From the NCBI RefSeq assembly GCF_027942295.1, contig NZ_CP101416.1:806001-870000 (forward strand): a stretch of DNA of 64,000 nucleotides, written 5' to 3'. Positions 1 to 64,000 of the stretch are shown here, piece after piece (the stretch's first letter is position 1; every line of letters begins with the position of its first letter). The notes under the pieces are model-generated. The model was not told the DNA's origin, did not search any database, and saw nothing but the letters and a program-made list of their open reading frames with translations. The position numbers and the translations under genes are program-made. The stretch comes from Pseudanabaena sp. Chao 1811 (GTDB lineage: Bacteria > Cyanobacteriota > Cyanobacteriia > Pseudanabaenales > Pseudanabaenaceae).

Positions 1-394
1 TTAAAATTTCATCTTCGTAATGAATACGCTGACTAATGGGGATCAGAATGCAATTATTGACTAGAGTTTCTGAGTAATATTGACGCGCTGCATTAATCAG
101 CATAGGAATATCTCTTCCCTCTTTAGTTCTTAGAGAAAAATAAATTTCTTCAGCTTTATTATGCAGTTTTAAAAGAGGCAAGAAATGAGTTTGATAAAAA
201 ATTTTGCTGCCAATTGGCAAGATTAATTCTATTTTTTGTCCTATGATTTCATCTATTGAGTATCCCAGTATTTCTAATAGCGTGGTATTGACGATTAAAA
301 TCTTGCTATTGTCATTGAATGAGAGGAATCCACAGGGTGCTGTATCTAATATAGAGTCTATCTGATAATCCACAGAAATAAGATTATTTAGCAA
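1..394 (-). CDS. PAS-domain sensory protein (partial, cut by window edge)
   Basis: Only the N-terminal ~131 codons lie in the window; the frame runs off the left edge. The visible part is a PAS domain: it opens with DSILDTAPCGFLSFN, continues with ILIVNTTLLEILGY and ends with QRIHYEDEIL. In PAS proteins this domain binds a small ligand or mediates dimerisation and passes a signal to a C-terminal output domain, which is not visible here. No ATG occurs in frame. A stop in frame lies just upstream, near an AAGGTGG sequence, so a TTG at 394 or a GTG at 373 is the likely start. The output domain (kinase, cyclase or phosphatase) cannot be told from this window. Confidence 0.7.
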   Translation of the reverse strand, partial: MLNNLISVDYQIDSILDTAPCGFLSFNDNSKILIVNTTLLEILGYSIDEIIGQKIELILPIGSKIFYQTHFLPLLKLHNKAEEIYFSLRTKEGRDIPMLINAARQYYSETLVNNCILIPISQRIHYEDEIL

Positions 395-675
395 ATAAAG
401 TAAAAAATATTGATGAAATAACCACCTTTATTTGATCTATTTTATCGTAGATAAAATGATAATCAACTTAGTTTTCCGATCATCCCTCAGAAAATTCGAC
501 ATTAATAATCTTGCGACTTTTTGAGCATTGTCTTTAGCGAGATTGTTTATGATAGTTAAGTTAGAAAGGCGATCGCTTTCAATGAACTTTGAGGATTAGT
601 ACAAGTAGCGAGCGCAAAGCCCTATCTGTACGAAGGATCGCTGTCAAAAATTGCTTTCAGTCTGGAGTAAAAATC

Positions 676-1263
676 ATGAAGCAAAAGCTACAAACAATTA
701 GTGGAGAGCTAAAAACTCAATTTAAGATTTTAGGAAGTTGCGTTATAGTCTTTTGGTCTGTAGTTATTGTTAATGAATTATTGTTTAGTGGCAGGCTTAA
801 TGCCTTAGGGATTCTGCCTCATCACTTGATCGGTTTGCGAGGTATTCTGTTTGCTCCATTTTTACATGGAGGCTTTTATCATGTTGCCGCTAATACACTG
901 CCCTTTATTGTTTTAGGGTGGTTTGTGATGTTACGAAACATCAGTGACTTTTATTTTGTATCTTTTATATCAGCGTTAATCGGGGGGCTAGGAACATGGC
1001 TAGTAGGTAGACCTGATTCTGTACACATTGGTGCGAGTGGCGTAATTTTTGGATATTTTGGATATTTGCTATTTCGTGGTTACTTTGAGCGAAGTTTTGT
1101 GGCGATCGCAATTTCCGTGATAGTCGCCATGATCTATGGCGGATTAGTTTGGGGGGTATTACCAACACGAGCCTACATTTCTTGGGAAGGACATTTGTTT
1201 GGGCTTATTGGTGGAATTATTGCCGCTAAGATGCTATCTGAGAGTAAGAATAATAGACTTTAG
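676..1263 (+). CDS. Rhomboid-family intramembrane serine protease
   Basis: A 195-residue polytopic membrane protein. Rhomboids cleave transmembrane substrates inside the membrane with a Ser-His dyad. The Ser sits in IGASGVIFG (Ser121) and the His in WEGHLFGLIGG (His173). HGGFYHVAANT supplies the His/His/Asn residues (H64, H69, N73) that form the oxyanion region in GlpG-type enzymes. It therefore looks catalytically competent. I chose ATG 676 because GGAG lies 9 bases upstream; a longer TTG-started frame from 589 has no such site. A close paralogue follows directly downstream on the same strand, so the pair arose by tandem duplication. The substrate is unknown. Confidence 0.85.
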   Translation: MKQKLQTISGELKTQFKILGSCVIVFWSVVIVNELLFSGRLNALGILPHHLIGLRGILFAPFLHGGFYHVAANTLPFIVLGWFVMLRNISDFYFVSFISALIGGLGTWLVGRPDSVHIGASGVIFGYFGYLLFRGYFERSFVAIAISVIVAMIYGGLVWGVLPTRAYISWEGHLFGLIGGIIAAKMLSESKNNRL

Positions 1264-1411
1264 TTATAGATGGTTGAAAGCTCTGCTCATATTGTCTCCT
1301 AAAGCCTGAGATATTTATCTTGATAAATATCAAAATAATTCCTCACTGAAGCTGACGATACGATTAATTAAAAAATCTTTGTGTACAGCCTATTTAGGGT
1401 TTGTGTAATAC

Positions 1412-1460
1412 AGATAAATTTTGAAAAAGCTTGCTTCGCAAGCTTTTTCAAAATTTATCT
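1412..1460. terminator. Long perfect palindrome between the two rhomboid genes
   Basis: Two 23-base arms (AGATAAATTTTGAAAAAGCT... and its exact complement) flank a 3-base TTC loop. As RNA it forms a very stable hairpin. It lies between two co-directional paralogues and could end or attenuate transcription. It belongs to the window-wide class of gene-end palindromes. Confidence 0.6.
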
Positions 1461-1514
1461 GGGTTTCGAGAAAGCGCAAAGTACTGTAACTCTTTGAGAT
1501 ATGGAGATAAAAAT

Positions 1515-2093
1515 ATGAGTCAGAAAATAAACCCATTGAATAAAGAACAACAGAAAAAGATTTTTATTCTATTTTTTTTAGTATCAGTTTTTTGGATTGT
1601 AGTAGCTATAAATGAATTTTTATTTAATAGGAGCTTGATCTCATTTGGGATTATGCCTCAAAGTATTGTTGGTTTGCGCGGTATATTCATAGCTCCTTTT
1701 ATCCATGCAAGTTTTTATTCGGTTGCCGAAAATACAGTCCCATTTATTATTTTGGGTTGGCTGGTAATTAACAGAAGCATCAAAGATTTTTATTTTGTGT
1801 TTTGTTCGTCAGTTATTTTGAGTGGTCTAGGAACTTGGCTAATTGGCAAACCTAATACACTACATATTGGTGCAGGTGGTGTAGTTTTTGGATTCTATGG
1901 TTATTGTCTATTTCAAATTTACTTAGAACGTAAATTTGCGATATTTTATACTTCGATTGCTATTGCTATAATCCTTTGTGCGCTTCTATTTTTTGGTATA
2001 TTACCGAAACAATCTAATATTTCTTGGGAAGGCTTTTTATTTGGATTTATTGGGGGAATTATTGCTGCCAAATTCTTAGCATCTAAACAATAA
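1515..2093 (+). CDS. Rhomboid-like protein lacking catalytic residues (pseudoprotease)
   Basis: A 192-residue paralogue of the upstream rhomboid that aligns with it almost without gaps. The membrane pattern and structural motifs are kept (GLRGIFIAPFIH, GLGTWLIG, WEG-LFGFIGGIIAAK), but the active site is gone. The nucleophile motif is IGAGGVVFG, with Gly121 in place of Ser. The catalytic His of WEGHLFG is Phe (WEGFLFG). The second His of the oxyanion motif is Ser (FYSVAENT). The frame is intact and the rest is conserved, which points to selection for a non-proteolytic role, as in iRhoms or derlins. ATG 1515 was chosen because it aligns with the start of the active copy. The role is inferred; the substitutions are read directly. 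Confidence 0.85.
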   Translation: MSQKINPLNKEQQKKIFILFFLVSVFWIVVAINEFLFNRSLISFGIMPQSIVGLRGIFIAPFIHASFYSVAENTVPFIILGWLVINRSIKDFYFVFCSSVILSGLGTWLIGKPNTLHIGAGGVVFGFYGYCLFQIYLERKFAIFYTSIAIAIILCALLFFGILPKQSNISWEGFLFGFIGGIIAAKFLASKQ

Positions 2094-2126
2094 AAAAGAA
2101 GCGTTGCTTTGCAACGCTTCTTTTTT
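2092..2126. terminator. Bidirectional terminator between convergent genes
   Basis: A perfect hairpin with arms AAAAAAGAAGCGTTGC and its complement and a TTT loop lies in the 36 bases between the rhomboid-like gene (+) and the response regulator (-). The A-tract and T-tract give a U-run for either direction. Confidence 0.85.
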
Positions 2127-2129
2127 AGT

Positions 2130-2507
2130 TTAAGAAACACTTTTAATAGCTTCTAGCAAACTACGGGTACAGGCTCCCTTATCACAAAAAGCATCGATAT
2201 TTGCCCCATTAGAGATTGCCTGTGCCTTGCCGCCATCGGCTGCGGAATAAGCCACAATCTTGACATGAGGATATTTATTTTTGATTTCACTGGAGGCTGT
2301 CCAGCCATCCATCACGGGCATATGTAAGTCCATGACCACAACATCAGGCTCAAGCTTTTGGACTTTAGCGATCGCTTCTTTACCGTTAATCGCTACTTCT
2401 ACAGATCCTATGCAGGCTTGTAAAGAAAGTGCTAGTTGTAAAGTACATCGTGTGAGTTCGTGGTCATCCACCACCAAAACGCGCAAAGTTTTTGTAGAAG
2501 ATGTCAT
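2130..2507 (-). CDS. Single-domain response regulator (CheY-like)
   Basis: A stand-alone receiver domain of 125 residues without an output domain. The acidic pair is in LVVDDHE (D14, D15), the phosphoacceptor is Asp60 in VVVMDLHMP, and the conserved Ser and Lys are in VAYSAA (S88) and CDKGA (K110). Such proteins accept phosphate from a histidine kinase or Hpt protein and act by protein contact. No kinase gene adjoins it, so its partner is unknown; an Hpt protein is encoded at 11.1-11.6 kb. All key residues are present, so it should be active. Confidence 0.9.
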   Translation of the reverse strand: MTSSTKTLRVLVVDDHELTRCTLQLALSLQACIGSVEVAINGKEAIAKVQKLEPDVVVMDLHMPVMDGWTASSEIKNKYPHVKIVAYSAADGGKAQAISNGANIDAFCDKGACTRSLLEAIKSVS

Positions 2508-2596
2508 GGTAGGTACGGTAAGAAGGTCTTGACAATAACTCTGTTATGTAACCTAAGATACCTCTTTTTTGTTGTTAAAGCTTCTATCGCAGGGAC

Positions 2597-2642
2597 TAAT
2601 AAATAAAGACAAGTCATGATTTGCATGACTTGTCTTTATTTA

Positions 2643-2645
<3 letters not shown>
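2597..2645. terminator. Terminator hairpin overlapping the sqdB stop codon
   Basis: Arms of 22 bases (TAATAAATAAAGACAAGTC...) with a 5-base loop. The hairpin includes the sqdB stop codon and provides T-tracts in both directions. Confidence 0.75.
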
Positions 2646-4193
<1,548 letters not shown>

Positions 4194-5342
4194 ATGCTTT
4201 CGATTGCCGAACTTGCCCATCAACGAGATCCACAGGCGATCGCCGAAATTATTCGTCAAGAATTACAAACTCTTGACTCCAATCGCCTTGACGTGGAGGT
4301 GTCTATTGTTGATAGCAATTTAGAACTACAAATTCGGACAGATTCTGCCATTGACAAGGAAAAACTGCTGACATTAGTATCTAGCAACCTGAGAACTTTG
4401 CATATAGAATCAGTGGCAAAGTTTAAGATTCACTGCTGGCGCAATGATGATGAAATGAATGAACAGCGTCTTCTATGGACAGAGCAATTTATGATGGAGT
4501 CACTATCATCATCTTTATCCAAACCCCTAGAATTGGAGTCGGAACATCTCGAACTTCCAGAATCCTTAGCTCTAGAAAAACGTTCGCCCGAAACCCAGCT
4601 TTCTAAAGACTCGGTATTACAGAAAGCAATTAATAATCTTTCGTCCAACTCTACAAAAACAAGAAAGCAATTGCTGCCCGCGGAGCAATTGCAAGAACCG
4701 ATACTTGTAGGCACAGCATTAAATAATTTAGCAACTCCACCTGTCGAAAAACATCACATCGATAATCAATCCACTAATTCCACTAATAATTATCATTTGC
4801 AGCTATTACTAGTCGGATTATCAATTATCTTATTAGGATTAGGTATAGGGGCATTAGTAAGGGCAATTACAAGTAAGAATGTCATATCTCCAAATGCGGA
4901 AATATCCTCTAGTAATTTATCTGTTAATAAGTCCTCAGATCAAAACCCTCAAAACATCAAGAGTCAGAGCCTTGATCCAGCGCTAACTACGAACCCTACC
5001 AAACCCTCATCTACGAAAGCTCTGCCCACATTACCTGCCGATACAACTGTAAATTCAACGCCTAATATTTCTGACCTAACCCCATCAAATCCTACTCAAT
5101 CCCCCAGTACCTCACAAGAAGACGACAAGCCAATTACTCTCGAAAAGTTTAATCGTGTACAAAAGGGAATGACCGTTGAGCAAGTAGACAAAATCTTTGG
5201 TGTGTCGGGAAAAGTCATTGCCGAAAATACAACGAATAATAGTGTCGGGCAAGTTTACTCTTGGAAGAATCCTCAAGGCAGTAATGCGATCGTGGAGTTT
5301 AAGGATGGTCAAGTTGTAGCTAAGGCTCAAGCAGGTTTATAG
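4194..5342 (+). CDS. Single-pass membrane protein with C-terminal DUF3862/SmpA-like domain
   Basis: I do not recognise this 382-residue protein as a named gene. Residues 1-80 form a small alpha/beta region (LQIRTDSAIDKEKLLTLVSS). A Ser/Thr/Asn-rich linker follows, then one transmembrane helix at about 200-222 (LLLVGLSIILLGLGIGALV), a second Ser/Thr/Pro-rich linker (about 225-310) and a C-terminal domain of about 65 residues. That domain (FNRVQKGMTVEQVDKIFGV ... YSWKNPQGSNAIVEFKDGQV) has the pattern of DUF3862/SmpA-OmlA-like folds, which often bind proteins outside the cytoplasmic membrane. It stands alone between a divergent sqdB and ccmP. Function is unknown. Confidence 0.7.
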   Translation: MLSIAELAHQRDPQAIAEIIRQELQTLDSNRLDVEVSIVDSNLELQIRTDSAIDKEKLLTLVSSNLRTLHIESVAKFKIHCWRNDDEMNEQRLLWTEQFMMESLSSSLSKPLELESEHLELPESLALEKRSPETQLSKDSVLQKAINNLSSNSTKTRKQLLPAEQLQEPILVGTALNNLATPPVEKHHIDNQSTNSTNNYHLQLLLVGLSIILLGLGIGALVRAITSKNVISPNAEISSSNLSVNKSSDQNPQNIKSQSLDPALTTNPTKPSSTKALPTLPADTTVNSTPNISDLTPSNPTQSPSTSQEDDKPITLEKFNRVQKGMTVEQVDKIFGVSGKVIAENTTNNSVGQVYSWKNPQGSNAIVEFKDGQVVAKAQAGL

Positions 5343-5353
5343 ATAAGTATCGC

Positions 5354-5457
5354 TAAGTAGCTAAGCGTAATTAAAAAACAGAACCAAAACCTGTGGCGCA
5401 CGCTGCGCGTGCACCACAGGTTTTAAGGTTTTATATTTAATTGCATCCAGCTACTTA
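5354..5457. mobile_element. MITE-like inverted-repeat element, family B copy 1
   Basis: A 104-base element starting TAAGTAGCT and ending AGCTACTTA, with imperfect terminal inverted repeats that continue into an AATTAAA-rich segment and a GC-rich central hairpin (GGCGCACGC...GCGTGC). TA at both ends could be a TA target duplication, as made by IS630/Tc1-type transposases. A second copy of exactly the same length lies at 37089-37192 in reverse orientation. It has no coding capacity and also places a strong hairpin behind the upstream gene. Confidence 0.75.
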
Positions 5458-5626
5458 GAGCGATATTTATCTGGTTGGAAAATATGAGTCTTAGCCCCAT
5501 ATCTCCTTTTGGGGTTTTGAGTGACGATAGCTATATTGCTATAAAATTACATCTTGGGTGTCTCAACTCAGCTGTTAATCTAGCTAGTCAGTCAACCCCA
5601 GTCAAAGCCTAGTGGGAGAAAATTTT

Positions 5627-6268
5627 TTGGGTATCGATTTACGCAGCTATGTCTACTTGGACAACTTACAGCGACAACATGCTGCTTATTTAGGAACGAT
5701 CGCACAAGGATTTTTACCCTTACCAGGTGACACCTCACTTTGGATTGAAATTTCTCCTGGCATTGAAATTAACCGTATTACCGATGTAGCCCTCAAGTCC
5801 ACATCGGTTAGACCAGGGGTGCAGATTGTTGAGCGTTTGTACGGCTTGTTAGAAATTCATTCTGCGAGTCAAGGCGAAACCCAAGCCGCAGGCAGAGCAA
5901 TTCTGCAAATGTTGGGCGTAACTGAGGAAGATCGGATTAAGCCAAGATTATTATCTAGCCAAATTATTCGTAATGTTGATGCCCATCAAACTCAACTGAT
6001 TAACCGCTTTCGTCGTGGACAGATGCTTTTGTCGGGGCAAACTCTATACATCATGGAAGTTGAGCCTGCTGCCTATGCCGCCCTTGCTGCCAATGAGGCG
6101 GAGAAAGCGGCTTCAATTAATATTTTGGAAATTGTTGCAGTAGGTAGTTTTGGGCGTTTATATCTTGGTGGCGAAGAGCGAGACATCATGGCAGCTTCAG
6201 CAGCAGTACTTAATACCATCGAAAATATTAAAGGTCGCGATGTCTATGGCAACGATCGCAAAGAGTAA
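5627..6268 (+). CDS. ccmP: Carboxysome shell protein CcmP (tandem BMC domains)
   Basis: CcmP is a tandem-domain bacterial microcompartment protein. It forms pseudohexameric trimers that stack in the beta-carboxysome shell, with a large gated pore thought to pass metabolites. Two BMC-type repeats are visible, roughly residues 1-95 and 105-213, the second with [20 protein letters not shown] and [16 protein letters not shown]. The conserved pore pair Glu-Arg is in [11 protein letters not shown] (E69/R70 from this start). I chose TTG 5627 because GGGAGA precedes it by 7 bases and the 213-residue length equals that of characterised CcmP; GTG 5612 would add five residues. The gene is apart from any ccmKLMN cluster in this window. 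Confidence 0.88.
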
Positions 6269-6297
6269 TCAAAATTTGCCCAGCAAATTTTGATTAC
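6267..6297. terminator. Bidirectional terminator between ccmP and the zinc-ribbon gene
   Basis: Arms TAATCAAAATTTGC / GCAAATTTTGATTA with a short loop, directly after the ccmP stop and overlapping the end of the convergent gene. Confidence 0.7.
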
Positions 6298-6584
6298 AGA
6301 TCGTCTTCCCAACCACAACATTTACAACGCCATTGCTCTGGTGGCAATCTGAGGCGCGAGAATGCGGTACGGCATTCAGGACATTTTCCTGTAAAGATAG
6401 GATGCCAACCACATTCAGCTTCCATAGCGGGATCATAACTATTGGGATCATCGGGTTCCCACAAATCAGCGGATACAAAATCTGAGCAGACTCCCCATTT
6501 TGGTCCATAGGGATGTACAGCACAGACTAATAGGTTAGTGTGCGAGTAAAAATCACAGCGATCGCATAAAGATATTTTTGCCAT
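6294..6584 (-). CDS. Small cysteine-rich (zinc-ribbon-like) protein
   Basis: A 96-residue protein of unknown function. It has several possible metal ligands: CDRC (7-10), C21, C33, C58, a CPEC pair (68-71) and CKCC near the end (87-90). The arrangement suggests one or two zinc-binding knuckles. The C-terminal half, GKCPECRTAF...WRCKCCGWE, resembles a zinc ribbon. It is convergent with ccmP and lies downstream of the divergent-looking DUF3084 region; nothing in the context fixes a role. Confidence 0.75.
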   Translation of the reverse strand: MAKISLCDRCDFYSHTNLLVCAVHPYGPKWGVCSDFVSADLWEPDDPNSYDPAMEAECGWHPIFTGKCPECRTAFSRLRLPPEQWRCKCCGWEDDL

Positions 6585-6657
6585 AAATATATTTTCAATA
6601 TATTTGAATTTGCAATATTTAGGGTTCGCAGCACAACATGTCGGCTTCTAATTGGGG

Positions 6658-8022
6658 TTAACTGAACCGAGCAATTTCAATACCATTTTGACGGATAACT
6701 AACTCTAGAGTGAGCGAACTAGCAGGAAAAATTGCTTCCTTTGCCACTGCCCTAATTTCGTAGGTCGATTTAAGCTCACTAGCAACTCTAAAAAGTTCGG
6801 TTAGGGCATCAGGGGGAAAGTTACCGACTTTGCCTGTGACAGGATTTGCTAGTACACCCTCACGCCTTGCCCGAAAACTTACTAATAGAAATAGTTGCTC
6901 GATACGTGATGCTAAAGCCTGTGGTGTAAGGTTTGGCATAAATTGGAGAGTAGCAATTTCATCGCCCCGTGCAAAGATCTGACGATTGAGGGTGACATCG
7001 GCAGCGATCGCTACTTGAGTTTCCCGCTTCAAAAAATTGCCTGCGGAGAGAATCCGAATCACATAGCTCTTTCCATCTTTGATCCGATTCAGCAATCCTT
7101 CAATTTGAGCATCGGTAATTCTGATGACTGGTTCCTTGGGTGCTTGATCGGGCAGAAAATCAAGAAGCTCACGGGCATTACGCTCAGCCTGTTGTAATAG
7201 TTGGATACTGGCTTGACGCAATTCCGCATTGCTTAAATTAGGACGCACCACCCCGATTGACAAAATCTGATCGGCAAAAATGGCTACGTTGCCTTTGCGT
7301 AGAGCCTCAAGACTGATGATCAATTGTTCGCGGGCGGATTCTAGAGAGGCGATCTCGGAGGTGAGATCAACTCGTTGTTTTTCGATCGCAACCAACCGCT
7401 GCTCTGATTCATCAACTTTTTGTTTAAGGGTTTCGCGATCGCGGGAAATACTTGCGAGTTCACCCGAAATCCGTTCTTTCTCTTGTCGCAGTTGATTGCT
7501 TTCAGTTTGAAGATTTTCTTGCTCTTTGGTCAAATTTTGAATGCGATCGCGCAAATCTGCTTCTTGTTGGGAAGCCTTTTTGAGTTCTTCATCTGCCTTT
7601 TGAAATTTGGTTTCGACATTTTGTAACAAAGCCTGAGTTTCTGCTTGCTTACGCACTGCTTGGACTAAAGACTTGTTAATTTCTCCTAAGCGTTGTTGGG
7701 CTTTTTCCTGTTCATTTTTAGCGGCATTTAGCTCAGTCTCAACTTTTTGCTTTTGTTGTTGACTGCTTGATAGCTCTGAGCGAATGCTTTCTAAACGAAA
7801 TAGTCCATCCCTTAACTGTCCACTAAGGAGCAACAAAATTCCTAACGTTGACGCAGAAATCATGCCACCTGTGGCGATCGTCACTAAGGTAGCGGTGTCA
7901 CGCGGTCTCAGGTTGAACATGCTAAGTCGCGCCCTACCAACCTTAGTGCCAATGCGATCGCCTAGCGTCGCAATAATGCCGCCTAAGATCAAAATCGCTA
8001 AAACCAGCGTATATCCAGCCAT
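6658..8022 (-). CDS. DUF3084 family membrane-anchored coiled-coil protein
   Basis: A 454-residue protein conserved in cyanobacteria. Two hydrophobic segments lie near the N-terminus (about 3-20 and 47-66), followed by a small conserved stretch GTKVGRARLSMFNLRPRDTA. A long coiled coil rich in Glu, Gln and Lys spans about 75-240. The C-terminal domain (about 245-454) is globular and contains ILSIGVVRPNLSNAELRQA. The arrangement suggests a membrane-tethered structural or scaffold protein. The exact role of the family is not known to me. It is monocistronic, with its own terminator region on one side and a 370-base gap upstream. Confidence 0.85.
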   Translation of the reverse strand: MAGYTLVLAILILGGIIATLGDRIGTKVGRARLSMFNLRPRDTATLVTIATGGMISASTLGILLLLSGQLRDGLFRLESIRSELSSSQQQKQKVETELNAAKNEQEKAQQRLGEINKSLVQAVRKQAETQALLQNVETKFQKADEELKKASQQEADLRDRIQNLTKEQENLQTESNQLRQEKERISGELASISRDRETLKQKVDESEQRLVAIEKQRVDLTSEIASLESAREQLIISLEALRKGNVAIFADQILSIGVVRPNLSNAELRQASIQLLQQAERNARELLDFLPDQAPKEPVIRITDAQIEGLLNRIKDGKSYVIRILSAGNFLKRETQVAIAADVTLNRQIFARGDEIATLQFMPNLTPQALASRIEQLFLLVSFRARREGVLANPVTGKVGNFPPDALTELFRVASELKSTYEIRAVAKEAIFPASSLTLELVIRQNGIEIARFS

Positions 8023-8149
8023 GTAACTCCTGAGTCCTCACGCTGTTGATTTTAGCAGACAAACAAGAGAGTCAGCGAATGCCCCAAGCATAGCGACCGA
8101 TTACATTGTCCATTTTTAAAAATTGATGCATATACCAATCTAGTGAAGT

Positions 8150-8190
8150 AGAGGATTGTGTCTCCGCCTTCGGCGGGGACACAATCCTCT
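8150..8190. repeat. Palindrome 1 of a hairpin pair
   Basis: Arms AGAGGATTGTGTC...GACACAATCCTCT enclose a nested GC-rich stem CCGCCTTCGGCGG. It is not directly behind a gene end, so its role as a terminator is doubtful. Confidence 0.6.
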
Positions 8191-8194
8191 TATC

Positions 8195-8235
8195 AAGAAG
8201 AGAATGGCGGCGCATTGCGCCACCATTCTCTTCTT
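8195..8235. repeat. Palindrome 2 of a hairpin pair
   Basis: Arms AAGAAGAGAATGGCGGCGC and near-complement with loop ATT and one mismatch. The centre GGCGCATTGCGCC is the same type of core as in many gene-end hairpins of this window. Confidence 0.6.
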
Positions 8236-8394
8236 GGGTTTTGATTTTGTCTTAACACAAGCGACAATAACTATATTAAATCGCGGAACCCTCAGTCATA
8301 ATCATGATGGTGTTACGCTAAAGCAAGCCATAATCAGTAAATTTAGTCCAGCTTGCGCGGTTTATAGATCGGCATAGGTTTTTACGAGCAAAAT

Positions 8395-9333
8395 ATGGAA
8401 AAGCAACTCAAAATACAACAGTTAGTTGACAATCTAGCAAAGGCGATCGTTGGCAAGGATGAAGCGATTCAACTAGTTTTAGTGGCGCTATTTTCGGGTG
8501 GTCATGCCTTGCTCGAAGATGTCCCGGGGGTAGGTAAAACTTTACTAGCAAAATCTCTCGCTGCTTCTATTTCTGGGAAATTTCAACGGGTGCAATGTAC
8601 ACCTGACCTATTACCCACAGATATTACAGGTACAAATATTTGGAATCCTCAAAAGGGAGAATTTCAGTTTTTGCCAGGACCAATCTTTGCGAATGTCTTG
8701 TTAGCTGATGAGATTAATCGTGCTACTCCACGTACTCAATCGGCATTGCTGGAGGTAATGGAAGAAACGCAAGTAACGGTTGACGGCATCTCGCGTAAGG
8801 TTCCTTCACCATTTTTTGCGATCGCTACTCAAAACCCAATTGAATATCAAGGTACTTTTCCATTACCAGAGGCACAACTTGATCGCTTTGCGTTATCTTT
8901 TAGCATTGGCTATCCCAGTGAAGTTGAAGAATTGGAAATGCTCAAAAGATTGCAATCGGGGCAAATTGGCTCAGCGAACTTAGAACCATGTATTACCCCT
9001 GAAGAAGTTCTAGAAATTCGTAATCTTGCGACTCAAGTACCTGTCAGTGATGCAACTAGCGAATACATTGTCAATGTGGTGCGGGCAACACGCAATGATG
9101 AAGAGATTACTCTCGGTGTGAGTCCTAGAGGGACTTCTGCATTATTGCGATCGGCTCAGAGCTATGCCTTAATCCAGCAAGCGCTCGATCCTAGTCGCCA
9201 ATCTAATTATGTGCTACCCGATGATGTCAAGTTTCTCGCACCCTACGTGTTAGGACATCGCATTATTGTCGCAGGTAGGCGATCGCCTAAGAATATTATT
9301 CAGCGCTTACTAGATGTTGTTACTGTTCCTTAG
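8395..9333 (+). CDS. MoxR-family AAA+ ATPase
   Basis: MoxR ATPases are chaperone-like AAA+ proteins that help assemble or activate partner complexes, often together with VWA or DUF58 proteins. The 312-residue protein has Walker A (EDVPGVGKTLLAKSLA), Walker B (LLADEINRA), sensor 1 (ATQNPIEYQGTFPLPEAQLD) and a C-terminal lid domain with ISPRG-like VSPRGTSALL. Length is typical. No DUF58 or VWA gene follows; the next genes are a convergent toxin-antitoxin pair, so its client cannot be inferred here. Confidence 0.93.
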   Translation: MEKQLKIQQLVDNLAKAIVGKDEAIQLVLVALFSGGHALLEDVPGVGKTLLAKSLAASISGKFQRVQCTPDLLPTDITGTNIWNPQKGEFQFLPGPIFANVLLADEINRATPRTQSALLEVMEETQVTVDGISRKVPSPFFAIATQNPIEYQGTFPLPEAQLDRFALSFSIGYPSEVEELEMLKRLQSGQIGSANLEPCITPEEVLEIRNLATQVPVSDATSEYIVNVVRATRNDEEITLGVSPRGTSALLRSAQSYALIQQALDPSRQSNYVLPDDVKFLAPYVLGHRIIVAGRRSPKNIIQRLLDVVTVP

Positions 9334-9340
9334 GGTTCTG

Positions 9341-9381
9341 CGATTTATGGCAGCGCGGCAAAGCCACGCTGCCATAAATCG
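9341..9381. terminator. Terminator hairpin after the MoxR gene
   Basis: CGATTTATGGCAGCGCGGC pairs with GCCACGCTGCCATAAATCG with one mismatch. The preceding TAGGGTTCTGCGATTTA is the left-end sequence of element family A, so the hairpin may be a remnant of such an element recruited as a terminator. Confidence 0.65.
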
Positions 9382-9389
9382 TTGCTTAG

Positions 9390-9722
9390 CTATTCTCCAT
9401 ACATTTCTGTAACTATCCTTCTTAATTGAGCAGCCTGATCTGCAGATAAAGAGTCAATCTTGTTTTTTAGACGAATTTTGCTAATAGTACGGATTTGATC
9501 AACGGCAATCTCCGCCTCGCTACCAGCGCAAATAATCTGAAGACGACTGCGCCATTTTGGATGAAGTTTAGAAGTTAATGGACAAATAACTACTGTGTCT
9601 AACAACGAGTTCATCGCATCCTGACTGATGATAACCACAGGACGAATTTTGCTGATTTCACTGCCTAATGTAGGATTGAGATCCGCAAAATATATTTCAT
9701 ATCTTTTAGGAACCGACTTCAT
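9390..9722 (-). CDS. MazF/PemK-type toxin (endoribonuclease)
   Basis: A 110-residue protein of the MazF/PemK fold. The start of the family is seen in RYEIYFADLNPTLGSEI and KIRPVVIISQDAMN, followed by VVICPLTSK and the conserved VDQIRTISKIRL. MazF toxins cut mRNA at short motifs. The start overlaps the end of the upstream antitoxin gene by 17 bases, the usual translational coupling of a toxin-antitoxin operon. All expected motifs are present, so it should be functional. Confidence 0.9.
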   Translation of the reverse strand: MKSVPKRYEIYFADLNPTLGSEISKIRPVVIISQDAMNSLLDTVVICPLTSKLHPKWRSRLQIICAGSEAEIAVDQIRTISKIRLKNKIDSLSADQAAQLRRIVTEMYGE

Positions 9723-9978
9723 TCATCTCCAATCCATCTAGCAGCGTATTGTCAAAATCTTCCCAATCCTCACACTCCTGAGCCATTTCTTGATAAGTTT
9801 CCTCCCAAGATAGTTTTGCATCATCCATTTGGCGCAATAAAATACCCCGCTCAGTCTCTTCTAAAAGTAACGTGTCTGAAAATCCATACTTTTGCAGAAT
9901 AACTTTGGGTAATCTGACACCTTTAGAGTTACCAATTGAAATGAGCTTGATGCTATGAATTCGCGACGGTTTTGTCAT
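9706..9978 (-). CDS. MazE-type antitoxin (AbrB/SpoVT fold)
   Basis: A 90-residue protein whose N-terminal half is an AbrB-type DNA-binding domain (SIGNSKGVRLPKVILQKYG). The acidic C-terminal tail (WEETYQEMAQECEDWEDF) is of the kind that blocks the toxin. It precedes and overlaps the MazF-like gene, and such antitoxins usually repress their own operon. The ATG at 9978 gives a complete domain. Confidence 0.88.
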   Translation of the reverse strand: MTKPSRIHSIKLISIGNSKGVRLPKVILQKYGFSDTLLLEETERGILLRQMDDAKLSWEETYQEMAQECEDWEDFDNTLLDGLEMNEVGS

Positions 9979-10047
9979 GACTGAAATACAGGCAATAATT
10001 AATATGCCATACCATGTAATTACTGTAGTTACGTTTATGTTCTATGT

Positions 10048-10098
10048 CAATAAAACCCAGAAGAGAGTTACGGCGTAACTCTCTTCTGGGTTTTATTG
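10048..10098. terminator. Long palindromic terminator between the antitoxin and radical SAM genes
   Basis: Arms CAATAAAACCCAGAAGAGAG... of about 25 bases, with the centre GTTACGGCGTAAC. It ends the radical SAM gene, which lies immediately upstream in the transcribed (minus) direction. Confidence 0.8.
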
Positions 10099-10100
10099 CG

Positions 10101-11093
10101 TCACAATAATGCACCACCGCAGCTAGATCCACTGCCTGCGGTGCAGCCATAGCAGTAGTCAGCCGTTTGAATTTCTTGGATAATATCTAAAGTTCCCTGT
10201 TCTAGAATTTTGGCAATAGTGAGAACTTCTCCATGAGGAGATCGCGCTGGCAGGTCTTCCATCTGATTAAAATCGCAATCATAGATATTCCCTTGATAAT
10301 CCACTGAAAGCTGATTGCGACACATGACATGACCGAGTGTAGTCGGATTAAAATTGGTTTCTAAGAAAGATGTATATTCCTCTTCTAATTTGCGATGCTG
10401 TAAATGGAACTTACTTCTACCAATGGGAAGATTGGTGATTGTAAATAGGTTATTAAAAACAATGCCGAAATGCTCTTGAAGATGGGCTTTGTAAGCGGCT
10501 TGTAAATTCTGTTGATTGGGAGCAAGGGAAAATTTATTAGCAGTGGGAAGTTGGGGATTGTATACCAAGTCTATGATTAGCTGAGGATCGCTACCATAGC
10601 CTAAGCGATTGAGCCATTGCAAAGCTTGAATTGACTTATCAAATACACCTTTCCCACGCATTTTGTCCACATTATCCTCAAGATAACAGGGCAATGAAGC
10701 CACCACGCGCACCTGATGCTGAGCAAAGAATTCTGGAATATCCTCATAGCCCTTCTCAAAATAAATTGTCAAATTAGAACGCGCGATCGCTTCTTTGCCC
10801 GATGCTCTTGCTGCTTTCACTAAGTCACGAAATCCGTACAGCATTTCTGGAGCGCCCCCCGTGAGATCCACTGTCTGGATTTGGGGAAAGCGTTGAATGA
10901 TTTCAATTAGTTGTTGACAAATTTCTGGAGATAATTCCTCGGTGCGATAGGGGCTTGCCTCTACATGACAATGGCTACAAGCGAGATTGCAAATCTTGCC
11001 TAAGTTGATCTGTAACACCGAAATATCATGTTTTAAAAGTGGGGCTGTGAGCTTCTGGGAAAAAGGTGTAATCGCGATCGCAGGAACTTGCAT
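10101..11093 (-). CDS. arsS: Arsenosugar biosynthesis-type radical SAM protein (ArsS-like)
   Basis: A 330-residue radical SAM enzyme. The cluster motif is CNLACSHC (C35, C39, C42). The family-typical C-terminal part (DUF3641) includes VMCRNQLSVDYQGNIYDCDF and the Cys-rich end CYGCTAGSGSSCGG. ArsS joins an adenosyl moiety to methylated arsenic on the way to arsenosugars. The arsM methyltransferase that often accompanies it is not adjacent, so the arsenic role is inferred from family membership. I chose ATG 11093; a TTG 15 bases upstream is the only alternative. It overlaps nothing and lies behind the Hpt gene on the same strand. Confidence 0.85.
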   Translation of the reverse strand: MQVPAIAITPFSQKLTAPLLKHDISVLQINLGKICNLACSHCHVEASPYRTEELSPEICQQLIEIIQRFPQIQTVDLTGGAPEMLYGFRDLVKAARASGKEAIARSNLTIYFEKGYEDIPEFFAQHQVRVVASLPCYLEDNVDKMRGKGVFDKSIQALQWLNRLGYGSDPQLIIDLVYNPQLPTANKFSLAPNQQNLQAAYKAHLQEHFGIVFNNLFTITNLPIGRSKFHLQHRKLEEEYTSFLETNFNPTTLGHVMCRNQLSVDYQGNIYDCDFNQMEDLPARSPHGEVLTIAKILEQGTLDIIQEIQTADYCYGCTAGSGSSCGGALL

Positions 11094-11121
11094 ATATAGA
11101 CAATCCAAGTCAATTTCTCAC

Positions 11122-11553
11122 TTATTCTGCCATAAACTCAATCACACGGACTTGGATAGCCCGAATCACTTGTTCATATTCATTAGTTAGTAAATGCAAA
11201 ATATCTGATGAAATATTGATATTTCCAGTTTTACCAACATGTTCTAAATATTTACATATCTGTGACAGTCTGACCGCGCCAATACTAGCACTGGTTGATT
11301 TGAGAGAATGGGATGACAAGCTAAACTGGTTGGGATCTTGATTAGCAAAGGCTATTTGAATTTCTTCTAGCAAATTTTCCGCAGAATTTAGATAAATCGT
11401 AACTAGGTCAGAAAATGCTAGATCATCATCGATTGATTGGCGTAAACCCTGAAATGTATCAACGTTTAAAGTCGGCAAATCAGCAAATTCTGGATAGTTT
11501 TGCACTATTGTCGATATATCTATAATCGCCTTGGTTTCTATATTCTCAACCAT
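11122..11553 (-). CDS. Histidine phosphotransfer (Hpt) domain protein
   Basis: A 143-residue stand-alone Hpt protein. The phosphorylatable His82 is in SLSSHSLKSTSASIGA, the hallmark of Hpt four-helix bundles. Such proteins shuttle phosphate between hybrid kinases and response regulators. About 35 residues precede the bundle. ATG 11553 was chosen because AGGAG lies 7 bases upstream; an ATG six codons earlier overlaps that site. It is 28 bases upstream of the radical SAM gene and may be co-transcribed with it, but no functional link is evident. Confidence 0.88.
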   Translation of the reverse strand: MVENIETKAIIDISTIVQNYPEFADLPTLNVDTFQGLRQSIDDDLAFSDLVTIYLNSAENLLEEIQIAFANQDPNQFSLSSHSLKSTSASIGAVRLSQICKYLEHVGKTGNINISSDILHLLTNEYEQVIRAIQVRVIEFMAE

Positions 11554-11724
11554 AGTCTTGCTCCTAACCATAGCGATGTAAATTGCAAAAAAGACTAATA
11601 ACCTTAGTCTTTTCTTATAGCGTTTTTAATTTTACTGAAAGCAAAATTAAAACTTGGTTTTTTACTAGGATTGATTGTGGATTTTCAAATGAGTGCATAC
11701 TCATTTGAAAATTACGATAATTGC

Positions 11725-12882
11725 CTATAATTTTAGTTTACGCAAATTATCAACTGCTAATGCAATCGTGCTATCTTTCTTAGCAAAACAGAACCTTAAT
11801 CCATTTACTTTATCCCGTTCAGGATGACTAAAGCAAGTTCCGGGGACAGCCGCTACTAGTGCTTCCTTGGCAAGACGAAAGGCAGCACTTTCGGCATCCT
11901 TGGCGATCGCTGAGCTATCAGTCCAAATATAGTATGCACCCTTAGGAAGTACTGGTGATAAACCGAGTTCGACTAAAGCTGGATAAAGCAGATCGCGCTT
12001 GCGTTTGTAATCGAGTGCCATGTTGGTAAAGTACTCGCGTCCAAACTGCATTGCCGTAAGAGCTGCATGTTGTAGAGGGGCGGGTGCACAGATCGTAATG
12101 AAGTCATGGATGCGACGCATAGCCGCAGTTAGGATAGGGTTGGCGACTGTATAGCCCAAGCGCCAACCTGTGATACAAAAGGTTTTCGAGAAGCCATTCA
12201 CTACAATTGTGCGATCGCGCATTCCCTCAATGCTCATCAAGCTAATATGCTCTTGTTCATAGATGATGTATTCGTAAATCTCATCGGTAATGGCATAGAC
12301 ATCATACTGCTGGCAGAGCTTCGCAATTAATTCCAATTCTGTCCTTGTCCAAACCTTCCCTGTAGGATTAGCAGGGCTATTGATGATTACAGCCTTAATC
12401 CCTTTTTTAAACGCAGGTTCAAGGATTTCTTGGGTAATTTCCCATTGTGGTGGTTGCAAGGTAATGAATTCAGGGATGCCGCCTACCGTTGCTAAATTGG
12501 GAATGTAGTTTTCGTAAAACGGCTCAAAAATTAAAACGCGATCGCCTTGATCGATCAGTGACATCAGGGCAATATTTAAGCCTTCCGTTGCGCCACAACA
12601 TACAGTAACTTCAGTATCAGGATCAACGGTAATCTGATTATCCCGTTGCATTTTTTCGGCGATCGCTACGCGCAATTTTTCCCAGCCCCAGCTATCAGCA
12701 TATTGATTAAAGTCTGACGCGATCGCTGCTCTAGCTGATTCCTTAAGTGCTTCTGGTGCAGGAAAGTCAGGCAAACCTTGGGCTAGATTAATTGCACCAA
12801 ATTTTTCGCAGTAACGGGAGGCTTCACGAATTTGGGATTCTTTGGTTTGCAGAGCGCGTTGTGATAGCGGAAATGTAGTCAA
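11725..12882 (-). CDS. PLP-dependent class I aminotransferase
   Basis: A 385-residue fold-type I aminotransferase of the kynurenine/glutamine transaminase-like group. The substrate end is in INLAQGLPDFPAP, the NPTG region in IINSPANPTGKVW, the cofactor-binding Asp in YAITDEIYEYI, the Schiff-base Lys in NGFSKTFCITGWRLGY, and the C-terminal carboxylate-binding Arg in GLRFCFA. It transfers an amino group to a 2-oxo acid; the sequence alone does not settle the substrate (methionine, glutamine or aromatic amino acids are possible). It is monocistronic. Confidence 0.9.
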   Translation of the reverse strand: MTTFPLSQRALQTKESQIREASRYCEKFGAINLAQGLPDFPAPEALKESARAAIASDFNQYADSWGWEKLRVAIAEKMQRDNQITVDPDTEVTVCCGATEGLNIALMSLIDQGDRVLIFEPFYENYIPNLATVGGIPEFITLQPPQWEITQEILEPAFKKGIKAVIINSPANPTGKVWTRTELELIAKLCQQYDVYAITDEIYEYIIYEQEHISLMSIEGMRDRTIVVNGFSKTFCITGWRLGYTVANPILTAAMRRIHDFITICAPAPLQHAALTAMQFGREYFTNMALDYKRKRDLLYPALVELGLSPVLPKGAYYIWTDSSAIAKDAESAAFRLAKEALVAAVPGTCFSHPERDKVNGLRFCFAKKDSTIALAVDNLRKLKL

Positions 12883-12913
12883 GGTCGTATCTCTAGATTG
12901 ATTACAAAAAATA

Positions 12914-12941
12914 AAAGCGGCGCAACGCGCCGCCTTTACTC
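12914..12941. repeat. GC-rich palindrome upstream of the aminotransferase
   Basis: AAAGCGGCGC-AAC-GCGCCGCCTTT. It lies in the divergent promoter region of the aminotransferase and ndhF, not behind a gene. The core is nearly the same as in the hairpin before nadB. Confidence 0.6.
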
Positions 12942-13105
12942 AATCCTAATTGCGATCGCAATAGCAGGTCAAGCATTAACTTTTTCTAAAATTTTAGCTT
13001 CATAAGTAACAATGCTCATAGTTAACACATCGTGCCCGATCGCCCTGTAGTACACTAATCATTTAAAAGCGTCTCTACAGTAAACTTTGCGTTTCAACGC
13101 GACCT

Positions 13106-15118
13106 ATGGACTTTGCATATCAATACGCATGGCTGATTCCCCTGCTGCCACTTGCCGCAGCACTGATTATCGGCACAGGACTGATCACCTTTAACGAATC
13201 AACCAACAAACTGCGATCGCTTTGGTCTGTCCTCAGCGTATCCGCCACAGGCGGCGCAGCCGTCATCGCCTTTAACCTACTCTGGAGTCAGATCCAAGGA
13301 CATGCTCCTTATACCTACACCTTTGAGTGGGCTCAAGCAGGCTTATTTCATCTGAACATGGGATTTGTGATCGATCACCTCACCTCACTCATGCTCGTCA
13401 TCGTTACCACCGTTGCCTTCTTGGTGCAAATTTATACCGATGGTTACATGGCGCATGATCCCAGCTATGTCAGATTCTATGCTTACCTGAGTTTATTCAC
13501 CTCCTCCATGTTGGGCTTAGTTGTGAGTCCCAACTTGGTACAGATTTATATTTTCTGGGAACTAGTGGGGATGTGTTCCTACTTGCTGATTGGCTTTTGG
13601 TTCGATCGCAAAGGAGCAGCCGATGCTTGCCAAAAAGCATTCGTCACCAACCGCGTCGGTGACTTCGGGCTATTACTAGGCTTACTTGGTTTGTATTGGG
13701 CAACAGGTACGTTTGAATTCACAGAAATGGGAGAAAAGCTGACTCAACTAGTTGAGTCGGGTGGATTGAGTGTGGGACTTGCTACCCTATTTGCGATCCT
13801 CGTATTTATGGGACCTGCTGCTAAATCGGCACAATTCCCACTCCATGTATGGCTACCAGATGCAATGGAAGGTCCTACACCAATTTCCGCATTAATCCAT
13901 GCCGCGACAATGGTTGCTGCTGGTGTATTTTTAATCGCTCGTATGTTCCCCGTATTTGAGGAAATTCCTGCGGTGATGAATACGATCGCTTGGACGGGGG
14001 CATTTACAGCGTTCCTTGGTGCGAGTATCGCCATTACGCAAAATGACATCAAAAAAGGCTTAGCCTATTCCACCGTTTCCCAATTGGGTTACATGGTCAT
14101 GGGTATGGGCGTGGGTGCGTACGGCGCAGGTCTATTTCACCTGATGACCCATGCTTACTTCAAAGCGATGATGTTCCTCGGTTCAGGTTCCGTCATTCAT
14201 GGCATGGAAGAAGTCGTCGGACATGATCCCGATGTCGCGCAAGATATGCGTGTGATGGGTGGATTACGCAAGTACATGCCAATCACAGCCATCACCTTCT
14301 TTATCGGTACTCTCGCCATTAGTGGGATTCCCCCCTTCGCTGGTTTCTGGTCAAAGGATGAGATTCTCGCTTCTACCTTCAAGGCAAATCCTGTTCTATG
14401 GGGAATTGGCTTCCTGACCGCAGGGATCACCGCCTTCTATATGTTCCGTATGTATTTCACCACCTTTGAAGGTGATTTTCGCGGTACTGACAAGAAGCTT
14501 GTTGCCTTAGTCAAAGCGGAAAACTCCGTAGGCAAGGAAGTTCAAGCTGATGATGGTCACGGACATCACCATGCTAGCAAGCCCCATGAATCGCCTATTA
14601 CGATGACCTTCCCTCTGATGGTCTTAGCAATTCCGTCGATGCTGATTGGTTTAGTCGGTACACCCTTGGGTAATTACTTCGAGTACTTTATCCATGCGCC
14701 ATCAGAAAAAATCACAGAAGTACCAGTTGAAGGCTTCACTCCTGAGTTTCTATTAATGGGTGGAAGTTCCGTTGGTATTGGTTTGATTGGAATTTCTCTA
14801 GCGATCTTGATGTATTTGCAAAAGAAAATCGATCCCAGTGCGATCGCCAAATCCATCGCACCGCTATACAAGCTCTCCAAGAACAAATGGTACATTGACG
14901 AAATTTACGAAGCTGTATTCGTAATTGGTTCCCGCCGTCTAGCCCGCCAAGTGCTAGAAGTCGATGCCAAGATTGTCGATGGTGTGGTTAACCTTGCAGG
15001 TTTCGTGACTGTCGTTACTGGTGAAGGCTTAAAGTACTTTGAAAATGGCAAGGCGCAGTTCTATGCCCTCGTCATCTTCATCGGTGTTCTCGGTTTCGTC
15101 ATCGTGACTTCGATTTAA
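13106..15118 (+). CDS. ndhF: NAD(P)H-quinone oxidoreductase subunit 5 (NdhF, NdhF1 type)
   Basis: NdhF is a proton-pumping membrane subunit of the NDH-1 complex, used in respiration and cyclic electron flow. The 670-residue length and full-length C-terminal region fit NdhF1 rather than the CO2-uptake forms F3/F4. Conserved parts include IYIFWELVGMCSYLLIGFW, LPDAMEGPTPISALIHAATM, the Lys in AKSAQFPLHVWLPDA, and GIPPFAGFWSKDEIL. The C-terminal lateral helix segment follows a His-rich loop (DDGHGHHHASKPHE). ndhD lies 4.4 kb away and points towards it, rather than directly downstream as in some cyanobacteria. Confidence 0.95.
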   Translation: MDFAYQYAWLIPLLPLAAALIIGTGLITFNESTNKLRSLWSVLSVSATGGAAVIAFNLLWSQIQGHAPYTYTFEWAQAGLFHLNMGFVIDHLTSLMLVIVTTVAFLVQIYTDGYMAHDPSYVRFYAYLSLFTSSMLGLVVSPNLVQIYIFWELVGMCSYLLIGFWFDRKGAADACQKAFVTNRVGDFGLLLGLLGLYWATGTFEFTEMGEKLTQLVESGGLSVGLATLFAILVFMGPAAKSAQFPLHVWLPDAMEGPTPISALIHAATMVAAGVFLIARMFPVFEEIPAVMNTIAWTGAFTAFLGASIAITQNDIKKGLAYSTVSQLGYMVMGMGVGAYGAGLFHLMTHAYFKAMMFLGSGSVIHGMEEVVGHDPDVAQDMRVMGGLRKYMPITAITFFIGTLAISGIPPFAGFWSKDEILASTFKANPVLWGIGFLTAGITAFYMFRMYFTTFEGDFRGTDKKLVALVKAENSVGKEVQADDGHGHHHASKPHESPITMTFPLMVLAIPSMLIGLVGTPLGNYFEYFIHAPSEKITEVPVEGFTPEFLLMGGSSVGIGLIGISLAILMYLQKKIDPSAIAKSIAPLYKLSKNKWYIDEIYEAVFVIGSRRLARQVLEVDAKIVDGVVNLAGFVTVVTGEGLKYFENGKAQFYALVIFIGVLGFVIVTSI

Positions 15119-15220
15119 GTAACCATCGATAATCTGGGGAATATCAAAATCACGATTATTGAGACTACGAGATTTATTAATAAATCTTATTAGTCTCTAA
15201 TCCAACTTAACCAACTAAAA

Positions 15221-15269
15221 AAACATACGAAAAAAGAGAGTGCTAAGCACTCTCTTTTTTCGTATGTTT
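15221..15269. terminator. Terminator after ndhF
   Basis: Arms AAACATACGAAAAAAGAGAG... of 24 bases around a single central base (GAGAGTGCT-A-AGCACTCTC), with a T-tract on the 3' arm. Confidence 0.75.
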
Positions 15270-15599
15270 GGCTAATTTAGGGCTAAAGGGATAAGTTCAT
15301 AGACCTAAAGATAGATAACAAGTAAAAAAATAAATTTATGTCAGAAAATTAAACTATTTGTATTATTTTTTTGCTCAAAATCATAAAGATGTCAATCACT
15401 AAAGAGATATATTTTTTAATGAATATATTTTTTCATAAATATCTTTCAGTACAAAAAAAATAAAAACCAACTATAGTAAATGAGTCAAGGAACTATGCTA
15501 ATTAGCTTAAAACAAAAATCATTATAAAGTCATTATTAAATAACATTATATATTTATTTGTTGATTTTTTTTGATAATATTTATTCATATATTAAGCCC

Positions 15600-15650
15600 A
15601 AATAAAAACCCTGTAGCATTTGCTCAGCATATATTACAGGGTTTTTATTT
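15600..15650. terminator. Hairpin upstream of the methyltransferase gene
   Basis: AAATAAAAACCCTGTA and TACAGGGTTTTTATTT flank a 19-base loop. It may be a terminator for a transcript crossing the AT-rich gap. Confidence 0.55.
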
Positions 15651-15730
15651 AGTTTTTAATCATCTCCAAAACATCTCCCTGATTTCATATTTTAATTTGA
15701 TGGTCTAAGACCATTTATCAAACAAACCTC

Positions 15731-16642
15731 ATGTCACAAGAAAAAGCTCAAATTTTGCAAGAATATCTGTCATTGGATAAAGCTGTTAGCTTCAATAAGA
15801 ATGCTATTCCAGAATGTCCAATTCCTGATCCTAGCTGTTGGCTTTTAGCTAATAGTTATTATTTCGGACATCCAGAATGGGCAAAAAACTATTTTGATTC
15901 CTGTCATCGCCATGAAAACTTTAAAGAACGATGGATTGCTGCTACAGGAGGCTGGAATAATAAAATAGTCATTGATATTGGCTGTGGTCCAGGAAATTTA
16001 TATGCCACACTTGGGGGAATACCCAAGATTTTAATAGGTGTTGATGTTAGTCGCGGAGCCTTAGAAATGGCTAAAGAAATTGGCTATAGTCCTCTATTAG
16101 CAGATGCCCAAAATCTTCCATTTGTTTCTAAATTTGCCGATATTGTTGCAGTTAATGCAACTCTACATCATTGTGATGATATGTCCAAAGCTCTGTCAGA
16201 AGCAGCTCGACTTGTCCGTCTGGGTGGGCTTTTAGTAATTGATCATGATCCGCAACTGACTGCTTGGGACTTTAAGGGCATTGCGATGCTGTTTTATAAG
16301 GTAAGACTCGCAATTTATAAAATGTTTTTAAGCAATCTTCACATTCCCAAAGAAGAGAGGCTTTGTGCTTTATCAACTGAAACACATCACAAACCTGGAG
16401 ATGGGGTGACACCCAATTTATTTCGCAGCATCCTTGAACCTATGGGTTTTGAAGTTAAGCTTTACCCTCATAACCATACTGTAGGTGCTGATGTACTCTC
16501 TGGAAATATTGGGAAACCACCGCATTGGAGATATCGCCTAGGTCAGTTCTTATCGGGAATAAATCCCTATTCCTCCGAAGCAGCTCTATCACTAATGTGT
16601 ATTGCTCAACGGAATAAAGATATCTCCCCAAGTGAAGACTAA
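15731..16642 (+). CDS. Class I SAM-dependent methyltransferase
   Basis: A 303-residue protein. The SAM-binding motif I is VIDIGCGPGNLY, the acidic motif II is in IGVDVSRGAL, and post-motif segments are ADAQNLPFVSKFADIVAVN and ARLVRLGGLLVID. The first ~75 residues, with ANSYYFGHPEWAKNYF, may form a substrate cap. The substrate cannot be told from sequence; small molecules or lipids are possible. It is flanked upstream by AT-rich DNA and downstream by a convergent STAS gene. No partner biosynthetic genes are present. Confidence 0.85.
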   Translation: MSQEKAQILQEYLSLDKAVSFNKNAIPECPIPDPSCWLLANSYYFGHPEWAKNYFDSCHRHENFKERWIAATGGWNNKIVIDIGCGPGNLYATLGGIPKILIGVDVSRGALEMAKEIGYSPLLADAQNLPFVSKFADIVAVNATLHHCDDMSKALSEAARLVRLGGLLVIDHDPQLTAWDFKGIAMLFYKVRLAIYKMFLSNLHIPKEERLCALSTETHHKPGDGVTPNLFRSILEPMGFEVKLYPHNHTVGADVLSGNIGKPPHWRYRLGQFLSGINPYSSEAALSLMCIAQRNKDISPSED

Positions 16643-16653
16643 AACATCTCTGC

Positions 16654-17028
16654 TTACTGGTTATCTTCCACTTCAGTCTGCATCACAGTTAAGTAGGCAT
16701 CTAGCTCTTCAGTGCTGGCAAATACCTCAGAAATAGGAACAGCCTTAACAATATCAAATACTTTTTTGACTTGAGGCGTGGGGTTTGTAAAAAACACCTT
16801 ACCATTTTTCAGTTTTAGAGTTTTTCTTGCTTTGGCAAATACTCTCAGCCCCGCACTGGAAACAAACCTCAAATTCTGAAGATCAAAAATTAAAGTCTGA
16901 GTATCCTGTTGCAGATTAGTTTGAATAGATGTTTCTAAATCATTAGCGGTCAAGGTATCAAGTTGTCCGTCCAATGCTACGAATAGTGTGTTGGGGCTAG
17001 TATTGTCAATCAGGATTTGCAAAGCCAT
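16654..17028 (-). CDS. STAS-domain anti-sigma factor antagonist
   Basis: A 124-residue STAS protein of the SpoIIAA/RsbV type. The phosphorylatable Ser is in FVSSAGLRVFAKARK (Ser58). In partner switching, the unphosphorylated form binds an anti-sigma kinase and frees its target; a PP2C phosphatase reverses phosphorylation. The gene lies 85 bases downstream of a PP2C/anti-sigma-kinase fusion on the same strand, so the two very likely form one switch. A sigma factor is not encoded nearby. Confidence 0.9.
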   Translation of the reverse strand: MALQILIDNTSPNTLFVALDGQLDTLTANDLETSIQTNLQQDTQTLIFDLQNLRFVSSAGLRVFAKARKTLKLKNGKVFFTNPTPQVKKVFDIVKAVPISEVFASTEELDAYLTVMQTEVEDNQ

Positions 17029-17113
17029 AGATTTTATCTTGAGAGCAAAATAATTTGTAGTTTAGCTTGAGAATGCCTTATAAGGCTTTTTGTTGCTCAA
17101 ACTTAGCAAAATC

Positions 17114-19528
17114 TCAATTAAAAATTGCCTGACTAACCGTCAGTATATTTTTGCCACTGCTATAGGCGTAATCTAAATGATCGGATAGCTCTTGGACTAA
17201 GAAAAAGCCAAAGCCACCGAGCGATCGCTGATCATCGTCACGATCTAAATCGGGTGTGGATAGCTCTGTGAGAGGGTTAAAAGGCTTACCGCTGTCGGCA
17301 AAAGTCATGGTTAGCTTTAGATCTGCTATTTCAATCCGTAAATCAATCGAACCATCGCTACGATTGTCATAACCATACTGAATAATATTGACCACAATTT
17401 CTTCAGCAATTAACTGAGCATTTTCGATTAACTCAACTGGTAGATCTGCCTCATGCAAAATTTGTCCAAGCTTTTGTTTTAATTCCTCTAGTTCCGTAAT
17501 TTCACTATTCAGTGTTAAGTTCCATTCCATAACATTAGCTACTTCCGCAAAAGGATTTGATGGGAGGTATTGCATCGCCAAGAGTGTAATATCATCGGAT
17601 TGGGGAGCATTACCCACAAATTGCTGACAAAAATGCTGAATGGTGCGAACTGCTTTGGTTGGGTTAGTGGGTGGATAGGAAGTAATCATTTCCAATAACC
17701 TTGTATCTGAAAACAGCTCTCCTTCCGAGTTCAATGCTTCCGTAATGCCATCAGTATAAAACAGAATTAAATCATTAGGGAGCAGCATAAATTCATGCTG
17801 GGTAAATTCTGAATCTTCATAGAGTCCCAAGGGGGGCATGGTTTCTAAATCAAGATACTGCACATGGCGATCGCGTACTAATATCGGTGCATCATGTCCA
17901 CCGCTCGCATAGGTAAACCGACCAGATTGCAGTTCTAATACACCACAAAACACCGTCACAAATAGGCAGTCTTCATTTTCTTGGCATAGTTCGATATTCA
18001 CAGTCCGTAGGATTTCTGTGGGTGTACTAAAGGCTTTACTGAGGGTGCGGATTAAGGTGATGGTACGCGCCATTTGTAAAGCTGATGGAAAACCTTTATC
18101 GGCAACATCGCCAATAATTAAGCAGAGGCGATCACTACCGAGCAAAAAGAAATCATAGAGATCTCCACCTACGATCCTTGCGGGCTTGAGGACTGCGGAA
18201 ATGTCATAGGGAGAATTTACGCTATTGACGGTACTCGTTCGGGGTAGCATGGTACGCTGGATTTCGGCAGCGATCGAGAGTTCACTCTCTAACTTCTGTT
18301 TGGCAGCAGTAGTCTCTTGCAAATCGTGGATATAAAGCTGTAGAGAATCCCGCATTCGGCGAAATGATTGGGTTAATCTCCCCACTTCATCATTGGAAGT
18401 AACAGGGGGCAAATTAGTATCCAGATTGCCTTTTGCCATTTCCTCCGTACTTGCATTTAAGGCGCGGAGGGGACGGGTGGTCAATTGGGAGATCAAAGCA
18501 ATTACCACACACATCAGCACCATATCTTTAGACATGGAGAAAATGACGAGCCAAAGATGTTTCTGTCGTAATTTCTCTAGCTTTTCTTCAGAAATCACAA
18601 TGCCAACGATCCAATCCGTAGAATCGATAGTTTTAGCAATAACCTTATTTTGGAAATTATTGATTGAAATTTGCGATCGTTGGCTAGGAGCGTCATTAAT
18701 ATGATTAACCAATGCCTGTTGCGAAGATTGCAAAGATTTGAATAACTCTGAGTTGTTAGGTTTGACTAGCCATTGTTGATCTGGTGCTGCTAATGGCGCG
18801 ATCGCAAAAGGTTCGCTAACCTCCAAATCGGATGCTTTATCGGACTGTACGGAGGGTTGCTGGTTCAGCATTGCCTTGAGCCAATCCAAATCTATGGCGA
18901 TCGCTAAGATTCTGGTCGTAGCAGGATTGGTCGCTTGGGTTAGCACGATGCAATAGGTAGTGCTGAATTGCGCTGAACTATTATTGAGAGAATGTGGTTT
19001 TGTCCAAAAAGCCTGATGCTTAACCTGAGAATTTATTTGATCATTTGCATGGCGATCGCTTTGACATCGAGCTAACCAATTGTTAGCTCGATTTTGATCG
19101 AGATTGCGAAATTGCTCTTGCCGACTATATTGCCAACCCTTGTTGGCAGTATCTGTAATACTTTGAGGAATATCAACTAAAGCGATCGCCTGTACCTGTG
19201 GTTGCGCGAATAGTTGATCTAGGGCAATTTGGAGTTGTGGCTCTAAATTATTTTGAGAATTAGGATTGAAATTTACAGTTGGAGCTTGAAGCGATCGTGT
19301 GAGATTAAGCGCTTGTTTTTCGATCGCTAATAATTTGCTATCAAGTTCATGGGCAATCTCATTAACCCGTGATTGAGCAAACCCCAGCACCCAATTGTCT
19401 AACGTACTTTTCAGCAATTGACGGGCGTGCCAATAGGAAATTCCATAAATAGCGATCGCTGACACCACACAGCTAAAGATCAAGCGATGGGTAATACTTT
19501 TAAACTGAAATTTCAACAGCTTAGACAT
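17114..19528 (-). CDS. Membrane sensor / PP2C phosphatase / anti-sigma kinase fusion
   Basis: An 804-residue protein with four parts. An N-terminal transmembrane helix and periplasmic sensor region span about 1-320. A second helix (about 325-347) is followed by a HAMP domain (TTRPLRALNASTEEMAKGNL, about 350-400). A SpoIIE-type PP2C domain (about 430-650) has ARIVGGDLYDFF, VADKGFPSALQMA and FYTDGITEAL. The C-terminal HATPase domain (about 665-804) of the RsbW/SpoIIAB type has ELIENAQLIAEEIVVNIIQY and DRDDQRSLGGFGFFLV. Phosphatase and kinase activities on the same STAS substrate are thus in one chain. The STAS gene follows directly. Confidence 0.92.
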   Translation of the reverse strand: MSKLLKFQFKSITHRLIFSCVVSAIAIYGISYWHARQLLKSTLDNWVLGFAQSRVNEIAHELDSKLLAIEKQALNLTRSLQAPTVNFNPNSQNNLEPQLQIALDQLFAQPQVQAIALVDIPQSITDTANKGWQYSRQEQFRNLDQNRANNWLARCQSDRHANDQINSQVKHQAFWTKPHSLNNSSAQFSTTYCIVLTQATNPATTRILAIAIDLDWLKAMLNQQPSVQSDKASDLEVSEPFAIAPLAAPDQQWLVKPNNSELFKSLQSSQQALVNHINDAPSQRSQISINNFQNKVIAKTIDSTDWIVGIVISEEKLEKLRQKHLWLVIFSMSKDMVLMCVVIALISQLTTRPLRALNASTEEMAKGNLDTNLPPVTSNDEVGRLTQSFRRMRDSLQLYIHDLQETTAAKQKLESELSIAAEIQRTMLPRTSTVNSVNSPYDISAVLKPARIVGGDLYDFFLLGSDRLCLIIGDVADKGFPSALQMARTITLIRTLSKAFSTPTEILRTVNIELCQENEDCLFVTVFCGVLELQSGRFTYASGGHDAPILVRDRHVQYLDLETMPPLGLYEDSEFTQHEFMLLPNDLILFYTDGITEALNSEGELFSDTRLLEMITSYPPTNPTKAVRTIQHFCQQFVGNAPQSDDITLLAMQYLPSNPFAEVANVMEWNLTLNSEITELEELKQKLGQILHEADLPVELIENAQLIAEEIVVNIIQYGYDNRSDGSIDLRIEIADLKLTMTFADSGKPFNPLTELSTPDLDRDDDQRSLGGFGFFLVQELSDHLDYAYSSGKNILTVSQAIFN

Positions 19529-19565
19529 GGCGCAAGTACGCAGATCAACAAATTTACCGTTAGAA

Positions 19566-19597
19566 ACAAAGAAGGTTCGCTGAGCGAACCTTCTTTG
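19566..19597. terminator. Terminator between ndhD and the sensor/phosphatase gene
   Basis: ACAAAGAAGGTTCGCT-GA-AGCGAACCTTCTTTGT-type hairpin with T-tracts. It ends ndhD, which is transcribed leftwards. Confidence 0.75.
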
Positions 19598-19600
19598 TTG

Positions 19601-21199
19601 TTATTTAGTCAAGCTCGGTGCAGGTTGCGCTTGTATTGCTGCTAAACGTTTGTTGTCGCGTTTATTAGCTAATACTGGCACTGCATCACGGAGGACACCA
19701 GCTAACTGAGTTGTGGTCGAATCGTACATTTGAGTAACGATTTTGGGATAGAACCCAATACCGATGATGGGAATCAAGAGACAAGCGATGATAAACACTT
19801 CGCGAGGTTCTGCATCTACAAGTTCTTGATGAGATGTGAGCTGAGTATTTTCTTTGCCATAGAAAATTTCACGCAACATCGATAGCAGATAGACAGGCGT
19901 TAAGATCACACCCACTGCCATGAGCAAGATGGCAATTACTTTAAAAGTGCCACTATAGGCATCACTAGTAGCAAAGCCGACAAAGACCATCACTTCCGCC
20001 ACAAATCCACTCATCCCCGGTAGAGCAAGGGAAGCAAGGGAACAGGTGGTAAACATAGCAAAGATTTTCGGCATCTGCTGACCGACTCCGCCCATCTCAT
20101 CGAGGATCAGAGTATGCGTGCGATCGTAGGTTGCACCCACAAGGAAGAATAAGCTTGCGCCGATGAGTCCGTGGGAAATCATTTGCAACATTGCCCCACT
20201 TGTTCCGAGATCGGTAAATGAAGCTAAACCGATCAGCACAAAGCCCATGTGGGAAATTGATGAATAGGCAATTTTGCGTTTGAGGCTGCGCTGGGCAAAG
20301 GAGGTAAGAGCAGCGTAGATAATATTCACGATCCCCAAAATTACGAGGATGGGGGCAAAGTACGCATGAGCTTCAGGCAACATCCCTGCATTCATCCGCA
20401 TTAGGGCATAACCACCCATTTTCAAGAGAATACCTGCGAGGAGCATGTGGACGGGTGCTGTCGCTTCACCATGCGCGTCAGGTAGCCATGTATGCAGAGG
20501 GAAAATCGGCAACTTGACCCCGTAGGAAATCAAGAATGCACCATAGGCGAGTAGCTGGAAGGTGAGGGGATAGTTTTTGTTAGCAAGGGTTTGCATATCA
20601 AAGGAGATCGTATCCCCATAGAATGCCATGGCAAGCCCTGCAACAAGGATAAACAGAGAACCGATCGCTGTGTAGAGAATAAACTTGGTAGCGGCGTAGA
20701 GACGCTTGTAGCCCCCCCAAATCGATAGCAAGAGGTAAACGGGGATGAGTTCTAATTCCCATGTCAGGAAAAACAGCAGCATATCCTGTACGGCAAAGAC
20801 GGCAATCTGTGCGCCATACATCGATAGCAATAAGAAATAAAATAAGCGTGGCTTCAGTGTGACGGGCCAGGATGCCAAGATTGCTAATGTGGTGATAAAT
20901 CCAGTCAGCATGACCAAGGGCATCGAGAGTCCATCAACGCCGACTGACCAATTTAGCCCCAGATCGGGAACCCATGCGTATTTCTCGACGAGTTGTAAAT
21001 TGGGGTTGCTGTAGTCATACTTCGTGCAGAAAGCATAGGCGATCGCCGCGAAGTCAATCAGTCCCACAACTAGCGAAAACCAACGAATGGTTTTGCCGTC
21101 CCCTTTGTCTGGCACAAAGGCAACTAAGAGAGACATAAGTATGGGGAAGGCGATGATAAACGTGAGCCAAGGGAAGTTTTCGAGACTTAACATAATCAA
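19601..21199 (-). CDS. ndhD: NAD(P)H-quinone oxidoreductase subunit 4 (NdhD)
   Basis: NdhD is a second antiporter-like proton-pumping subunit of NDH-1. The 532-residue protein has the conserved features of the D1/D2 type: [73 protein letters not shown] and [16 protein letters not shown]. Fourteen or so transmembrane helices are apparent. ATG 21199 gives [11 protein letters not shown]; a second Met two codons in is possible. ndhF is on the opposite strand 4.5 kb away, so they are not co-transcribed. Confidence 0.94.
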
Positions 21200-21519
21200 A
21201 AGTAACCGTTGTAATTACCCACCCATTTTCTAGACAGTCATTGTACCTACGCTCTCTTGTTGAGTTTGCAGTTATTTATAGTTACTTAAACCTAGTCAAT
21301 CAGCCTAAATTTCGAAATCAAGACTGGGATCATTACATCATCAGGGATTAGGCAGATTTGAGAAGCTTTAAATCAACTTGAAGTTTTGTAAAGAGAAGTT
21401 AACAAATAGAGACAATTGTTTACATATCCCTGATTTGGCGAACCTGTGGCTAGGGGTTTGCAATTTTCTGCTAATCTCGAAAGTGAATAAATTATTTTTT
21501 TAATAGAGAGATTTTAGGC
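21200..21519. other. Divergent promoter region of ndhD and psbU
   Basis: 320 bases without a recognisable gene. It must hold both promoters. I see no conserved RNA or palindrome and do not assign -35/-10 boxes. Confidence 0.5.
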
Positions 21520-21903
21520 ATGAAAGCACTGATACGCTTTTCTGTTTTATTAGTGGCGATCGCGTCAATTTGGACAACTGGCTTTTTAGGTTCTTTTGGC
21601 AGTAACGCTGCATTTGCCGAAGACTTACCTCCTACTAACTTCTACACGCAAGATACTAGCAAAATTGATTTAAATAACGCTAATATCAACGCTTTTCGTG
21701 AAGTACGTGGCGCTTATCCTACATTAGGTCGCATTATCATTGAGAATGCTCCTTACAAATCCTTTGATGAGGTTTTAAACATTGCAGGGTTGAGTGATGC
21801 ACAAAAAGAAATCCTCAAAGCAAATGCTGACAAGTTCTCCCTCAAAAAGCCCGATGAGTCTTTAGGTCGTGAACGTATCAACAACGCTAACTACAGACTA
21901 TAA
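21520..21903 (+). CDS. psbU: Photosystem II 12 kDa extrinsic protein
   Basis: PsbU binds the lumenal side of photosystem II and stabilises the oxygen-evolving Mn cluster. The 127-residue precursor starts with a signal peptide (positive start, hydrophobic stretch LIRFSVLLVAIASIWTTGFL, likely cleavage near AFA-ED at about 33). The mature part has the family's helix-hairpin-helix-like core: DLNNANINAFREVRGAYPTL and GRIIIENAPYKSFDEVLNIA. Length is normal. It lies upstream of nadB with a hairpin between, so it is probably transcribed alone. Confidence 0.96.
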   Translation: MKALIRFSVLLVAIASIWTTGFLGSFGSNAAFAEDLPPTNFYTQDTSKIDLNNANINAFREVRGAYPTLGRIIIENAPYKSFDEVLNIAGLSDAQKEILKANADKFSLKKPDESLGRERINNANYRL

Positions 21904-21968
21904 GCACATAGACTTCAAGAAGACCATGCAAGTGTGGTTTTTAAGAAATTTGATGCAATAGACTAGTA

Positions 21969-21997
21969 AGTAAAGGGGCGCAATGCGCCCCTTTACT
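21969..21997. terminator. Terminator after psbU
   Basis: Perfect hairpin AGTAAAGGGGCGC-AAT-GCGCCCCTTTACT. It separates psbU from nadB. Confidence 0.75.
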
Positions 21998-22025
21998 CTA
22001 TGGGTTTTAAGAAGGGCGATCGAGC

Positions 22026-23669
22026 GTGGACTTTAAAAAATTTGATGCAATTGTAATTGGTGGAGGGGCAGCAGGGTTATATACTGCTCTTTCTTTGTCT
22101 GACTCCTTGGGTGATCATCATGCGTCTCAAGAACGTGATTGGAAAATCGCGCTGATCACCAAGGATAACTTGACAATCTCGGCAAGTGATTGGGCGCAGG
22201 GTGGTATTGCGGCGGTAATTGATCGCAATGACTCAGTTAATTTACATATCGAAGATACCCTTCGTGCAGGTGCTGGACTTTGCGAACGGGAAGCTGTCGA
22301 AGTGCTGGTTAGCCAAGCTAAACCGCAAATCCATAAACTTTTAGAATTTGGTGTCGATTTCGATCGCCTACAGGATAAGTCCCTTGCCCTGACCCTAGAG
22401 GCAGCCCATTCAAGGCGGCGGGTTCTCCATGCTGCCGATGCCACAGGGAGAGAGCTAGTTAGCACTTTGGCAAGAAGGGTCGTTGATCGTCCCAATATTC
22501 AAGTTTTAGAAGGAGTTTTAGTTCTCGATTTATTGCTAGAAAAAACGCCATCAGGCGATCGCTGTGTGGGGGTTTCCTGTATCGAATTCCATCAAGATCC
22601 GAATAAGGTTATAGGATTACTTGCGCCTGTAACGGTACTTGCTACGGGTGGCGGCGCTCAAGTCTTTTCCCAAAATACAAACCCTCCTGCTAGTACTGGT
22701 GATGGCGTAGCGATCGCATGGCGTGCAGGCGCAAAGGTACGCGATCTCGAATTTGTGCAGTTTCATCCCACCGCCTTAGCCATTGAAGGCGCACCAAGAT
22801 TTTTAATTAGCGAGGCAGTACGCGGCGAGGGAGCGCATTTAATTGACCATAATGGAGATCGCTTTGCCTTTGAATATCATCCAGAGGGAGAACTCGCGCC
22901 GCGAGATGTAGTTAGCCGTGCTATTTTTCAGCATTTACAAAAAACTGGCGAACCCACAGTATTTTTAGACTTGTCACCGATTGATCGCGATCGCATTGCC
23001 TATCGTTTTCCCAACATCATCAAAATTTGTCAAAAATGGCATATTGATCTTTTCTCACAACCGATCCCCGTCACTCCCGCCGCCCATTACTGCATGGGTG
23101 GGATCATTACTGATACATGGGGAGCTAGTTCTATTAATGGTTTGTATGCAGTTGGCGAAAGTTCTAGCACGGGGGTTCATGGAGCAAATCGCCTAGCCAG
23201 TAATTCACTCTTAGAATGCTTTGTCTTTGGGGTGCGTTTAGCCGAAAAGGTCGCTCAGGATTTGATTCACAACAATCAAATGAGCAATCTAGATATGGTC
23301 ACAAACCTTGATGAACTGAAGTTTACCGATCTCCATTTCCATGGGGAATCTCAAGAGCGGATTGCGGCTATTCGCCAAGAACTAAGAGATCTAACATGGA
23401 GATCGGTAGGAATTTGTCGTAATGCCGAGGCGATGGAAACTGCGATCGCCCAAATCCAAACCCTCCAAAAAGAAATTTCGACACTGCGGAGCAAAACACG
23501 CCTTTGGGTAGAAACCCACAACCTGATTGATTTTGCCTATTTACTAGTCAAATCCGCCCTATTTCGTACTGAAAGTCGCGGCGCACATTTCCGACTGGAT
23601 TATCCAGATACAGCATCCGCTTGGCAAGTACATACTGTCATTCAGGCTCAAAAAATCATTGCCCAATAG
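22026..23669 (+). CDS. nadB: L-aspartate oxidase
   Basis: NadB oxidises L-aspartate to iminoaspartate, the first step of de novo NAD synthesis. The 547-residue flavoprotein has the FAD motif (VIGGGAAGLYTAL), SDWAQGGIAAVI, the HSRRRVLHAADATGRE segment, the active-site region FVQFHPTAL and EAVRGEGAHL, and the C-terminal FAD site YAVGESSSTGVHGANRLASN. The start is GTG 22026, with AAGGG about 10 bases upstream and the FAD motif close to the N-terminus as expected. nadA and nadC are not adjacent. Confidence 0.95.
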   Translation: MDFKKFDAIVIGGGAAGLYTALSLSDSLGDHHASQERDWKIALITKDNLTISASDWAQGGIAAVIDRNDSVNLHIEDTLRAGAGLCEREAVEVLVSQAKPQIHKLLEFGVDFDRLQDKSLALTLEAAHSRRRVLHAADATGRELVSTLARRVVDRPNIQVLEGVLVLDLLLEKTPSGDRCVGVSCIEFHQDPNKVIGLLAPVTVLATGGGAQVFSQNTNPPASTGDGVAIAWRAGAKVRDLEFVQFHPTALAIEGAPRFLISEAVRGEGAHLIDHNGDRFAFEYHPEGELAPRDVVSRAIFQHLQKTGEPTVFLDLSPIDRDRIAYRFPNIIKICQKWHIDLFSQPIPVTPAAHYCMGGIITDTWGASSINGLYAVGESSSTGVHGANRLASNSLLECFVFGVRLAEKVAQDLIHNNQMSNLDMVTNLDELKFTDLHFHGESQERIAAIRQELRDLTWRSVGICRNAEAMETAIAQIQTLQKEISTLRSKTRLWVETHNLIDFAYLLVKSALFRTESRGAHFRLDYPDTASAWQVHTVIQAQKIIAQ

Positions 23670-23671
23670 AT

Positions 23672-23765
23672 TAGGGTTCTGCAATTTAGTAAAGAACCCA
23701 ATTTTTGATGGTGCGGCTTTGTCGCACCATCAAAAATTGGGTTCTTATTTTACGGCTAACCCCCT
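23672..23765. mobile_element. MITE-like inverted-repeat element, family A copy 1 (after nadB)
   Basis: The left end TAGGGTTCTGCAATTTAG continues to TAAAGAACCC and is complementary to the right end GGGTTCTTATTTTACGGC...CCCTA. The centre is a perfect stem (CAATTTTTGATGGTGCG...). Two other copies (36812, 40244) share the ends GGGTT-TGCGATTTAATAAA but have different stems. It has no coding capacity and also serves as the hairpin behind nadB. Confidence 0.65.
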
Positions 23766-23910
23766 ATATTTTTTAACAACCATCTAAAGGTATGGGTTTG
23801 ATTGATTTATTTGTCGATTTATTTATTTTTATAGACTTATATTGCTAAAATGTTACACATCGCAATAAAAAGACAAATTTCTATCAACTTTCAGCAAAAA
23901 GGATAAATCA

Positions 23911-24264
23911 ATGGCACTTTTCGGATTATTTGGCAAAAAAGATCAAAGCGACGACTCGAACAAATCAGACTCTTCCTACTTCCTCGATCAGGATGCCGCT
24001 AAAACCTTCGGTGACATTGACTATATGCGTACACCCAAGGCTGTCAAAAAAACATTCCCAACCGTTAATGGTGTTAAGGGCGCAGAAGTCGTAGAAATCG
24101 TTTCTGCTACTGAAAAGGTTGAAGGTTCTGAACTAGGAGTTTCTAGCAGCAAAGCTTCTGAATCGACTCCCAAATCTACATTTGAACCAAAACCAATTAA
24201 TACTCGCGTAGATTCCAGCATGGATATCTTCCTCAACATGGCAAAAGACATCAAAAAGCGTTAG
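23911..24264 (+). CDS. Small conserved cyanobacterial protein, unknown function
   Basis: A 117-residue hydrophilic protein, no membrane segment. The start (MALFGLFGKKDQ) is followed by a short conserved-looking core, SYFLDQDAAKTFGDIDYMRT, then a Ser/Glu/Lys-rich tail that looks disordered and ends in MDIFLNMAKDIKKR. AAAAGGA is 8 bases upstream of the ATG. I do not recognise a characterised family. It is transcribed alone, followed by a strong terminator. Confidence 0.75.
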   Translation: MALFGLFGKKDQSDDSNKSDSSYFLDQDAAKTFGDIDYMRTPKAVKKTFPTVNGVKGAEVVEIVSATEKVEGSELGVSSSKASESTPKSTFEPKPINTRVDSSMDIFLNMAKDIKKR

Positions 24265-24273
24265 AAATAGAAC

Positions 24274-24326
24274 AAACTAAAAATAGAAAAGCCCTTGCTG
24301 AGCAAGGGCTTTTCTATTTTTAGTTT
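24274..24326. terminator. Bidirectional terminator between convergent genes
   Basis: Arms of 25 bases (AAACTAAAAATAGAAAAGCC...) around loop TGA. It also reaches the 3' end of the gene on the opposite strand. Confidence 0.85.
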
Positions 24327-24829
24327 TAAACTTCCACTTTCAAACCCAGTTTCTCAGCCACACGTTTCTGAAATGCAGCTAAACCACCTTGATCTTTAAA
24401 CTCTTCATTCAGATTTTGAATATGATCAAGCTCTATAGCTTTACCACCACGTAGATTAAGGTCAAAGCCAAAAACATCATCCTGACTAGGCGCATTATCC
24501 CAAATGTGAGCATCTGGCGTATGCAACGATTCTGGGGCAATCCATAACACTTGAACGCGGCGCGTAAGCGCGAAGTCAGGGTGGTTTGGATCATCATGAA
24601 TTTGATCATCTAAAACTTTAACCAAGTGCGTTACTTTTGTACGCTGGCGCAACAGGAGCAGATCGCCTTCTTGGAGTTTGCGAAAGTTTGCATCATGTTT
24701 TGTATTCCAGTGCAGCTTAAACTCTGGTACTAGAGAAGGATAACCAATTTCATCATGTCGATATACCCACACATCGGGATTATTAACATTTTTAGTCCAT
24801 TTAAGGCGTGACAAGTCAATTTTAGACAT
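24326..24829 (-). CDS. Uncharacterised protein, possible PUA/EVE-like fold
   Basis: A 167-residue soluble protein. The segment KLQEGDLLLLRQRTKVTHLV, followed by KVLDD, resembles the barrel strands of EVE/PUA-like domains that bind modified nucleic acids, but the match is only by pattern. Aromatic and acidic residues are frequent (VWVYRHDEIGYPSLVPEF). I chose ATG 24829 (MSKIDLSRLKW); the longer frame from 24868 adds a hydrophobic stretch unlike the rest. It lies upstream of no other gene on its strand and downstream of the chl cluster region, but is separated by a terminator. Confidence 0.65.
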   Translation of the reverse strand: MSKIDLSRLKWTKNVNNPDVWVYRHDEIGYPSLVPEFKLHWNTKHDANFRKLQEGDLLLLRQRTKVTHLVKVLDDQIHDDPNHPDFALTRRVQVLWIAPESLHTPDAHIWDNAPSQDDVFGFDLNLRGGKAIELDHIQNLNEEFKDQGGLAAFQKRVAEKLGLKVEV

Positions 24830-24960
24830 TATGACATTTACAAATATTGTGATTAGCAGAACGCTCAATCAGGTTTCAAGTTCCCACCTAATCGCCCCAC
24901 AATATTTAAGATATCTGATTTTTTTAAAATTGTAAAGTGAAAAAATCGTTTATAAATTGT

Positions 24961-24998
24961 AATCAAAAAGCCCTCACTAAGTGAGGGCTTTTTTGATG
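24961..24998. terminator. Terminator after chlL
   Basis: ATCAAAAAGCCCTCACT-AAGTGAGGGCTTTTTTGAT hairpin. It ends the chlN-chlB-chlL run, which is transcribed leftwards. Confidence 0.85.
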
Positions 24999-24999
24999 A

Positions 25000-25911
<912 letters not shown>

Positions 25912-25931
25912 CTAATCTTAAATAATTTTTT

Positions 25932-25973
25932 TACTCCCCCTCTCCCAATGGGAGAAGGGGCTGGGGGATGAGG
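25932..25973. repeat. Dispersed-type palindromic repeat between chlB and chlL
   Basis: CCCCTCTCCCAATGGGAGAAGGGG and an adjacent CTGGGGGATGAGGG. This type of pyrimidine/purine repeat is common between cyanobacterial genes. A similar core lies inside the element at 40277-40431. Confidence 0.55.
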
Positions 25974-25977
25974 GCAA

Positions 25978-27642
25978 TTACTTGCCGATCGCTGCTTTTG
26001 CTTCGTAGAGAGTTTCTACGGTGATCGAAGTGATCCCGCGATCGCTAGCAAATTTCTCCGTATTGCGTTTGATTTTGCCTCGGACAAAGAAGGGAATCTT
26101 CTTTAACTCAGCTTCACCATCCGCACTCCAAGTAATGCCTTCAACCTCTTGAGCTAAGGGTGTAAGAACAGCTTGATTAGAAACAGCATGAACTGTCGAA
26201 GCGATCGCTGATTCGGGCGATCGTAACTCTTGTGCTGGTGCAGTATGCAGATGACTCATATGGCCCTCCGCAAACTCGAAGTCTTCCTTGAACATGCCAA
26301 TCAAATGTTCTTCTAGACCCATCATCAAAGGATGTACCCAGCTATCAAAAATCACATTCGCGCCTTCCCAACCCATTTGCGGTGAGTAACGAGCAGGCAC
26401 ATCTTGAACATGAATTGGCGCAGAAATTACCGCGCAAGGGATACCCAAGCGTTTGGCAATATGTCGCTCCATCTGAGTGCCAAGCACTAGTTCTGGAGCG
26501 GCTTCAGCAACTTTAGCTTCTACGGCTAAATAGTCATCACTAATCACGGCTTCAAGCCCGTGCTTCTTGGCAACTTCGCGCACTTCCCGCGCAAATTCAC
26601 GGCTATAGGTTCCAATACCTACGAGGGTAAAGCCTAATTCTTCAGTAGCAATTCTGGCGGCAGCGAGGGCATGGGTAGCATCGCCGAAGATAAACACGCG
26701 CTTACCAGTTAAATAAGTAGAATCCACCGATCTCGAATACCAAGGCAGACGTGAAGCATTAGGATTTGCGGCGGTCGATAGGCGAGATACGTCCCAGTTA
26801 CCGAGAGTATCAGACTGCGATCGCTTCAGCGCTTCACTCACATCAATCTCGGCAACCTTGCCAATTTCGGCGATAAAATCACGGGTTGCACCGACCCCAA
26901 TCGGCACAGTCTTAATCGTCGGTTGCGCGAAACTACGATGTAACCAAGTGCAGGTAGTGAGGGCAATTTCAGGATAGAGGCAAATATTAAAATCTGCATC
27001 AGGAATCCTTAACAAGTCATCGGGAGTTGCACCCATTGGAGCAACTACATTTACATCGACACCTATTTCTGCCAATAACTTAATTACTTCCCGAATATCA
27101 TCACGACACCTAAAGCCAAGAGCCGTGGGACCAATAATATTTGCTTTCGGACGAAGTTGGGGATCGCGCTTAGGACGAGGAGTATTAGGCGGCGGCACAA
27201 CGGGCAGCAGTAACGTGCGAACTAAATGATAGAGAGTCTCACTCGCACCCCAGTTTTCCTTTTTAGAATAGGCAGGTAACTCTAAACTCACAATCGGAAT
27301 TGGTAAGTTCATGCCCTTAGCCAGAGAACCTGGTTGATCTTGAATCAACTCGGCAGTGCAGCTTTCGCCAACTAGCATGACCTGAGGCTTAAATCTCTCA
27401 TAAGCATCGCGTACCGAAGTCTTCACCATCTCCGCAGTGTCACCACCAAGATCGCGAGCTTGGAAAGTTGTATAGGTAACAGGAGGACGGCGATCGCGTC
27501 TTTCGATCATCGTAAATAATAAATCAGCGTAAGTATCGCCCTGCGGCGCATGAAGTACATAATGTACTCCTTCCATACCAGTTGCAATTCGCATCGCTCC
27601 CACATGGGGAGGACCTTCGTAAGTCCAGAGGGTTAGTTCCAT
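25978..27642 (-). CDS. chlB: Dark protochlorophyllide reductase subunit ChlB (alpha/BchB type)
   Basis: ChlB and ChlN form the catalytic NB complex, where protochlorophyllide ring D is reduced; ChlB supplies one Asp ligand to the cluster. The 554-residue protein opens with [17 protein letters not shown] and has [17 protein letters not shown]-like [58 protein letters not shown] and the C-terminal [15 protein letters not shown]. Beta-cyanobacterial ChlB begins differently (MKLAYWMYAGP), so this is the alpha-cyanobacterial/proteobacterial type. I chose ATG 27642; the longer frame would translate a heptamer repeat. It is about 45 residues longer than typical. Confidence 0.94.
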
Positions 27643-27645
27643 AGA

Positions 27646-27677
27646 TTGGTAATTGGTAATTGGTAATTGGTAATTGG
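27646..27677. repeat. Heptamer short tandem repeat (TTGGTAA)
   Basis: Four copies of TTGGTAA plus TTGG in a row, immediately upstream of the chlB start codon. It is a short tandemly repeated repetitive (STRR) sequence of the kind known from cyanobacteria. A looser AGCTTTTAGC repeat continues to about 27700. Confidence 0.85.
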
Positions 27678-27732
27678 CTTTTAGCAATTAGCTTTTAGCT
27701 TTTACTAGTCACAGATAGCTAATCGCTAACAG

Positions 27733-29361
<1,629 letters not shown>

Positions 29362-30102
29362 ATGCTAGATTTTTGGACAAAAACCAGTGGTACTTGGATT
29401 AATATCTTTGCGATCGCCATTGGTACATTTTTAGGATTAATCCTGCGAGGACGATTTCTTTCGCAAGTTTTGCCAATTCTCAAACAGGCGATCGGGCTAA
29501 TCACCATGTTTGTCAGCATTAACATGGCAAATAGCTTACTCAAGGTTAAAGCTGGAGCTTTAGATGGAGTGATCCTATCTTTGATTGCCTTAATTATTGG
29601 TGGCGTGATTGGCGAACTCAGTCAGCTTGAGAAACATCTAGAATCCGTTGGCGACTGGCTAAAAGCTAAATTTAAGGGAAAAGGTAAGTTTACAGAAGGT
29701 TTTGTGGCAGCAAGCCTGTTGTTTTGTATTGGACCAATGGCAATTATTGGTAGCCTCAACAATGGATTGACTGGCGATAATAACCTACTAGCGTTGAAAT
29801 CAGCCCTTGACGGTTTTATTTCGATCGTATTTGCCAGCACTTATGGCATTGGTGTGGGTTTCTCAGCCTTGCCTGTTGGGCTTTACCAAGGCATTATGTC
29901 AGTGCTTGCAGGCAACTTAGCCCAAAGCTTACCAGACCCAGCTAATGCTCAACCAGTACTCATTATTACTGGCGTTGGTGGATTAATGCTGTTGGGACTC
30001 GGTTTAAATTTATTAGAACTAGCAAAAGTCCGCGTTGCTTCTTTTTTACCAGCACTGGCGATCGCACCTTTAGTCTATTGGCTTGCCGACAGCTTCAAAT
30101 AA
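29362..30102 (+). CDS. DUF554 family membrane protein
   Basis: A 246-residue protein with six or seven hydrophobic helices. Family features are WINIFAIAIGTFLGLILRGR at the start, MFVSINMANSLL, GGVIGELSQLE, FCIGPMAIIGSLNNGLTGD and LPVGLYQGIMSVLAG. DUF554 (YdfK-like) proteins are widespread bacterial membrane proteins; transport is suspected but no substrate is known to me. It stands divergent from chlN and is followed by a terminator. Confidence 0.88.
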   Translation: MLDFWTKTSGTWINIFAIAIGTFLGLILRGRFLSQVLPILKQAIGLITMFVSINMANSLLKVKAGALDGVILSLIALIIGGVIGELSQLEKHLESVGDWLKAKFKGKGKFTEGFVAASLLFCIGPMAIIGSLNNGLTGDNNLLALKSALDGFISIVFASTYGIGVGFSALPVGLYQGIMSVLAGNLAQSLPDPANAQPVLIITGVGGLMLLGLGLNLLELAKVRVASFLPALAIAPLVYWLADSFK

Positions 30103-30139
30103 ACTAAGAGAGAGTTGCGGCGCAACTCTCTCTTAGTTT
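30101..30139. terminator. Terminator after the DUF554 gene
   Basis: Perfect hairpin AAACTAAGAGAGAGTTGC-GGC-GCAACTCTCTCTTAGTTT that begins within the stop codon. Confidence 0.8.
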
Positions 30140-30169
30140 TTGTTACACCTATTGTATATATGCTATAAA
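30140..30169 (+). promoter_or_regulatory. Putative promoter of the structured RNA
   Basis: TTGTTA (30140-30145) and TATAAA (30164-30169, preceded by TGC) are 18 bases apart. This would start transcription near G30177, exactly where the long closing stem of the RNA begins. Confidence 0.55.
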
Positions 30170-30176
30170 TTGTTAA

Positions 30177-30363
30177 GCTCCTCTGTGGCGTGCGTGACTA
30201 CCGATAATGTGTCTTGATCGATAATCGTTTTTAAGGAGTCTTCGTAATCTTCGCCGCAGTAAACCAGACCTGCATCTGGGAACTTTAAGTTAGGCGCAGT
30301 GCTTCGGCTCCACCTGGTTTTACCGGGTCAAACAACTGAGGTAAGACGGCGTTGCGGAGGGGT
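30177..30363 (+). ncRNA. ssaA: Structured RNA, probably 6S RNA (SsaA)
   Basis: This region has no reading frame but folds well. The 5' end GCUCCUCUGUGGCGU pairs over 15 consecutive positions with the 3' end ACGGCGUUGCGGAGGGGU, several being G-U pairs that exist only in the plus-strand RNA. Inside are smaller hairpins, for example CCAGA-CCUGCA-UCUGG and ACCUGGU-UUU-ACCGGGU. The length (~187 nt), a rod closed by a terminal stem, and its own promoter fit 6S RNA, which binds sigma-70 RNA polymerase. I identify it by architecture, not by a sequence match. SRP RNA, tmRNA and RNase P RNA hallmarks are absent. It lies 78 bases before initiator tRNA. Confidence 0.5.
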
Positions 30364-30441
30364 CAACCAACAAATTTTCAAGATTTTTTGAAAAGTGGTT
30401 GCAATTAAAGCAAAGCATGTTATATTAGATAAGCGAAACGA

Positions 30442-30515
<74 letters not shown>

Positions 30516-30524
30516 TTAAAAACC

Positions 30525-30566
30525 AAAAACAAAGAAGCCATCCTTCAGGATGGCTTCTTTGTTTTT
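30525..30566. terminator. Terminator after tRNA-fMet
   Basis: AAAAACAAAGAAGCCATCCT-TC-AGGATGGCTTCTTTGTTTTT. It also ends the small membrane-protein gene on the other strand. Confidence 0.88.
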
Positions 30567-30804
30567 ATGAGTTAGTGATACTTCTAAACAAGTAACCAAC
30601 TACTACACCAATCAAAAGCGCCCAAATCTGACCAGACTTTACAAAACTATCCCAACCCTTACCAATGTCACCCATGACATCTTGCTTAAACTGTTGGGCA
30701 ATCAAATCCGTGTTTATGTAAGAGTGTAGATCCGCGATATTTGTAGAAGGCGTAATTACTGACAGATCAGTGGTAGTTACTAAGTGATGAGCTAGGTCAA
30801 GCAT
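30565..30804 (-). CDS. Small single-pass membrane protein
   Basis: A 79-residue protein with a soluble N-terminal part and one C-terminal transmembrane helix (about 59-76, IWALLIGVVVGYLFRSI). I do not recognise it. The ATG at 30804 gives MLDLAHHLVTTTD. It sits 37 bases downstream of the GAF-PP2C gene on the same strand and might be co-transcribed. The ending of the frame on a strong terminator supports it as a real gene. Confidence 0.55.
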   Translation of the reverse strand: MLDLAHHLVTTTDLSVITPSTNIADLHSYINTDLIAQQFKQDVMGDIGKGWDSFVKSGQIWALLIGVVVGYLFRSITNS

Positions 30805-30840
30805 AATGTTATAGGTTTGGCGTAGAGGTAGAGGATTGAA

Positions 30841-32229
30841 TTAATTTGCTGGAGCCTTTTCTTTGATTTGCAAGACTACGAGGGTCATATCATCAGTATG
30901 AGTATGCCCCTCTCCGATAAAGTTTTGCACTTCTTGGAAGATGTAGTCAAGAATCATCTGAGGACGTGTGACATCTTCAGAAAGGGGGAAGCAATTTTGA
31001 CAAGCCCAGTCTAGCGCTTTGCGGAGGTTCTCTTCATCAAAGCGATCGCCTTCAGGACTTGCTGCTTCTGTAAAGCCATCGGTGTAATAAATAACGACAT
31101 CCCCCGCATCTAGATGGGTACTGCGTTCTTCATATTTAGAACCAGCTTCTAAGCCGATTAAAGCGCCCATCGTATCAAGGGCATGGACACTCCGACTCTT
31201 AGAGCGCCAATGTAATGCAGGGGTATGGGCGGCATTACTAAAGGACAGAATTTGCGTTGCAGGATCATACTCTGAGTAAAACATAGTGACAAAGCGATGG
31301 GATTTTTCGAGATCCTCATACATCACTTCGTTGAGATGTTCCAAAATTTTGCTAGGGGAATGATTGTTTAATACTTCGGCGCGTAACATGCCCCGTGTCA
31401 TTGTCATGATTAGTCCTGCGGGGACACCTTTACCCATGACATCGCCGACTACGAAACTCCAGCGATCGCCCTTTTGCATCGGGATAAAGTCATAATAGTC
31501 ACCACCAACGCGGCTAGCAGTAGAACATCGTGCCGCGATCTCAATGCCTTGAATCTTTGGGCAACTGCGCGGTAAGAGTTGTCTTTGGATTTCTGCGCCG
31601 ATCTCCATCTCCCGATCTTGGCGCTCTTTTTTAATTAATTCGGTAGTGAGTTCATGATTTTCTAGTCCCACTGAAGTTTGATCGGCGACCAGACGCATCA
31701 AGGTGCGCTTATTATCTGTCCAGACATAATCAGGCTTACGGCTAAAGATATAGAGCCGCCCACGTACAGAATTTTTGACTAGTACAGATGTCCCAAACAA
31801 ATGTACATCTGCCCCCAAATAGCGACTGACCATTTCATCAAGGGCAGTGGGACTACCTGTTAAAACCTGCTGAATTGCCCGCTCGATCGCAGTGCGTACC
31901 TGTTTGGCTTTCATGCCCCCCTGATTGCGTTCAGGACAATGTAGAGACTCAAGGCGCATTTGCCCACTTGCCTTAAATAAAATTAGCGCACCACCATCGG
32001 AGTCAGTCACACGACTGGCTATGAGAGGAATTAATTCAAGAAATTGATTGAGATTACTAAAGCTGCGAAGAGCGTAACCCAAGAAGCTAAGCAGCTCATG
32101 GATTTTGTTTTGATCTTGACTCATGCGCCTGAGCAGATCTTTGAGATCTTTCATCACCATCACAGACGCATTGTCTATATCGGGCTGTGGTGGGAGCGAT
32201 CTATTTCTAGGTGGCAATGATAGAGACAT
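30841..32229 (-). CDS. GAF-domain PP2C (SpoIIE-type) phosphatase
   Basis: A 462-residue soluble phosphatase. A GAF-like sensor domain (about 50-200, ALRSFSNLNQFLELIPLIAS) is linked by a short helix (EIGAEIQRQLLP) to a SpoIIE-type PP2C domain (about 220-458). The latter has ASRVGGDYYDFI, VVGDVMGKGVPAGLIM and VVIYYTDGFTEAASPEGD, with metal-binding Asp residues in place. Such enzymes dephosphorylate STAS proteins in partner switching. Unlike the 804-residue fusion at 17-19.5 kb it has no kinase domain. Its STAS substrate may be one of the two in this window, but no link is shown. Confidence 0.92.
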   Translation of the reverse strand: MSLSLPPRNRSLPPQPDIDNASVMVMKDLKDLLRRMSQDQNKIHELLSFLGYALRSFSNLNQFLELIPLIASRVTDSDGGALILFKASGQMRLESLHCPERNQGGMKAKQVRTAIERAIQQVLTGSPTALDEMVSRYLGADVHLFGTSVLVKNSVRGRLYIFSRKPDYVWTDNKRTLMRLVADQTSVGLENHELTTELIKKERQDREMEIGAEIQRQLLPRSCPKIQGIEIAARCSTASRVGGDYYDFIPMQKGDRWSFVVGDVMGKGVPAGLIMTMTRGMLRAEVLNNHSPSKILEHLNEVMYEDLEKSHRFVTMFYSEYDPATQILSFSNAAHTPALHWRSKSRSVHALDTMGALIGLEAGSKYEERSTHLDAGDVVIYYTDGFTEAASPEGDRFDEENLRKALDWACQNCFPLSEDVTRPQMILDYIFQEVQNFIGEGHTHTDDMTLVVLQIKEKAPAN

Positions 32230-32361
32230 ACCAATGCTGCAACGCTAGGTGGTTTATAGGGAAGCTAGTTATGAAAGCTAATTTAGTCAAACAGTTTAGC
32301 CTTAGTTGAGCAAAAAATACGATTAAATTTTTAACTTAAGTTCAGAATAATTTGAAATAGG

Positions 32362-32400
32362 CTTTGAGAGAGGATTTGCCATGCAAATCCTCTCTCAAAG
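32362..32400. repeat. Perfect palindrome in the ftsY/PP2C intergenic region
   Basis: CTTTGAGAGAGGATTTGC-CAT-GCAAATCCTCTCTCAAAG. It lies downstream of ftsY and upstream of the PP2C gene, both on the minus strand. Confidence 0.7.
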
Positions 32401-32443
32401 ATTAGAGATACAAACCTTGCATAGCAAGGAAAGGATTTATTGT

Positions 32444-32482
32444 GGTAAGGATGGGCGGCGCAAAGCGCCGCCCATCCTTACC
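32444..32482. terminator. Terminator after ftsY
   Basis: GGTAAGGATGGGCGGCGC-AAA-GCGCCGCCCATCCTTACC, perfect 18-base arms, 40 bases behind the ftsY stop codon. Confidence 0.7.
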
Positions 32483-32523
32483 TAAAGGTATAAAGCAGCA
32501 AAATTTTCAGAGAGGCGATGCCC

Positions 32524-34221
32524 TTAATTACTCAATAGGGCTTCCACAAATTCGTAACTTGAAAATGGGCGCAAATCTTCGATACCTTCCCCTGCACCGA
32601 TAAATCTAATGGGTAAGCCGAGCTGTTGGACTACAGCGATCGCCACCCCACCCTTTGCCGTGCCATCAAGTTTCGTGAGAATTACCCCTGTAATCCCTGC
32701 GGATTGGGCAAATACTTCAGCTTGCTTGAGACCATTTTGTCCGAGGGTGGAGTCTAGGACTAGCAAAGATTCGATTTTTGCCTCGGCGGATTTTTTATCA
32801 ACAATGCGGCGAATTTTGCTGAGTTCTTCCATCAAGTTTTTCTTGTTTTGCAAACGTCCTGCGGTATCGACGAGTAATAATTCCGTGCCTCTGGCTTGGG
32901 CAGCACTAATTGCATCGAAGACAACGGCGGCAGGATCGGCATTTTGGGCAGGGTTAGAAATCACATCGACGTTAGATCTTTGTCCCCAACTCTTGACTTG
33001 CTCCACGGCAGCAGCACGGAATGTATCGGCGGCGGCGATCAGGGTTTTATAGCCAGATTTGACACTGAGGTGGGAGAGTTTGCCGATAGTTGTAGTTTTA
33101 CCTGCACCATTTACGCCTGTAATCAACCAAATATTGAGTTGATTTTTTTCAGGGATCAGCATCGGGATGGGTTCACCTTTGTTGGATGCACCAGTCTGAG
33201 CCGTGACATCGAGCATCTCGCGCAAAATTTGCTTGAGATAGGCGATCGCTTCTTCAGGGGGCAAAACTTCCTTACGCAGTTTGTCTTGCAATTTAGAAAT
33301 AATCTGATCGGTTGCCTTTACACCCACATCCGCCTGCAAGAGCAAAGCTTCGATATCATCAACGGAATCGGCACTGAGGGGACCTTGTCCCACGATCGCC
33401 TTTAGTTGATTGACTAGTGATAGACGGGTTTTATCTAAGCCTTGGCGTAGACGGTTTAGCCATGTGATTTCTTCAACGGAGATTTCTTCGGGGCGGCGAC
33501 CTTGAGAGGCGAGGACTTCGGCTGACCAGATGAAATTATCGTCAAATTCGATGGTGGGCTTGCGTCTGACCTTGACTTCGGGTTTGACTTCTGGCTCTGG
33601 CTCAATGATCGCCGTGGCTTCGAGGGCAGCAATACGGGCTTGGCGATCGCTTTCGGACTGCATCCAAAAAGGCACAGATGCAGTTTCTGGTTCTGGTGTA
33701 ATTTCTGCGGGGGCGGCTTCAGCGATCGCAGGTTGAACCAATGCGGGAGATTCAGGGATTGGCTCTGATGATATTTCTAGGGGTGACGCGGCGATCGGTG
33801 CAGGTTGAGGAATTTCGGCAATGACTTCTGGCGCGTCAATCTCTACTGCGGGTTCAGTAACCTCAGTCTGAGGACTTTCTGGAGCGATTTCTGGCTCAGC
33901 GATCTCAGGTTGAACTAGGACAGGCTCAATACTTTCTGGTGCAGATTCGACAACTTCTGGCTCAGCAACCTCTGCTTCAGACGCGGTAATTGCTGGCTCA
34001 GTAACCTCTGATGCCGTTTCCTCGACAACTTCTGCCTGCTGCTGGACATTGGCATAGGCAGCCTTAGCCCAATTTAATAAATCTTGAGAGGCAGGTGATG
34101 CGATCGGGCTAGATTCTGGCGTAGATTCTGGCGATGGCTCTTCAGCTTGGGCTGGCTCTACAGGTTGATTATTAGGATCTTTGTCATCATCAAACTTTCG
34201 TCGAAACCAGTTAAACACCAT
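32524..34221 (-). CDS. ftsY: Signal recognition particle receptor FtsY
   Basis: FtsY is the membrane-associated GTPase that docks SRP-ribosome complexes at the translocon. The C-terminal NG domain (about 245-565) has the P-loop ITGVNGAGKTTTIGKL, DTFRAAAVEQ, DTAGRLQNKKNLMEEL and TKLDGTAKGG. The ~240-residue N-terminal A domain is highly acidic and repetitive (many EPE/VE/AE), much longer than in many bacteria, and presumably disordered. I chose ATG 34221 with GAGGG 8 bases upstream; a TTG 18 bases earlier is weaker. Total 565 residues. Confidence 0.95.
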   Translation of the reverse strand: MVFNWFRRKFDDDKDPNNQPVEPAQAEEPSPESTPESSPIASPASQDLLNWAKAAYANVQQQAEVVEETASEVTEPAITASEAEVAEPEVVESAPESIEPVLVQPEIAEPEIAPESPQTEVTEPAVEIDAPEVIAEIPQPAPIAASPLEISSEPIPESPALVQPAIAEAAPAEITPEPETASVPFWMQSESDRQARIAALEATAIIEPEPEVKPEVKVRRKPTIEFDDNFIWSAEVLASQGRRPEEISVEEITWLNRLRQGLDKTRLSLVNQLKAIVGQGPLSADSVDDIEALLLQADVGVKATDQIISKLQDKLRKEVLPPEEAIAYLKQILREMLDVTAQTGASNKGEPIPMLIPEKNQLNIWLITGVNGAGKTTTIGKLSHLSVKSGYKTLIAAADTFRAAAVEQVKSWGQRSNVDVISNPAQNADPAAVVFDAISAAQARGTELLLVDTAGRLQNKKNLMEELSKIRRIVDKKSAEAKIESLLVLDSTLGQNGLKQAEVFAQSAGITGVILTKLDGTAKGGVAIAVVQQLGLPIRFIGAGEGIEDLRPFSSYEFVEALLSN

Positions 34222-34412
34222 ACTAATACCCTCGCGCAATGCCTCAATCTACATCAGCTTCAATATGTCCAACCAAGACAAACTTGATCTGCGATATTAA
34301 AATTACTGTCAGTTTACTAGGATAGTTTAAGGTGTATGCGTTGTGGGGGAATGAGTCAGATCTAGGCGGTTTCCCGAAATATCAAATGAATCTTGGCTCA
34401 TTATGTTTCCAT

Positions 34413-35279
34413 TTATCTGGGCTTAAAAATATCATCGATTTTGAGGTTTACTTGTCTTGCACTGTTTAAAGCCGCAACTTCTGCGTCCATTTGTTGTGCG
34501 ATCGCGGCGGCACTTTTTGTAGATGGGGAAGAGGATTGCATGACATTGAGCTTTAAAGTTAATTGCTTGACCATCATTTGCTGGGAATCAAGGTCAATAT
34601 CAAACTGAAGGGCATCATTTGCAAGGATTTTGGATAGCTCTTTATTGACTAGAGATTCCGTAATAGTTTCGAGGGGCTGATCGATTAGTGATTGATTGTT
34701 TAAGAGCGTATTCTTGATTTGTTCTTCTAAGCTGCCAAATTGCATTAGTTTCGCCAATTGCTGGGCGATCGAGATCGCGTCATTGCCAATCACCTGTGAC
34801 AAAGCATTTTGCACATTAAACTTTGAGGTTACTCGCTGAATTAGAGATTCAGCCTCGACCTTACGGAGTTGGGCATTCTCAACTAAAGGGATAATTGATA
34901 AAATAGTGTCTGGCAAAGTGTCTGAGAGGTTGAGAGCCTGATCGGGTAGAAAGTTCTGGACATAGGCATTGAGGGTATTGAGAACTTGACTTTCTAATGT
35001 CTGCACCCATTGATGAACTCCTGTAACCAATGTTTCGGTATTGGCATCAATAATGTCAGGAATATCAGGTAATAATTCTCCATTGAACTGATCAACGGTG
35101 TTATGAATTAGAGTCTCAATTTCTTGGGGAGCGATCGCAAGATTTCCCTGTTTTTGTTGAAATGTCAAAATCGAACTCGCGATCGCCAATAAATTTTCGC
35201 GGGATTGGGGGATTTCAAAACGCTTTGTGTAGGCATTCAGACTATTAAGCAGCGATTCTACGGTCGCAATTTCATTCAT
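34413..35279 (-). CDS. Helical protein of unknown function
   Basis: A 288-residue, Gln/Asn/Leu-rich soluble protein with mostly helical character and no transmembrane helix. Repeated Leu-Asn patterns such as SLLNSLNAYTKRFEIP and VLNTLNAYVQNFLPD hint at an internal duplication. I recognise no family. ATG 35279 was chosen over one eight codons upstream because GAGAAACCT precedes it and the upstream residues overlap a hairpin region. It lies downstream of GUN4 on the same strand with a GCACGCTATAGCGTGC hairpin between. Confidence 0.65.
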   Translation of the reverse strand: MNEIATVESLLNSLNAYTKRFEIPQSRENLLAIASSILTFQQKQGNLAIAPQEIETLIHNTVDQFNGELLPDIPDIIDANTETLVTGVHQWVQTLESQVLNTLNAYVQNFLPDQALNLSDTLPDTILSIIPLVENAQLRKVEAESLIQRVTSKFNVQNALSQVIGNDAISIAQQLAKLMQFGSLEEQIKNTLLNNQSLIDQPLETITESLVNKELSKILANDALQFDIDLDSQQMMVKQLTLKLNVMQSSSPSTKSAAAIAQQMDAEVAALNSARQVNLKIDDIFKPR

Positions 35280-35328
35280 AGGTTTCTCACATGTTGTCTG
35301 CACTAGAGCAAATTAGCCACAAAAAATG

Positions 35329-35344
35329 CACGCTATAGCGTGCA
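35329..35344. terminator. Short hairpin between GUN4 and the helical protein gene
   Basis: GCACGCTATAGCGTGC followed by ATTTTAAAAG; a weak terminator or attenuator for the GUN4 transcript. Confidence 0.4.
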
Positions 35345-35353
35345 TTTTAAAAG

Positions 35354-36043
35354 TTACCAAGCAGGATGAGAAAAAATTGCCTGCATCGTTTTGTTACCAC
35401 GCAATTGATTAGAAAGTGGTAAATGTCCCCTTGGGGCATCAAGACTCCAAATAAATTCGTTGGGATAGCGGGTAAAGGAACCATCCTTTTTCCAGCCAAT
35501 CTTTAACCAAAACTTTTCCCAACCCTTGCCCAGACTGAGCCAGATTTTGCGTTGGACAGAAAAGCCAAACTTACCTTCGGAATAAACTAACCAAAGTTGA
35601 TTAATCGTCTGTAGATCACTAATGGGAATTGACTTTGCTTCTGTGAAATATAGCCAACCTCTCGCCAAAGCATCAGCACCCGCCGCTTCACATAGTTTTT
35701 TGCTGGTCACACGGTCAGCTTCTTCAAAATCCTGTTTTGCTAGCAAAATTTGAATTGGTTGGTAGTCGATCGCCTTTTCGGACTTCAATGTGACTACACC
35801 ATTTGCATAATAAATTTGTGCTAACTCGCTTGCCCTCGGTAAATCGCTTTGTAACAATACTTGGTGAATTTTGCCATCGATCCATGTCACCTCAGTATTG
35901 GCAGCTTTACGGGCTTGAATAAATTCATCTAATATTTGTAAGCCTTCTTCTCCGAGGCTAGCTAATTCGGTGATCGCAGGTAATTGGTTTGCCTCTTTGC
36001 CTGAAAACAACTTATCTTTTAACGCAGTCAGCTTTGTATCCAT
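35354..36043 (-). CDS. gun4: GUN4-domain tetrapyrrole-binding protein
   Basis: GUN4 binds protoporphyrin IX and Mg-protoporphyrin and stimulates Mg-chelatase, the first committed step to chlorophyll. The 229-residue protein has an N-terminal helical bundle (1-80) and the GUN4 core (about 85-225) with DFEEADRVTSKKLCEAA and LWLVYSEGKFGFSVQRKIW. The length and two-part build match Synechocystis GUN4. Cyanobacteria may have several GUN4-domain proteins, so identity with the chelatase activator is likely but not certain. The chl cluster is 8 kb away. Confidence 0.88.
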   Translation of the reverse strand: MDTKLTALKDKLFSGKEANQLPAITELASLGEEGLQILDEFIQARKAANTEVTWIDGKIHQVLLQSDLPRASELAQIYYANGVVTLKSEKAIDYQPIQILLAKQDFEEADRVTSKKLCEAAGADALARGWLYFTEAKSIPISDLQTINQLWLVYSEGKFGFSVQRKIWLSLGKGWEKFWLKIGWKKDGSFTRYPNEFIWSLDAPRGHLPLSNQLRGNKTMQAIFSHPAW

Positions 36044-36132
36044 CAGATCTTAAAAATCGCAAAAATAAAATTGCCAATAAAATTGCAAAATCGCACAACC
36101 TAGAATTTACACCTTTATCTAGCCCAAAAACC

Positions 36133-36165
36133 TAAAAAGCAGCACCCAATGGGTGCTGCTTTTTA
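36133..36165. terminator. Terminator after the repeat protein
   Basis: TAAAAAGCAGCACCCA-AT-TGGGTGCTGCTTTTTA type hairpin between the repeat protein and GUN4 gene. Confidence 0.78.
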
Positions 36166-36178
36166 AGTTGCCCGACAA

Positions 36179-36745
36179 TTAGTCGATATAACCCATCAAT
36201 CCTGCATTGTCGATCGCATTAGAGGCAACGGGTCTTGTACCACCCATTTGCGAGTATGTGTCACTGATTACCAATCCTGCTGAACCAACAGGACGCTCAC
36301 CTGCGATGTAAAACTTTTCAACAATTACAAAGCCATCTTCGACGATAGGACGTTCGCCAGAGGACATAAATGTGCTGGTCACATGTACACCACTGTTTGT
36401 AATAGGACGGACAGCGCCCATAGAGTTATAAGTGCTGCTTACTACTAACTTGCTAGCCTCAATGGGACGTTCGCCAGAGCTATTAAAATATTCAAAGGCA
36501 CGAAAGCCGCCATCAACAATGGGGCGATCGCCATAATGTTTAAGAGTTTCAGTCACGATTAATGATCCTTTTTGTTCGATCGATGCAGCTACTACGGGCT
36601 TAGACTCTTCTTTGACGGCTAGAGCCGCAATATCGACAGTACCAGTTTTGGTGGTTGCTTCAGTCTCAGACTTAGCTTTAGTGGGGCGAGAGGATTTATC
36701 TTCTGGTTTGGTGCTGTCAGCTTTGGCTTCGTTACTTGTACTCAT
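36179..36745 (-). CDS. Protein of six ~19-residue 'GERPI' repeats, unknown function
   Basis: A 188-residue protein with a charged, Lys/Thr/Ser-rich N-terminus (1-55) and then six repeats with Arg-Pro at residues 74, 93, 113, 132, 151 and 171, i.e. every 19-20 residues. A unit reads roughly V-x-S-T-[FY]-x-x-x-G-x-R-P-[IV], as in VHVTSTFMSSGERPI and LVVSSTYNSMGAVRPI. The alternating hydrophobic strand and Gly-x-Arg-Pro turn suggest a small beta-repeat (solenoid or prism) structure. No signal peptide or membrane segment is seen. I do not recognise the family. Confidence 0.7.
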   Translation of the reverse strand: MSTSNEAKADSTKPEDKSSRPTKAKSETEATTKTGTVDIAALAVKEESKPVVAASIEQKGSLIVTETLKHYGDRPIVDGGFRAFEYFNSSGERPIEASKLVVSSTYNSMGAVRPITNSGVHVTSTFMSSGERPIVEDGFVIVEKFYIAGERPVGSAGLVISDTYSQMGGTRPVASNAIDNAGLMGYID

Positions 36746-36811
36746 GCTTTGCTTTCCTCAAAAATTTTGTTCTCAAAATATGCTCAAAAACTTTTAATTG
36801 CTTTTAACTAG

Positions 36812-36905
36812 TTAGGGTTCTGCGATTTAATAAAAAACTAGATTTTTTGTGATGCGGCGGAGCCACGCTACAAAAAGCGGTTCTTTATTTCACTGCACGT
36901 CCCTT
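36812..36905. mobile_element. MITE-like inverted-repeat element, family A copy 2
   Basis: Left end TTAGGGTTCTGCGATTTAAT; right end read on the other strand TAAGGGACGTGCAGTGAAAT, followed on both sides by AAA-GAACC-like sequence. Between the ends a degenerate stem with GATGCGGC...GCCACGC is seen. Same length class (94 bases) as copy 1 at 23672-23765. No coding capacity. Confidence 0.65.
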
Positions 36906-37088
36906 AGGACGATCATTATGGTGTAATCATCGCGATCATTAAAAAAACTTCTAAAGCTGTAGCCTTTCTAGTTAATTCTACAGAAAAAGATAATACTCTC
37001 AATATTTTTGATGCGTTGTCATACTTGCCTATTAGCATAGGCTTAATACTAGTCATTAAGTAATATATCCATCAAAGCCGCTTACTTC

Positions 37089-37192
37089 TAAGTAGCTAGG
37101 TGCAATTAAATATAAAACCCCAAAAGCTGAGGCGCACGCGCAGCGTGCGCCTCAGCTTCTGGCTCTGGTTTTTAATTATGTGCAGCTACTTA
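37089..37192. mobile_element. MITE-like inverted-repeat element, family B copy 2
   Basis: A 104-base element, the same length as copy 1 (5354-5457) but in reverse orientation. Ends TAAGTAGCTAGGTGCAATTA and TAATTATGTGCAGCTACTTA are inverted repeats. The central hairpin GCTGAGGCGCACGC...CTCAGC differs from copy 1 (CCTGTGGCGCACGC) at paired positions, so the stem is kept. TA-target insertion is inferred. Confidence 0.75.
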
Positions 37193-37475
37193 TATAGATC
37201 TCATGCAGATCCTATATAAATATCTATAGATGATTACATCTCACAATAGAGTTCATAAAATATTCTAATCTAATATCATTAATTATTCAGGAAATGATTA
37301 ATGAAAATTTTCTGTTGTATTTATGACATCTTTTAAGACTCCTGATAGTGTATTCTCATATTTAGATGAAAAGTAAAAGCTTGAATTTTTTATCAGCGCA
37401 AGCAATATACTGATAAGTTTCTGAGCTTACATCTATCCAAAAATCTAGTTATTCAAAGGTTTTGGGTCAGCAATT

Positions 37476-38237
37476 ATGAAACTTTTAGACAAAATACTTC
37501 CACGTTCCTTGAGTGTTGCAGGACTAGCACTTGCTCTAGCCGCAAGTCCTGTTAACGCACAGTCTTTTCAAATAGGAAACAAAGAGGGAATTGGTGAAGG
37601 AACCCCAATTCTTGGACAACAATTTGATATAGGAATTCCTGGTAACTTCTCTAGCTACAGTGGAAACGCTCAGCTCAATTATATTAAGTTTTTGTACGAC
37701 ACTACTAATGAGTCAGATCCGCTTGTAACCCAGTCAGTGAGATTATTACTCTACTCATCAATACCTGATATAGGAGATATTCAGAGTGGTTCGGGTGCGA
37801 CTTTGATCGCAGCAAGCGATAGTGATGTGAAAATTGCTGCTGACCAAGATTTTAGTACTGCTGGTACTTTTACCAATACTTTTGTCAGTCGTCAATTTAA
37901 TTTTAGTTCGGCTCCTGAGTTAAGTTCTGGTATTACCTATTTTGCCTTCTTCTCCTTTGACCCAGTTGATCCGAATAATCCAGCTCCACAAACCGTGAAA
38001 ACTACTGCTCAAAGTTATTACGGTAGCCCCTTTGACTCTACACTAGTTCCTATAACACAAACGGCTGGAGGACAGACCGTCGCTGATTCTAATTTTATTG
38101 CTGGACTAACCCCTGTCCCATTTGAGTTTGAGGCATCGGGTGGAATTGCGATTTTAGGAGGTTTGTTTGCGGTTCACAAACTCAGACAACGCAAGCAAAA
38201 CAACAATCCTGACGAACAACCTGACAACCAAGTTTAA
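37476..38237 (+). CDS. Exported protein with VPFEFEA-type PEP-CTERM-like anchor
   Basis: A 253-residue secreted protein. A signal peptide (1-28, ending SPVNAQ) is followed by a beta-rich domain with FQIGNKEGIGEGTPILGQQF and conserved aromatic strands. The C-terminus has the three-part form of a PEP-CTERM sorting signal, but with VPFEFEA in place of VPEP: motif at about 217, a hydrophobic stretch (GGIAILGGLFAV) and a basic tail (HKLRQRKQ). Such tails are thought to be processed by exosortase-like enzymes for anchoring to the envelope or exopolysaccharide. The body domain's function is unknown. Its upstream region carries two inverted-repeat elements. Confidence 0.8.
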   Translation: MKLLDKILPRSLSVAGLALALAASPVNAQSFQIGNKEGIGEGTPILGQQFDIGIPGNFSSYSGNAQLNYIKFLYDTTNESDPLVTQSVRLLLYSSIPDIGDIQSGSGATLIAASDSDVKIAADQDFSTAGTFTNTFVSRQFNFSSAPELSSGITYFAFFSFDPVDPNNPAPQTVKTTAQSYYGSPFDSTLVPITQTAGGQTVADSNFIAGLTPVPFEFEASGGIAILGGLFAVHKLRQRKQNNNPDEQPDNQV

Positions 38238-38261
38238 AAGTTTATCGTGCGACCCAAAACA

Positions 38262-38294
38262 AAAAAGAAGCGACGCAATGCGTCGCTTCTTTTT
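38262..38294. terminator. Bidirectional terminator between convergent genes
   Basis: AAAAAGAAGCGACGC-AAT-GCGTCGCTTCTTTTT, perfect 15-base arms with A- and T-tracts. Confidence 0.85.
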
Positions 38295-38297
38295 GAT

Positions 38298-38882
38298 TTA
38301 GCCTAGTGCTGGTGATGGCATGACTCTAGGTAGTTCTAGACGTTGCTGAGAGGTAGAGCGACGAGTAGTACGACCAGAAAGACGGAAACTGAGACTTTGC
38401 AACTCGATATGTAGTTGCCGATTTTCCTTTTGCAGAGCCTCGATCTTTTGTTTGATTGGCACGATGCGTTCCGCAAACTTAGCGCGATAAATATTGGGCA
38501 ACTCCTGCACCACTTGTTCAAGCATCCGATTGCGATCGGTCATTTCTTGGATAGTTTGACGCAACTCGACCGCTTCGCGATCGCGTTCTTGGATTTGCGC
38601 TTGAGTCAACATGAGTTGATTCTCAACCATCGCCAGTTTTTGTTCTAAAAAGCGCATTTCCTCTGAATGTTGCTCATGTATCTCAACATTAGGTAAAAAG
38701 GCAGTATTTCCCTTCACCAAGCGAAAAAGCTCTTCTGAAAGCTGCTGAACTAACAGATCCTTTTGTTCTAACTCGACCTTAAGTAAATTTATTTCCTGCT
38801 GAAGATTTGCCGCTACATTGGCAGTTGTATTAGTCATTGCATTTTCAGAGGGAGTTGCTACGTTATTTACTGTGGCGTTCAT
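38298..38882 (-). CDS. Coiled-coil protein, unknown function
   Basis: A 194-residue soluble protein. Residues about 28-165 form a nearly continuous coiled coil (LQQEINLLKVELEQKDLLVQ, RFLEQKLAMVENQLMLTQAQ). A basic Ser/Thr/Arg-rich C-terminus (SGRTTRRSTSQQRLELP) follows. No catalytic motif or membrane segment is seen. It may be a scaffold or filament-forming protein, which is inference only. It is convergent with the exported-protein gene and shares its terminator. Confidence 0.7.
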   Translation of the reverse strand: MNATVNNVATPSENAMTNTTANVAANLQQEINLLKVELEQKDLLVQQLSEELFRLVKGNTAFLPNVEIHEQHSEEMRFLEQKLAMVENQLMLTQAQIQERDREAVELRQTIQEMTDRNRMLEQVVQELPNIYRAKFAERIVPIKQKIEALQKENRQLHIELQSLSFRLSGRTTRRSTSQQRLELPRVMPSPALG

Positions 38883-38999
38883 AGGTGCGATTCGTTGGGG
38901 GATTTAGGCTAAGATTTATAGCACACAAGGATTAAATTGGCAATTTATTCAGCCATACTCGCTAAACTTTTCAGAACCTGCCCAAAATGGGATTTGCAC

Positions 39000-39641
39000 A
39001 TGAACCTCAAGACGATCAGTTCACAGGAGTCGTTATTGCTCAATAACCTAGAAGCAGTTTCTTTTCAGAGCAATTTGGAAGAGCATACTTTGCTAACTGT
39101 GGCTCAAATTGCATTACAGATTCAGACAACTTTGCTCAAAAACTCTATCTCCTATGCTCAGTCGGTAAGCGGTAGCCTCATTCTGAAAACTACACTCAAA
39201 ACTACCTTAGAAACCCTCACTAAATATACTGGGGCAGATGAAGGGAGTATCTTTTTGATTGATGAAGATGGAGTAATCATCGAAAGTATTTTGGCAAGAG
39301 GCCCTGTCACTCGCGATCTGAAGGATTCGGTAATTTCTAAAGTTTTAGACAGTGGTTTAGCAGGATGGTCTTTGCGCTATCGCCAGATAGGGCTTATCTA
39401 CGATGCAATGACCGATGATCGCTGGGTGCAATTACCTAATCAACCATACAAGGCTCGATCTGCTTTAGCAGTTCCTTTAATTTATGGCGTGAATGTAATC
39501 GGGATTATTACCTTAACCCATTCTCAGGCTAACCATTTTGATGATGCGATCGCTGCCATGATGCAATACAGCATGGAAAGCATTGCTGCAATAATCCTCA
39601 ACGCTCAACTCCATGCGGAGTATCGCCCCTTAGGCGTATGA
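39000..39641 (+). CDS. GAF-domain protein
   Basis: A 213-residue protein with a helical N-terminus and one GAF domain (about 60-205). Characteristic segments are TKYTGADEGSIFLIDEDGV and ARSALAVPLIYGVNVIGIIT. GAF domains bind small molecules, bilins or cyclic nucleotides, or only dimerise; no bilin-binding Cys is evident. No output domain is present, so it is either a regulator acting by contact or a small sensor subunit. ATG 39000 was chosen; a longer TTG-started frame from 38937 adds a non-conserved stretch. Confidence 0.82.
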   Translation: MNLKTISSQESLLLNNLEAVSFQSNLEEHTLLTVAQIALQIQTTLLKNSISYAQSVSGSLILKTTLKTTLETLTKYTGADEGSIFLIDEDGVIIESILARGPVTRDLKDSVISKVLDSGLAGWSLRYRQIGLIYDAMTDDRWVQLPNQPYKARSALAVPLIYGVNVIGIITLTHSQANHFDDAIAAMMQYSMESIAAIILNAQLHAEYRPLGV

Positions 39642-39650
39642 TTTTTTTCA

Positions 39651-40232
39651 TCAATGCACAAGGGTTAGCGCTGTGTAGATTGTCCAGCTATCGATCGCTA
39701 GCATTAGCAACGTAAATACCAACAAAATTAAATACATCCAAGGCTGAGCTAAAGGGCGTACATCACTGGTATCAATACCTGTACGCTCCTGAACCCGTTG
39801 CACTAATCGAGCAAACCCCACTACTCGCATCGGTAACAAATAAGCCTGATCGGAATTTTTACTCACAAAATAATAAACAATCCCGCCCTGTCCTGTAATT
39901 CTGGGTTTTAATGCTTGGATATCTTGCCAAGGCAATGACCAACCTTTACGGACAAAAGTGGGAAACCATCTGGGATAAACCAAACTAATGCCTTGATCAT
40001 CAATAATTACGCGATCGCTTAATGCCCCATACAAAAATACAAATCCGAGCGCTAAGCCTAAACTGAGCCATGAAGCAGGAATTGCGGAATGTGTAAAGTT
40101 GCTCAAGAATGGCAAAGGTACAGTGAGTACTAGATACAGCAGCAACAAAGTAACCCGAATTAATGGCGATACATGAAAAATATCACTGGATTTTGAATTG
40201 GCTGGATTTGAGGTTACTTGCGATTCAGTCAT
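39651..40232 (-). CDS. Membrane protein with PH-like core, unknown function
   Basis: A 193-residue protein with two N-terminal transmembrane helices (about 24-42 and 53-72) and one near the C-terminus (about 165-187). The soluble segment between them (VIIDDQGISLVYPRWFP, WSLPWQDIQALKPR) has the pattern of a bacterial PH/YcxB-like small beta-barrel. No family was recognised with certainty. It is convergent with the GAF gene, only 9 bases apart. Confidence 0.65.
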   Translation of the reverse strand: MTESQVTSNPANSKSSDIFHVSPLIRVTLLLLYLVLTVPLPFLSNFTHSAIPASWLSLGLALGFVFLYGALSDRVIIDDQGISLVYPRWFPTFVRKGWSLPWQDIQALKPRITGQGGIVYYFVSKNSDQAYLLPMRVVGFARLVQRVQERTGIDTSDVRPLAQPWMYLILLVFTLLMLAIDSWTIYTALTLVH

Positions 40233-40243
40233 AAATAAAATCA

Positions 40244-40499
40244 GGGGTTTGCGATTTAATAAAGAATCAGAATTTTGGCATTCATATGCTTGAACCCCCT
40301 CTAGCTCCCCCTTGGAAGGGTGAGGATTTAAATTTTCCCGCGTTTCAAGGGTGAGGATTTAAATTTTCCCGCGTTTCAAGGGGGGACTAAGAGGGGTAAA
40401 AATTTGCACGATGTATCAAGTATATGAATGCCAGAATTTCTGTAGTGCAGCTTCGCCACGTTACAGAAATTCTGGTTATTTATTTTACTGTGCGTCCCC
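40244..40499. mobile_element. Family A inverted-repeat element, copy 3, split by an insertion
   Basis: Left end GGGGTTTGCGATTTAATAAA and right end (other strand) GGGGACGCACAGTAAAATAA match copies 1 and 2. The inner stem CAGAATTTCTGTA...ACAGAAATTCTG is intact only if 40277-40431 is removed. It has no coding capacity. Confidence 0.7.
40277..40431. mobile_element. Small inverted-repeat element nested in family A copy 3
   Basis: The ends GGCATTCATATGCTTGA and TCAAGTATATGAATGCC are inverted repeats. The flanking bases AGAATTTT (left) and AGAATTTC (right) form an imperfect 8-base direct repeat, as expected for a target-site duplication. Inside, about 32 bases (GGGTGAGGATTTAAATTTTC...) are tandemly duplicated. 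No coding capacity, so the transposase must have come from elsewhere. Confidence 0.7.
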
Positions 40500-40707
40500 A
40501 AGCAGAGAAACTAAACGAAGGACTCACAAAGCACTCGGTTTATTTGGCAATTGATCGCAATTAAATTAACATTGTTTTTTAGGGGTAATCTAATAAATGA
40601 CAGATATGATTAACGATCTAGAAATGTCTGTTACGACACTTTGTCTCTTAACAAACATTTTGTGACTCAATCAAGAATAATTACATACAGTACGGATGGT
40701 GTAAAAC

Positions 40708-41088
40708 GTGGGTTGGCGTGTACGTGGCGTTCGTGGTGCAACCACAGTTGAAGCAAATACATACGCAGCCTTAGAAAGGGCTGTGCTAGAGCTTATGGAG
40801 GAGATCGAGGCACAAAATGACATCGATCCGCGTGAAATAGTAAGTGCCACTTTTTCGGCAACAACAGATATTGATGTGGTTTTTCCTGCCAAAATTGCCC
40901 GATCGCGATCGCATTGGGAGCATGTGCCACTTTTAGATGTGCAGCAAATGCATGTCGAGGGCAGCTTAGAGCGCTGTATTCGTGTCCTCATTCATGTGAA
41001 TACACCCCTTGAGCAACATCAAATTAAACATGTTTACTTAAATGGAGCCAGAGATCTACGTCCCGATCTTGTTTACGCCCAAATTTGA
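40708..41088 (+). CDS. aroH: Chorismate mutase, AroH class
   Basis: AroH-class chorismate mutase converts chorismate to prephenate for Phe and Tyr synthesis. The 126-residue trimeric-type protein has the N-terminal RVRGVRGATTVEANT with the catalytic Arg7-type residue and the C-terminal HVEGSLERCIRVLIHVNT with the conserved Glu-x-x-x-Cys-Ile-Arg. Length equals that of the Bacillus enzyme. The start is GTG 40708, just ahead of the conserved Trp-Arg-Val; no strong ribosome site is seen. A terminator follows. Confidence 0.94.
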   Translation: MGWRVRGVRGATTVEANTYAALERAVLELMEEIEAQNDIDPREIVSATFSATTDIDVVFPAKIARSRSHWEHVPLLDVQQMHVEGSLERCIRVLIHVNTPLEQHQIKHVYLNGARDLRPDLVYAQI

Positions 41089-41099
41089 GAAAATATTTG

Positions 41100-41138
41100 A
41101 GAAAATAGAGGGAGTGCTAAGCGCTCCCTCTATTTTCT
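41100..41138. terminator. Terminator after aroH
   Basis: AGAAAATAGAGGGAGTGC-TAA-GCGCTCCCTCTATTTTCT with one G-T pair. Confidence 0.75.
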
Positions 41139-41175
41139 AGATACAATCAGTGCAAACGTAAGATATATAGCCCCT

Positions 41176-43263
41176 ATGGTCACAAGAATTTTCCTGTGTA
41201 ACGAACAAACAGAGCCAGAGATTCGCGATTTCATTCGTGAAGCGATCGCTGAGATCTCAGAGGGGGAGCAGTATATCGTTACTTGGAACTGCGGCAACAT
41301 TCAAACTCTCAAGGTTGGCGATCGCGCTTATTTCAAGCGGATCGGTAGTGCCAATCAGGGCTATTTTGCCGCAGGTACGGTTGTGCCTGCGGACCGGGAA
41401 TATCAACTCAAACTGAGATCGGCTCGTTATCGTGAACTCAGTGAAGCCTATGACATCGACTCGCAGGCAAATAATTTGCGAGTATGGGTGGCTTGGGACT
41501 CTTGTGTCACGTTTGATGAACCTCTACGAACGGATTACCTGCGTCAGTTGCCCCACTTTCAGGGAATGCCCCTCGAGCCACAAACCGATGCGGGGGTATT
41601 TCGTGAAGAATATGTACGGATGCTCGATCGCGAGTGGGAACGCCAAACCCAAAAGGCAATCAGGGCTGGTAAGGGGGTGAGTTTAGTTGATGTCTATTAT
41701 CGATGGGGCTTAGAGGATATTCAGCAAGGATTTCCACAGGATGCGTTGGAATCTTTTCGCCAAGCCCTGAAGCTAAATCCCAATTTTATTAAGGCATATT
41801 TAGGTTTAGGCGATGCCCATGTGAGTTTGCGCGAATATGCTAAGGCAGTCGGCGACTATGGCAAAGCAATCTCCATGCGTCCTGATAAAGCAAGGATTGC
41901 CTATTACAAACGGGGCGAAATTAATTTTTTATTGAATCAGTTCCAGCAAGCATTGGCAGATTTTCAGGCAGCGATCGACATTGATCCCAACTATGTCGAT
42001 GCCCATTTTTCCTTAGGTAATACCTATTTCAAGCTCAAGAGTTACGAACAGGCGATCGCTTGCTATAGCAGCACCCTCGATTTAGATCCCAATCGTGATT
42101 TGGCAGTATTTCGGCGCGGACGCTCCCATTACATCCTCAAGGAATTTCCCGAAGCATTACGGGACTTTAGCCATGCGATCGAGCTACAGCCTAGCAATGT
42201 CGATGCCTATTACTATCGAGGCTTGACCTATTCGCAACCTACCATCGCCGATGAAACCCTTGCAGGTGATGATTTGCGGAAAGCTATTGTTTTGTATCAA
42301 ACTCAAGGCAAACCTGAAAAAGCAAGAAAGGCAAAGGAATTTCTAGAAACTCTAGCGATCGACTCACTACCCAAGGCTAAGCCCAGAAGTAGCTATGCGA
42401 TCGCGCCATCGGAGGAGACAGCATCGGAAGCTATTGCCGAGCCTGATGTCCCCATTGCAACCTCCAAGGCAATTCCCGTTGACGATGCCGAAGAAACTAG
42501 CGACTTGATTGTGGTAGTCCAACCTGATGAGCAGGCAATTGCAATTCCTGTTTCGGAATCAATTACTAGCGAAGAAGCGATCGCAGCTTTCTCCAGTGAC
42601 GAAATTGCCTATCCATCGGAACCTGCTCAAATCGTTGAAGTCGAGAAGGTAGTCGAAAAGATTGTCGAGGTCGAAAAACTAGTCGAAGTTGAGAAGATCG
42701 TTGAAGTCGAAAAAATTGTGGAAGTCGAGAAGCTAGTCGAGGTCGAGAAACTAGTTGAAGTCGAAAAAATTGTTGAAGTGGAGAAGCTAGTCGATCGCGT
42801 CGTCGAAAAAGTCGTGGATCGCGTTGTTGAGAAACCAGTTCCTTTCTCGATTGAAGATCCTAGCACTGCCGAAAAGCTGGCGATGATCTCGGTGATGGCG
42901 CAATATATGCGTGATGGTTGGATGGTGCGATCAGTCGATAAATCGCAAGTGGGCTACGATCTCGAATGTACTAAAGATGATCGAAGCGAAGCTGTAGTGA
43001 TTAAGAGCTTTACTAGCGATCGCGAGTCCTTTGCCATTTCTGCGATCGAGATTGAAAATGCCCGCAGCAATAAAGATTTTGTCCTCTGGGTAGTTAGTGG
43101 CGCAGCCGAAAATCCTGAATTACGCTGTCTACGCGGACGAGAACTATTCGAGCAATTTGATCTTGATCCTCTCGCCTTTGCTGCAAAAGTTCGGCAGTCA
43201 ACAGTACAATTAGAATTTGCGCCAGTAGCCCTAGGAATTCCACAATTTGAGCCGCAGGGATAG
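41176..43263 (+). CDS. PUA/EVE-like, TPR, VEVEK-repeat protein with DUF3883-like end
   Basis: A 695-residue protein of unusual build. Residues 1-135 look like a PUA/EVE-type domain (YIVTWNCGNIQTLKVGDRAY, QGYFAAGTVVPADREY), a fold that reads modified bases. About 165-395 is a TPR array (FRQALKLNPNFIKAYLGLGD, AAIDIDPNYVDAHFSLGNTY). An acidic linker follows, then a hexapeptide array of [IL]VEVEK units (about 485-555), likely a rigid coiled coil. The last ~120 residues resemble DUF3883 (VGYDLECTKDDRSEAVVIKS, FVLWVVSG), but the usual E-x-K motif is not clear. A nucleic-acid-linked scaffold role is inferred. The homopurine-rich array may vary in length. Confidence 0.7.
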   Translation: MVTRIFLCNEQTEPEIRDFIREAIAEISEGEQYIVTWNCGNIQTLKVGDRAYFKRIGSANQGYFAAGTVVPADREYQLKLRSARYRELSEAYDIDSQANNLRVWVAWDSCVTFDEPLRTDYLRQLPHFQGMPLEPQTDAGVFREEYVRMLDREWERQTQKAIRAGKGVSLVDVYYRWGLEDIQQGFPQDALESFRQALKLNPNFIKAYLGLGDAHVSLREYAKAVGDYGKAISMRPDKARIAYYKRGEINFLLNQFQQALADFQAAIDIDPNYVDAHFSLGNTYFKLKSYEQAIACYSSTLDLDPNRDLAVFRRGRSHYILKEFPEALRDFSHAIELQPSNVDAYYYRGLTYSQPTIADETLAGDDLRKAIVLYQTQGKPEKARKAKEFLETLAIDSLPKAKPRSSYAIAPSEETASEAIAEPDVPIATSKAIPVDDAEETSDLIVVVQPDEQAIAIPVSESITSEEAIAAFSSDEIAYPSEPAQIVEVEKVVEKIVEVEKLVEVEKIVEVEKIVEVEKLVEVEKLVEVEKIVEVEKLVDRVVEKVVDRVVEKPVPFSIEDPSTAEKLAMISVMAQYMRDGWMVRSVDKSQVGYDLECTKDDRSEAVVIKSFTSDRESFAISAIEIENARSNKDFVLWVVSGAAENPELRCLRGRELFEQFDLDPLAFAAKVRQSTVQLEFAPVALGIPQFEPQG
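42631..42840. repeat. Degenerate 18-base tandem repeat encoding VEVEK units
   Basis: About eleven units of GTCGAAGTCGAGAAG-type sequence, each encoding (I/L)VEVEK, lie within the TPR gene. Third-codon positions differ between units, so the protein repeat is old or selected rather than freshly duplicated. Confidence 0.75.
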
Positions 43264-43537
43264 TTTAATGACAACGCAATCAATTTGGTTTGAATAATTC
43301 AAATCGAGATTTTTCTAAGGTAGATGCTTTGGGGAAAATCAGTTTAACTAATTATTGAATTTCCTAAGATTTTTATCAAATTGCACGCTATCTTTTCAAT
43401 CCCCTCAAACATCTATTAAAACAACAAACTATTTCCTAATAATTTAGGTGCTATAGTAGCTCTCTAGTCTACAATTATTTCGTATAAGTAGTGATTTTAA
43501 TTTTCCAATGTTCTTAGATTAATGAAAAAGAAAACTT

Positions 43538-44206
43538 ATGGATGATAAAGAATTATTGGACTCTACAAAAAACAATGATAGTATGAAAAGTGCTTTAATA
43601 GGAGCTTTTGTGCTTCTTTTAGCTGGAGGTACCTCTCCATGGTGGGCAAAACCTGTAGGAGACTTTCTTAGCCAGAAAGAACTGAAAGAAGAAAAAAAAG
43701 TGCTTGAGAATAAGAACAAAGAGTTGACTGACAAGAACAAAGAGTTATCCGACAAGAACAAGGAGCTTATAAAAGAATTAGATATCTTCAAAGACAATAT
43801 TGCTAAGCAGGAAAATCTAGCACTTTTTAGTGGTTATGAAGTAAATTATAACCTAGATACTTCTACAAGAGACATTGGAGTTGGTTTAATATTATCCGAA
43901 CAAACTAGAAGTAAGATAGAAAAGACCTCTCTCGAAAAGATAGAGGCAGTCGTGATTTTTGCAACTGGGCAAAGATTCGTAAATCTATGGATCACTGACA
44001 CACGAGGTAATAGCTACCCAAAACTGCTTCAAAGAGAAGAAGGAAAGCCATTCAATCCTGAAAGATCAAACGAATTGTCTTTTGAGCTTCTAGTTAGTAA
44101 TTTCCCACAAGTTGATCCACGATCAATCTCTAAAATTGTATTTGAAGCAAAAGCTGTTCCCTTTGGCTATAGAAGTTTTATTGTAAAGCGTGTAAACCTC
44201 AAATAA
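43538..44206 (+). CDS. Membrane-anchored coiled-coil protein, unknown function
   Basis: A 222-residue protein with one N-terminal transmembrane helix (about 18-36, SALIGAFVLLLAGGTSPWW). A coiled coil of Asp/Asn/Lys/Glu-rich heptads (KNKELTDKNKELSDKNKEL, about 48-90) follows, then a C-terminal beta-rich domain of about 125 residues (SGYEVNYNLDTSTRDIGVGL). It is markedly AT-rich compared with its neighbours, which suggests acquisition. I do not recognise the C-terminal domain. A role as an effector or sensor tethered to the membrane is speculation. Confidence 0.65.
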   Translation: MDDKELLDSTKNNDSMKSALIGAFVLLLAGGTSPWWAKPVGDFLSQKELKEEKKVLENKNKELTDKNKELSDKNKELIKELDIFKDNIAKQENLALFSGYEVNYNLDTSTRDIGVGLILSEQTRSKIEKTSLEKIEAVVIFATGQRFVNLWITDTRGNSYPKLLQREEGKPFNPERSNELSFELLVSNFPQVDPRSISKIVFEAKAVPFGYRSFIVKRVNLK

Positions 44207-44551
44207 ATTCTCTACAATAAAACTCACGAATATGACGCTAGATAGTTAAAACGTGATCGACGTACTTGCGTCTTTTTTGTCGGTATGAAATAGGCATTTA
44301 AGCACCTATCCCCAATTAGCTAGCTTATCAGTCCCTAATTGTGTACCTGTAAATTTTGCTTATTTTGTGGCTTCTACTATTTTGGAATATATGAAAAAAG
44401 AAATTGGTTTATATGACTTAAGCCATCACATAAATACTACTTTAGAAAATTTTGGCAATATAGCCATCTCTCATTAATCTACTATTCTCCCAACTTTTTT
44501 GAGATTGCTATACTATGGTGAAATCAAGGCAAGTATTAGAGATCGAGTTTT
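44207..44551. other. Gene-free stretch before the aminopeptidase gene
   Basis: 345 AT-rich bases; no RNA gene, palindrome or conserved frame recognised. It should contain the aminopeptidase promoter. Confidence 0.5.
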
Positions 44552-47191
44552 ATGACCCGCAAATCTTGGGATAGCTATTTAGAATTAGCCTCAGAATTAG
44601 GATTTTGGGATGGAGAAAGTGACAAATCGAAGAAACATAAATCTTTTCAACTTCCAGGCGCGAAGCCTCATTATAACCCCGATCGCCCCGGACAGGTGGA
44701 GCATATTGCCCTCGACTTAGTTCTGGATATTCCCCAGCAAACAATTACAGGAACTACCAAAATCCGCCTGCGTCCTGTGCGTGATGGCATCATGGATTTG
44801 ACTTTAGATGCGGTGAATTTGCGGATTGATTCGGTGGCAGTCACCGATCAAATCGAAGCTAAGCCCGATCCCGACAAAACCAAGAGCAAGTTTGACTATG
44901 ATGGCGAATTCCTAAAAATCTATCTCAATGAACCCACTAAGGCAAATGTGCCCATTGAGATTGCGATCACCTATGCTGCTGTACAACCTCAGCGCGGTAT
45001 TTACTTTGTCCAGCCCACGGAGCATCAACCTGATAAACCCACACAAGTCTGGACTCAGGGCGAAGATGAAGACTCCCGCTATTGGTTCCCTTGCTTTGAT
45101 TATCCCGGACAATTAGCAACTTCCGAAATTCGCATTCGTGTACCCAAGGAATTTAACGTAATTTCCAATGGGGAATTAATTGAAGTTAAGGAACAGAAAA
45201 AAGAGAAAATTTATCACTGGTATCAAAAGGAAGTCCATCCTAGTTATTTGATGACCTTAGCGATCGGTGATTTTGTCGAAGTGCAAGATGAATGGAAAGG
45301 TAAACCCGTTACCTACTATGTAGATAAGTCTCGCACGACTGAAGAAGCAATCTTAACGATGGGAAAAACCCCACGCATGATTGAATTTTTTAGTGAGAAG
45401 TATGGCTATGATTACGCCTTTCCGAAATATGCTCAAGTTTGTGTAGCGGACTTTATTTTTGGTGGGATGGAAAATACTTCCGCAACTTTATTAACCGATC
45501 GCTGTGTTTTAGACCAGAGAGCCGCACTGGATAATCGCTCTAGCGAAAGCCTTGTCGCCCATGAATTGGCGCACCAATGGTTTGGCGATCTGGTGGTGAT
45601 TAAGCATTGGTCACACGCATGGGTTAAGGAAGGGGCGGCAACCTACGCGGAGGTGCTTTGGACAGATCATGAGTACGGAGCCGAAGAAGCTGCCTATTAT
45701 CGTCTGGGGGAAGCTAGAAGCTATTTGGCGGAAGATCGCGATCGCTATCGTCGTCCGATGGTAACTCATGTCTATCGTGAGGCGATCGAGCTATACGATC
45801 GCCATATCTACGAGAAGGGTGGTTGTGTCTACCATATGCTGCGAACTGAACTCGGCGATGATTTGTTCTGGAAAGCGATTCATCATTTTGTGCGGACAAA
45901 TGCCCACAAAACCGTCGAGACCATTGATTTATTAAGGGCGATCGAGGAAGCCACAGGACGCAATATTCTCTTCCTCTTCGATCAATATGTCTTCCGTGGT
46001 GGACATCCTGAATATAAGGTGGGCTATAGCTGGGATGGCGATAATAACTTGGCGAAAGTCACAGTTTCCCAAACTCAGGATGAACTCTTTGACTTAAAGA
46101 TTCCCATTGGTTTTGGATTTGAAGATGCTGCGGAATCGCAGGTTTTCAAAGTGCGCGTATTTGAGAAAGAACAGGCTTTCTATTTCCCCTTAAAGACTAA
46201 GCCCAAGTATATTAGCTTCGATCAAGGCAATCACTATCTCAAACAAGTCACCCTTGAATATGGTGTTGCGGAACTGAAGGCAGGCTTGCAGTCTGACCCC
46301 GATCCCCTTGCCCGTATCCAAGCGGCGGAAGCTTTGGCAAAGAAAGGCGGATTAGAGGCGGTGAAAGCCCTCGGTCAAGCCTTGCTCGATGAACCCTTCT
46401 GGGGTGTTCGTGTGGAAATTGCCGATAATCTTGCCTCTATTAAGCTCGATCAAGCCTTTGAAGCCTTGGCTAAGGGATTGGAAGACCCCAATGCGAAGGT
46501 GAGAAATGCGGTTCTCAGTGGCTTAGCACAGAACAAAGTGCAGAAGAGTTTGGATTTGATTAAGCCCTTAATTAAAAAGGGAGATCCTAGCTATACCGTC
46601 GAAGCTACTGCTGCTAGATTGACAGGTGAATTAGCCGCCGCCTTGAGTCACGAACGGGAACCTTCTAAGGTGGTCAAACTCTTGCAGACAGTTCTCAAAG
46701 AACGCGCAGGTTGGAATGAAGTAGTTCGTTCAGGCGCGATCGCAGGTTTAGCCAAAATCAAGGAATCCGATGAGGCACTAGAAACCATCCTCAAATATAC
46801 GGAACCCGATGTACCGCAGCCCTTACGCCTAGCCTCCATTCGCGCCCTTGGTGCAATTGGTAAGTCGCAGACTAAACCCAAAACCGAGAAAATCCTCAAT
46901 CGATTACAGGTCATTTCCCAAGAGACGTTCTTTTTAACCCAAATGGCAGTGGTTGGAGCTTTGGGACAAATCGATAGTGCTGGGGCAATAGGTGTGCTGC
47001 GATCGCTATCCGACTCTACGCCCGATGGTCGGGTACGGCGGGTTGCCGATGAAGCAATTCAGCGTGTCCAAAAGGCGATCGGCAAGGATGCGGGCTTAAA
47101 GCAACTACGCGAAGAACTCGATCAATTGCGGAAGGATAATCAATCCCTCAAGAGTCGATTGGAAGCGATCGAAGCCAAATCTAAACCATAG
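44552..47191 (+). CDS. M1-family aminopeptidase (aminopeptidase N-like)
   Basis: A zinc metallopeptidase of 879 residues that removes N-terminal amino acids from peptides. The exopeptidase motif is GGMENTSA (304-311). The zinc site is HELAH at 337-341 with the third ligand Glu360 exactly 18 residues later (HAWVKEGAATYAE). The N-terminal part is the M1 beta-saddle; after the catalytic domain, about residues 560-840 form HEAT-like repeats (LARIQAAEALAKKGGLEAVK, LEDPNAKVRNAVLSGLAQNK), and a short coiled coil ends the protein. GGMEN instead of GAMEN is a known variation. It is followed by its own terminator. Confidence 0.93.
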   Translation: MTRKSWDSYLELASELGFWDGESDKSKKHKSFQLPGAKPHYNPDRPGQVEHIALDLVLDIPQQTITGTTKIRLRPVRDGIMDLTLDAVNLRIDSVAVTDQIEAKPDPDKTKSKFDYDGEFLKIYLNEPTKANVPIEIAITYAAVQPQRGIYFVQPTEHQPDKPTQVWTQGEDEDSRYWFPCFDYPGQLATSEIRIRVPKEFNVISNGELIEVKEQKKEKIYHWYQKEVHPSYLMTLAIGDFVEVQDEWKGKPVTYYVDKSRTTEEAILTMGKTPRMIEFFSEKYGYDYAFPKYAQVCVADFIFGGMENTSATLLTDRCVLDQRAALDNRSSESLVAHELAHQWFGDLVVIKHWSHAWVKEGAATYAEVLWTDHEYGAEEAAYYRLGEARSYLAEDRDRYRRPMVTHVYREAIELYDRHIYEKGGCVYHMLRTELGDDLFWKAIHHFVRTNAHKTVETIDLLRAIEEATGRNILFLFDQYVFRGGHPEYKVGYSWDGDNNLAKVTVSQTQDELFDLKIPIGFGFEDAAESQVFKVRVFEKEQAFYFPLKTKPKYISFDQGNHYLKQVTLEYGVAELKAGLQSDPDPLARIQAAEALAKKGGLEAVKALGQALLDEPFWGVRVEIADNLASIKLDQAFEALAKGLEDPNAKVRNAVLSGLAQNKVQKSLDLIKPLIKKGDPSYTVEATAARLTGELAAALSHEREPSKVVKLLQTVLKERAGWNEVVRSGAIAGLAKIKESDEALETILKYTEPDVPQPLRLASIRALGAIGKSQTKPKTEKILNRLQVISQETFFLTQMAVVGALGQIDSAGAIGVLRSLSDSTPDGRVRRVADEAIQRVQKAIGKDAGLKQLREELDQLRKDNQSLKSRLEAIEAKSKP

Positions 47192-47192
47192 T

Positions 47193-47219
47193 AAAGAAGC
47201 ACCCTATGGGTGCTTCTTT
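47193..47219. terminator. Terminator after the aminopeptidase gene
   Basis: AAAGAAGCACCC-TAT-GGGTGCTTCTTT, perfect 12-base arms, immediately behind the stop codon. Confidence 0.82.
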
Positions 47220-47223
47220 CTTG

Positions 47224-47403
47224 CAGAAGCCAAACAAGATTGTGGAAGTGTCATTGTCCGAGTATGAGATTAGCTCTGGTTTTAATTGGACATATCGAGA
47301 ACAAGAGGCGATCGCGAAGTTAGAAAAAATCACGGGTAATCGCCTCTTTAGTTTTGCATTTCGGCATGGTAAGCAAGAAATCAGAGCAAGACAATTCCTT
47401 TAG
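47224..47403 (+). pseudogene. Fragment resembling the N-terminus of a McrC-like protein
   Basis: An open stretch of about 60 codons (KIVEVSLSEYEISSGFNWTY ... RHGKQEIRARQFL) reads like the N-terminal part of McrC, where an initial strand and Glu-Tyr motif are followed by a Leu/Glu-rich helix and an R-A-x-x-[FY]-V-G-like end. The frame stops just where VG-x-I would follow. The only ATG lies inside the preceding terminator hairpin. I therefore read it as a truncated relic, but the similarity is weak and a small unknown gene is possible. Confidence 0.35.
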
Positions 47404-47418
47404 GGTTATTCAGGCAAT

Positions 47419-47461
47419 AAAACCCAAGATACAAGTAGCGGCTACTTGTATCTTGGGTTTT
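47419..47461. terminator. Bidirectional terminator before the diguanylate cyclase end
   Basis: AAAACCCAAGATACAAGTAGC and its complement around a one-base centre. It ends the convergent diguanylate cyclase gene. Confidence 0.78.
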
Positions 47462-47484
47462 TTATCTCTTTCATTACTATAGCC

Positions 47485-49335
47485 TTAAAGATTTTGGGCA
47501 TAACTTTGATTGCGCCCTAGCTTTTTAGATTGATATAGGGCTGCATCAGCTTTGGCAATGAGATCTTCAGGTTTATTTTCTGAATTTGGTATCATCACTG
47601 CTACTCCTAAACTCAAGGTGACATATTTACTTACCTCCGACCTAGCATGGGGAATCTCCAGTGATAGAACGGATTCTCGGATTAGTTCTGCAAACTTAAA
47701 AGCCCCTTCTATAGAAGTATTGGGCAAAATCACCACAAACTCTTCGCCCCCGTATCGAGCAACCAAATCAGAAGTGCGTCTAGGTTTCTGATTAATTGTT
47801 TGAGCCACTCTTGATAGAACAGCATCACCACCTTGATGTCCATAGTAGTCGTTATAGGATTTAAAATAATCAATATCTAACATTACTAATCCCAGAAATT
47901 GCTGTTCCCGCAAGTGCCGCTGCCACTCTTTTGTCAGACAATTATCAAAATAGCGACGATTGGGAATTTGAGTAAGTCCATCTGAATTTGCTAACTCCAA
48001 TAGCCTCAGATTAGCCTGTTGTAGAGACTCAGTGCGTTCAGCAACCCGATTTTCAAGTTCACTAAAAGATGATTTGAGTTGAACGGTCATTTGGTTGAAT
48101 GATCGCGCTAATCTTTCGATCTCATAGATACCTTTAACTTCCACACTGTGATCGAGTTCGCCATTGGTGATTACTTCACTGGCTTGCTGTAATTTGAGAA
48201 TTGGATAGGCAATCCAACGGGAAGTGTAGATGCCCAGAATAGTTGCGATCGCGAGAGCTACTAAACACAGTAAAAGACTAGTACGAGTATTGGTATTGAT
48301 TTGCTCCATAAAATCAGATTCAGGAATAATAACAATGACTAACCAATCAAGTCCATATTGATCTTGCCAAGGTCTGACCAAAGCGTAGTAGCGCTCTCTT
48401 CCCAATTGCACATCAAAGTACTGGTCAGATTTAATGGATTGCAGCTTTCCGATCTTTCTTTGTAAGTCTGTAATAGCTCCTCGAATTAGTGGATCACTAC
48501 TTTTAGAAGCACTCAAGCGCTTTGCGGTCTGACCAACTAAGACGAAGGGTAGTTCTTCACTAGAACTTGCAACAATATTGCCATCTCTTTCTAAGATGAA
48601 AATTTTCCCCTTCTGACTAGATTTTAAGTTTTTTAAAAACTTGCTGATATTAGAAAGTAGAAAATCTGAACCGAAAACACCAATTAGTTTCTGGTGATCG
48701 TCATACAAAGGCAGTGATGCACTAATGGAAATAAATTCGGGTGAATTATCCCAGTTGTAGATTCTGCTCCACACTGGTTTACCTGTGCGGACTGCACTGA
48801 GATACCAGTCCTCTGACAAGGGTTTATACATCCCTTTAAAGATTAATTTCTGGCGATTGCCCCGCGCATCTGTTTCATAACTATAATCCTGATAATTAGT
48901 GCGTGGTGACACCTCATCAATGGTAGTCATCCCACCATCTACCCAGCGTCCTGCACCACTATATTCCCCACTTGGCAAGGCATAAAAAATGTAGCTGAGA
49001 CTTTTATAAACCTGCATTTGTTGCCATAGGTAACGTCCTGTAGCTTCTAGATCTTTGAGGTTTAAAATTCGACTTCTTGCAGCATCCGCGTTAATTTGAT
49101 TAATTTGGTGAGGGGTAGCTAAGTAAGAATCCAAATGTTGATGAACCCGATCATTAACTTCACCGACCAGTTGGTTTGCTAATTGATTAATAGCCTCTTG
49201 ACCATTGCGAAAGGACAGATAGCCCACCATACTAACAGCAACAAAGATTTGCAGGACAAAAGGAACAATCAGAACTGTTTGGAGTGATATGCGATGAATA
49301 GGTGGGCGATCGCTAAGTTTTTTTAGTGGAGACAT
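47485..49335 (-). CDS. Membrane sensor diguanylate cyclase (dCACHE-HAMP-GGDEF)
   Basis: A 616-residue protein that should make cyclic di-GMP. An N-terminal transmembrane helix (about 20-42) is followed by a large periplasmic dCACHE-like sensor region (about 45-345; for example KPVWSRIYNWDNSPEFISIS). A second helix (about 350-372) and a HAMP domain (about 375-425) lead to the GGDEF domain (about 455-612). The catalytic motif is GGEEF within ARYGGEEFVVILPN, with MLDIDYFKSYNDYYGHQGGD upstream. No inhibitory RxxD is obvious just before the motif. No EAL domain is present. It stands alone. Confidence 0.93.
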   Translation of the reverse strand: MSPLKKLSDRPPIHRISLQTVLIVPFVLQIFVAVSMVGYLSFRNGQEAINQLANQLVGEVNDRVHQHLDSYLATPHQINQINADAARSRILNLKDLEATGRYLWQQMQVYKSLSYIFYALPSGEYSGAGRWVDGGMTTIDEVSPRTNYQDYSYETDARGNRQKLIFKGMYKPLSEDWYLSAVRTGKPVWSRIYNWDNSPEFISISASLPLYDDHQKLIGVFGSDFLLSNISKFLKNLKSSQKGKIFILERDGNIVASSSEELPFVLVGQTAKRLSASKSSDPLIRGAITDLQRKIGKLQSIKSDQYFDVQLGRERYYALVRPWQDQYGLDWLVIVIIPESDFMEQINTNTRTSLLLCLVALAIATILGIYTSRWIAYPILKLQQASEVITNGELDHSVEVKGIYEIERLARSFNQMTVQLKSSFSELENRVAERTESLQQANLRLLELANSDGLTQIPNRRYFDNCLTKEWQRHLREQQFLGLVMLDIDYFKSYNDYYGHQGGDAVLSRVAQTINQKPRRTSDLVARYGGEEFVVILPNTSIEGAFKFAELIRESVLSLEIPHARSEVSKYVTLSLGVAVMIPNSENKPEDLIAKADAALYQSKKLGRNQSYAQNL

Positions 49336-49425
49336 TAACGTTTAGCAATAATTTGCATCAGTTGTATTTAGCATTCCCTGATTAGCTCCTCACTACCATT
49401 ATTTAAATTGTTAATAACTACCTTA

Positions 49426-50223
49426 CTACTGAAGATTGGCGATAGATAAAATCTCCTCAAAGCTAGGAATAATTGTTTCCGAAGATTGCTCACTTAGCCA
49501 GAGCCAATATTCGTAATTACCAGTGCGACCTTGGATCGGTGAAGGGGTTAAGCCTTGAAATTGCCATCCTAAACCTTGGGCAGTGGCTAATACATTAGCG
49601 ATCGCCTCAGCCCTAATTTTGGGTTCGCGCACAATGCCATTTTTGCCTACTTGTCCTTTACCTGCTTCAAACTGGGGTTTAACGAGCAGTAAAGTTTCGC
49701 GGGGCGATCGCAATAAATTCCACAATGCAGGCAAAATTTTGGTCAGGGAAATAAACGACAAGTCTAAAACGGCAAAGTCAGGAACGATATCTTCAGGAGC
49801 ATATAAGTCCTCAGCCGTGAGATGCCGCAAGTTAGTACGCTCGCGCAATACTACCCTCTCATCACTACGGATTTCCCAAGCTACCTGACCATAACCCACA
49901 TCAATGCCATAGACCTTAGCGGCTCCCTGCTTCAGCATACAGTCCGTAAATCCACCCGTTGAGATCCCGCCATCAAAGCAGGTGCGATCGCGTAAGTCCA
50001 TACCAAACTTAGCCAAGGCTCCCGCTAGCTTTTCACCACCACGGGACACAAAAGGCGATTGTTGCTTCACCAAAATTGCCGCATCATCTTTAACCTCAGT
50101 CCCCGGTTTATCAATCACCTGTTGATTAACCTGCACCCAACCAGCACGGATAAACTTTTGAGCCTGCTCCCGTGATGGGGCAAGCTCTAGGTCAACCAAT
50201 AAAACATCTAAACGCTTTTTCAA
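49426..50223 (-). CDS. tlyA: TlyA-family rRNA methyltransferase / S4-domain protein
   Basis: A 265-residue protein. The N-terminal S4 RNA-binding domain (1-60, KRLDVLLVDLELAPSREQAQ) precedes a Rossmann methyltransferase of the FtsJ/RrmJ type, with DGGISTGGFTDCMLKQGA as SAM motif I, YGIDVGYGQVAWE and VLDLSFISLTKILPAL. TlyA 2'-O-methylates rRNA. Motif I reads FDGGISTGGF where DxGxSTGGF is usual, so binding is retained. It is 92 bases... upstream of the diguanylate cyclase gene on the same strand. Confidence 0.88.
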   Translation of the reverse strand: MKKRLDVLLVDLELAPSREQAQKFIRAGWVQVNQQVIDKPGTEVKDDAAILVKQQSPFVSRGGEKLAGALAKFGMDLRDRTCFDGGISTGGFTDCMLKQGAAKVYGIDVGYGQVAWEIRSDERVVLRERTNLRHLTAEDLYAPEDIVPDFAVLDLSFISLTKILPALWNLLRSPRETLLLVKPQFEAGKGQVGKNGIVREPKIRAEAIANVLATAQGLGWQFQGLTPSPIQGRTGNYEYWLWLSEQSSETIIPSFEEILSIANLQ

Positions 50224-50340
50224 ATTTTATCGAACTCACTTATATATCTAACTACTTTAAGCATAAGCCTTACAGTGATTGCAACTGACAAGACCAAAGT
50301 AGAGAGGAACATAAAAGTCCCCCATCTCACGGTCTCAAGA

Positions 50341-51003
50341 CTATACTCCTTGAAAATAGGCAGTTACGCCAAAAATGATAAACAGGACTCCCCCGATCGC
50401 TGTAATCACTCGTTCGGAAATTCTGCCTGCAATCAGCCGACCTCCGATTACGGCGATCGCTGTGCAAATGCCATGACCTAAAATCGCGCCGAGGGTCACA
50501 AAAACAGGATTATAGGCTGCCGCTAAAGCGATCGTGCTAATTTGAGTGCGATCGCCCCATTCTGCTACAAAGGTCATCACAAAGGCTTGAGTCCATACTC
50601 CTAGCCAAGGATAGCGCGATAAAATACTGCCCAAAAATTTACCGACAATGGGTAATTTAGAGATGGAATTGGGGGAATCTTGAGTATCTATAGCCTCTTT
50701 TGCTTCATTGACTACTGCTTCCTCTGATTTTGCTGGCATCTTGGAAGCATCGTAAACTAACTTGATGCCAAAGATCAGGAATAAAGCGATCGCCCCATAG
50801 TGGGTATAGATTTTGGGTAACAAAGCAACGGCTTGTCCCAATAAAACTGACAGCACTGTCATTAAAGCAAGAGCCGCCAACACCGATGAAAATACTGTGC
50901 GGTGAGAATGACGCATTGCCAAAATCACAGCGATAAAAAAGGTCTTATCGCCCAATTCCGAGATCGTAATTAATAATAAACTTGCTGTAAAAGCGGTCAG
51001 CAC
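50341..51003 (-). CDS. GDT1/TMEM165 (UPF0016)-family Mn2+/Ca2+ transporter
   Basis: A 220-residue membrane protein with two copies of the family signature E-x-G-D-[KR]-[ST]: SELGDKTFFIAVILAMRH near the start and AEWGDRTQISTIALAAAYN in the second half, each beginning a three-helix bundle. In cyanobacteria such proteins move Mn2+ from the cytoplasm to periplasm or thylakoid lumen. The GTG at 51003 has GGAG 9 bases upstream; a longer frame to 51078 would run into the riboswitch. A yybP-ykoY Mn riboswitch lies directly in front, which supports the Mn role. Confidence 0.88.
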   Translation of the reverse strand: MLTAFTASLLLITISELGDKTFFIAVILAMRHSHRTVFSSVLAALALMTVLSVLLGQAVALLPKIYTHYGAIALFLIFGIKLVYDASKMPAKSEEAVVNEAKEAIDTQDSPNSISKLPIVGKFLGSILSRYPWLGVWTQAFVMTFVAEWGDRTQISTIALAAAYNPVFVTLGAILGHGICTAIAVIGGRLIAGRISERVITAIGGVLFIIFGVTAYFQGV

Positions 51004-51096
51004 TCTGGCAAACTCCTTCAGGTTTTGAAAAGTCCTGAGCGAGCTTGAAGAGATATGCAAAGACCTCACCAAGCTCACATCAGGTGTGAACTCAGT

Positions 51097-51255
51097 GAAA
51101 GTCTCGCTGCCAAGCTTTTAGATATCTCTAAATAAAACTTGTCACTTGAACCAGTCGGTTAAGACAGTATGTTGACTCAAGTGGACTGACTGTTAACTAA
51201 TTAAGCTCTAGTTTATCGAGCATCAACAATTAGTCGTCAGTAGCTACTCCCTTTC
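51097..51255 (-). promoter_or_regulatory. yybP-ykoY manganese riboswitch
   Basis: On the minus strand, in order: AAAGGGAGTAGC (51254-51243), GTCAACATACTG (51176-51165) and AGCGAGACTTTC (51108-51097). These match the conserved parts of the yybP-ykoY aptamer (AAGGGGAGUAGC, ACAUACG, AGCAAGACCUUU). Closing stem GAAAG/CTTTC is formed. It lies ~95 bases ahead of the start codon of a transporter of the Mn-exporting GDT1 family. High Mn2+ is expected to turn expression on. Confidence 0.82.
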
Positions 51256-51373
51256 ATATAGTCTCTAGCTTACTACAAAAAAGCCACTTTATAATTTGGG
51301 CATAATCACAGAAATCTGTTCGTTACGATGCTTGCGATAGTTTTTTAATTCGTCTCTTAAGCATTAGTTCCTT

Positions 51374-51592
51374 TTATTTGGTCAAGGCATCCAATTTATC
51401 AAGTAGTTTTAGACCTAATTCCCGATCGCCTTTGGCAGCTAACAGTTTAATTCTGGTATGGGTGTCAAATTCGACAAGAGCGATCGCTAAAAGTTCTGCG
51501 ATGAGTTTATTGATGCTCAAGCCTTGACTCTCAGCGAGTTTTTTTAGTCTGAGGTGTTTGTCATCTGGTAGGTGAATGGTTAAGGTTGCCAT
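51374..51592 (-). CDS. Ribbon-helix-helix antitoxin-like protein (orphan)
   Basis: A 72-residue protein of the CopG/Arc-like ribbon-helix-helix type (ATLTIHLPDDKHLRLKKLAE, QGLSINKLIAELLAIAL). No toxin frame adjoins it on either side; the neighbouring frame is a ParD. It could be a free regulator or an antitoxin whose toxin was lost. Confidence 0.7.
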   Translation of the reverse strand: MATLTIHLPDDKHLRLKKLAESQGLSINKLIAELLAIALVEFDTHTRIKLLAAKGDRELGLKLLDKLDALTK

Positions 51593-51639
51593 GAGTCACT
51601 CCTGATAATTTGCTCTGGTTTGAGAAGAGTTTACAATTT

Positions 51640-51744
51640 TTACTCAAACATGGCTTCTAGATTGCGATCGCCTCTAATCACTCGCATAATTTCTATGTTT
51701 TCATCAATGATGCGATAGAAGCTGATTAATAGCTGTTTCGCCAT
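51640..51744 (-). pseudogene. ParE toxin remnant (C-terminal end only)
   Basis: A 34-codon frame, MAKQLLISFYRIIDENIEI..., reads F-Y-R-I-I-D ... I-E-I-M-R-V-I-R-G-D-R-N-L-E and ends AMFE. This is the characteristic C-terminus of ParE/RelE toxins (YRI-D, I-R-V-H-G-x-R-D-L). The N-terminal two-thirds of the toxin, with the helices, is missing, and the piece overlaps the parD gene in another frame. A deletion has fused toxin end and antitoxin end. Confidence 0.7.
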
Positions 51745-51943
51745 CAATACCTTCACCGAGATCTAGTTCTGCGGCGGCTATGTCGATTTTGTTGCCGAGT
51801 TCTTCGACCCAGCGATCGTAATGGTTGCGTTTTTCTAGAAGTTGCAATGCTTCGGCAATTACTTCTGTGGCGTTGGTGTAGCGTCCTGTGGCAAGCTGGG
51901 TCTGAATGAATTGCTCTTGTTCGGGTTGGAGGGTGATAGGCAT
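51704..51943 (-). CDS. ParD-type antitoxin
   Basis: A 79-residue protein beginning MPITLQPEQEQFIQTQLATG and continuing RYTNATEVIAEALQLLEKR, the standard ParD ribbon-helix-helix N-terminus. It normally binds and neutralises the ParE toxin and represses the operon. Here the toxin frame is truncated. The C-terminal end may have been changed by the deletion, and LLSHH reads into the former toxin sequence. Confidence 0.82.
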   Translation of the reverse strand: MPITLQPEQEQFIQTQLATGRYTNATEVIAEALQLLEKRNHYDRWVEELGNKIDIAAAELDLGEGIDGETAINQLLSHH

Positions 51944-52010
51944 AGGTTAGTGGATATGATTTTTATATCGATTATATCTTTATCTATAGTATTGGGATTA
52001 GTAAACATTC

Positions 52011-52193
52011 GTAGGGGCATAGCATTTCCGCGACAATTTCTAAATTCTCAGGTTCCCTTGATTTGGGAATGCTATGCCCAACACCTGACAACGCAGGGAC
52101 AAGCGATCGATGAAGGCGAAGAGGGTTCTGCATTTGCGAATGGAGGTTTATGTGGGGTGTTGGGGAATGGTGGCGCAAATGCAAAACCCCTAC
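52011..52193. mobile_element. Imperfect inverted-repeat element, family C
   Basis: Left end GTAGGGGCATAGCATTTCCG; right end on the other strand GTAGGGGTTTTGCATTTGCG. Both continue with CGNCANNATT-like sequence. An inner copy of AGGGG/GGGAATGCTATGCCC also pairs with the left end. About 183 bases, no coding capacity. A long open frame of the opposite strand crosses it but is not a gene. Confidence 0.6.
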
Positions 52194-52213
52194 AAATTTT
52201 TCCTTTTACCTTT

Positions 52214-55200
52214 TTACTTTTGCCTTGGAGGGATGCCACAAGCCTGTCTGTCTTCATCACTGGCGTTGGGGTTATTAACGAGATAGTCATGGAGCCACGC
52301 GCAACCCTTCGCCATCAAGTCATCAAAATCTAAATTCCATAATTTGACGGTGTTGTCTAAACTGGTGGATATAATCGCCTTGCCATCGGGACTAAAGACT
52401 ACGCTCAAGACACTATCGCTATGCCCTTTGAAGGTTTGGATTTCTTTTCCTTCCAGATTCCACAATTTGACGGTGCTGTCATAACTACCAGAGGCGATCG
52501 TCTTGCCATCGGGACTAAAGGCGACGCTCCAGACACTATCGCTATGCCCTTTGAAGGTTTGGATTTCTTTTCCTTCCAGATTCCACAATTTGACGGAGTT
52601 GTCAGAATTGCCAGTGGCGATCGTCTTGCCATCGGGACTAAAGGCGACGCTCCAGACAATATTGCTATGTCCTTTGAAGATTTGGATTTCTTTTCCTTCC
52701 AGATTCCACAATTTGACGATTTTGTCCAAACTGCCAATGGTGATCGTCTTGCCATCAGGACTAAAGGCGACGCTAGTGATCCAGCCACTATGCCCTTTCA
52801 AGGTTTGGATTTCTTTTCCTTCCAGATTCCACAATTTGACGGTGTTGTCATAACTGCCAGAGGCGATTGTCTTGCCATCGGGACTAAAGGCTACGCTACT
52901 GACCCTAGCGCTATGCCCTTTGAAGGTTTGGATTTCTTTTCCTTCCAGATTCCACAATTTGACGGTGTTGTCCCCACTGCCAGTCGCGATCGTCTTGCCA
53001 TCGGGACTAAAGGCTACGCTACTGATAGTATCGCTATGCCCTTTGAAGGTTTGGATTTCTTTTCCTTCCAGATTCCACAATTTCACGGTGTTGTCCCAAC
53101 TTCCAGAGGCGATCGTCTTGCCATCGGGACTAAAGGCTACGCTATTGACAACATTGCTATGCCCTTTGAAGGTTTGGATTTCTCTTCCTTCCAGAGACCA
53201 CAATTTCACGGTGTTGTCCCAACTTCCAGAGGCGATCATCTTTCCATCGGGACTAAAGGTCACGCTATAGACAGAATCACCATGCCCTTTCAGAGCTTGA
53301 AGTTCTTTCCCATCCAGAGACCACAATTTTACGGTTCTGTCCCAACTGGCGGAGGCGATCATCTTTCCATCGGGACTAAAGGCTACGCTCAAGACACTAT
53401 CGCTATGCCCTCTCAAGGTTTGGATTTCTTTTCCTTCCAGATTCCACAATTTAACGGTGCTGTCATAACTGCCAGAAGCGATCGTCTTACCATCGGGACT
53501 AAAGACTACGCTATTGACACTAGCGCTATGCCCTTTGAAGGTTTGGATTTCTTTTCCTTCCAGATTCCACAATTTGACGGTGTTGTCCCCACTGCCAGTC
53601 GCGATCGTCTTGCCATCGGGACTAAAGACTACGCTATTGACACTAGCGCTATGCCCTTTGAAGGTTTGGATTTCTTTTCCTTCCAGATTCCATAATTTCA
53701 CGGTTTTGTCAGAACTTCCAGTGGTGATCGTCTTGCCATCGGGACTAAAGGCTACGCTACTGACCCTAGCGCTATGCCCTTTGAAGGTTTGGATTTCTTT
53801 TCCTTCCAGATTCCATAATTTCACGGTTTTGTCATTACTGACCGTCGCAATCATCTTTCCATCGGGACTAAAGGCTACGCTACTGATAGTATCGCTATGC
53901 CCTTTGAAGGTTTGGATTTCTTTTCCTTCCAGATTCCACAATTTGACGGTTTTGTCCCAACTTCCAGTCGCGATCGTCTTGCCATCGGGACTAAAGGCTA
54001 CGCTACTGACAGTAGAGCTATGGGCAATCATTCGATTTTTTTCTTGAACTCCATAGACAAATCGCAACAAATTTGCCGTCACCAGCATTTGCGTATTTGC
54101 CTTATCGCGTTTAGCGACTTCAAGACCTAAGCCCTTGAGTTTATGCCCTGCAACAACCGCCTTCAACAAAGCCTCAAATCCCTGCTCCCCCTGAAAATCT
54201 GCCTTCGCATCTAGGCTCTTGATTCTAACATCAGCAAGTTTAATATCATCATTGGCATTCTTCACCGCCGCCGCCGCCTTTGCCTGTTCCGCTAAGGCAA
54301 CCTTCACCTTCCCTTCCGCATCCGCAATCTTCGCTTGGGCATCCGCCACCTTTTCCGCCGAGTCCTGCGCCACCTGCGCCGCCTCAGCCTTAGCTGACTC
54401 TAGATTCTTCTTCGCCTCCTCAACCTTCAGATCCGCCTCTTTCTTATTCTCATTTGCATCCCTCACCTTTTGAGCAGCATCCCTCTTTTCTTTTTCTGCA
54501 TTCTTCCCAATCTGCTCAGCCTCTTGCTTTGCCGAAACTACTTGACGATCAGCATCCTTCACTTTAGTCTCAGCCTCTTTCTGAGTATCAGCAACCTTCA
54601 CATTTGACTCATTCACCGATCGCGTAGCCCACACCCCCGCCGCCGCCGCCAACAACAACATCAGCCCCAACACCACCGAACCCACCTTAACGCGATCTCT
54701 CGCCTTCCGTTCCGCCTCAACCAAAATCGCATTTGCCTCTTCCGTCGCCGCCAACCGTTGACTTGTCTCTAACCTCTCAAGCTCCCGACTCTCCCGCAAG
54801 AACTGCTCATCTATATCACTAAGCTTCTTCCCTCGCGCCCAAACCTCCGCTTCCTCCAACGCCTGCCCCCGCAACAGAAACCCCTGATTCTGCTCCTCCT
54901 CCGCATCCCGCCAAGCCCGAAACGCCGAAGCATAAAACTCTGGACGCAAATCCGCTAACTGACCCTCCACCCATTTGTTATCAAATACAGCCGCATAGAT
55001 CGGATTATAGGAAATCAACTTCCCATCCCGTCGCACCACTAACCCCGTCAACCGTAACCGCGATCGCTCCTCACTGCGATCATCTTCCAACTCCCCATCC
55101 GCCAATACCTGCTGATAGCAACCCAACATTCGCCCCCGCAACTTCTCTTCCACACTAATCACGCGATCCCTAATAGTCGTCAAATGTGGCGGCGCATCCT

Positions 55201-56059
55201 GCGATTCCCAATTCGTGACAATCCGCTCCTGTACTAGAGTCTCAACCCAGCCCGCAATATTCTCAGGTGGGGCAATTCCTGCTAACTCCTTCTCCATCAT
55301 TCCCAACAATCGCTGAATTAGAAAAGGCTGTCCCCCCGTCCACTTCACCGCCTCAGCTAGATAATCCTGAGGATTCGCCACCTTACTCGCCAACCCCTGC
55401 ATCAAAGGCAAAGCCTCCGTTAGCGTAAACCCCGCCATCTCCACCGCATAGCCAATATTAAACGCTGAAGTATTATGACTCTGGATCAAGTCCGTCGGTG
55501 TCGCCACCCCCAAAAAGGAAAAAGTGAGGCGATTATATTCAGTCTTAGTCGGACGATCTTCAAAAAATGACCTCACCAAACCAAAGAAATCATCCATCCC
55601 AAACTTGAGACTCAATAGGCGATCTATTTCCTCCACAAAAATCACAATCGGCGCATCAATCTCCTGCAACACGACTGTTTCAATAAATTCTGCAAAGCGC
55701 TGCACAGGCGACAGCAATTCCCGTTCCCTAATCCAACTCCGCAAATCAAACTTATTCTTTAAATCCAGATCCCCCACCAAACTCCGAATCGCGCTGGCAT
55801 ACCACTGCTCGCAAGTCACCTCCACCCCAATCTTCTGTGGATCGATCGTCGCGCAGACAATCCCCTCTGCTTGCAACTTATGCGTCACCCGCACCCGCAA
55901 ACTCGACTTCCCCATCTGCCGACAGTTAAACACATAACAATATTTACGCTCTTTGAGTAAGTCGTAATAGTCGCGATCGCATTGTCGCTCCACATAACTA
56001 GGCGCATCCGCAGGGAGACTACCACCAACTTGATAATTGAAAGAGCTTGCATTAGTCAT
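52214..56059 (-). CDS. AAA_35 ATPase - TM - coiled coil - 14x WD40 protein
   Basis: A 1281-residue protein. The N-terminal AAA_35-like ATPase domain (about 1-380) has NCRQMGKSS (45-53, P-loop) and VIFVEEIDRLL (139-149, Walker B). A transmembrane helix lies at about 457-480, then a long Lys/Ala/Glu coiled coil (about 485-640), then fourteen WD40 repeats (about 676-1240) of exactly 41 residues, such as VAFSPDGKTIASGSWDNTVK, enough for two 7-bladed propellers. The repeats are nearly identical, so the array is homogenised. A short tail (LMAKGCAWLHDYLVNNP) ends it. Overlaps the small upstream gene by 8 bases; a CHAT-ATPase gene precedes. A sensor/scaffold role is inferred. Confidence 0.88.
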   Translation of the reverse strand: MTNASSFNYQVGGSLPADAPSYVERQCDRDYYDLLKERKYCYVFNCRQMGKSSLRVRVTHKLQAEGIVCATIDPQKIGVEVTCEQWYASAIRSLVGDLDLKNKFDLRSWIRERELLSPVQRFAEFIETVVLQEIDAPIVIFVEEIDRLLSLKFGMDDFFGLVRSFFEDRPTKTEYNRLTFSFLGVATPTDLIQSHNTSAFNIGYAVEMAGFTLTEALPLMQGLASKVANPQDYLAEAVKWTGGQPFLIQRLLGMMEKELAGIAPPENIAGWVETLVQERIVTNWESQDAPPHLTTIRDRVISVEEKLRGRMLGCYQQVLADGELEDDRSEERSRLRLTGLVVRRDGKLISYNPIYAAVFDNKWVEGQLADLRPEFYASAFRAWRDAEEEQNQGFLLRGQALEEAEVWARGKKLSDIDEQFLRESRELERLETSQRLAATEEANAILVEAERKARDRVKVGSVVLGLMLLLAAAAGVWATRSVNESNVKVADTQKEAETKVKDADRQVVSAKQEAEQIGKNAEKEKRDAAQKVRDANENKKEADLKVEEAKKNLESAKAEAAQVAQDSAEKVADAQAKIADAEGKVKVALAEQAKAAAAVKNANDDIKLADVRIKSLDAKADFQGEQGFEALLKAVVAGHKLKGLGLEVAKRDKANTQMLVTANLLRFVYGVQEKNRMIAHSSTVSSVAFSPDGKTIATGSWDKTVKLWNLEGKEIQTFKGHSDTISSVAFSPDGKMIATVSNDKTVKLWNLEGKEIQTFKGHSARVSSVAFSPDGKTITTGSSDKTVKLWNLEGKEIQTFKGHSASVNSVVFSPDGKTIATGSGDNTVKLWNLEGKEIQTFKGHSASVNSVVFSPDGKTIASGSYDSTVKLWNLEGKEIQTLRGHSDSVLSVAFSPDGKMIASASWDRTVKLWSLDGKELQALKGHGDSVYSVTFSPDGKMIASGSWDNTVKLWSLEGREIQTFKGHSNVVNSVAFSPDGKTIASGSWDNTVKLWNLEGKEIQTFKGHSDTISSVAFSPDGKTIATGSGDNTVKLWNLEGKEIQTFKGHSARVSSVAFSPDGKTIASGSYDNTVKLWNLEGKEIQTLKGHSGWITSVAFSPDGKTITIGSLDKIVKLWNLEGKEIQIFKGHSNIVWSVAFSPDGKTIATGNSDNSVKLWNLEGKEIQTFKGHSDSVWSVAFSPDGKTIASGSYDSTVKLWNLEGKEIQTFKGHSDSVLSVVFSPDGKAIISTSLDNTVKLWNLDFDDLMAKGCAWLHDYLVNNPNASDEDRQACGIPPRQK
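52336..54030. repeat. Tandem array of 123-base WD40-encoding units
   Basis: Fourteen direct units of 123 bases (41 codons) lie within the WD40 gene. Large parts, e.g. the codons for KLWNLEGKEIQTFKGHS, are almost identical between units at the DNA level, with differences in the loop positions. This points to recent gene conversion or unequal crossing-over. Confidence 0.9.
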
Positions 56060-56456
56060 AATGGCGGGTGATTTCCTGTTGAAATTCCTCGATTACAGAA
56101 TTTAAAGACATTTGCCGAAGTTTCGCAAGTTCGGTCAAATTTTCTAATCTTGTAACATCGATCGCTTCAATATGTTCTCCTAATTTAATTAACTCTTGAT
56201 ATTCCTCATCCGTCAAAGTGTTCTCTTGACGTTTACCAATAAGCAAGTCATAGCGTTCTTGGAGATGAGTAGGAACACATTGAGTAATTTGTTGCAATAG
56301 TAGAGATTGATCGTTTGGCAAGCTCAGAATTTTGCGCTTAGTTTGAACCCTAATAGCTTGGGCAATTAATTGTTCTAGCTCAGCCGAATCTAGCTGCTCT
56401 ACAGTTTGAATAAGCTGCTCAAAGGGAAGTTGAGTTTGAACGGTAATTTGAGTCAT
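56052..56456 (-). CDS. Small helical protein between two ATPase genes
   Basis: A 134-residue, soluble, mostly helical protein (FEQLIQTVEQLDSAELEQLI, LRQMSLNSVIEEFQQEITRHYD). I recognise no domain with certainty. It ends inside the start of the AAA-WD40 gene (8-base overlap), so translation is likely coupled, and it follows the CHAT-ATPase by 50 bases. The position between them suggests a third subunit of one system, perhaps an adaptor; this is inference. Confidence 0.65.
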   Translation of the reverse strand: MTQITVQTQLPFEQLIQTVEQLDSAELEQLIAQAIRVQTKRKILSLPNDQSLLLQQITQCVPTHLQERYDLLIGKRQENTLTDEEYQELIKLGEHIEAIDVTRLENLTELAKLRQMSLNSVIEEFQQEITRHYD

Positions 56457-56506
56457 AGTTTTACTTTTGAGGACTATGCTAATTTCAGTTTAGTGCTATT
56501 TCTAAT

Positions 56507-58108
56507 CTATAACCGATCGCAAAAATAACGACGATATAATTCATTACGAATAATCACACCTGTTTCTGTGCGTAATATTAAACCCATTCCATCTAATTTT
56601 GACGTAGTCGCCAGATCAAAACGGATTGGTTGCGGTGAATTAACCAGCGATCGCAAAACTTCCGTAAGATGAGCATCTCTTTCCACCTTCGCTAAACGAG
56701 TGGTGAGATGTTTCCCAAATAGCCCTACTTCTGTCGAGGCACTTTGAATGATTTGCTCAAGGGAATTTGCGCCACTAGCTAAATTATAGAAAGCGAGTCG
56801 TATTAGATAGGGATGTCCACCAATCAATTCAGTGATAGGTTCTATTTGAGATGTTGATAAACCATGCAGTTCTGCAAGCTCATCAACTTGTGCAGTTGTG
56901 AATTCATCCAAATCAATGGGTGTACCGACATTAAATGGAGATTGATTAATATCCTTAGTTGTAAAAGATTCCATTGAATAGGCAAGCACTAGCCGCAACT
57001 TGCCCCATGTGCGATCGTGTTTGCCCTGCTCATGCCAACCGCGTAGCAAACCACAAAAATCCACCTCGATCGCCTCATGCAGAAAGATACGATCCAAATT
57101 TTCGATCGCAATCACCAACGGGCGATCGTCATCATCATTCAATAAATATCTTTCAAAAAATTCCTCACAGTTACCATTTGCGCCAAACATCTCATCCCAA
57201 TCATCGGTCGGTTTCGCCTTCACCCCAAAATCGCGTCCAATCACCGCACAAAACCACTGCAAGAATCGATCCATATTTTCAAAAAAGCGGCGATCGCACT
57301 TTTGCAAATCTAGCCATGTGGTGCGATTACCCAGCCGCCTAGCCTCTTCTAAGACTCGTACCAATAGCGAAGACTTACCCATGCGGTCAGGGGATTTTAA
57401 GCGCAGTAGGGCATGGGGCATGGCGATCGCTTTAAAGCATTGCTCCTGTTGAGGCGATCGCGGAATATAAAATTGTGAGCCAATCCTTACTGCCCCCTCA
57501 GGTTCCTCGATCACCAGATTCACCTTCGGTAATACCTGACTTTCATAACTGCGTTCTAACAGCACAGGCGTTTGGGCTTCAGGAATATTTTTTAAGGCAA
57601 TGAGATTTTTACCTAAATCAAAGGCATCCTTAACTGATTTCCCTTCAAACAAAGCCCCATAAAAGCCCTTAGCAAATTCGATCGCCGCCACATCCCCGAT
57701 CGCCTGATTCATCCCCAACACATAAGGCACATAGCGAGCGATCGCCTCCGCCTGCACCTGCGAGAAACAAGCATTCAACACCACGCAATCGATGCCATTT
57801 TGCAAAATCCGAAATAATTCTGCTAAAGCCTCCGTCGGCGCAAGTTGCCAATCCCCCACATCATTTTCTAAAACCAGACCATTTTCGGCTGCCCCATGTC
57901 CTGAGAAATGCACAACGCGAGGAACTTCCTGAAGCAAAATTGGCTGTAGGTCATCAATACGTACTGCGCCCTTAGCAACAATGGCAAAGCGATCGCGCAA
58001 ACTCGACTTCTGACAACATTCCTCAATTTCTCGAAATTCTGCCTCTACCCTCAGGCGATCAGTATTTGATGGATTTGCAGACAGCAGCAGTACTTTTTTC
58101 TTATCCAC
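56507..58108 (-). CDS. CHAT (caspase-like) protease fused to an AAA_35-like ATPase
   Basis: A 533-residue protein. Residues about 1-190 form a CHAT peptidase domain: catalytic His71 in VVHFSGHG and Cys114 in VVLNACFSQ, with the family's LVLENDVGDW-like strand and YGALFEGKSV helix. From about 210 an AAA_35-like/STAND-type ATPase follows: SPDRMGKSSLLVRV (239-252) as a P-loop, whose first Gly is Ser, and VIAIENLDRIF as Walker B. The C-terminus (about 400-533) is a winged-helix-like region. It is the first gene of the run with the small protein and AAA-WD40 genes. Proteolytic activity under ATPase control is inferred from family knowledge. Confidence 0.87.
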   Translation of the reverse strand: MDKKKVLLLSANPSNTDRLRVEAEFREIEECCQKSSLRDRFAIVAKGAVRIDDLQPILLQEVPRVVHFSGHGAAENGLVLENDVGDWQLAPTEALAELFRILQNGIDCVVLNACFSQVQAEAIARYVPYVLGMNQAIGDVAAIEFAKGFYGALFEGKSVKDAFDLGKNLIALKNIPEAQTPVLLERSYESQVLPKVNLVIEEPEGAVRIGSQFYIPRSPQQEQCFKAIAMPHALLRLKSPDRMGKSSLLVRVLEEARRLGNRTTWLDLQKCDRRFFENMDRFLQWFCAVIGRDFGVKAKPTDDWDEMFGANGNCEEFFERYLLNDDDDRPLVIAIENLDRIFLHEAIEVDFCGLLRGWHEQGKHDRTWGKLRLVLAYSMESFTTKDINQSPFNVGTPIDLDEFTTAQVDELAELHGLSTSQIEPITELIGGHPYLIRLAFYNLASGANSLEQIIQSASTEVGLFGKHLTTRLAKVERDAHLTEVLRSLVNSPQPIRFDLATTSKLDGMGLILRTETGVIIRNELYRRYFCDRL

Positions 58109-58201
58109 TTGTTTAGCTATGGTTGCGAGCGAGGTTTTGGGGAGGCAATAAGGTAATTTTAATATCCCAGCTAGCGATTCAATAAATAATATCTAAAAAA
58201 A

Positions 58202-58228
58202 AAGAGACGGTGCTATGCACCGTCTCTT
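58202..58228. terminator. Terminator between mraY and the CHAT gene
   Basis: AAGAGACGGTGC-TAT-GCACCGTCTCTT with an A-run on the left, ends mraY transcription (leftward). Confidence 0.72.
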
Positions 58229-58251
58229 CAGGAAACATAAATTCAAAGAAT

Positions 58252-59352
58252 TTAAAGTTTGCTAATCAAAAGAGCTACTCCAACAAGAAATCCGCCTGTC
58301 AGATAAAAAGCTCTGACTACGTGTAACTCATGCCATCCACTTAGTTCTAAGTGATGGTGAAAAGGAGCCATTCTAAAAAGCCTCTTACCCATCCCCGTTT
58401 CATCCTTGGTTGCCTTGTAGTAGGAAACCTGTGCAATAACCGAGATTGATTCCCAAATGAAAATTGCACCCACAATCAAGAAAGCCCAGAGCAAGTTACC
58501 GAGAATTGCGGTAGATGCTAATGCGCCTCCTAGTGCTAGTGAACCTGTATCCCCCATGAATACCTTAGCAGGATAGCGATTGTGCCAGAGAAAGCCCAAA
58601 TAGCTACCACTGAGACACATACAGAAAATCGCAAGTTCCTTGTTATTAGGGAATAGTAATAGTCCCATCCCAAACAAAGCGATCGCGCCCGTACCACCTG
58701 CGAGACCATCTAAACCATCGGTGAGGTTAGTGGCATTACTGCTGCCGAGGAAGACAAACAGCGCAAGGGGAAAGAACAGTAATCCTAGCGGTATGACAAA
58801 ATGCAATGGCAAATTAATCGTGGCGATCGCCTGCCAATTTTGGGTTAATCCTAACCAAGCACAGAAACAAGCGGAAAATCCAGCTTGTAATAATAACTTG
58901 GCACGAGGTGACAATCCCTTATTGGAGTGACGACGCAAGATTTTCCAGTCATCAAGCCAACCGATAAATGCAAAGGAAAGGGTGAGTAAACTGCAAGCAA
59001 TTACTTTGTCGTTAAAGCCAGACCAAATTAAACCTAACAAGATCCCGACAGGTATAATGAATATCCCCCCCATCGTCGGTGTACCTTGTTTTTTGAGGTG
59101 AGCTTGAGGTCCATCTTCACGGATGATTTGCCCAGCTTTAAGGCGACGTAAAGCTGGTACAGCAAAAGTTCCTAAGAATGCGACTCCACCACCACCAAAG
59201 GTAAAAGGCAATAACAGGCTAGAACTTATATTTGGATGCAGGAAAAGATCGACACCAACAATTAAACTTATTAAACCGATTGCTAACCCAAGTGCTAGGC
59301 TACTCCCTGACGGGAATTTTGCTCTCCTAACTCTTACACCAGTATCAACCAT
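58252..59352 (-). CDS. mraY: Phospho-N-acetylmuramoyl-pentapeptide transferase
   Basis: MraY attaches phospho-MurNAc-pentapeptide to undecaprenyl phosphate, making lipid I for peptidoglycan. The 366-residue polytopic membrane protein has the catalytic Asp pair in FIGWLDDWKILRR, the NATNLTDGLDGLAGG motif (Asp residues for Mg2+), MGDTGSLALGGALAS and the C-terminal HHHLELSGWHE. Its length is typical. It is alone here, apart from other mur genes. Confidence 0.96.
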   Translation of the reverse strand: MVDTGVRVRRAKFPSGSSLALGLAIGLISLIVGVDLFLHPNISSSLLLPFTFGGGGVAFLGTFAVPALRRLKAGQIIREDGPQAHLKKQGTPTMGGIFIIPVGILLGLIWSGFNDKVIACSLLTLSFAFIGWLDDWKILRRHSNKGLSPRAKLLLQAGFSACFCAWLGLTQNWQAIATINLPLHFVIPLGLLFFPLALFVFLGSSNATNLTDGLDGLAGGTGAIALFGMGLLLFPNNKELAIFCMCLSGSYLGFLWHNRYPAKVFMGDTGSLALGGALASTAILGNLLWAFLIVGAIFIWESISVIAQVSYYKATKDETGMGKRLFRMAPFHHHLELSGWHELHVVRAFYLTGGFLVGVALLISKL

Positions 59353-59600
59353 TGCCGCTCCTCACACCCACAATAATCACCAAATCCTTCTCGAAATAAA
59401 AGCCTTTTTACAGCTTTGTAACAGATGATTAAAAATCACCTCAATCTACGCTCTTAGATACCAAATAATGGCTGCATTTGTCTACTGGGCAATCATTGAA
59501 TTTTACTAATTCTTTAATTCTGCCATCAATTATTTTGGATATCTCCATTAAACAGCTTTAAAAATGCCCTTTAACTTGACTTTAATAAAATAAATCTCTG

Positions 59601-60956
59601 ATGACGAGTAAGAATTCTCGACAGATTGCTTTAGAAGCTCTCCGCCTTATTCAAAGACGAAATGCATATGCTGATGTTGCGCTCGACTGTACGCTCTCTC
59701 GTGCGCGCCAGAATAACATAATTCTCCCAGAAAGCGATCGCCGTCTGATCACTGAGTTAGTTTATGGATGTACGCGCCGCCAAAAAACCCTGCAAGCGGT
59801 TTTGCAAAACTTCTCACAAAAACCAACCACAAAATTACCACCAGATCTATTAATAATTCTACAGATAGGTGTGTACCAGCTATGTTTTCTCGATCGCATT
59901 AAGCCCTCAGCCATTGTGCATACGACGGTGGAGCTAGCTAAAGAAAATAATTTAACGGGATTATCTGGATTTACGAATGGGATCATGCGATCCATACTCC
60001 GAGCCAAGGAGAAGGAAGATATCCTCGCTAATATTAGCGATCCCGCCAGCTTTTATAGTTACCCCGAATGGCTAATCGAGCTATGGCAAAAAGAATTTGG
60101 TCAAGAAGCGATCGCAAATATTTGTAATTGGTTTAATCAAACACCCCATCTTGATTTGCGGGTAAATCTGCTCCATGCCACAAGGGATCAAGTCCTCGCC
60201 GCCTTTGCCGAAGCAAAAATTTCTGCGGAGGCAATTCCCCATCTTCCCGATGGTATCCGTGTGGGGCAAGGTGCGGGTGATGTCAGTCAATTGCCTAAAT
60301 TTAAAGAGGGTTGGTGGTCGGTTCAGGATGCTAGCGCTCAGTTAGTTACTTATCTATTAGATCCGCAACCGAATGAGATCATTATTGATGCCTGTGCTGC
60401 CCCAGGTGGCAAGACTACGCATATTAGCGATCGCCTCAAAAATACGGGCAAAGTTTACGCCCTAGATCGCCTTGCTAATCGACTCAAAAAAGTTGATCAA
60501 AATACTGCACGTCTGGGGATCACCAATGTGGAAACCCTTGAGATTGATGCCCGTGAGTTTGATGCAGAAAAAGTAATCGGGTCAAAATGCGATCGCGTTT
60601 TATTAGATGTGCCTTGCTCTGGCTTAGGTACATTACACCGACATGCCGATGCCCGTTGGCGACAAACCCCTGACGAACCCTACAAGTTAGCCAAAACTCA
60701 ATCAGAAATTCTCGAACGGGCTACCCATTGGGTGAAGCCCGAAGGCGTGATCGTCTACAGCACCTGCACGATCCATCCTGCTGAAAACGAAGAAGTAATT
60801 ACTAAGTTCTTAGCAAATCATCCCGATTGGCAAATCGTGCCACCAACTGCCGATAATCCTGCGGCGCATTTTGCCAGCGATCGCGGCTGGGTAAAAGTCC
60901 TGCCCCATGAACATGATATGGATGGCTTTTTCATGGTGAAGTTGCAAAAGCATTAA
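59601..60956 (+). CDS. rsmB: 16S rRNA m5C967 methyltransferase
   Basis: RsmB (Sun/Fmu) methylates cytosine 967 of 16S rRNA. The 451-residue protein has an N-terminal NusB-like RNA-binding domain (1-140, RLITELVYGCTRRQKTLQAV) and a C-terminal methyltransferase: SAM site IIDACAAPGGKTTHI, catalytic Cys in DVPCSGLGTLHRHADAR and the second Cys in VYSTCTIHPAENEE. Length and order are those of cyanobacterial RsmB. It is monocistronic and ends on a strong hairpin. Confidence 0.95.
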   Translation: MTSKNSRQIALEALRLIQRRNAYADVALDCTLSRARQNNIILPESDRRLITELVYGCTRRQKTLQAVLQNFSQKPTTKLPPDLLIILQIGVYQLCFLDRIKPSAIVHTTVELAKENNLTGLSGFTNGIMRSILRAKEKEDILANISDPASFYSYPEWLIELWQKEFGQEAIANICNWFNQTPHLDLRVNLLHATRDQVLAAFAEAKISAEAIPHLPDGIRVGQGAGDVSQLPKFKEGWWSVQDASAQLVTYLLDPQPNEIIIDACAAPGGKTTHISDRLKNTGKVYALDRLANRLKKVDQNTARLGITNVETLEIDAREFDAEKVIGSKCDRVLLDVPCSGLGTLHRHADARWRQTPDEPYKLAKTQSEILERATHWVKPEGVIVYSTCTIHPAENEEVITKFLANHPDWQIVPPTADNPAAHFASDRGWVKVLPHEHDMDGFFMVKLQKH

Positions 60957-61006
60957 AGAAATTTTGGTAACGCAGCTTCGCTGCGTTACCAAAATTTCTT
61001 TAATGC
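60952..61006. terminator. Long palindromic terminator after rsmB
   Basis: CATTAAAGAAATTTTGGTAA...its full complement, arms of about 25 bases around CGCAGCTTCGCTGCG. The 5' arm overlaps the stop codon of rsmB. Confidence 0.8.
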
Positions 61007-61041
61007 TGATCGCGATTAATAAAAAATATTTGCTAGTACTT

Positions 61042-61069
61042 TTGCGATAAAGCTGAACTACGCTATAAT
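61042..61069 (+). promoter_or_regulatory. Promoter of the rpsA gene
   Basis: TTGCGA (61042-61047) and TATAAT (61064-61069), spaced by 16 bases, a good sigma-70-type pair. Transcription would start near 61076, giving a leader of about 155 bases with a small hairpin ACCTAT-GACT-ATAGGT at its 5' end. Confidence 0.6.
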
Positions 61070-61231
61070 TAAAAACCTATGACTATAGGTTGAACTAGAA
61101 CTCTCTTGCTAGGAACACCAAATATAGACATAGGATGTAAACCGCAACAGGCTGTAAAGCTTGCTGCTCTTACATTTCCGGGAGGAAACAAAAAAATCTC
61201 AAGGAGAACAGGAACAAGGATAAATTTAGTT

Positions 61232-62260
61232 ATGGTCAATCGGACAAAAACTGCTACCACCAATGTCGGCTTTACACATGAAGATTTTGCCAAACTCTTA
61301 GATAAGTACGATTATCATTTTAGCCCCGGCGACATTGTTGCAGGTACGGTATTTAGCATTGAGCCTAGGGGCGCACTTATTGACATTGGCGCAAAAACAG
61401 CAGCGTACATCCCCATTCAGGAGATGTCGATCAACCGAGTTGACCAGCCTGAAGAAGTTTTGCAGAACAATGAAACCCGTGAGTTTTTCATTCTCGCTGA
61501 CGAAAACGAAGAAGGTCAATTAACCCTCTCGATTCGCCGCATCGAGTACATGAGAGCATGGGAACGTGTACGTCAGTTGCAAGCAGAAGACGCAACTGTG
61601 CGATCACTCATTTTCGCAACCAACCGTGGTGGCGCTCTGGTCAGAATCGAAGGTCTACGTGGATTTATCCCTGGATCTCACATCAGCACTCGCAAACCTA
61701 AGGAAGAGTTGGTTGGCGAAGAATTGCCACTCAAGTTCTTAGAAGTGGATGAAGACCGTAACCGTCTCGTCCTCAGCCATCGCCGTGCCCTCGTCGAGCG
61801 CAAGATGAACAAGCTCGAAGTTGGTGAAGTCGTCATCGGCGTAGTCCGTGGTATCAAGCCCTACGGTGCATTCATCGATATCGGTGGTGTCAGTGGCTTA
61901 TTGCACATTTCCGAAATCTCCCACGAGCATATCGAAACTCCTCACAACGTCTTCAACGTCAATGACGAAGTGAAGGTAATGATTATTGATCTCGATGCAG
62001 AGCGTGGACGGATTTCTCTCTCTACCAAGCAACTTGAGGCAGAACCCGGTGACATGGTGCGTGATCCCCAACTTGTTTACGCTAAGGCAGAAGAAATGGC
62101 TGCGAAGTATCGTGAACAACTAAATGCACCTCCTGCGGTAATGGAAATTCCCTTGCCTCCAGTAGATGATGATTATGAAGTTCCCGATGCTATGGAAGAG
62201 CCTGAAATTCCTGAAGAAGTAGTGGCTGAAGCAGTAGAAGAAGCTACGGCTGAAGTTTAA
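61232..62260 (+). CDS. rpsA: 30S ribosomal protein S1
   Basis: S1 binds mRNA at the 30S subunit and aids initiation. The 342-residue protein has three S1 (OB-fold) repeats: about 30-100 (GDIVAGTVFSIEPRGALIDIG), 118-185 and 200-270 (GEVVIGVVRGIKPYGAFIDI). An acidic tail (EEPEIPEEVVAEAVEEATAEV) follows. Cyanobacterial S1 is shorter than the six-repeat form of E. coli, so length is normal. I chose ATG 61232 (MVNRTKTATT) with AAGGA upstream; a longer frame from 61106 runs into the leader. Confidence 0.93.
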   Translation: MVNRTKTATTNVGFTHEDFAKLLDKYDYHFSPGDIVAGTVFSIEPRGALIDIGAKTAAYIPIQEMSINRVDQPEEVLQNNETREFFILADENEEGQLTLSIRRIEYMRAWERVRQLQAEDATVRSLIFATNRGGALVRIEGLRGFIPGSHISTRKPKEELVGEELPLKFLEVDEDRNRLVLSHRRALVERKMNKLEVGEVVIGVVRGIKPYGAFIDIGGVSGLLHISEISHEHIETPHNVFNVNDEVKVMIIDLDAERGRISLSTKQLEAEPGDMVRDPQLVYAKAEEMAAKYREQLNAPPAVMEIPLPPVDDDYEVPDAMEEPEIPEEVVAEAVEEATAEV

Positions 62261-62264
62261 TCAA

Positions 62265-62309
62265 ATAAATAACAAAGCCAATGCTCATAGCATTGGCTTT
62301 GTTATTTAT
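62265..62309. terminator. Terminator after rpsA
   Basis: ATAAATAACAAAGCCAATGCT-CAT-AGCATTGGCTTTGTTATTTAT, perfect 21-base arms. Confidence 0.85.
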
Positions 62310-62361
62310 CACTTGAGAAGCAGTCCTAAACACTGCTTCTTTTTTATTCCCGATCTCCCCT

Positions 62362-62685
62362 CTAGCTTAAGGTTGCATTGAAATCATCAATGGTTGGATA
62401 AATTTTAAAAATCTTAGTCATACTAGTAAGTTCAAATAGCATTTGCACTTGATCATTAGCACCACAAATTACCATTTCACCATTACTGTTACGGATTGAT
62501 TTGAGAGCTGAAACTAGAGCACCTAGCCCCGAACTATCCATAAAAGTGATCTCTTGGAGATCAACTAGTAAGTACTTAGGAGAATTTGTAGCTGACGCAA
62601 TATCATTGACTTGACGGCGGAAATCAGCCGCAGTTGTGACATCAAGCCTGCCTGAAGGCTGGATAACTTTTACTTCATTACTCAT
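62362..62685 (-). CDS. STAS-domain anti-sigma factor antagonist
   Basis: A 107-residue SpoIIAA/RsbV-type STAS protein with the phosphoacceptor Ser in TFMDSSGLGALVSALK (Ser52). It takes part in partner switching with an anti-sigma kinase and a PP2C phosphatase. Neither is adjacent, but two PP2C proteins are encoded elsewhere in the window. It differs clearly from the other STAS protein (16654-17028), which has SSAG at this site. ATG at 62685. Confidence 0.9.
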   Translation of the reverse strand: MSNEVKVIQPSGRLDVTTAADFRRQVNDIASATNSPKYLLVDLQEITFMDSSGLGALVSALKSIRNSNGEMVICGANDQVQMLFELTSMTKIFKIYPTIDDFNATLS

Positions 62686-62874
62686 GGATTTATTTCCTGA
62701 CTTAGAGATTTATTTATTTTGATAATTGAGGGATACGAAATACTTAACCAATGCTGTAAGAGGATGTTTCACCATAAGCATAAATCTTTATCGATAACTT
62801 TGGTTCTTATTTGAGCTTTAATGAAATCTTGGCAGTATTAAGTAATTTCTTTAATTTTTTAACTTTCTAAATCT

Positions 62875-63951
62875 ATGGCTGATTTACATGATTTGCAAGC
62901 GATAAAGGACGTATTAACACCAATTATCGATCCCGATCGCCAAAAAAGCATTATCGAACTAGACATGGTGCGCGATATTGCGATCAAGTCCAATGGGGTA
63001 GTCAGCTTTACGCTTTTATTAAATGATCCCAATAGTCCTAAACGCGACCCGTTAATTCAAGAATGTAAAACTGCGATTAAGGCGATCGCAACAGTTACCG
63101 ATGTTTGGGTAAAGGTGATTGCTAATAGCCCTGCGATCGCCACTCCAGCAGCTCCAACTAATGCCTTACAAGGTATCGAAGGCGTAAAACATATTATTGC
63201 TATCTCCAGTGGGAAAGGCGGCGTAGGTAAAACCTCAATATCAGTCAATATTGCCGTAGCCCTCGCCGATATGGGGGCAAAGGTGGGGCTACTTGATGCG
63301 GATATTTATGGGCCAAACGTGCCACTAATGCTTGGAGTAGAAGCTGCACAGGTGAAGGTCGTTAAAGCAGAAAATGGTGCAGATGTAGTTGAGCCAGCCT
63401 TTAACTATGGTGTGAAAATCATTTCGATGGCATTTTTGATTGCGAAGGATCAGCCTGTGGTTTGGCGGGGACCAATGCTCAATGGTGTGATTCGGCAGTT
63501 TCTCTATCAAGCAAACTGGGGCGAACTCGATTATTTAATTGTGGATATGCCCCCCGGTACTGGTGATGCACAACTAACCCTCACGCAATCTGTACCATTG
63601 GCAGGAGCCGTGATCGTAACTACACCACAAACTGTATCGCTCTTAGATTCTCGCAAGGGCTTGAGGATGTTCCAAAATATGGGTATTCCTGTTTTAGGCA
63701 TTGTCGAAAATATGAGCTATTTCATTCCCCCCGATATGCCTGATAAGCAATACGATATTTTTGGTTCTGGTGGTGGTAAGAAGGCTTCCGATGAGCTTGG
63801 TGTTGATCTGCTCGGTTGCGTGCCGCTAGAAATTAGTCTGCGCGAAGGTGGCGATCGCGGCGTGCCGATTGTCTTAGGTCATCCTGAGTCTGCTTCGGCT
63901 AAGGCTTTAAGGGAAATTGCTAAAGCGATCGCAACCAAAGTCCAAGCGTAA
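62875..63951 (+). CDS. apbC: Mrp/ApbC-family Fe-S cluster carrier ATPase
   Basis: A 358-residue P-loop ATPase that binds and transfers [4Fe-4S] clusters. An N-terminal DUF59/MIP18-like domain (1-80, VLTPIIDPDRQKSIIELDMV) is followed by the ATPase domain with AISSGKGGVGKTSISVNIAV, GLLDADIYGPNVPLM and DYLIVDMPPGTGDAQLTLTQ. The typical C-terminal cluster Cys-x-x-Cys is not seen, so cluster binding may use other residues. Downstream of the stop only 49 bases remain. Confidence 0.93.
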   Translation: MADLHDLQAIKDVLTPIIDPDRQKSIIELDMVRDIAIKSNGVVSFTLLLNDPNSPKRDPLIQECKTAIKAIATVTDVWVKVIANSPAIATPAAPTNALQGIEGVKHIIAISSGKGGVGKTSISVNIAVALADMGAKVGLLDADIYGPNVPLMLGVEAAQVKVVKAENGADVVEPAFNYGVKIISMAFLIAKDQPVVWRGPMLNGVIRQFLYQANWGELDYLIVDMPPGTGDAQLTLTQSVPLAGAVIVTTPQTVSLLDSRKGLRMFQNMGIPVLGIVENMSYFIPPDMPDKQYDIFGSGGGKKASDELGVDLLGCVPLEISLREGGDRGVPIVLGHPESASAKALREIAKAIATKVQA

Positions 63952-64000
63952 ACTGATAATTCTTGGTTATGTACCCAATCTAAAAGTTTGCGAAATCTCG

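What the first reader, a model, noticed from the sequence alone, without database searches (positions are those of the whole stretch)
52214..58108. CHAT-ATPase / small protein / ATPase-WD40 three-gene module
A CHAT protease fused to an AAA_35-like ATPase (58108-56507), a 134-residue protein and an AAA_35-TM-coiled-coil-14xWD40 protein lie head to tail, with 50 bases and an 8-base overlap between them. The family context is caspase-like peptidases switched by NTPases (STAND-like systems); here two ATPases, one membrane-anchored and carrying two propellers, are paired with one protease. A signalling or cell-death/defence system with a membrane sensor is a reasonable but unproven reading.
Basis: partly seen in the sequence, partly recalled or inferred. 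Interest (0 to 1): 0.72.

Follow-up and report, generated by a model that had tools for sequence, protein, structure and literature searches.

The report
Split immune-type receptor in a cyanobacterium
Two neighbouring genes in a filamentous cyanobacterium appear to make the two halves of a receptor built like animal and plant immune receptors, one half carrying a caspase-like protease and the other a fast-changing sensor; it is a new version of a system already described in related bacteria.

Summary
In this Pseudanabaena two genes form the unit. A (56507-58108) is a CHAT protease on a STAND/NLR-like ATPase. B (52214-56059) is a second such ATPase, one predicted membrane helix, a coiled coil and 14 WD40 blades. 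A-then-B pairs recur in cyanobacteria with exchangeable outputs on A (CHAT, kinase, TIR, cyclase, trypsin) and inputs on B (WD40, TPR, CHASE2, GAF/PAS, FHA); partners are co-inherited. At this locus in six relatives the CHAT domain and both ATPases stay 90-95% identical while the sensor differs or is lost. In the window's blades, four codons spaced like the selected codons of fungal HNWD receptors vary almost only by amino-acid change. The small gene is the remnant of an antitoxin-like/HNH-nuclease cassette, whole in six of seven orthologous loci; a 420-bp deletion made the 8-base overlap. The pair works like, and largely fits, the published WRAP operon (STAND-propeller gene coupled to TIR-STAND), with CHAT in place of TIR. 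Most likely B senses and releases A's protease, perhaps in immunity. Function is untested.

The parts
56507..58108 (-). Gene A: CHAT protease fused to STAND-like ATPase, 533 aa, GTG start
   Evidence: ORF; Pfam CHAT and AAA_35; AlphaFold model pLDDT 85.2, pTM 0.62
57539..58108 (-). CHAT domain (residues 1-190); His71 (57896-57898) and Cys114 (57767-57769)
   Evidence: His71 and Cys114 invariant in 27 of 27 aligned CHAT-A proteins; fold match to SAVED-CHAT 8tl0, Z 20.0, 185 residues, 3.0 A
56510..57511 (-). AAA_35 ATPase of A (residues 200-533): Walker A SPDRMGKS, Walker B reads IENLD (second acid is Asn)
   Evidence: Pfam; motifs; fold matches 2qen Z 20.9, CED-4 Z 18.5, RPP1 Z 18.0, ORC2 Z 17.4
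56052..56456 (-). Small antitoxin-like gene, remnant of an antitoxin/HNH cassette whose nuclease gene is deleted here
   Evidence: Alignment with five relatives, 420-bp deletion; cassette elsewhere
56065..56085 (-). Deletion scar: end of the small gene joined to the last bases of the lost HNH gene
   Evidence: DNA alignment; distance from small-gene start to B start is 397 bases here and 817 in L020
52214..56059 (-). Gene B: STAND-like ATPase, membrane helix, coiled coil, 14 WD40 blades, 1281 aa
   Evidence: ORF; Pfam
54950..56059 (-). AAA_35 ATPase of B (about residues 1-370): Walker A NCRQMGKS, Walker B VEEID
   Evidence: model of residues 1-460 pLDDT 89.3, pTM 0.79; fold matches 2fna Z 20.2, ORC2 17.5, RPP1 17.5, CED-4 16.7, Apaf-1 15.9
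54629..54685 (-). Predicted membrane helix of B (residues 459-477); five K/R in the 15 residues before it, two in the 15 after
   Evidence: Kyte-Doolittle scan, mean 2.21 over 19 residues
54056..54622 (-). Coiled-coil-like stretch of B (about residues 480-668)
   Evidence: read from the translation; no coiled-coil program was run
52331..54052 (-). 14 WD40 blades (residues 670-1243), 41-residue unit, expected to form two seven-bladed propellers as in WRAP
   Evidence: phmmer to 2ymu chain A, E 3.9e-214, window 670-1242 on chain 5-577; repeat analysis
58201..58229 (-). Terminator-like stem before gene A, at the end of the mraY-like gene; a consensus match only
   Evidence: 5 terminator-like sites found, 6.0 expected in shuffles, so weak as evidence

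Best explanation
A and B are the two halves of a split STAND/NLR-type receptor. B is the sensor half: an ATPase on the inner face of a membrane, a membrane helix, and two hypervariable seven-bladed WD40 propellers that bind a ligand. A is the output half: a like ATPase carrying a CHAT cysteine protease held inactive. Ligand binding by B drives nucleotide-dependent assembly of B with A, which brings CHAT domains together and switches on cleavage of a cellular protein, giving cell death or dormancy, most plausibly against phage or another invader. Shown here: domain content, fold class, conserved order and co-inheritance of A and B, intact CHAT residues, exchange of outputs and inputs, fast change of the sensor. 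Inferred: direct A-B contact, nucleotide switching, propeller side of the membrane, protease substrate, immune role.
For: Order A then B: 46 of 57 strong A hits in 29 genomes and 36 of 40 CHAT-A genes in 79 named loci, 25 of the 36 within 170 bases. Co-inheritance: correlation of A and B tree distances 0.85 over 68 pairs; 0 of 5000 shuffles of partners inside genomes reach it (highest 0.79). NLR-type cores for both ATPases. CHAT His/Cys invariant in 27 of 27. Exchange of outputs: kinase, CHAT, TIR, cyclase, trypsin on A, at least 14 changes of output class on the A tree; the own-genome kinase-A/WD40-type B pair L007 and the cyclase-A/TPR-GUN4-Macro B pair L028 keep 87% and 89% identity in the A and B ATPases. 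Sensor turnover at the orthologous locus: CHAT 91-94%, A ATPase 90-93%, B ATPase 91-95%, sensor 18-84% where alignable and absent in one strain. Window blades: four codons with pN 0.51 and pS 0.15 against 0.06 and 0.21 in the rest. Published inference of an innate-immunity role for the WRAP operon (PMC9218822 section 3).
Against: No activity, expression or phage data. No defence neighbours in the window and a stable chromosomal site, unlike mobile defence islands. Some B proteins carry CHASE2 or GAF/PAS sensors, which suit environmental signalling. The folds match ORC/Cdc6 about as well as NLRs (Z 17.4-17.5), so the fold does not by itself say NLR. A lacks the second Walker B acid, so nucleotide hydrolysis by A is doubtful. 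pN exceeds pS at the four codons in five of nine repeat sets examined, not in the other four.
Confidence: 0.55

Rival explanations
1. The same split-ATPase relay, but for ordinary signal transduction (environmental or cell-state sensing) and regulated proteolysis, not immunity.
For: Other B proteins end in CHASE2, GAF/PAS, FHA or TPR-GUN4-Macro, and other A proteins start with kinases or cyclases; stable, syntenic locus beside housekeeping genes; kinase-type pairs present in nearly all of the same-genus genomes searched.
Against: Rapid sensor turnover at this locus and amino-acid change confined largely to the presumed binding positions of the blades look like a recognition arms race; TIR, CHAT and trypsin outputs are typical of conflict systems (PMC8195603 and PMC7159879, passages seen).
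Confidence: 0.33
2. One reading: a three-gene module in which the 134-residue protein is a working part, for example the protease substrate.
For: It lies between A and B here and, with an HNH gene, in six of seven orthologous Pseudanabaena loci.
Against: Absent from the orthologous locus L104 and from the CHAT-A/B pairs outside this Pseudanabaena group; the family sits directly upstream of 23 of 31 HNH genes examined in 30 loci, most of them elsewhere (the profile was widened once with its own first hits); its end here is a deletion scar.
Confidence: 0.05
3. The pair is decaying: the locus no longer works in this strain.
For: The HNH gene is lost here; in Phormidium tenue FACHB-1050 (L107) gene A is split in frame and in L105 B is cut short.
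Against: A and B are both open and full length here, with CHAT residues and Walker A motifs kept.
Confidence: 0.07

Closest known systems
WRAP operon (Npun_R6612 of Nostoc punctiforme; Dunin-Horkawicz et al. 2014, not held, known here only through PMC9218822 section 3 and passages of PMC6805158)
   Same: STAND ATPase with 14 highly alike C-terminal WD40 blades, gene coupled to a second STAND ATPase with an N-terminal effector; the window's blades align end to end with the solved WRAP propellers 2ymu.
   Different: Effector is CHAT, without TIR; blades share about 83% DNA identity rather than near identity. The ATPase sequence of Npun_R6612 was not compared.
Fungal HNWD NLR receptors (Podospora het-d/het-e/het-r)
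   Same: NLR core plus highly alike WD40 blades with amino-acid change concentrated at four positions; their codons 7, 9, 25, 27 (PMC2873952, passages) have the same spacing as 0, 2, 18, 20 here.
   Different: One polypeptide with a HET effector; exchange of blades between genes is known there, while other blade arrays of this genome are at most 75% identical.
SAVED-CHAT (8tl0)
   Same: CHAT fold and catalytic pair; Z 20.0 over 185 residues.
   Different: Its CHAT is fused to a SAVED domain, here to an ATPase; no SAVED domain was reported by the Pfam scan of A.
Apaf-1/CED-4/plant NLRs
   Same: Fold of the ATPase core in A and B; Apaf-1 also carries WD40 blades.
   Different: Here two ATPase proteins share the work, and B has a predicted membrane helix.
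MNS clade 'Npun2340/2341 family' of STAND NTPases (named in PMC8195603)
   Same: Cyanobacterial STAND family named after two adjacent genes; that this is AAA_35 is my recall, not tested.
   Different: Not compared.

Membership tests
WRAP-type paired STAND operon | C-terminal array of 14 highly similar WD40 blades | tested here: met
   14 units of 41 aa, DNA identity 0.83 on average; 2ymu match over all blades
WRAP-type paired STAND operon | STAND-type ATPase N-terminal to the blades | tested here: met
   Model of residues 1-460 against PDB: 2fna Z 20.2, RPP1 17.5, CED-4 16.7; ORC2 17.5 ties
WRAP-type paired STAND operon | Adjacent same-strand gene for a second STAND ATPase with an N-terminal effector | tested here: met
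   transcription as one unit was not testable
WRAP-type paired STAND operon | Effector is TIR, sometimes with a caspase domain | tested here: not met
   CHAT and AAA_35 only on A. TIR occurs on A genes of other pairs. I therefore call this a variant, not a plain member
WRAP-type paired STAND operon | ATPase sequences of the same family as Npun_R6612 and its partner | not tested
   Npun_R6612 was not fetched
CHAT proteases | CHAT fold with catalytic His and Cys | tested here: met
   Pfam 33.7 bits over cut-off 24; His71, Cys114 in 27 of 27; 8tl0 Z 20.0
CHAT proteases | Protease activity | not testable with these tools
   needs a bench assay
STAND NTPases | Walker A and Walker B with two acids | tested here: inconclusive
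   Walker A kept in both; Walker B is EN in A and EE in B, so B fits and A lacks the second acid
HNWD-type receptors | Amino-acid diversification at blade codons 7, 9, 25, 27 | tested here: met
   Same spacing in the window; these four rank 1-4 of 41 codons for nonsynonymous differences. The register against the fungal unit rests on spacing and recall, not on an alignment
HNWD-type receptors | HET effector, NACHT and WD40 on one chain | tested here: not met
   Two chains, CHAT effector, AAA_35
HNWD-type receptors | Blade exchange between genes of one genome | tested here: inconclusive
   Other loci of this genome at most 75% identical over long stretches

The most novel reading that the evidence does not exclude
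A membrane-spanning split NLR: B holds hypervariable propellers outside the cytoplasmic membrane and its ATPase inside, and signals across the membrane to A, whose own ATPase is hydrolysis-poor (Walker B Asn) and serves as a nucleotide-locked adaptor that fires CHAT. The A-B ATPase pair would then be a general bacterial receptor chassis, as open to new inputs and outputs as two-component systems, and the fungal and bacterial receptors would have reached the same four variable blade positions independently.
Probability: 0.25. Interest if true: 0.78.

Novelty: new variant of a known kind. Interest (0 to 1): 0.52.

Why it matters
If right, cyanobacteria split the NLR plan over two proteins, so any sensor can be coupled to any effector by swapping one end of one gene. 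The orthologous loci of Pseudanabaena then form a natural experiment: protease and switch constant, sensor changing. That makes the search for what such propellers recognise directly testable, and offers an independent bacterial case to set beside fungal HNWD receptors. It also warns that small genes inside such operons may be passing nuclease or toxin-antitoxin cassettes.

Tried and rejected
Three-gene module: rejected as above.

Independent covariation of Walker B motifs: B 'EE' occurs in 19 of 68 pairs, always with A ending in Asn, which looked like a coupled change. On the trees EE arises once and Asn two or three times, so it is one clade, not repeated covariation; I do not use it as evidence. 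Exceptions are two DN/DE and one NH/DE pair.

Mobile locus: I first thought the locus had moved, because relatives have nth and psaL-like genes next to A. A blastn comparison shows the same outer flanks, so the site is shared and nth/psaL lie elsewhere in this genome.

Exchange of blades with other genes of the genome: no near-identical copies elsewhere.

Positive selection as a general claim: pN exceeds pS at the four codons in the window, L127, L131, L020 and L022, but not in L027, L029, L061 and L032; codon 20 is not among the top eight in L131. The four positions were picked from the window's own repeats before they were compared with the fungal ones. The measure compares repeats in one gene and is descriptive.

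Cargo between A and B: 11 of 36 CHAT-A/B pairs have 714-2715 bases between the genes, with HSDR_N-like, Uma2, small/HNH or Fic genes (Pfam for one or two examples of each; the rest by eye). The HSDR_N-like family has 97 matches in 20 genomes (18 with any), of which six lie in A-B gaps. Whether this is function or a tolerated insertion place is open.

PADLOC gave only generic CHAT hits for A and a HEAT-ARM label on the WD40 region; NCBIfam gave no useful name. Promoter-like sites were below the shuffle mean. Paper searches (open-licence library only) showed me no paper on a CHAT version of the WRAP operon; the 2014 paper itself could not be read, so it may be there.

Dropped rows: two of 70 pairs for short domains; L107 left out because gene A is frameshifted; L103 and L106 sensors are cut by an assembly gap or contig end. 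Trees were of the quick kind.
Full report
Check. The window lies in a 4.73-Mb single-contig genome.

The unit is a pair. The own genome holds six AAA_35 domains in three adjacent A-B pairs: the window, a kinase-A pair with a WD40-type B (L007) and another (L008). In 29 genomes 25 have AAA_35; 46 of 57 strong hits are followed by a B-type hit on the same strand. Among 79 named loci found with gene A, 36 of 40 CHAT-A genes have B downstream, 25 of them within 170 bases or overlapping; of the four others, L122 has B upstream and L126, L129 and L147 have none in the stretch held. In a draw of 146 genomes of the phylum, 49 have AAA_35 at E 1e-15 or better, all in the window's class.

The partners travel together. 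Distances on the A and B trees correlate at 0.85 over 68 pairs; 2000 free shuffles reach at most 0.29, and 5000 shuffles inside genomes at most 0.79. Output classes need at least 14 changes on the A tree, against 29 in shuffles, so they cluster but have been exchanged repeatedly. Outputs seen on A are Ser/Thr kinase (by similarity), CHAT, adenylate/guanylate cyclase, TIR and trypsin. Inputs on B are WD40, TPR with GUN4 and Macro, CHASE2, GAF/PAS, FHA and CHAT. One close pair of pairs, L007 and L028, has both ends different while the ATPases keep 87% and 89% identity.

Folds. The model of A (pLDDT 85) gives CHAT like SAVED-CHAT (Z 20.0) and an ATPase like archaeal 2qen (20.9), CED-4 (18.5) and RPP1 (18.0); that of B residues 1-460 (pLDDT 89) like 2fna (20.2), RPP1 (17.5), CED-4 (16.7) and Apaf-1 (15.9). 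ORC2 scores 17.4-17.5 with both, so the fold places them in the wider STAND/ORC group. CHAT His71 and Cys114 are invariant in 27 of 27. Walker A is kept in both; Walker B reads IENLD in A and VEEID in B, a feature of one clade.

The membrane helix. A hydrophobic segment after the ATPase is found in 20 of 42 B proteins of the first set and 22 of 34 B ORFs, some of them fragments, of the second. Of these 42, 31 have more K/R before than after it, 7 are tied and 4 have fewer. By the positive-inside rule this puts the sensor outside the membrane; CHASE2 in the same place on other B proteins fits, CHASE2 being known as an extracytoplasmic sensor (recall). GAF/PAS B of L037 shows no such helix.

The sensor changes fast. 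Against six orthologous loci the CHAT domain is 91-94%, A ATPase 90-93% and B ATPase 91-95% identical. The sensor is 38% (L102), 73% over 147 residues (L103, gap), 18% and not WD40-like by eye (L104), absent (L105), 84% over 304 residues (L106, contig end) and 65% over 338 (L108). In the window's 14 blades the nonsynonymous differences concentrate at unit codons 18, 2, 0, 20 and 40; the first four give pN 0.51 and pS 0.15, the rest 0.06 and 0.21 (13 full blades). Codons 7, 9, 25 and 27 of the Podospora HNWD unit, reported under positive selection at the top of the propeller (PMC2873952, passages), have the same spacing. Hu et al. 2017 already note variable hotspot sites in highly repetitive WD40 proteins (PMC5587647, passages).

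The small gene. In the five relatives aligned, the small gene is followed by a 141-residue HNH gene that runs into B; the window lacks 420 bases there, so the small protein ends in a tail read from the last HNH bases in another frame. Of seven orthologous named loci six have the small/HNH cassette and L104 has neither gene. HNH relatives number 143 in 20 of 20 genomes. In 30 loci, 23 of 31 HNH ORFs have a small-family ORF directly upstream, three another small ORF and five none. The own genome has a second small gene beside an HNH gene with an internal stop. Antitoxin-like is my reading of the layout.

Known or new. Pereira and Lupas (PMC9218822, section 3) describe WRAP, 14 near-identical WD40 blades on a STAND ATPase whose gene is coupled to a TIR-STAND gene, conserved in cyanobacteria, sometimes with a caspase domain, and infer innate immunity, citing a 2014 paper that I could not read. 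The window's blades match the solved WRAP structure end to end. This locus is therefore a variant of a known kind. What I add is the CHAT output, the wider table of inputs and outputs, the test of co-inheritance, the turnover of the sensor at a fixed locus, the codon pattern, the likely membrane topology and the deletion that explains the small gene.

Verdict. Most likely a sensor-effector relay of two NLR-like ATPases ending in a caspase-like protease (0.55); immunity is the best guess for its use, ordinary signalling the main rival (0.33).

Noticed in passing
G000:C1:1877520-1878324 (L071, L080): Second small/HNH cassette of the genome; the HNH frame holds a TGA stop.
   Followed up: partly
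L107:9001-10609: Gene A of Phormidium tenue FACHB-1050 is split in two frames; HSDR_N-like, Uma2 and small/HNH genes lie between it and B.
   Followed up: partly
L104, L105, L107, L108, L112, L124, L131 (between A and B): The gap between A and B repeatedly holds nuclease-like or toxin-antitoxin-like genes, an HSDR_N-like family most often; L118 has a Fic gene and the kinase pair of L109 an XisH gene.
   Followed up: partly
L055:6983-8641, L060:4134-6119: AAA_35 proteins with a C-terminal GGDEF domain and no B gene directly downstream.
   Followed up: no
L030:6757-9942: A B-type protein that ends in a CHAT domain, so CHAT can sit on either partner.
   Followed up: no
L051:50-5956: A 1968-residue ORF with a B-type ATPase near its C-terminal end.
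   Followed up: no
G000 genome: 18 CHAT matches in the own genome, one of them in the window's gene A; several lie close together (616-627 kb, 1629-1637 kb, 1844-1870 kb).
   Followed up: no
window 52421-53695 +: Long open frames opposite the WD40 array are a by-product of the repeats, not likely genes.
   Followed up: no
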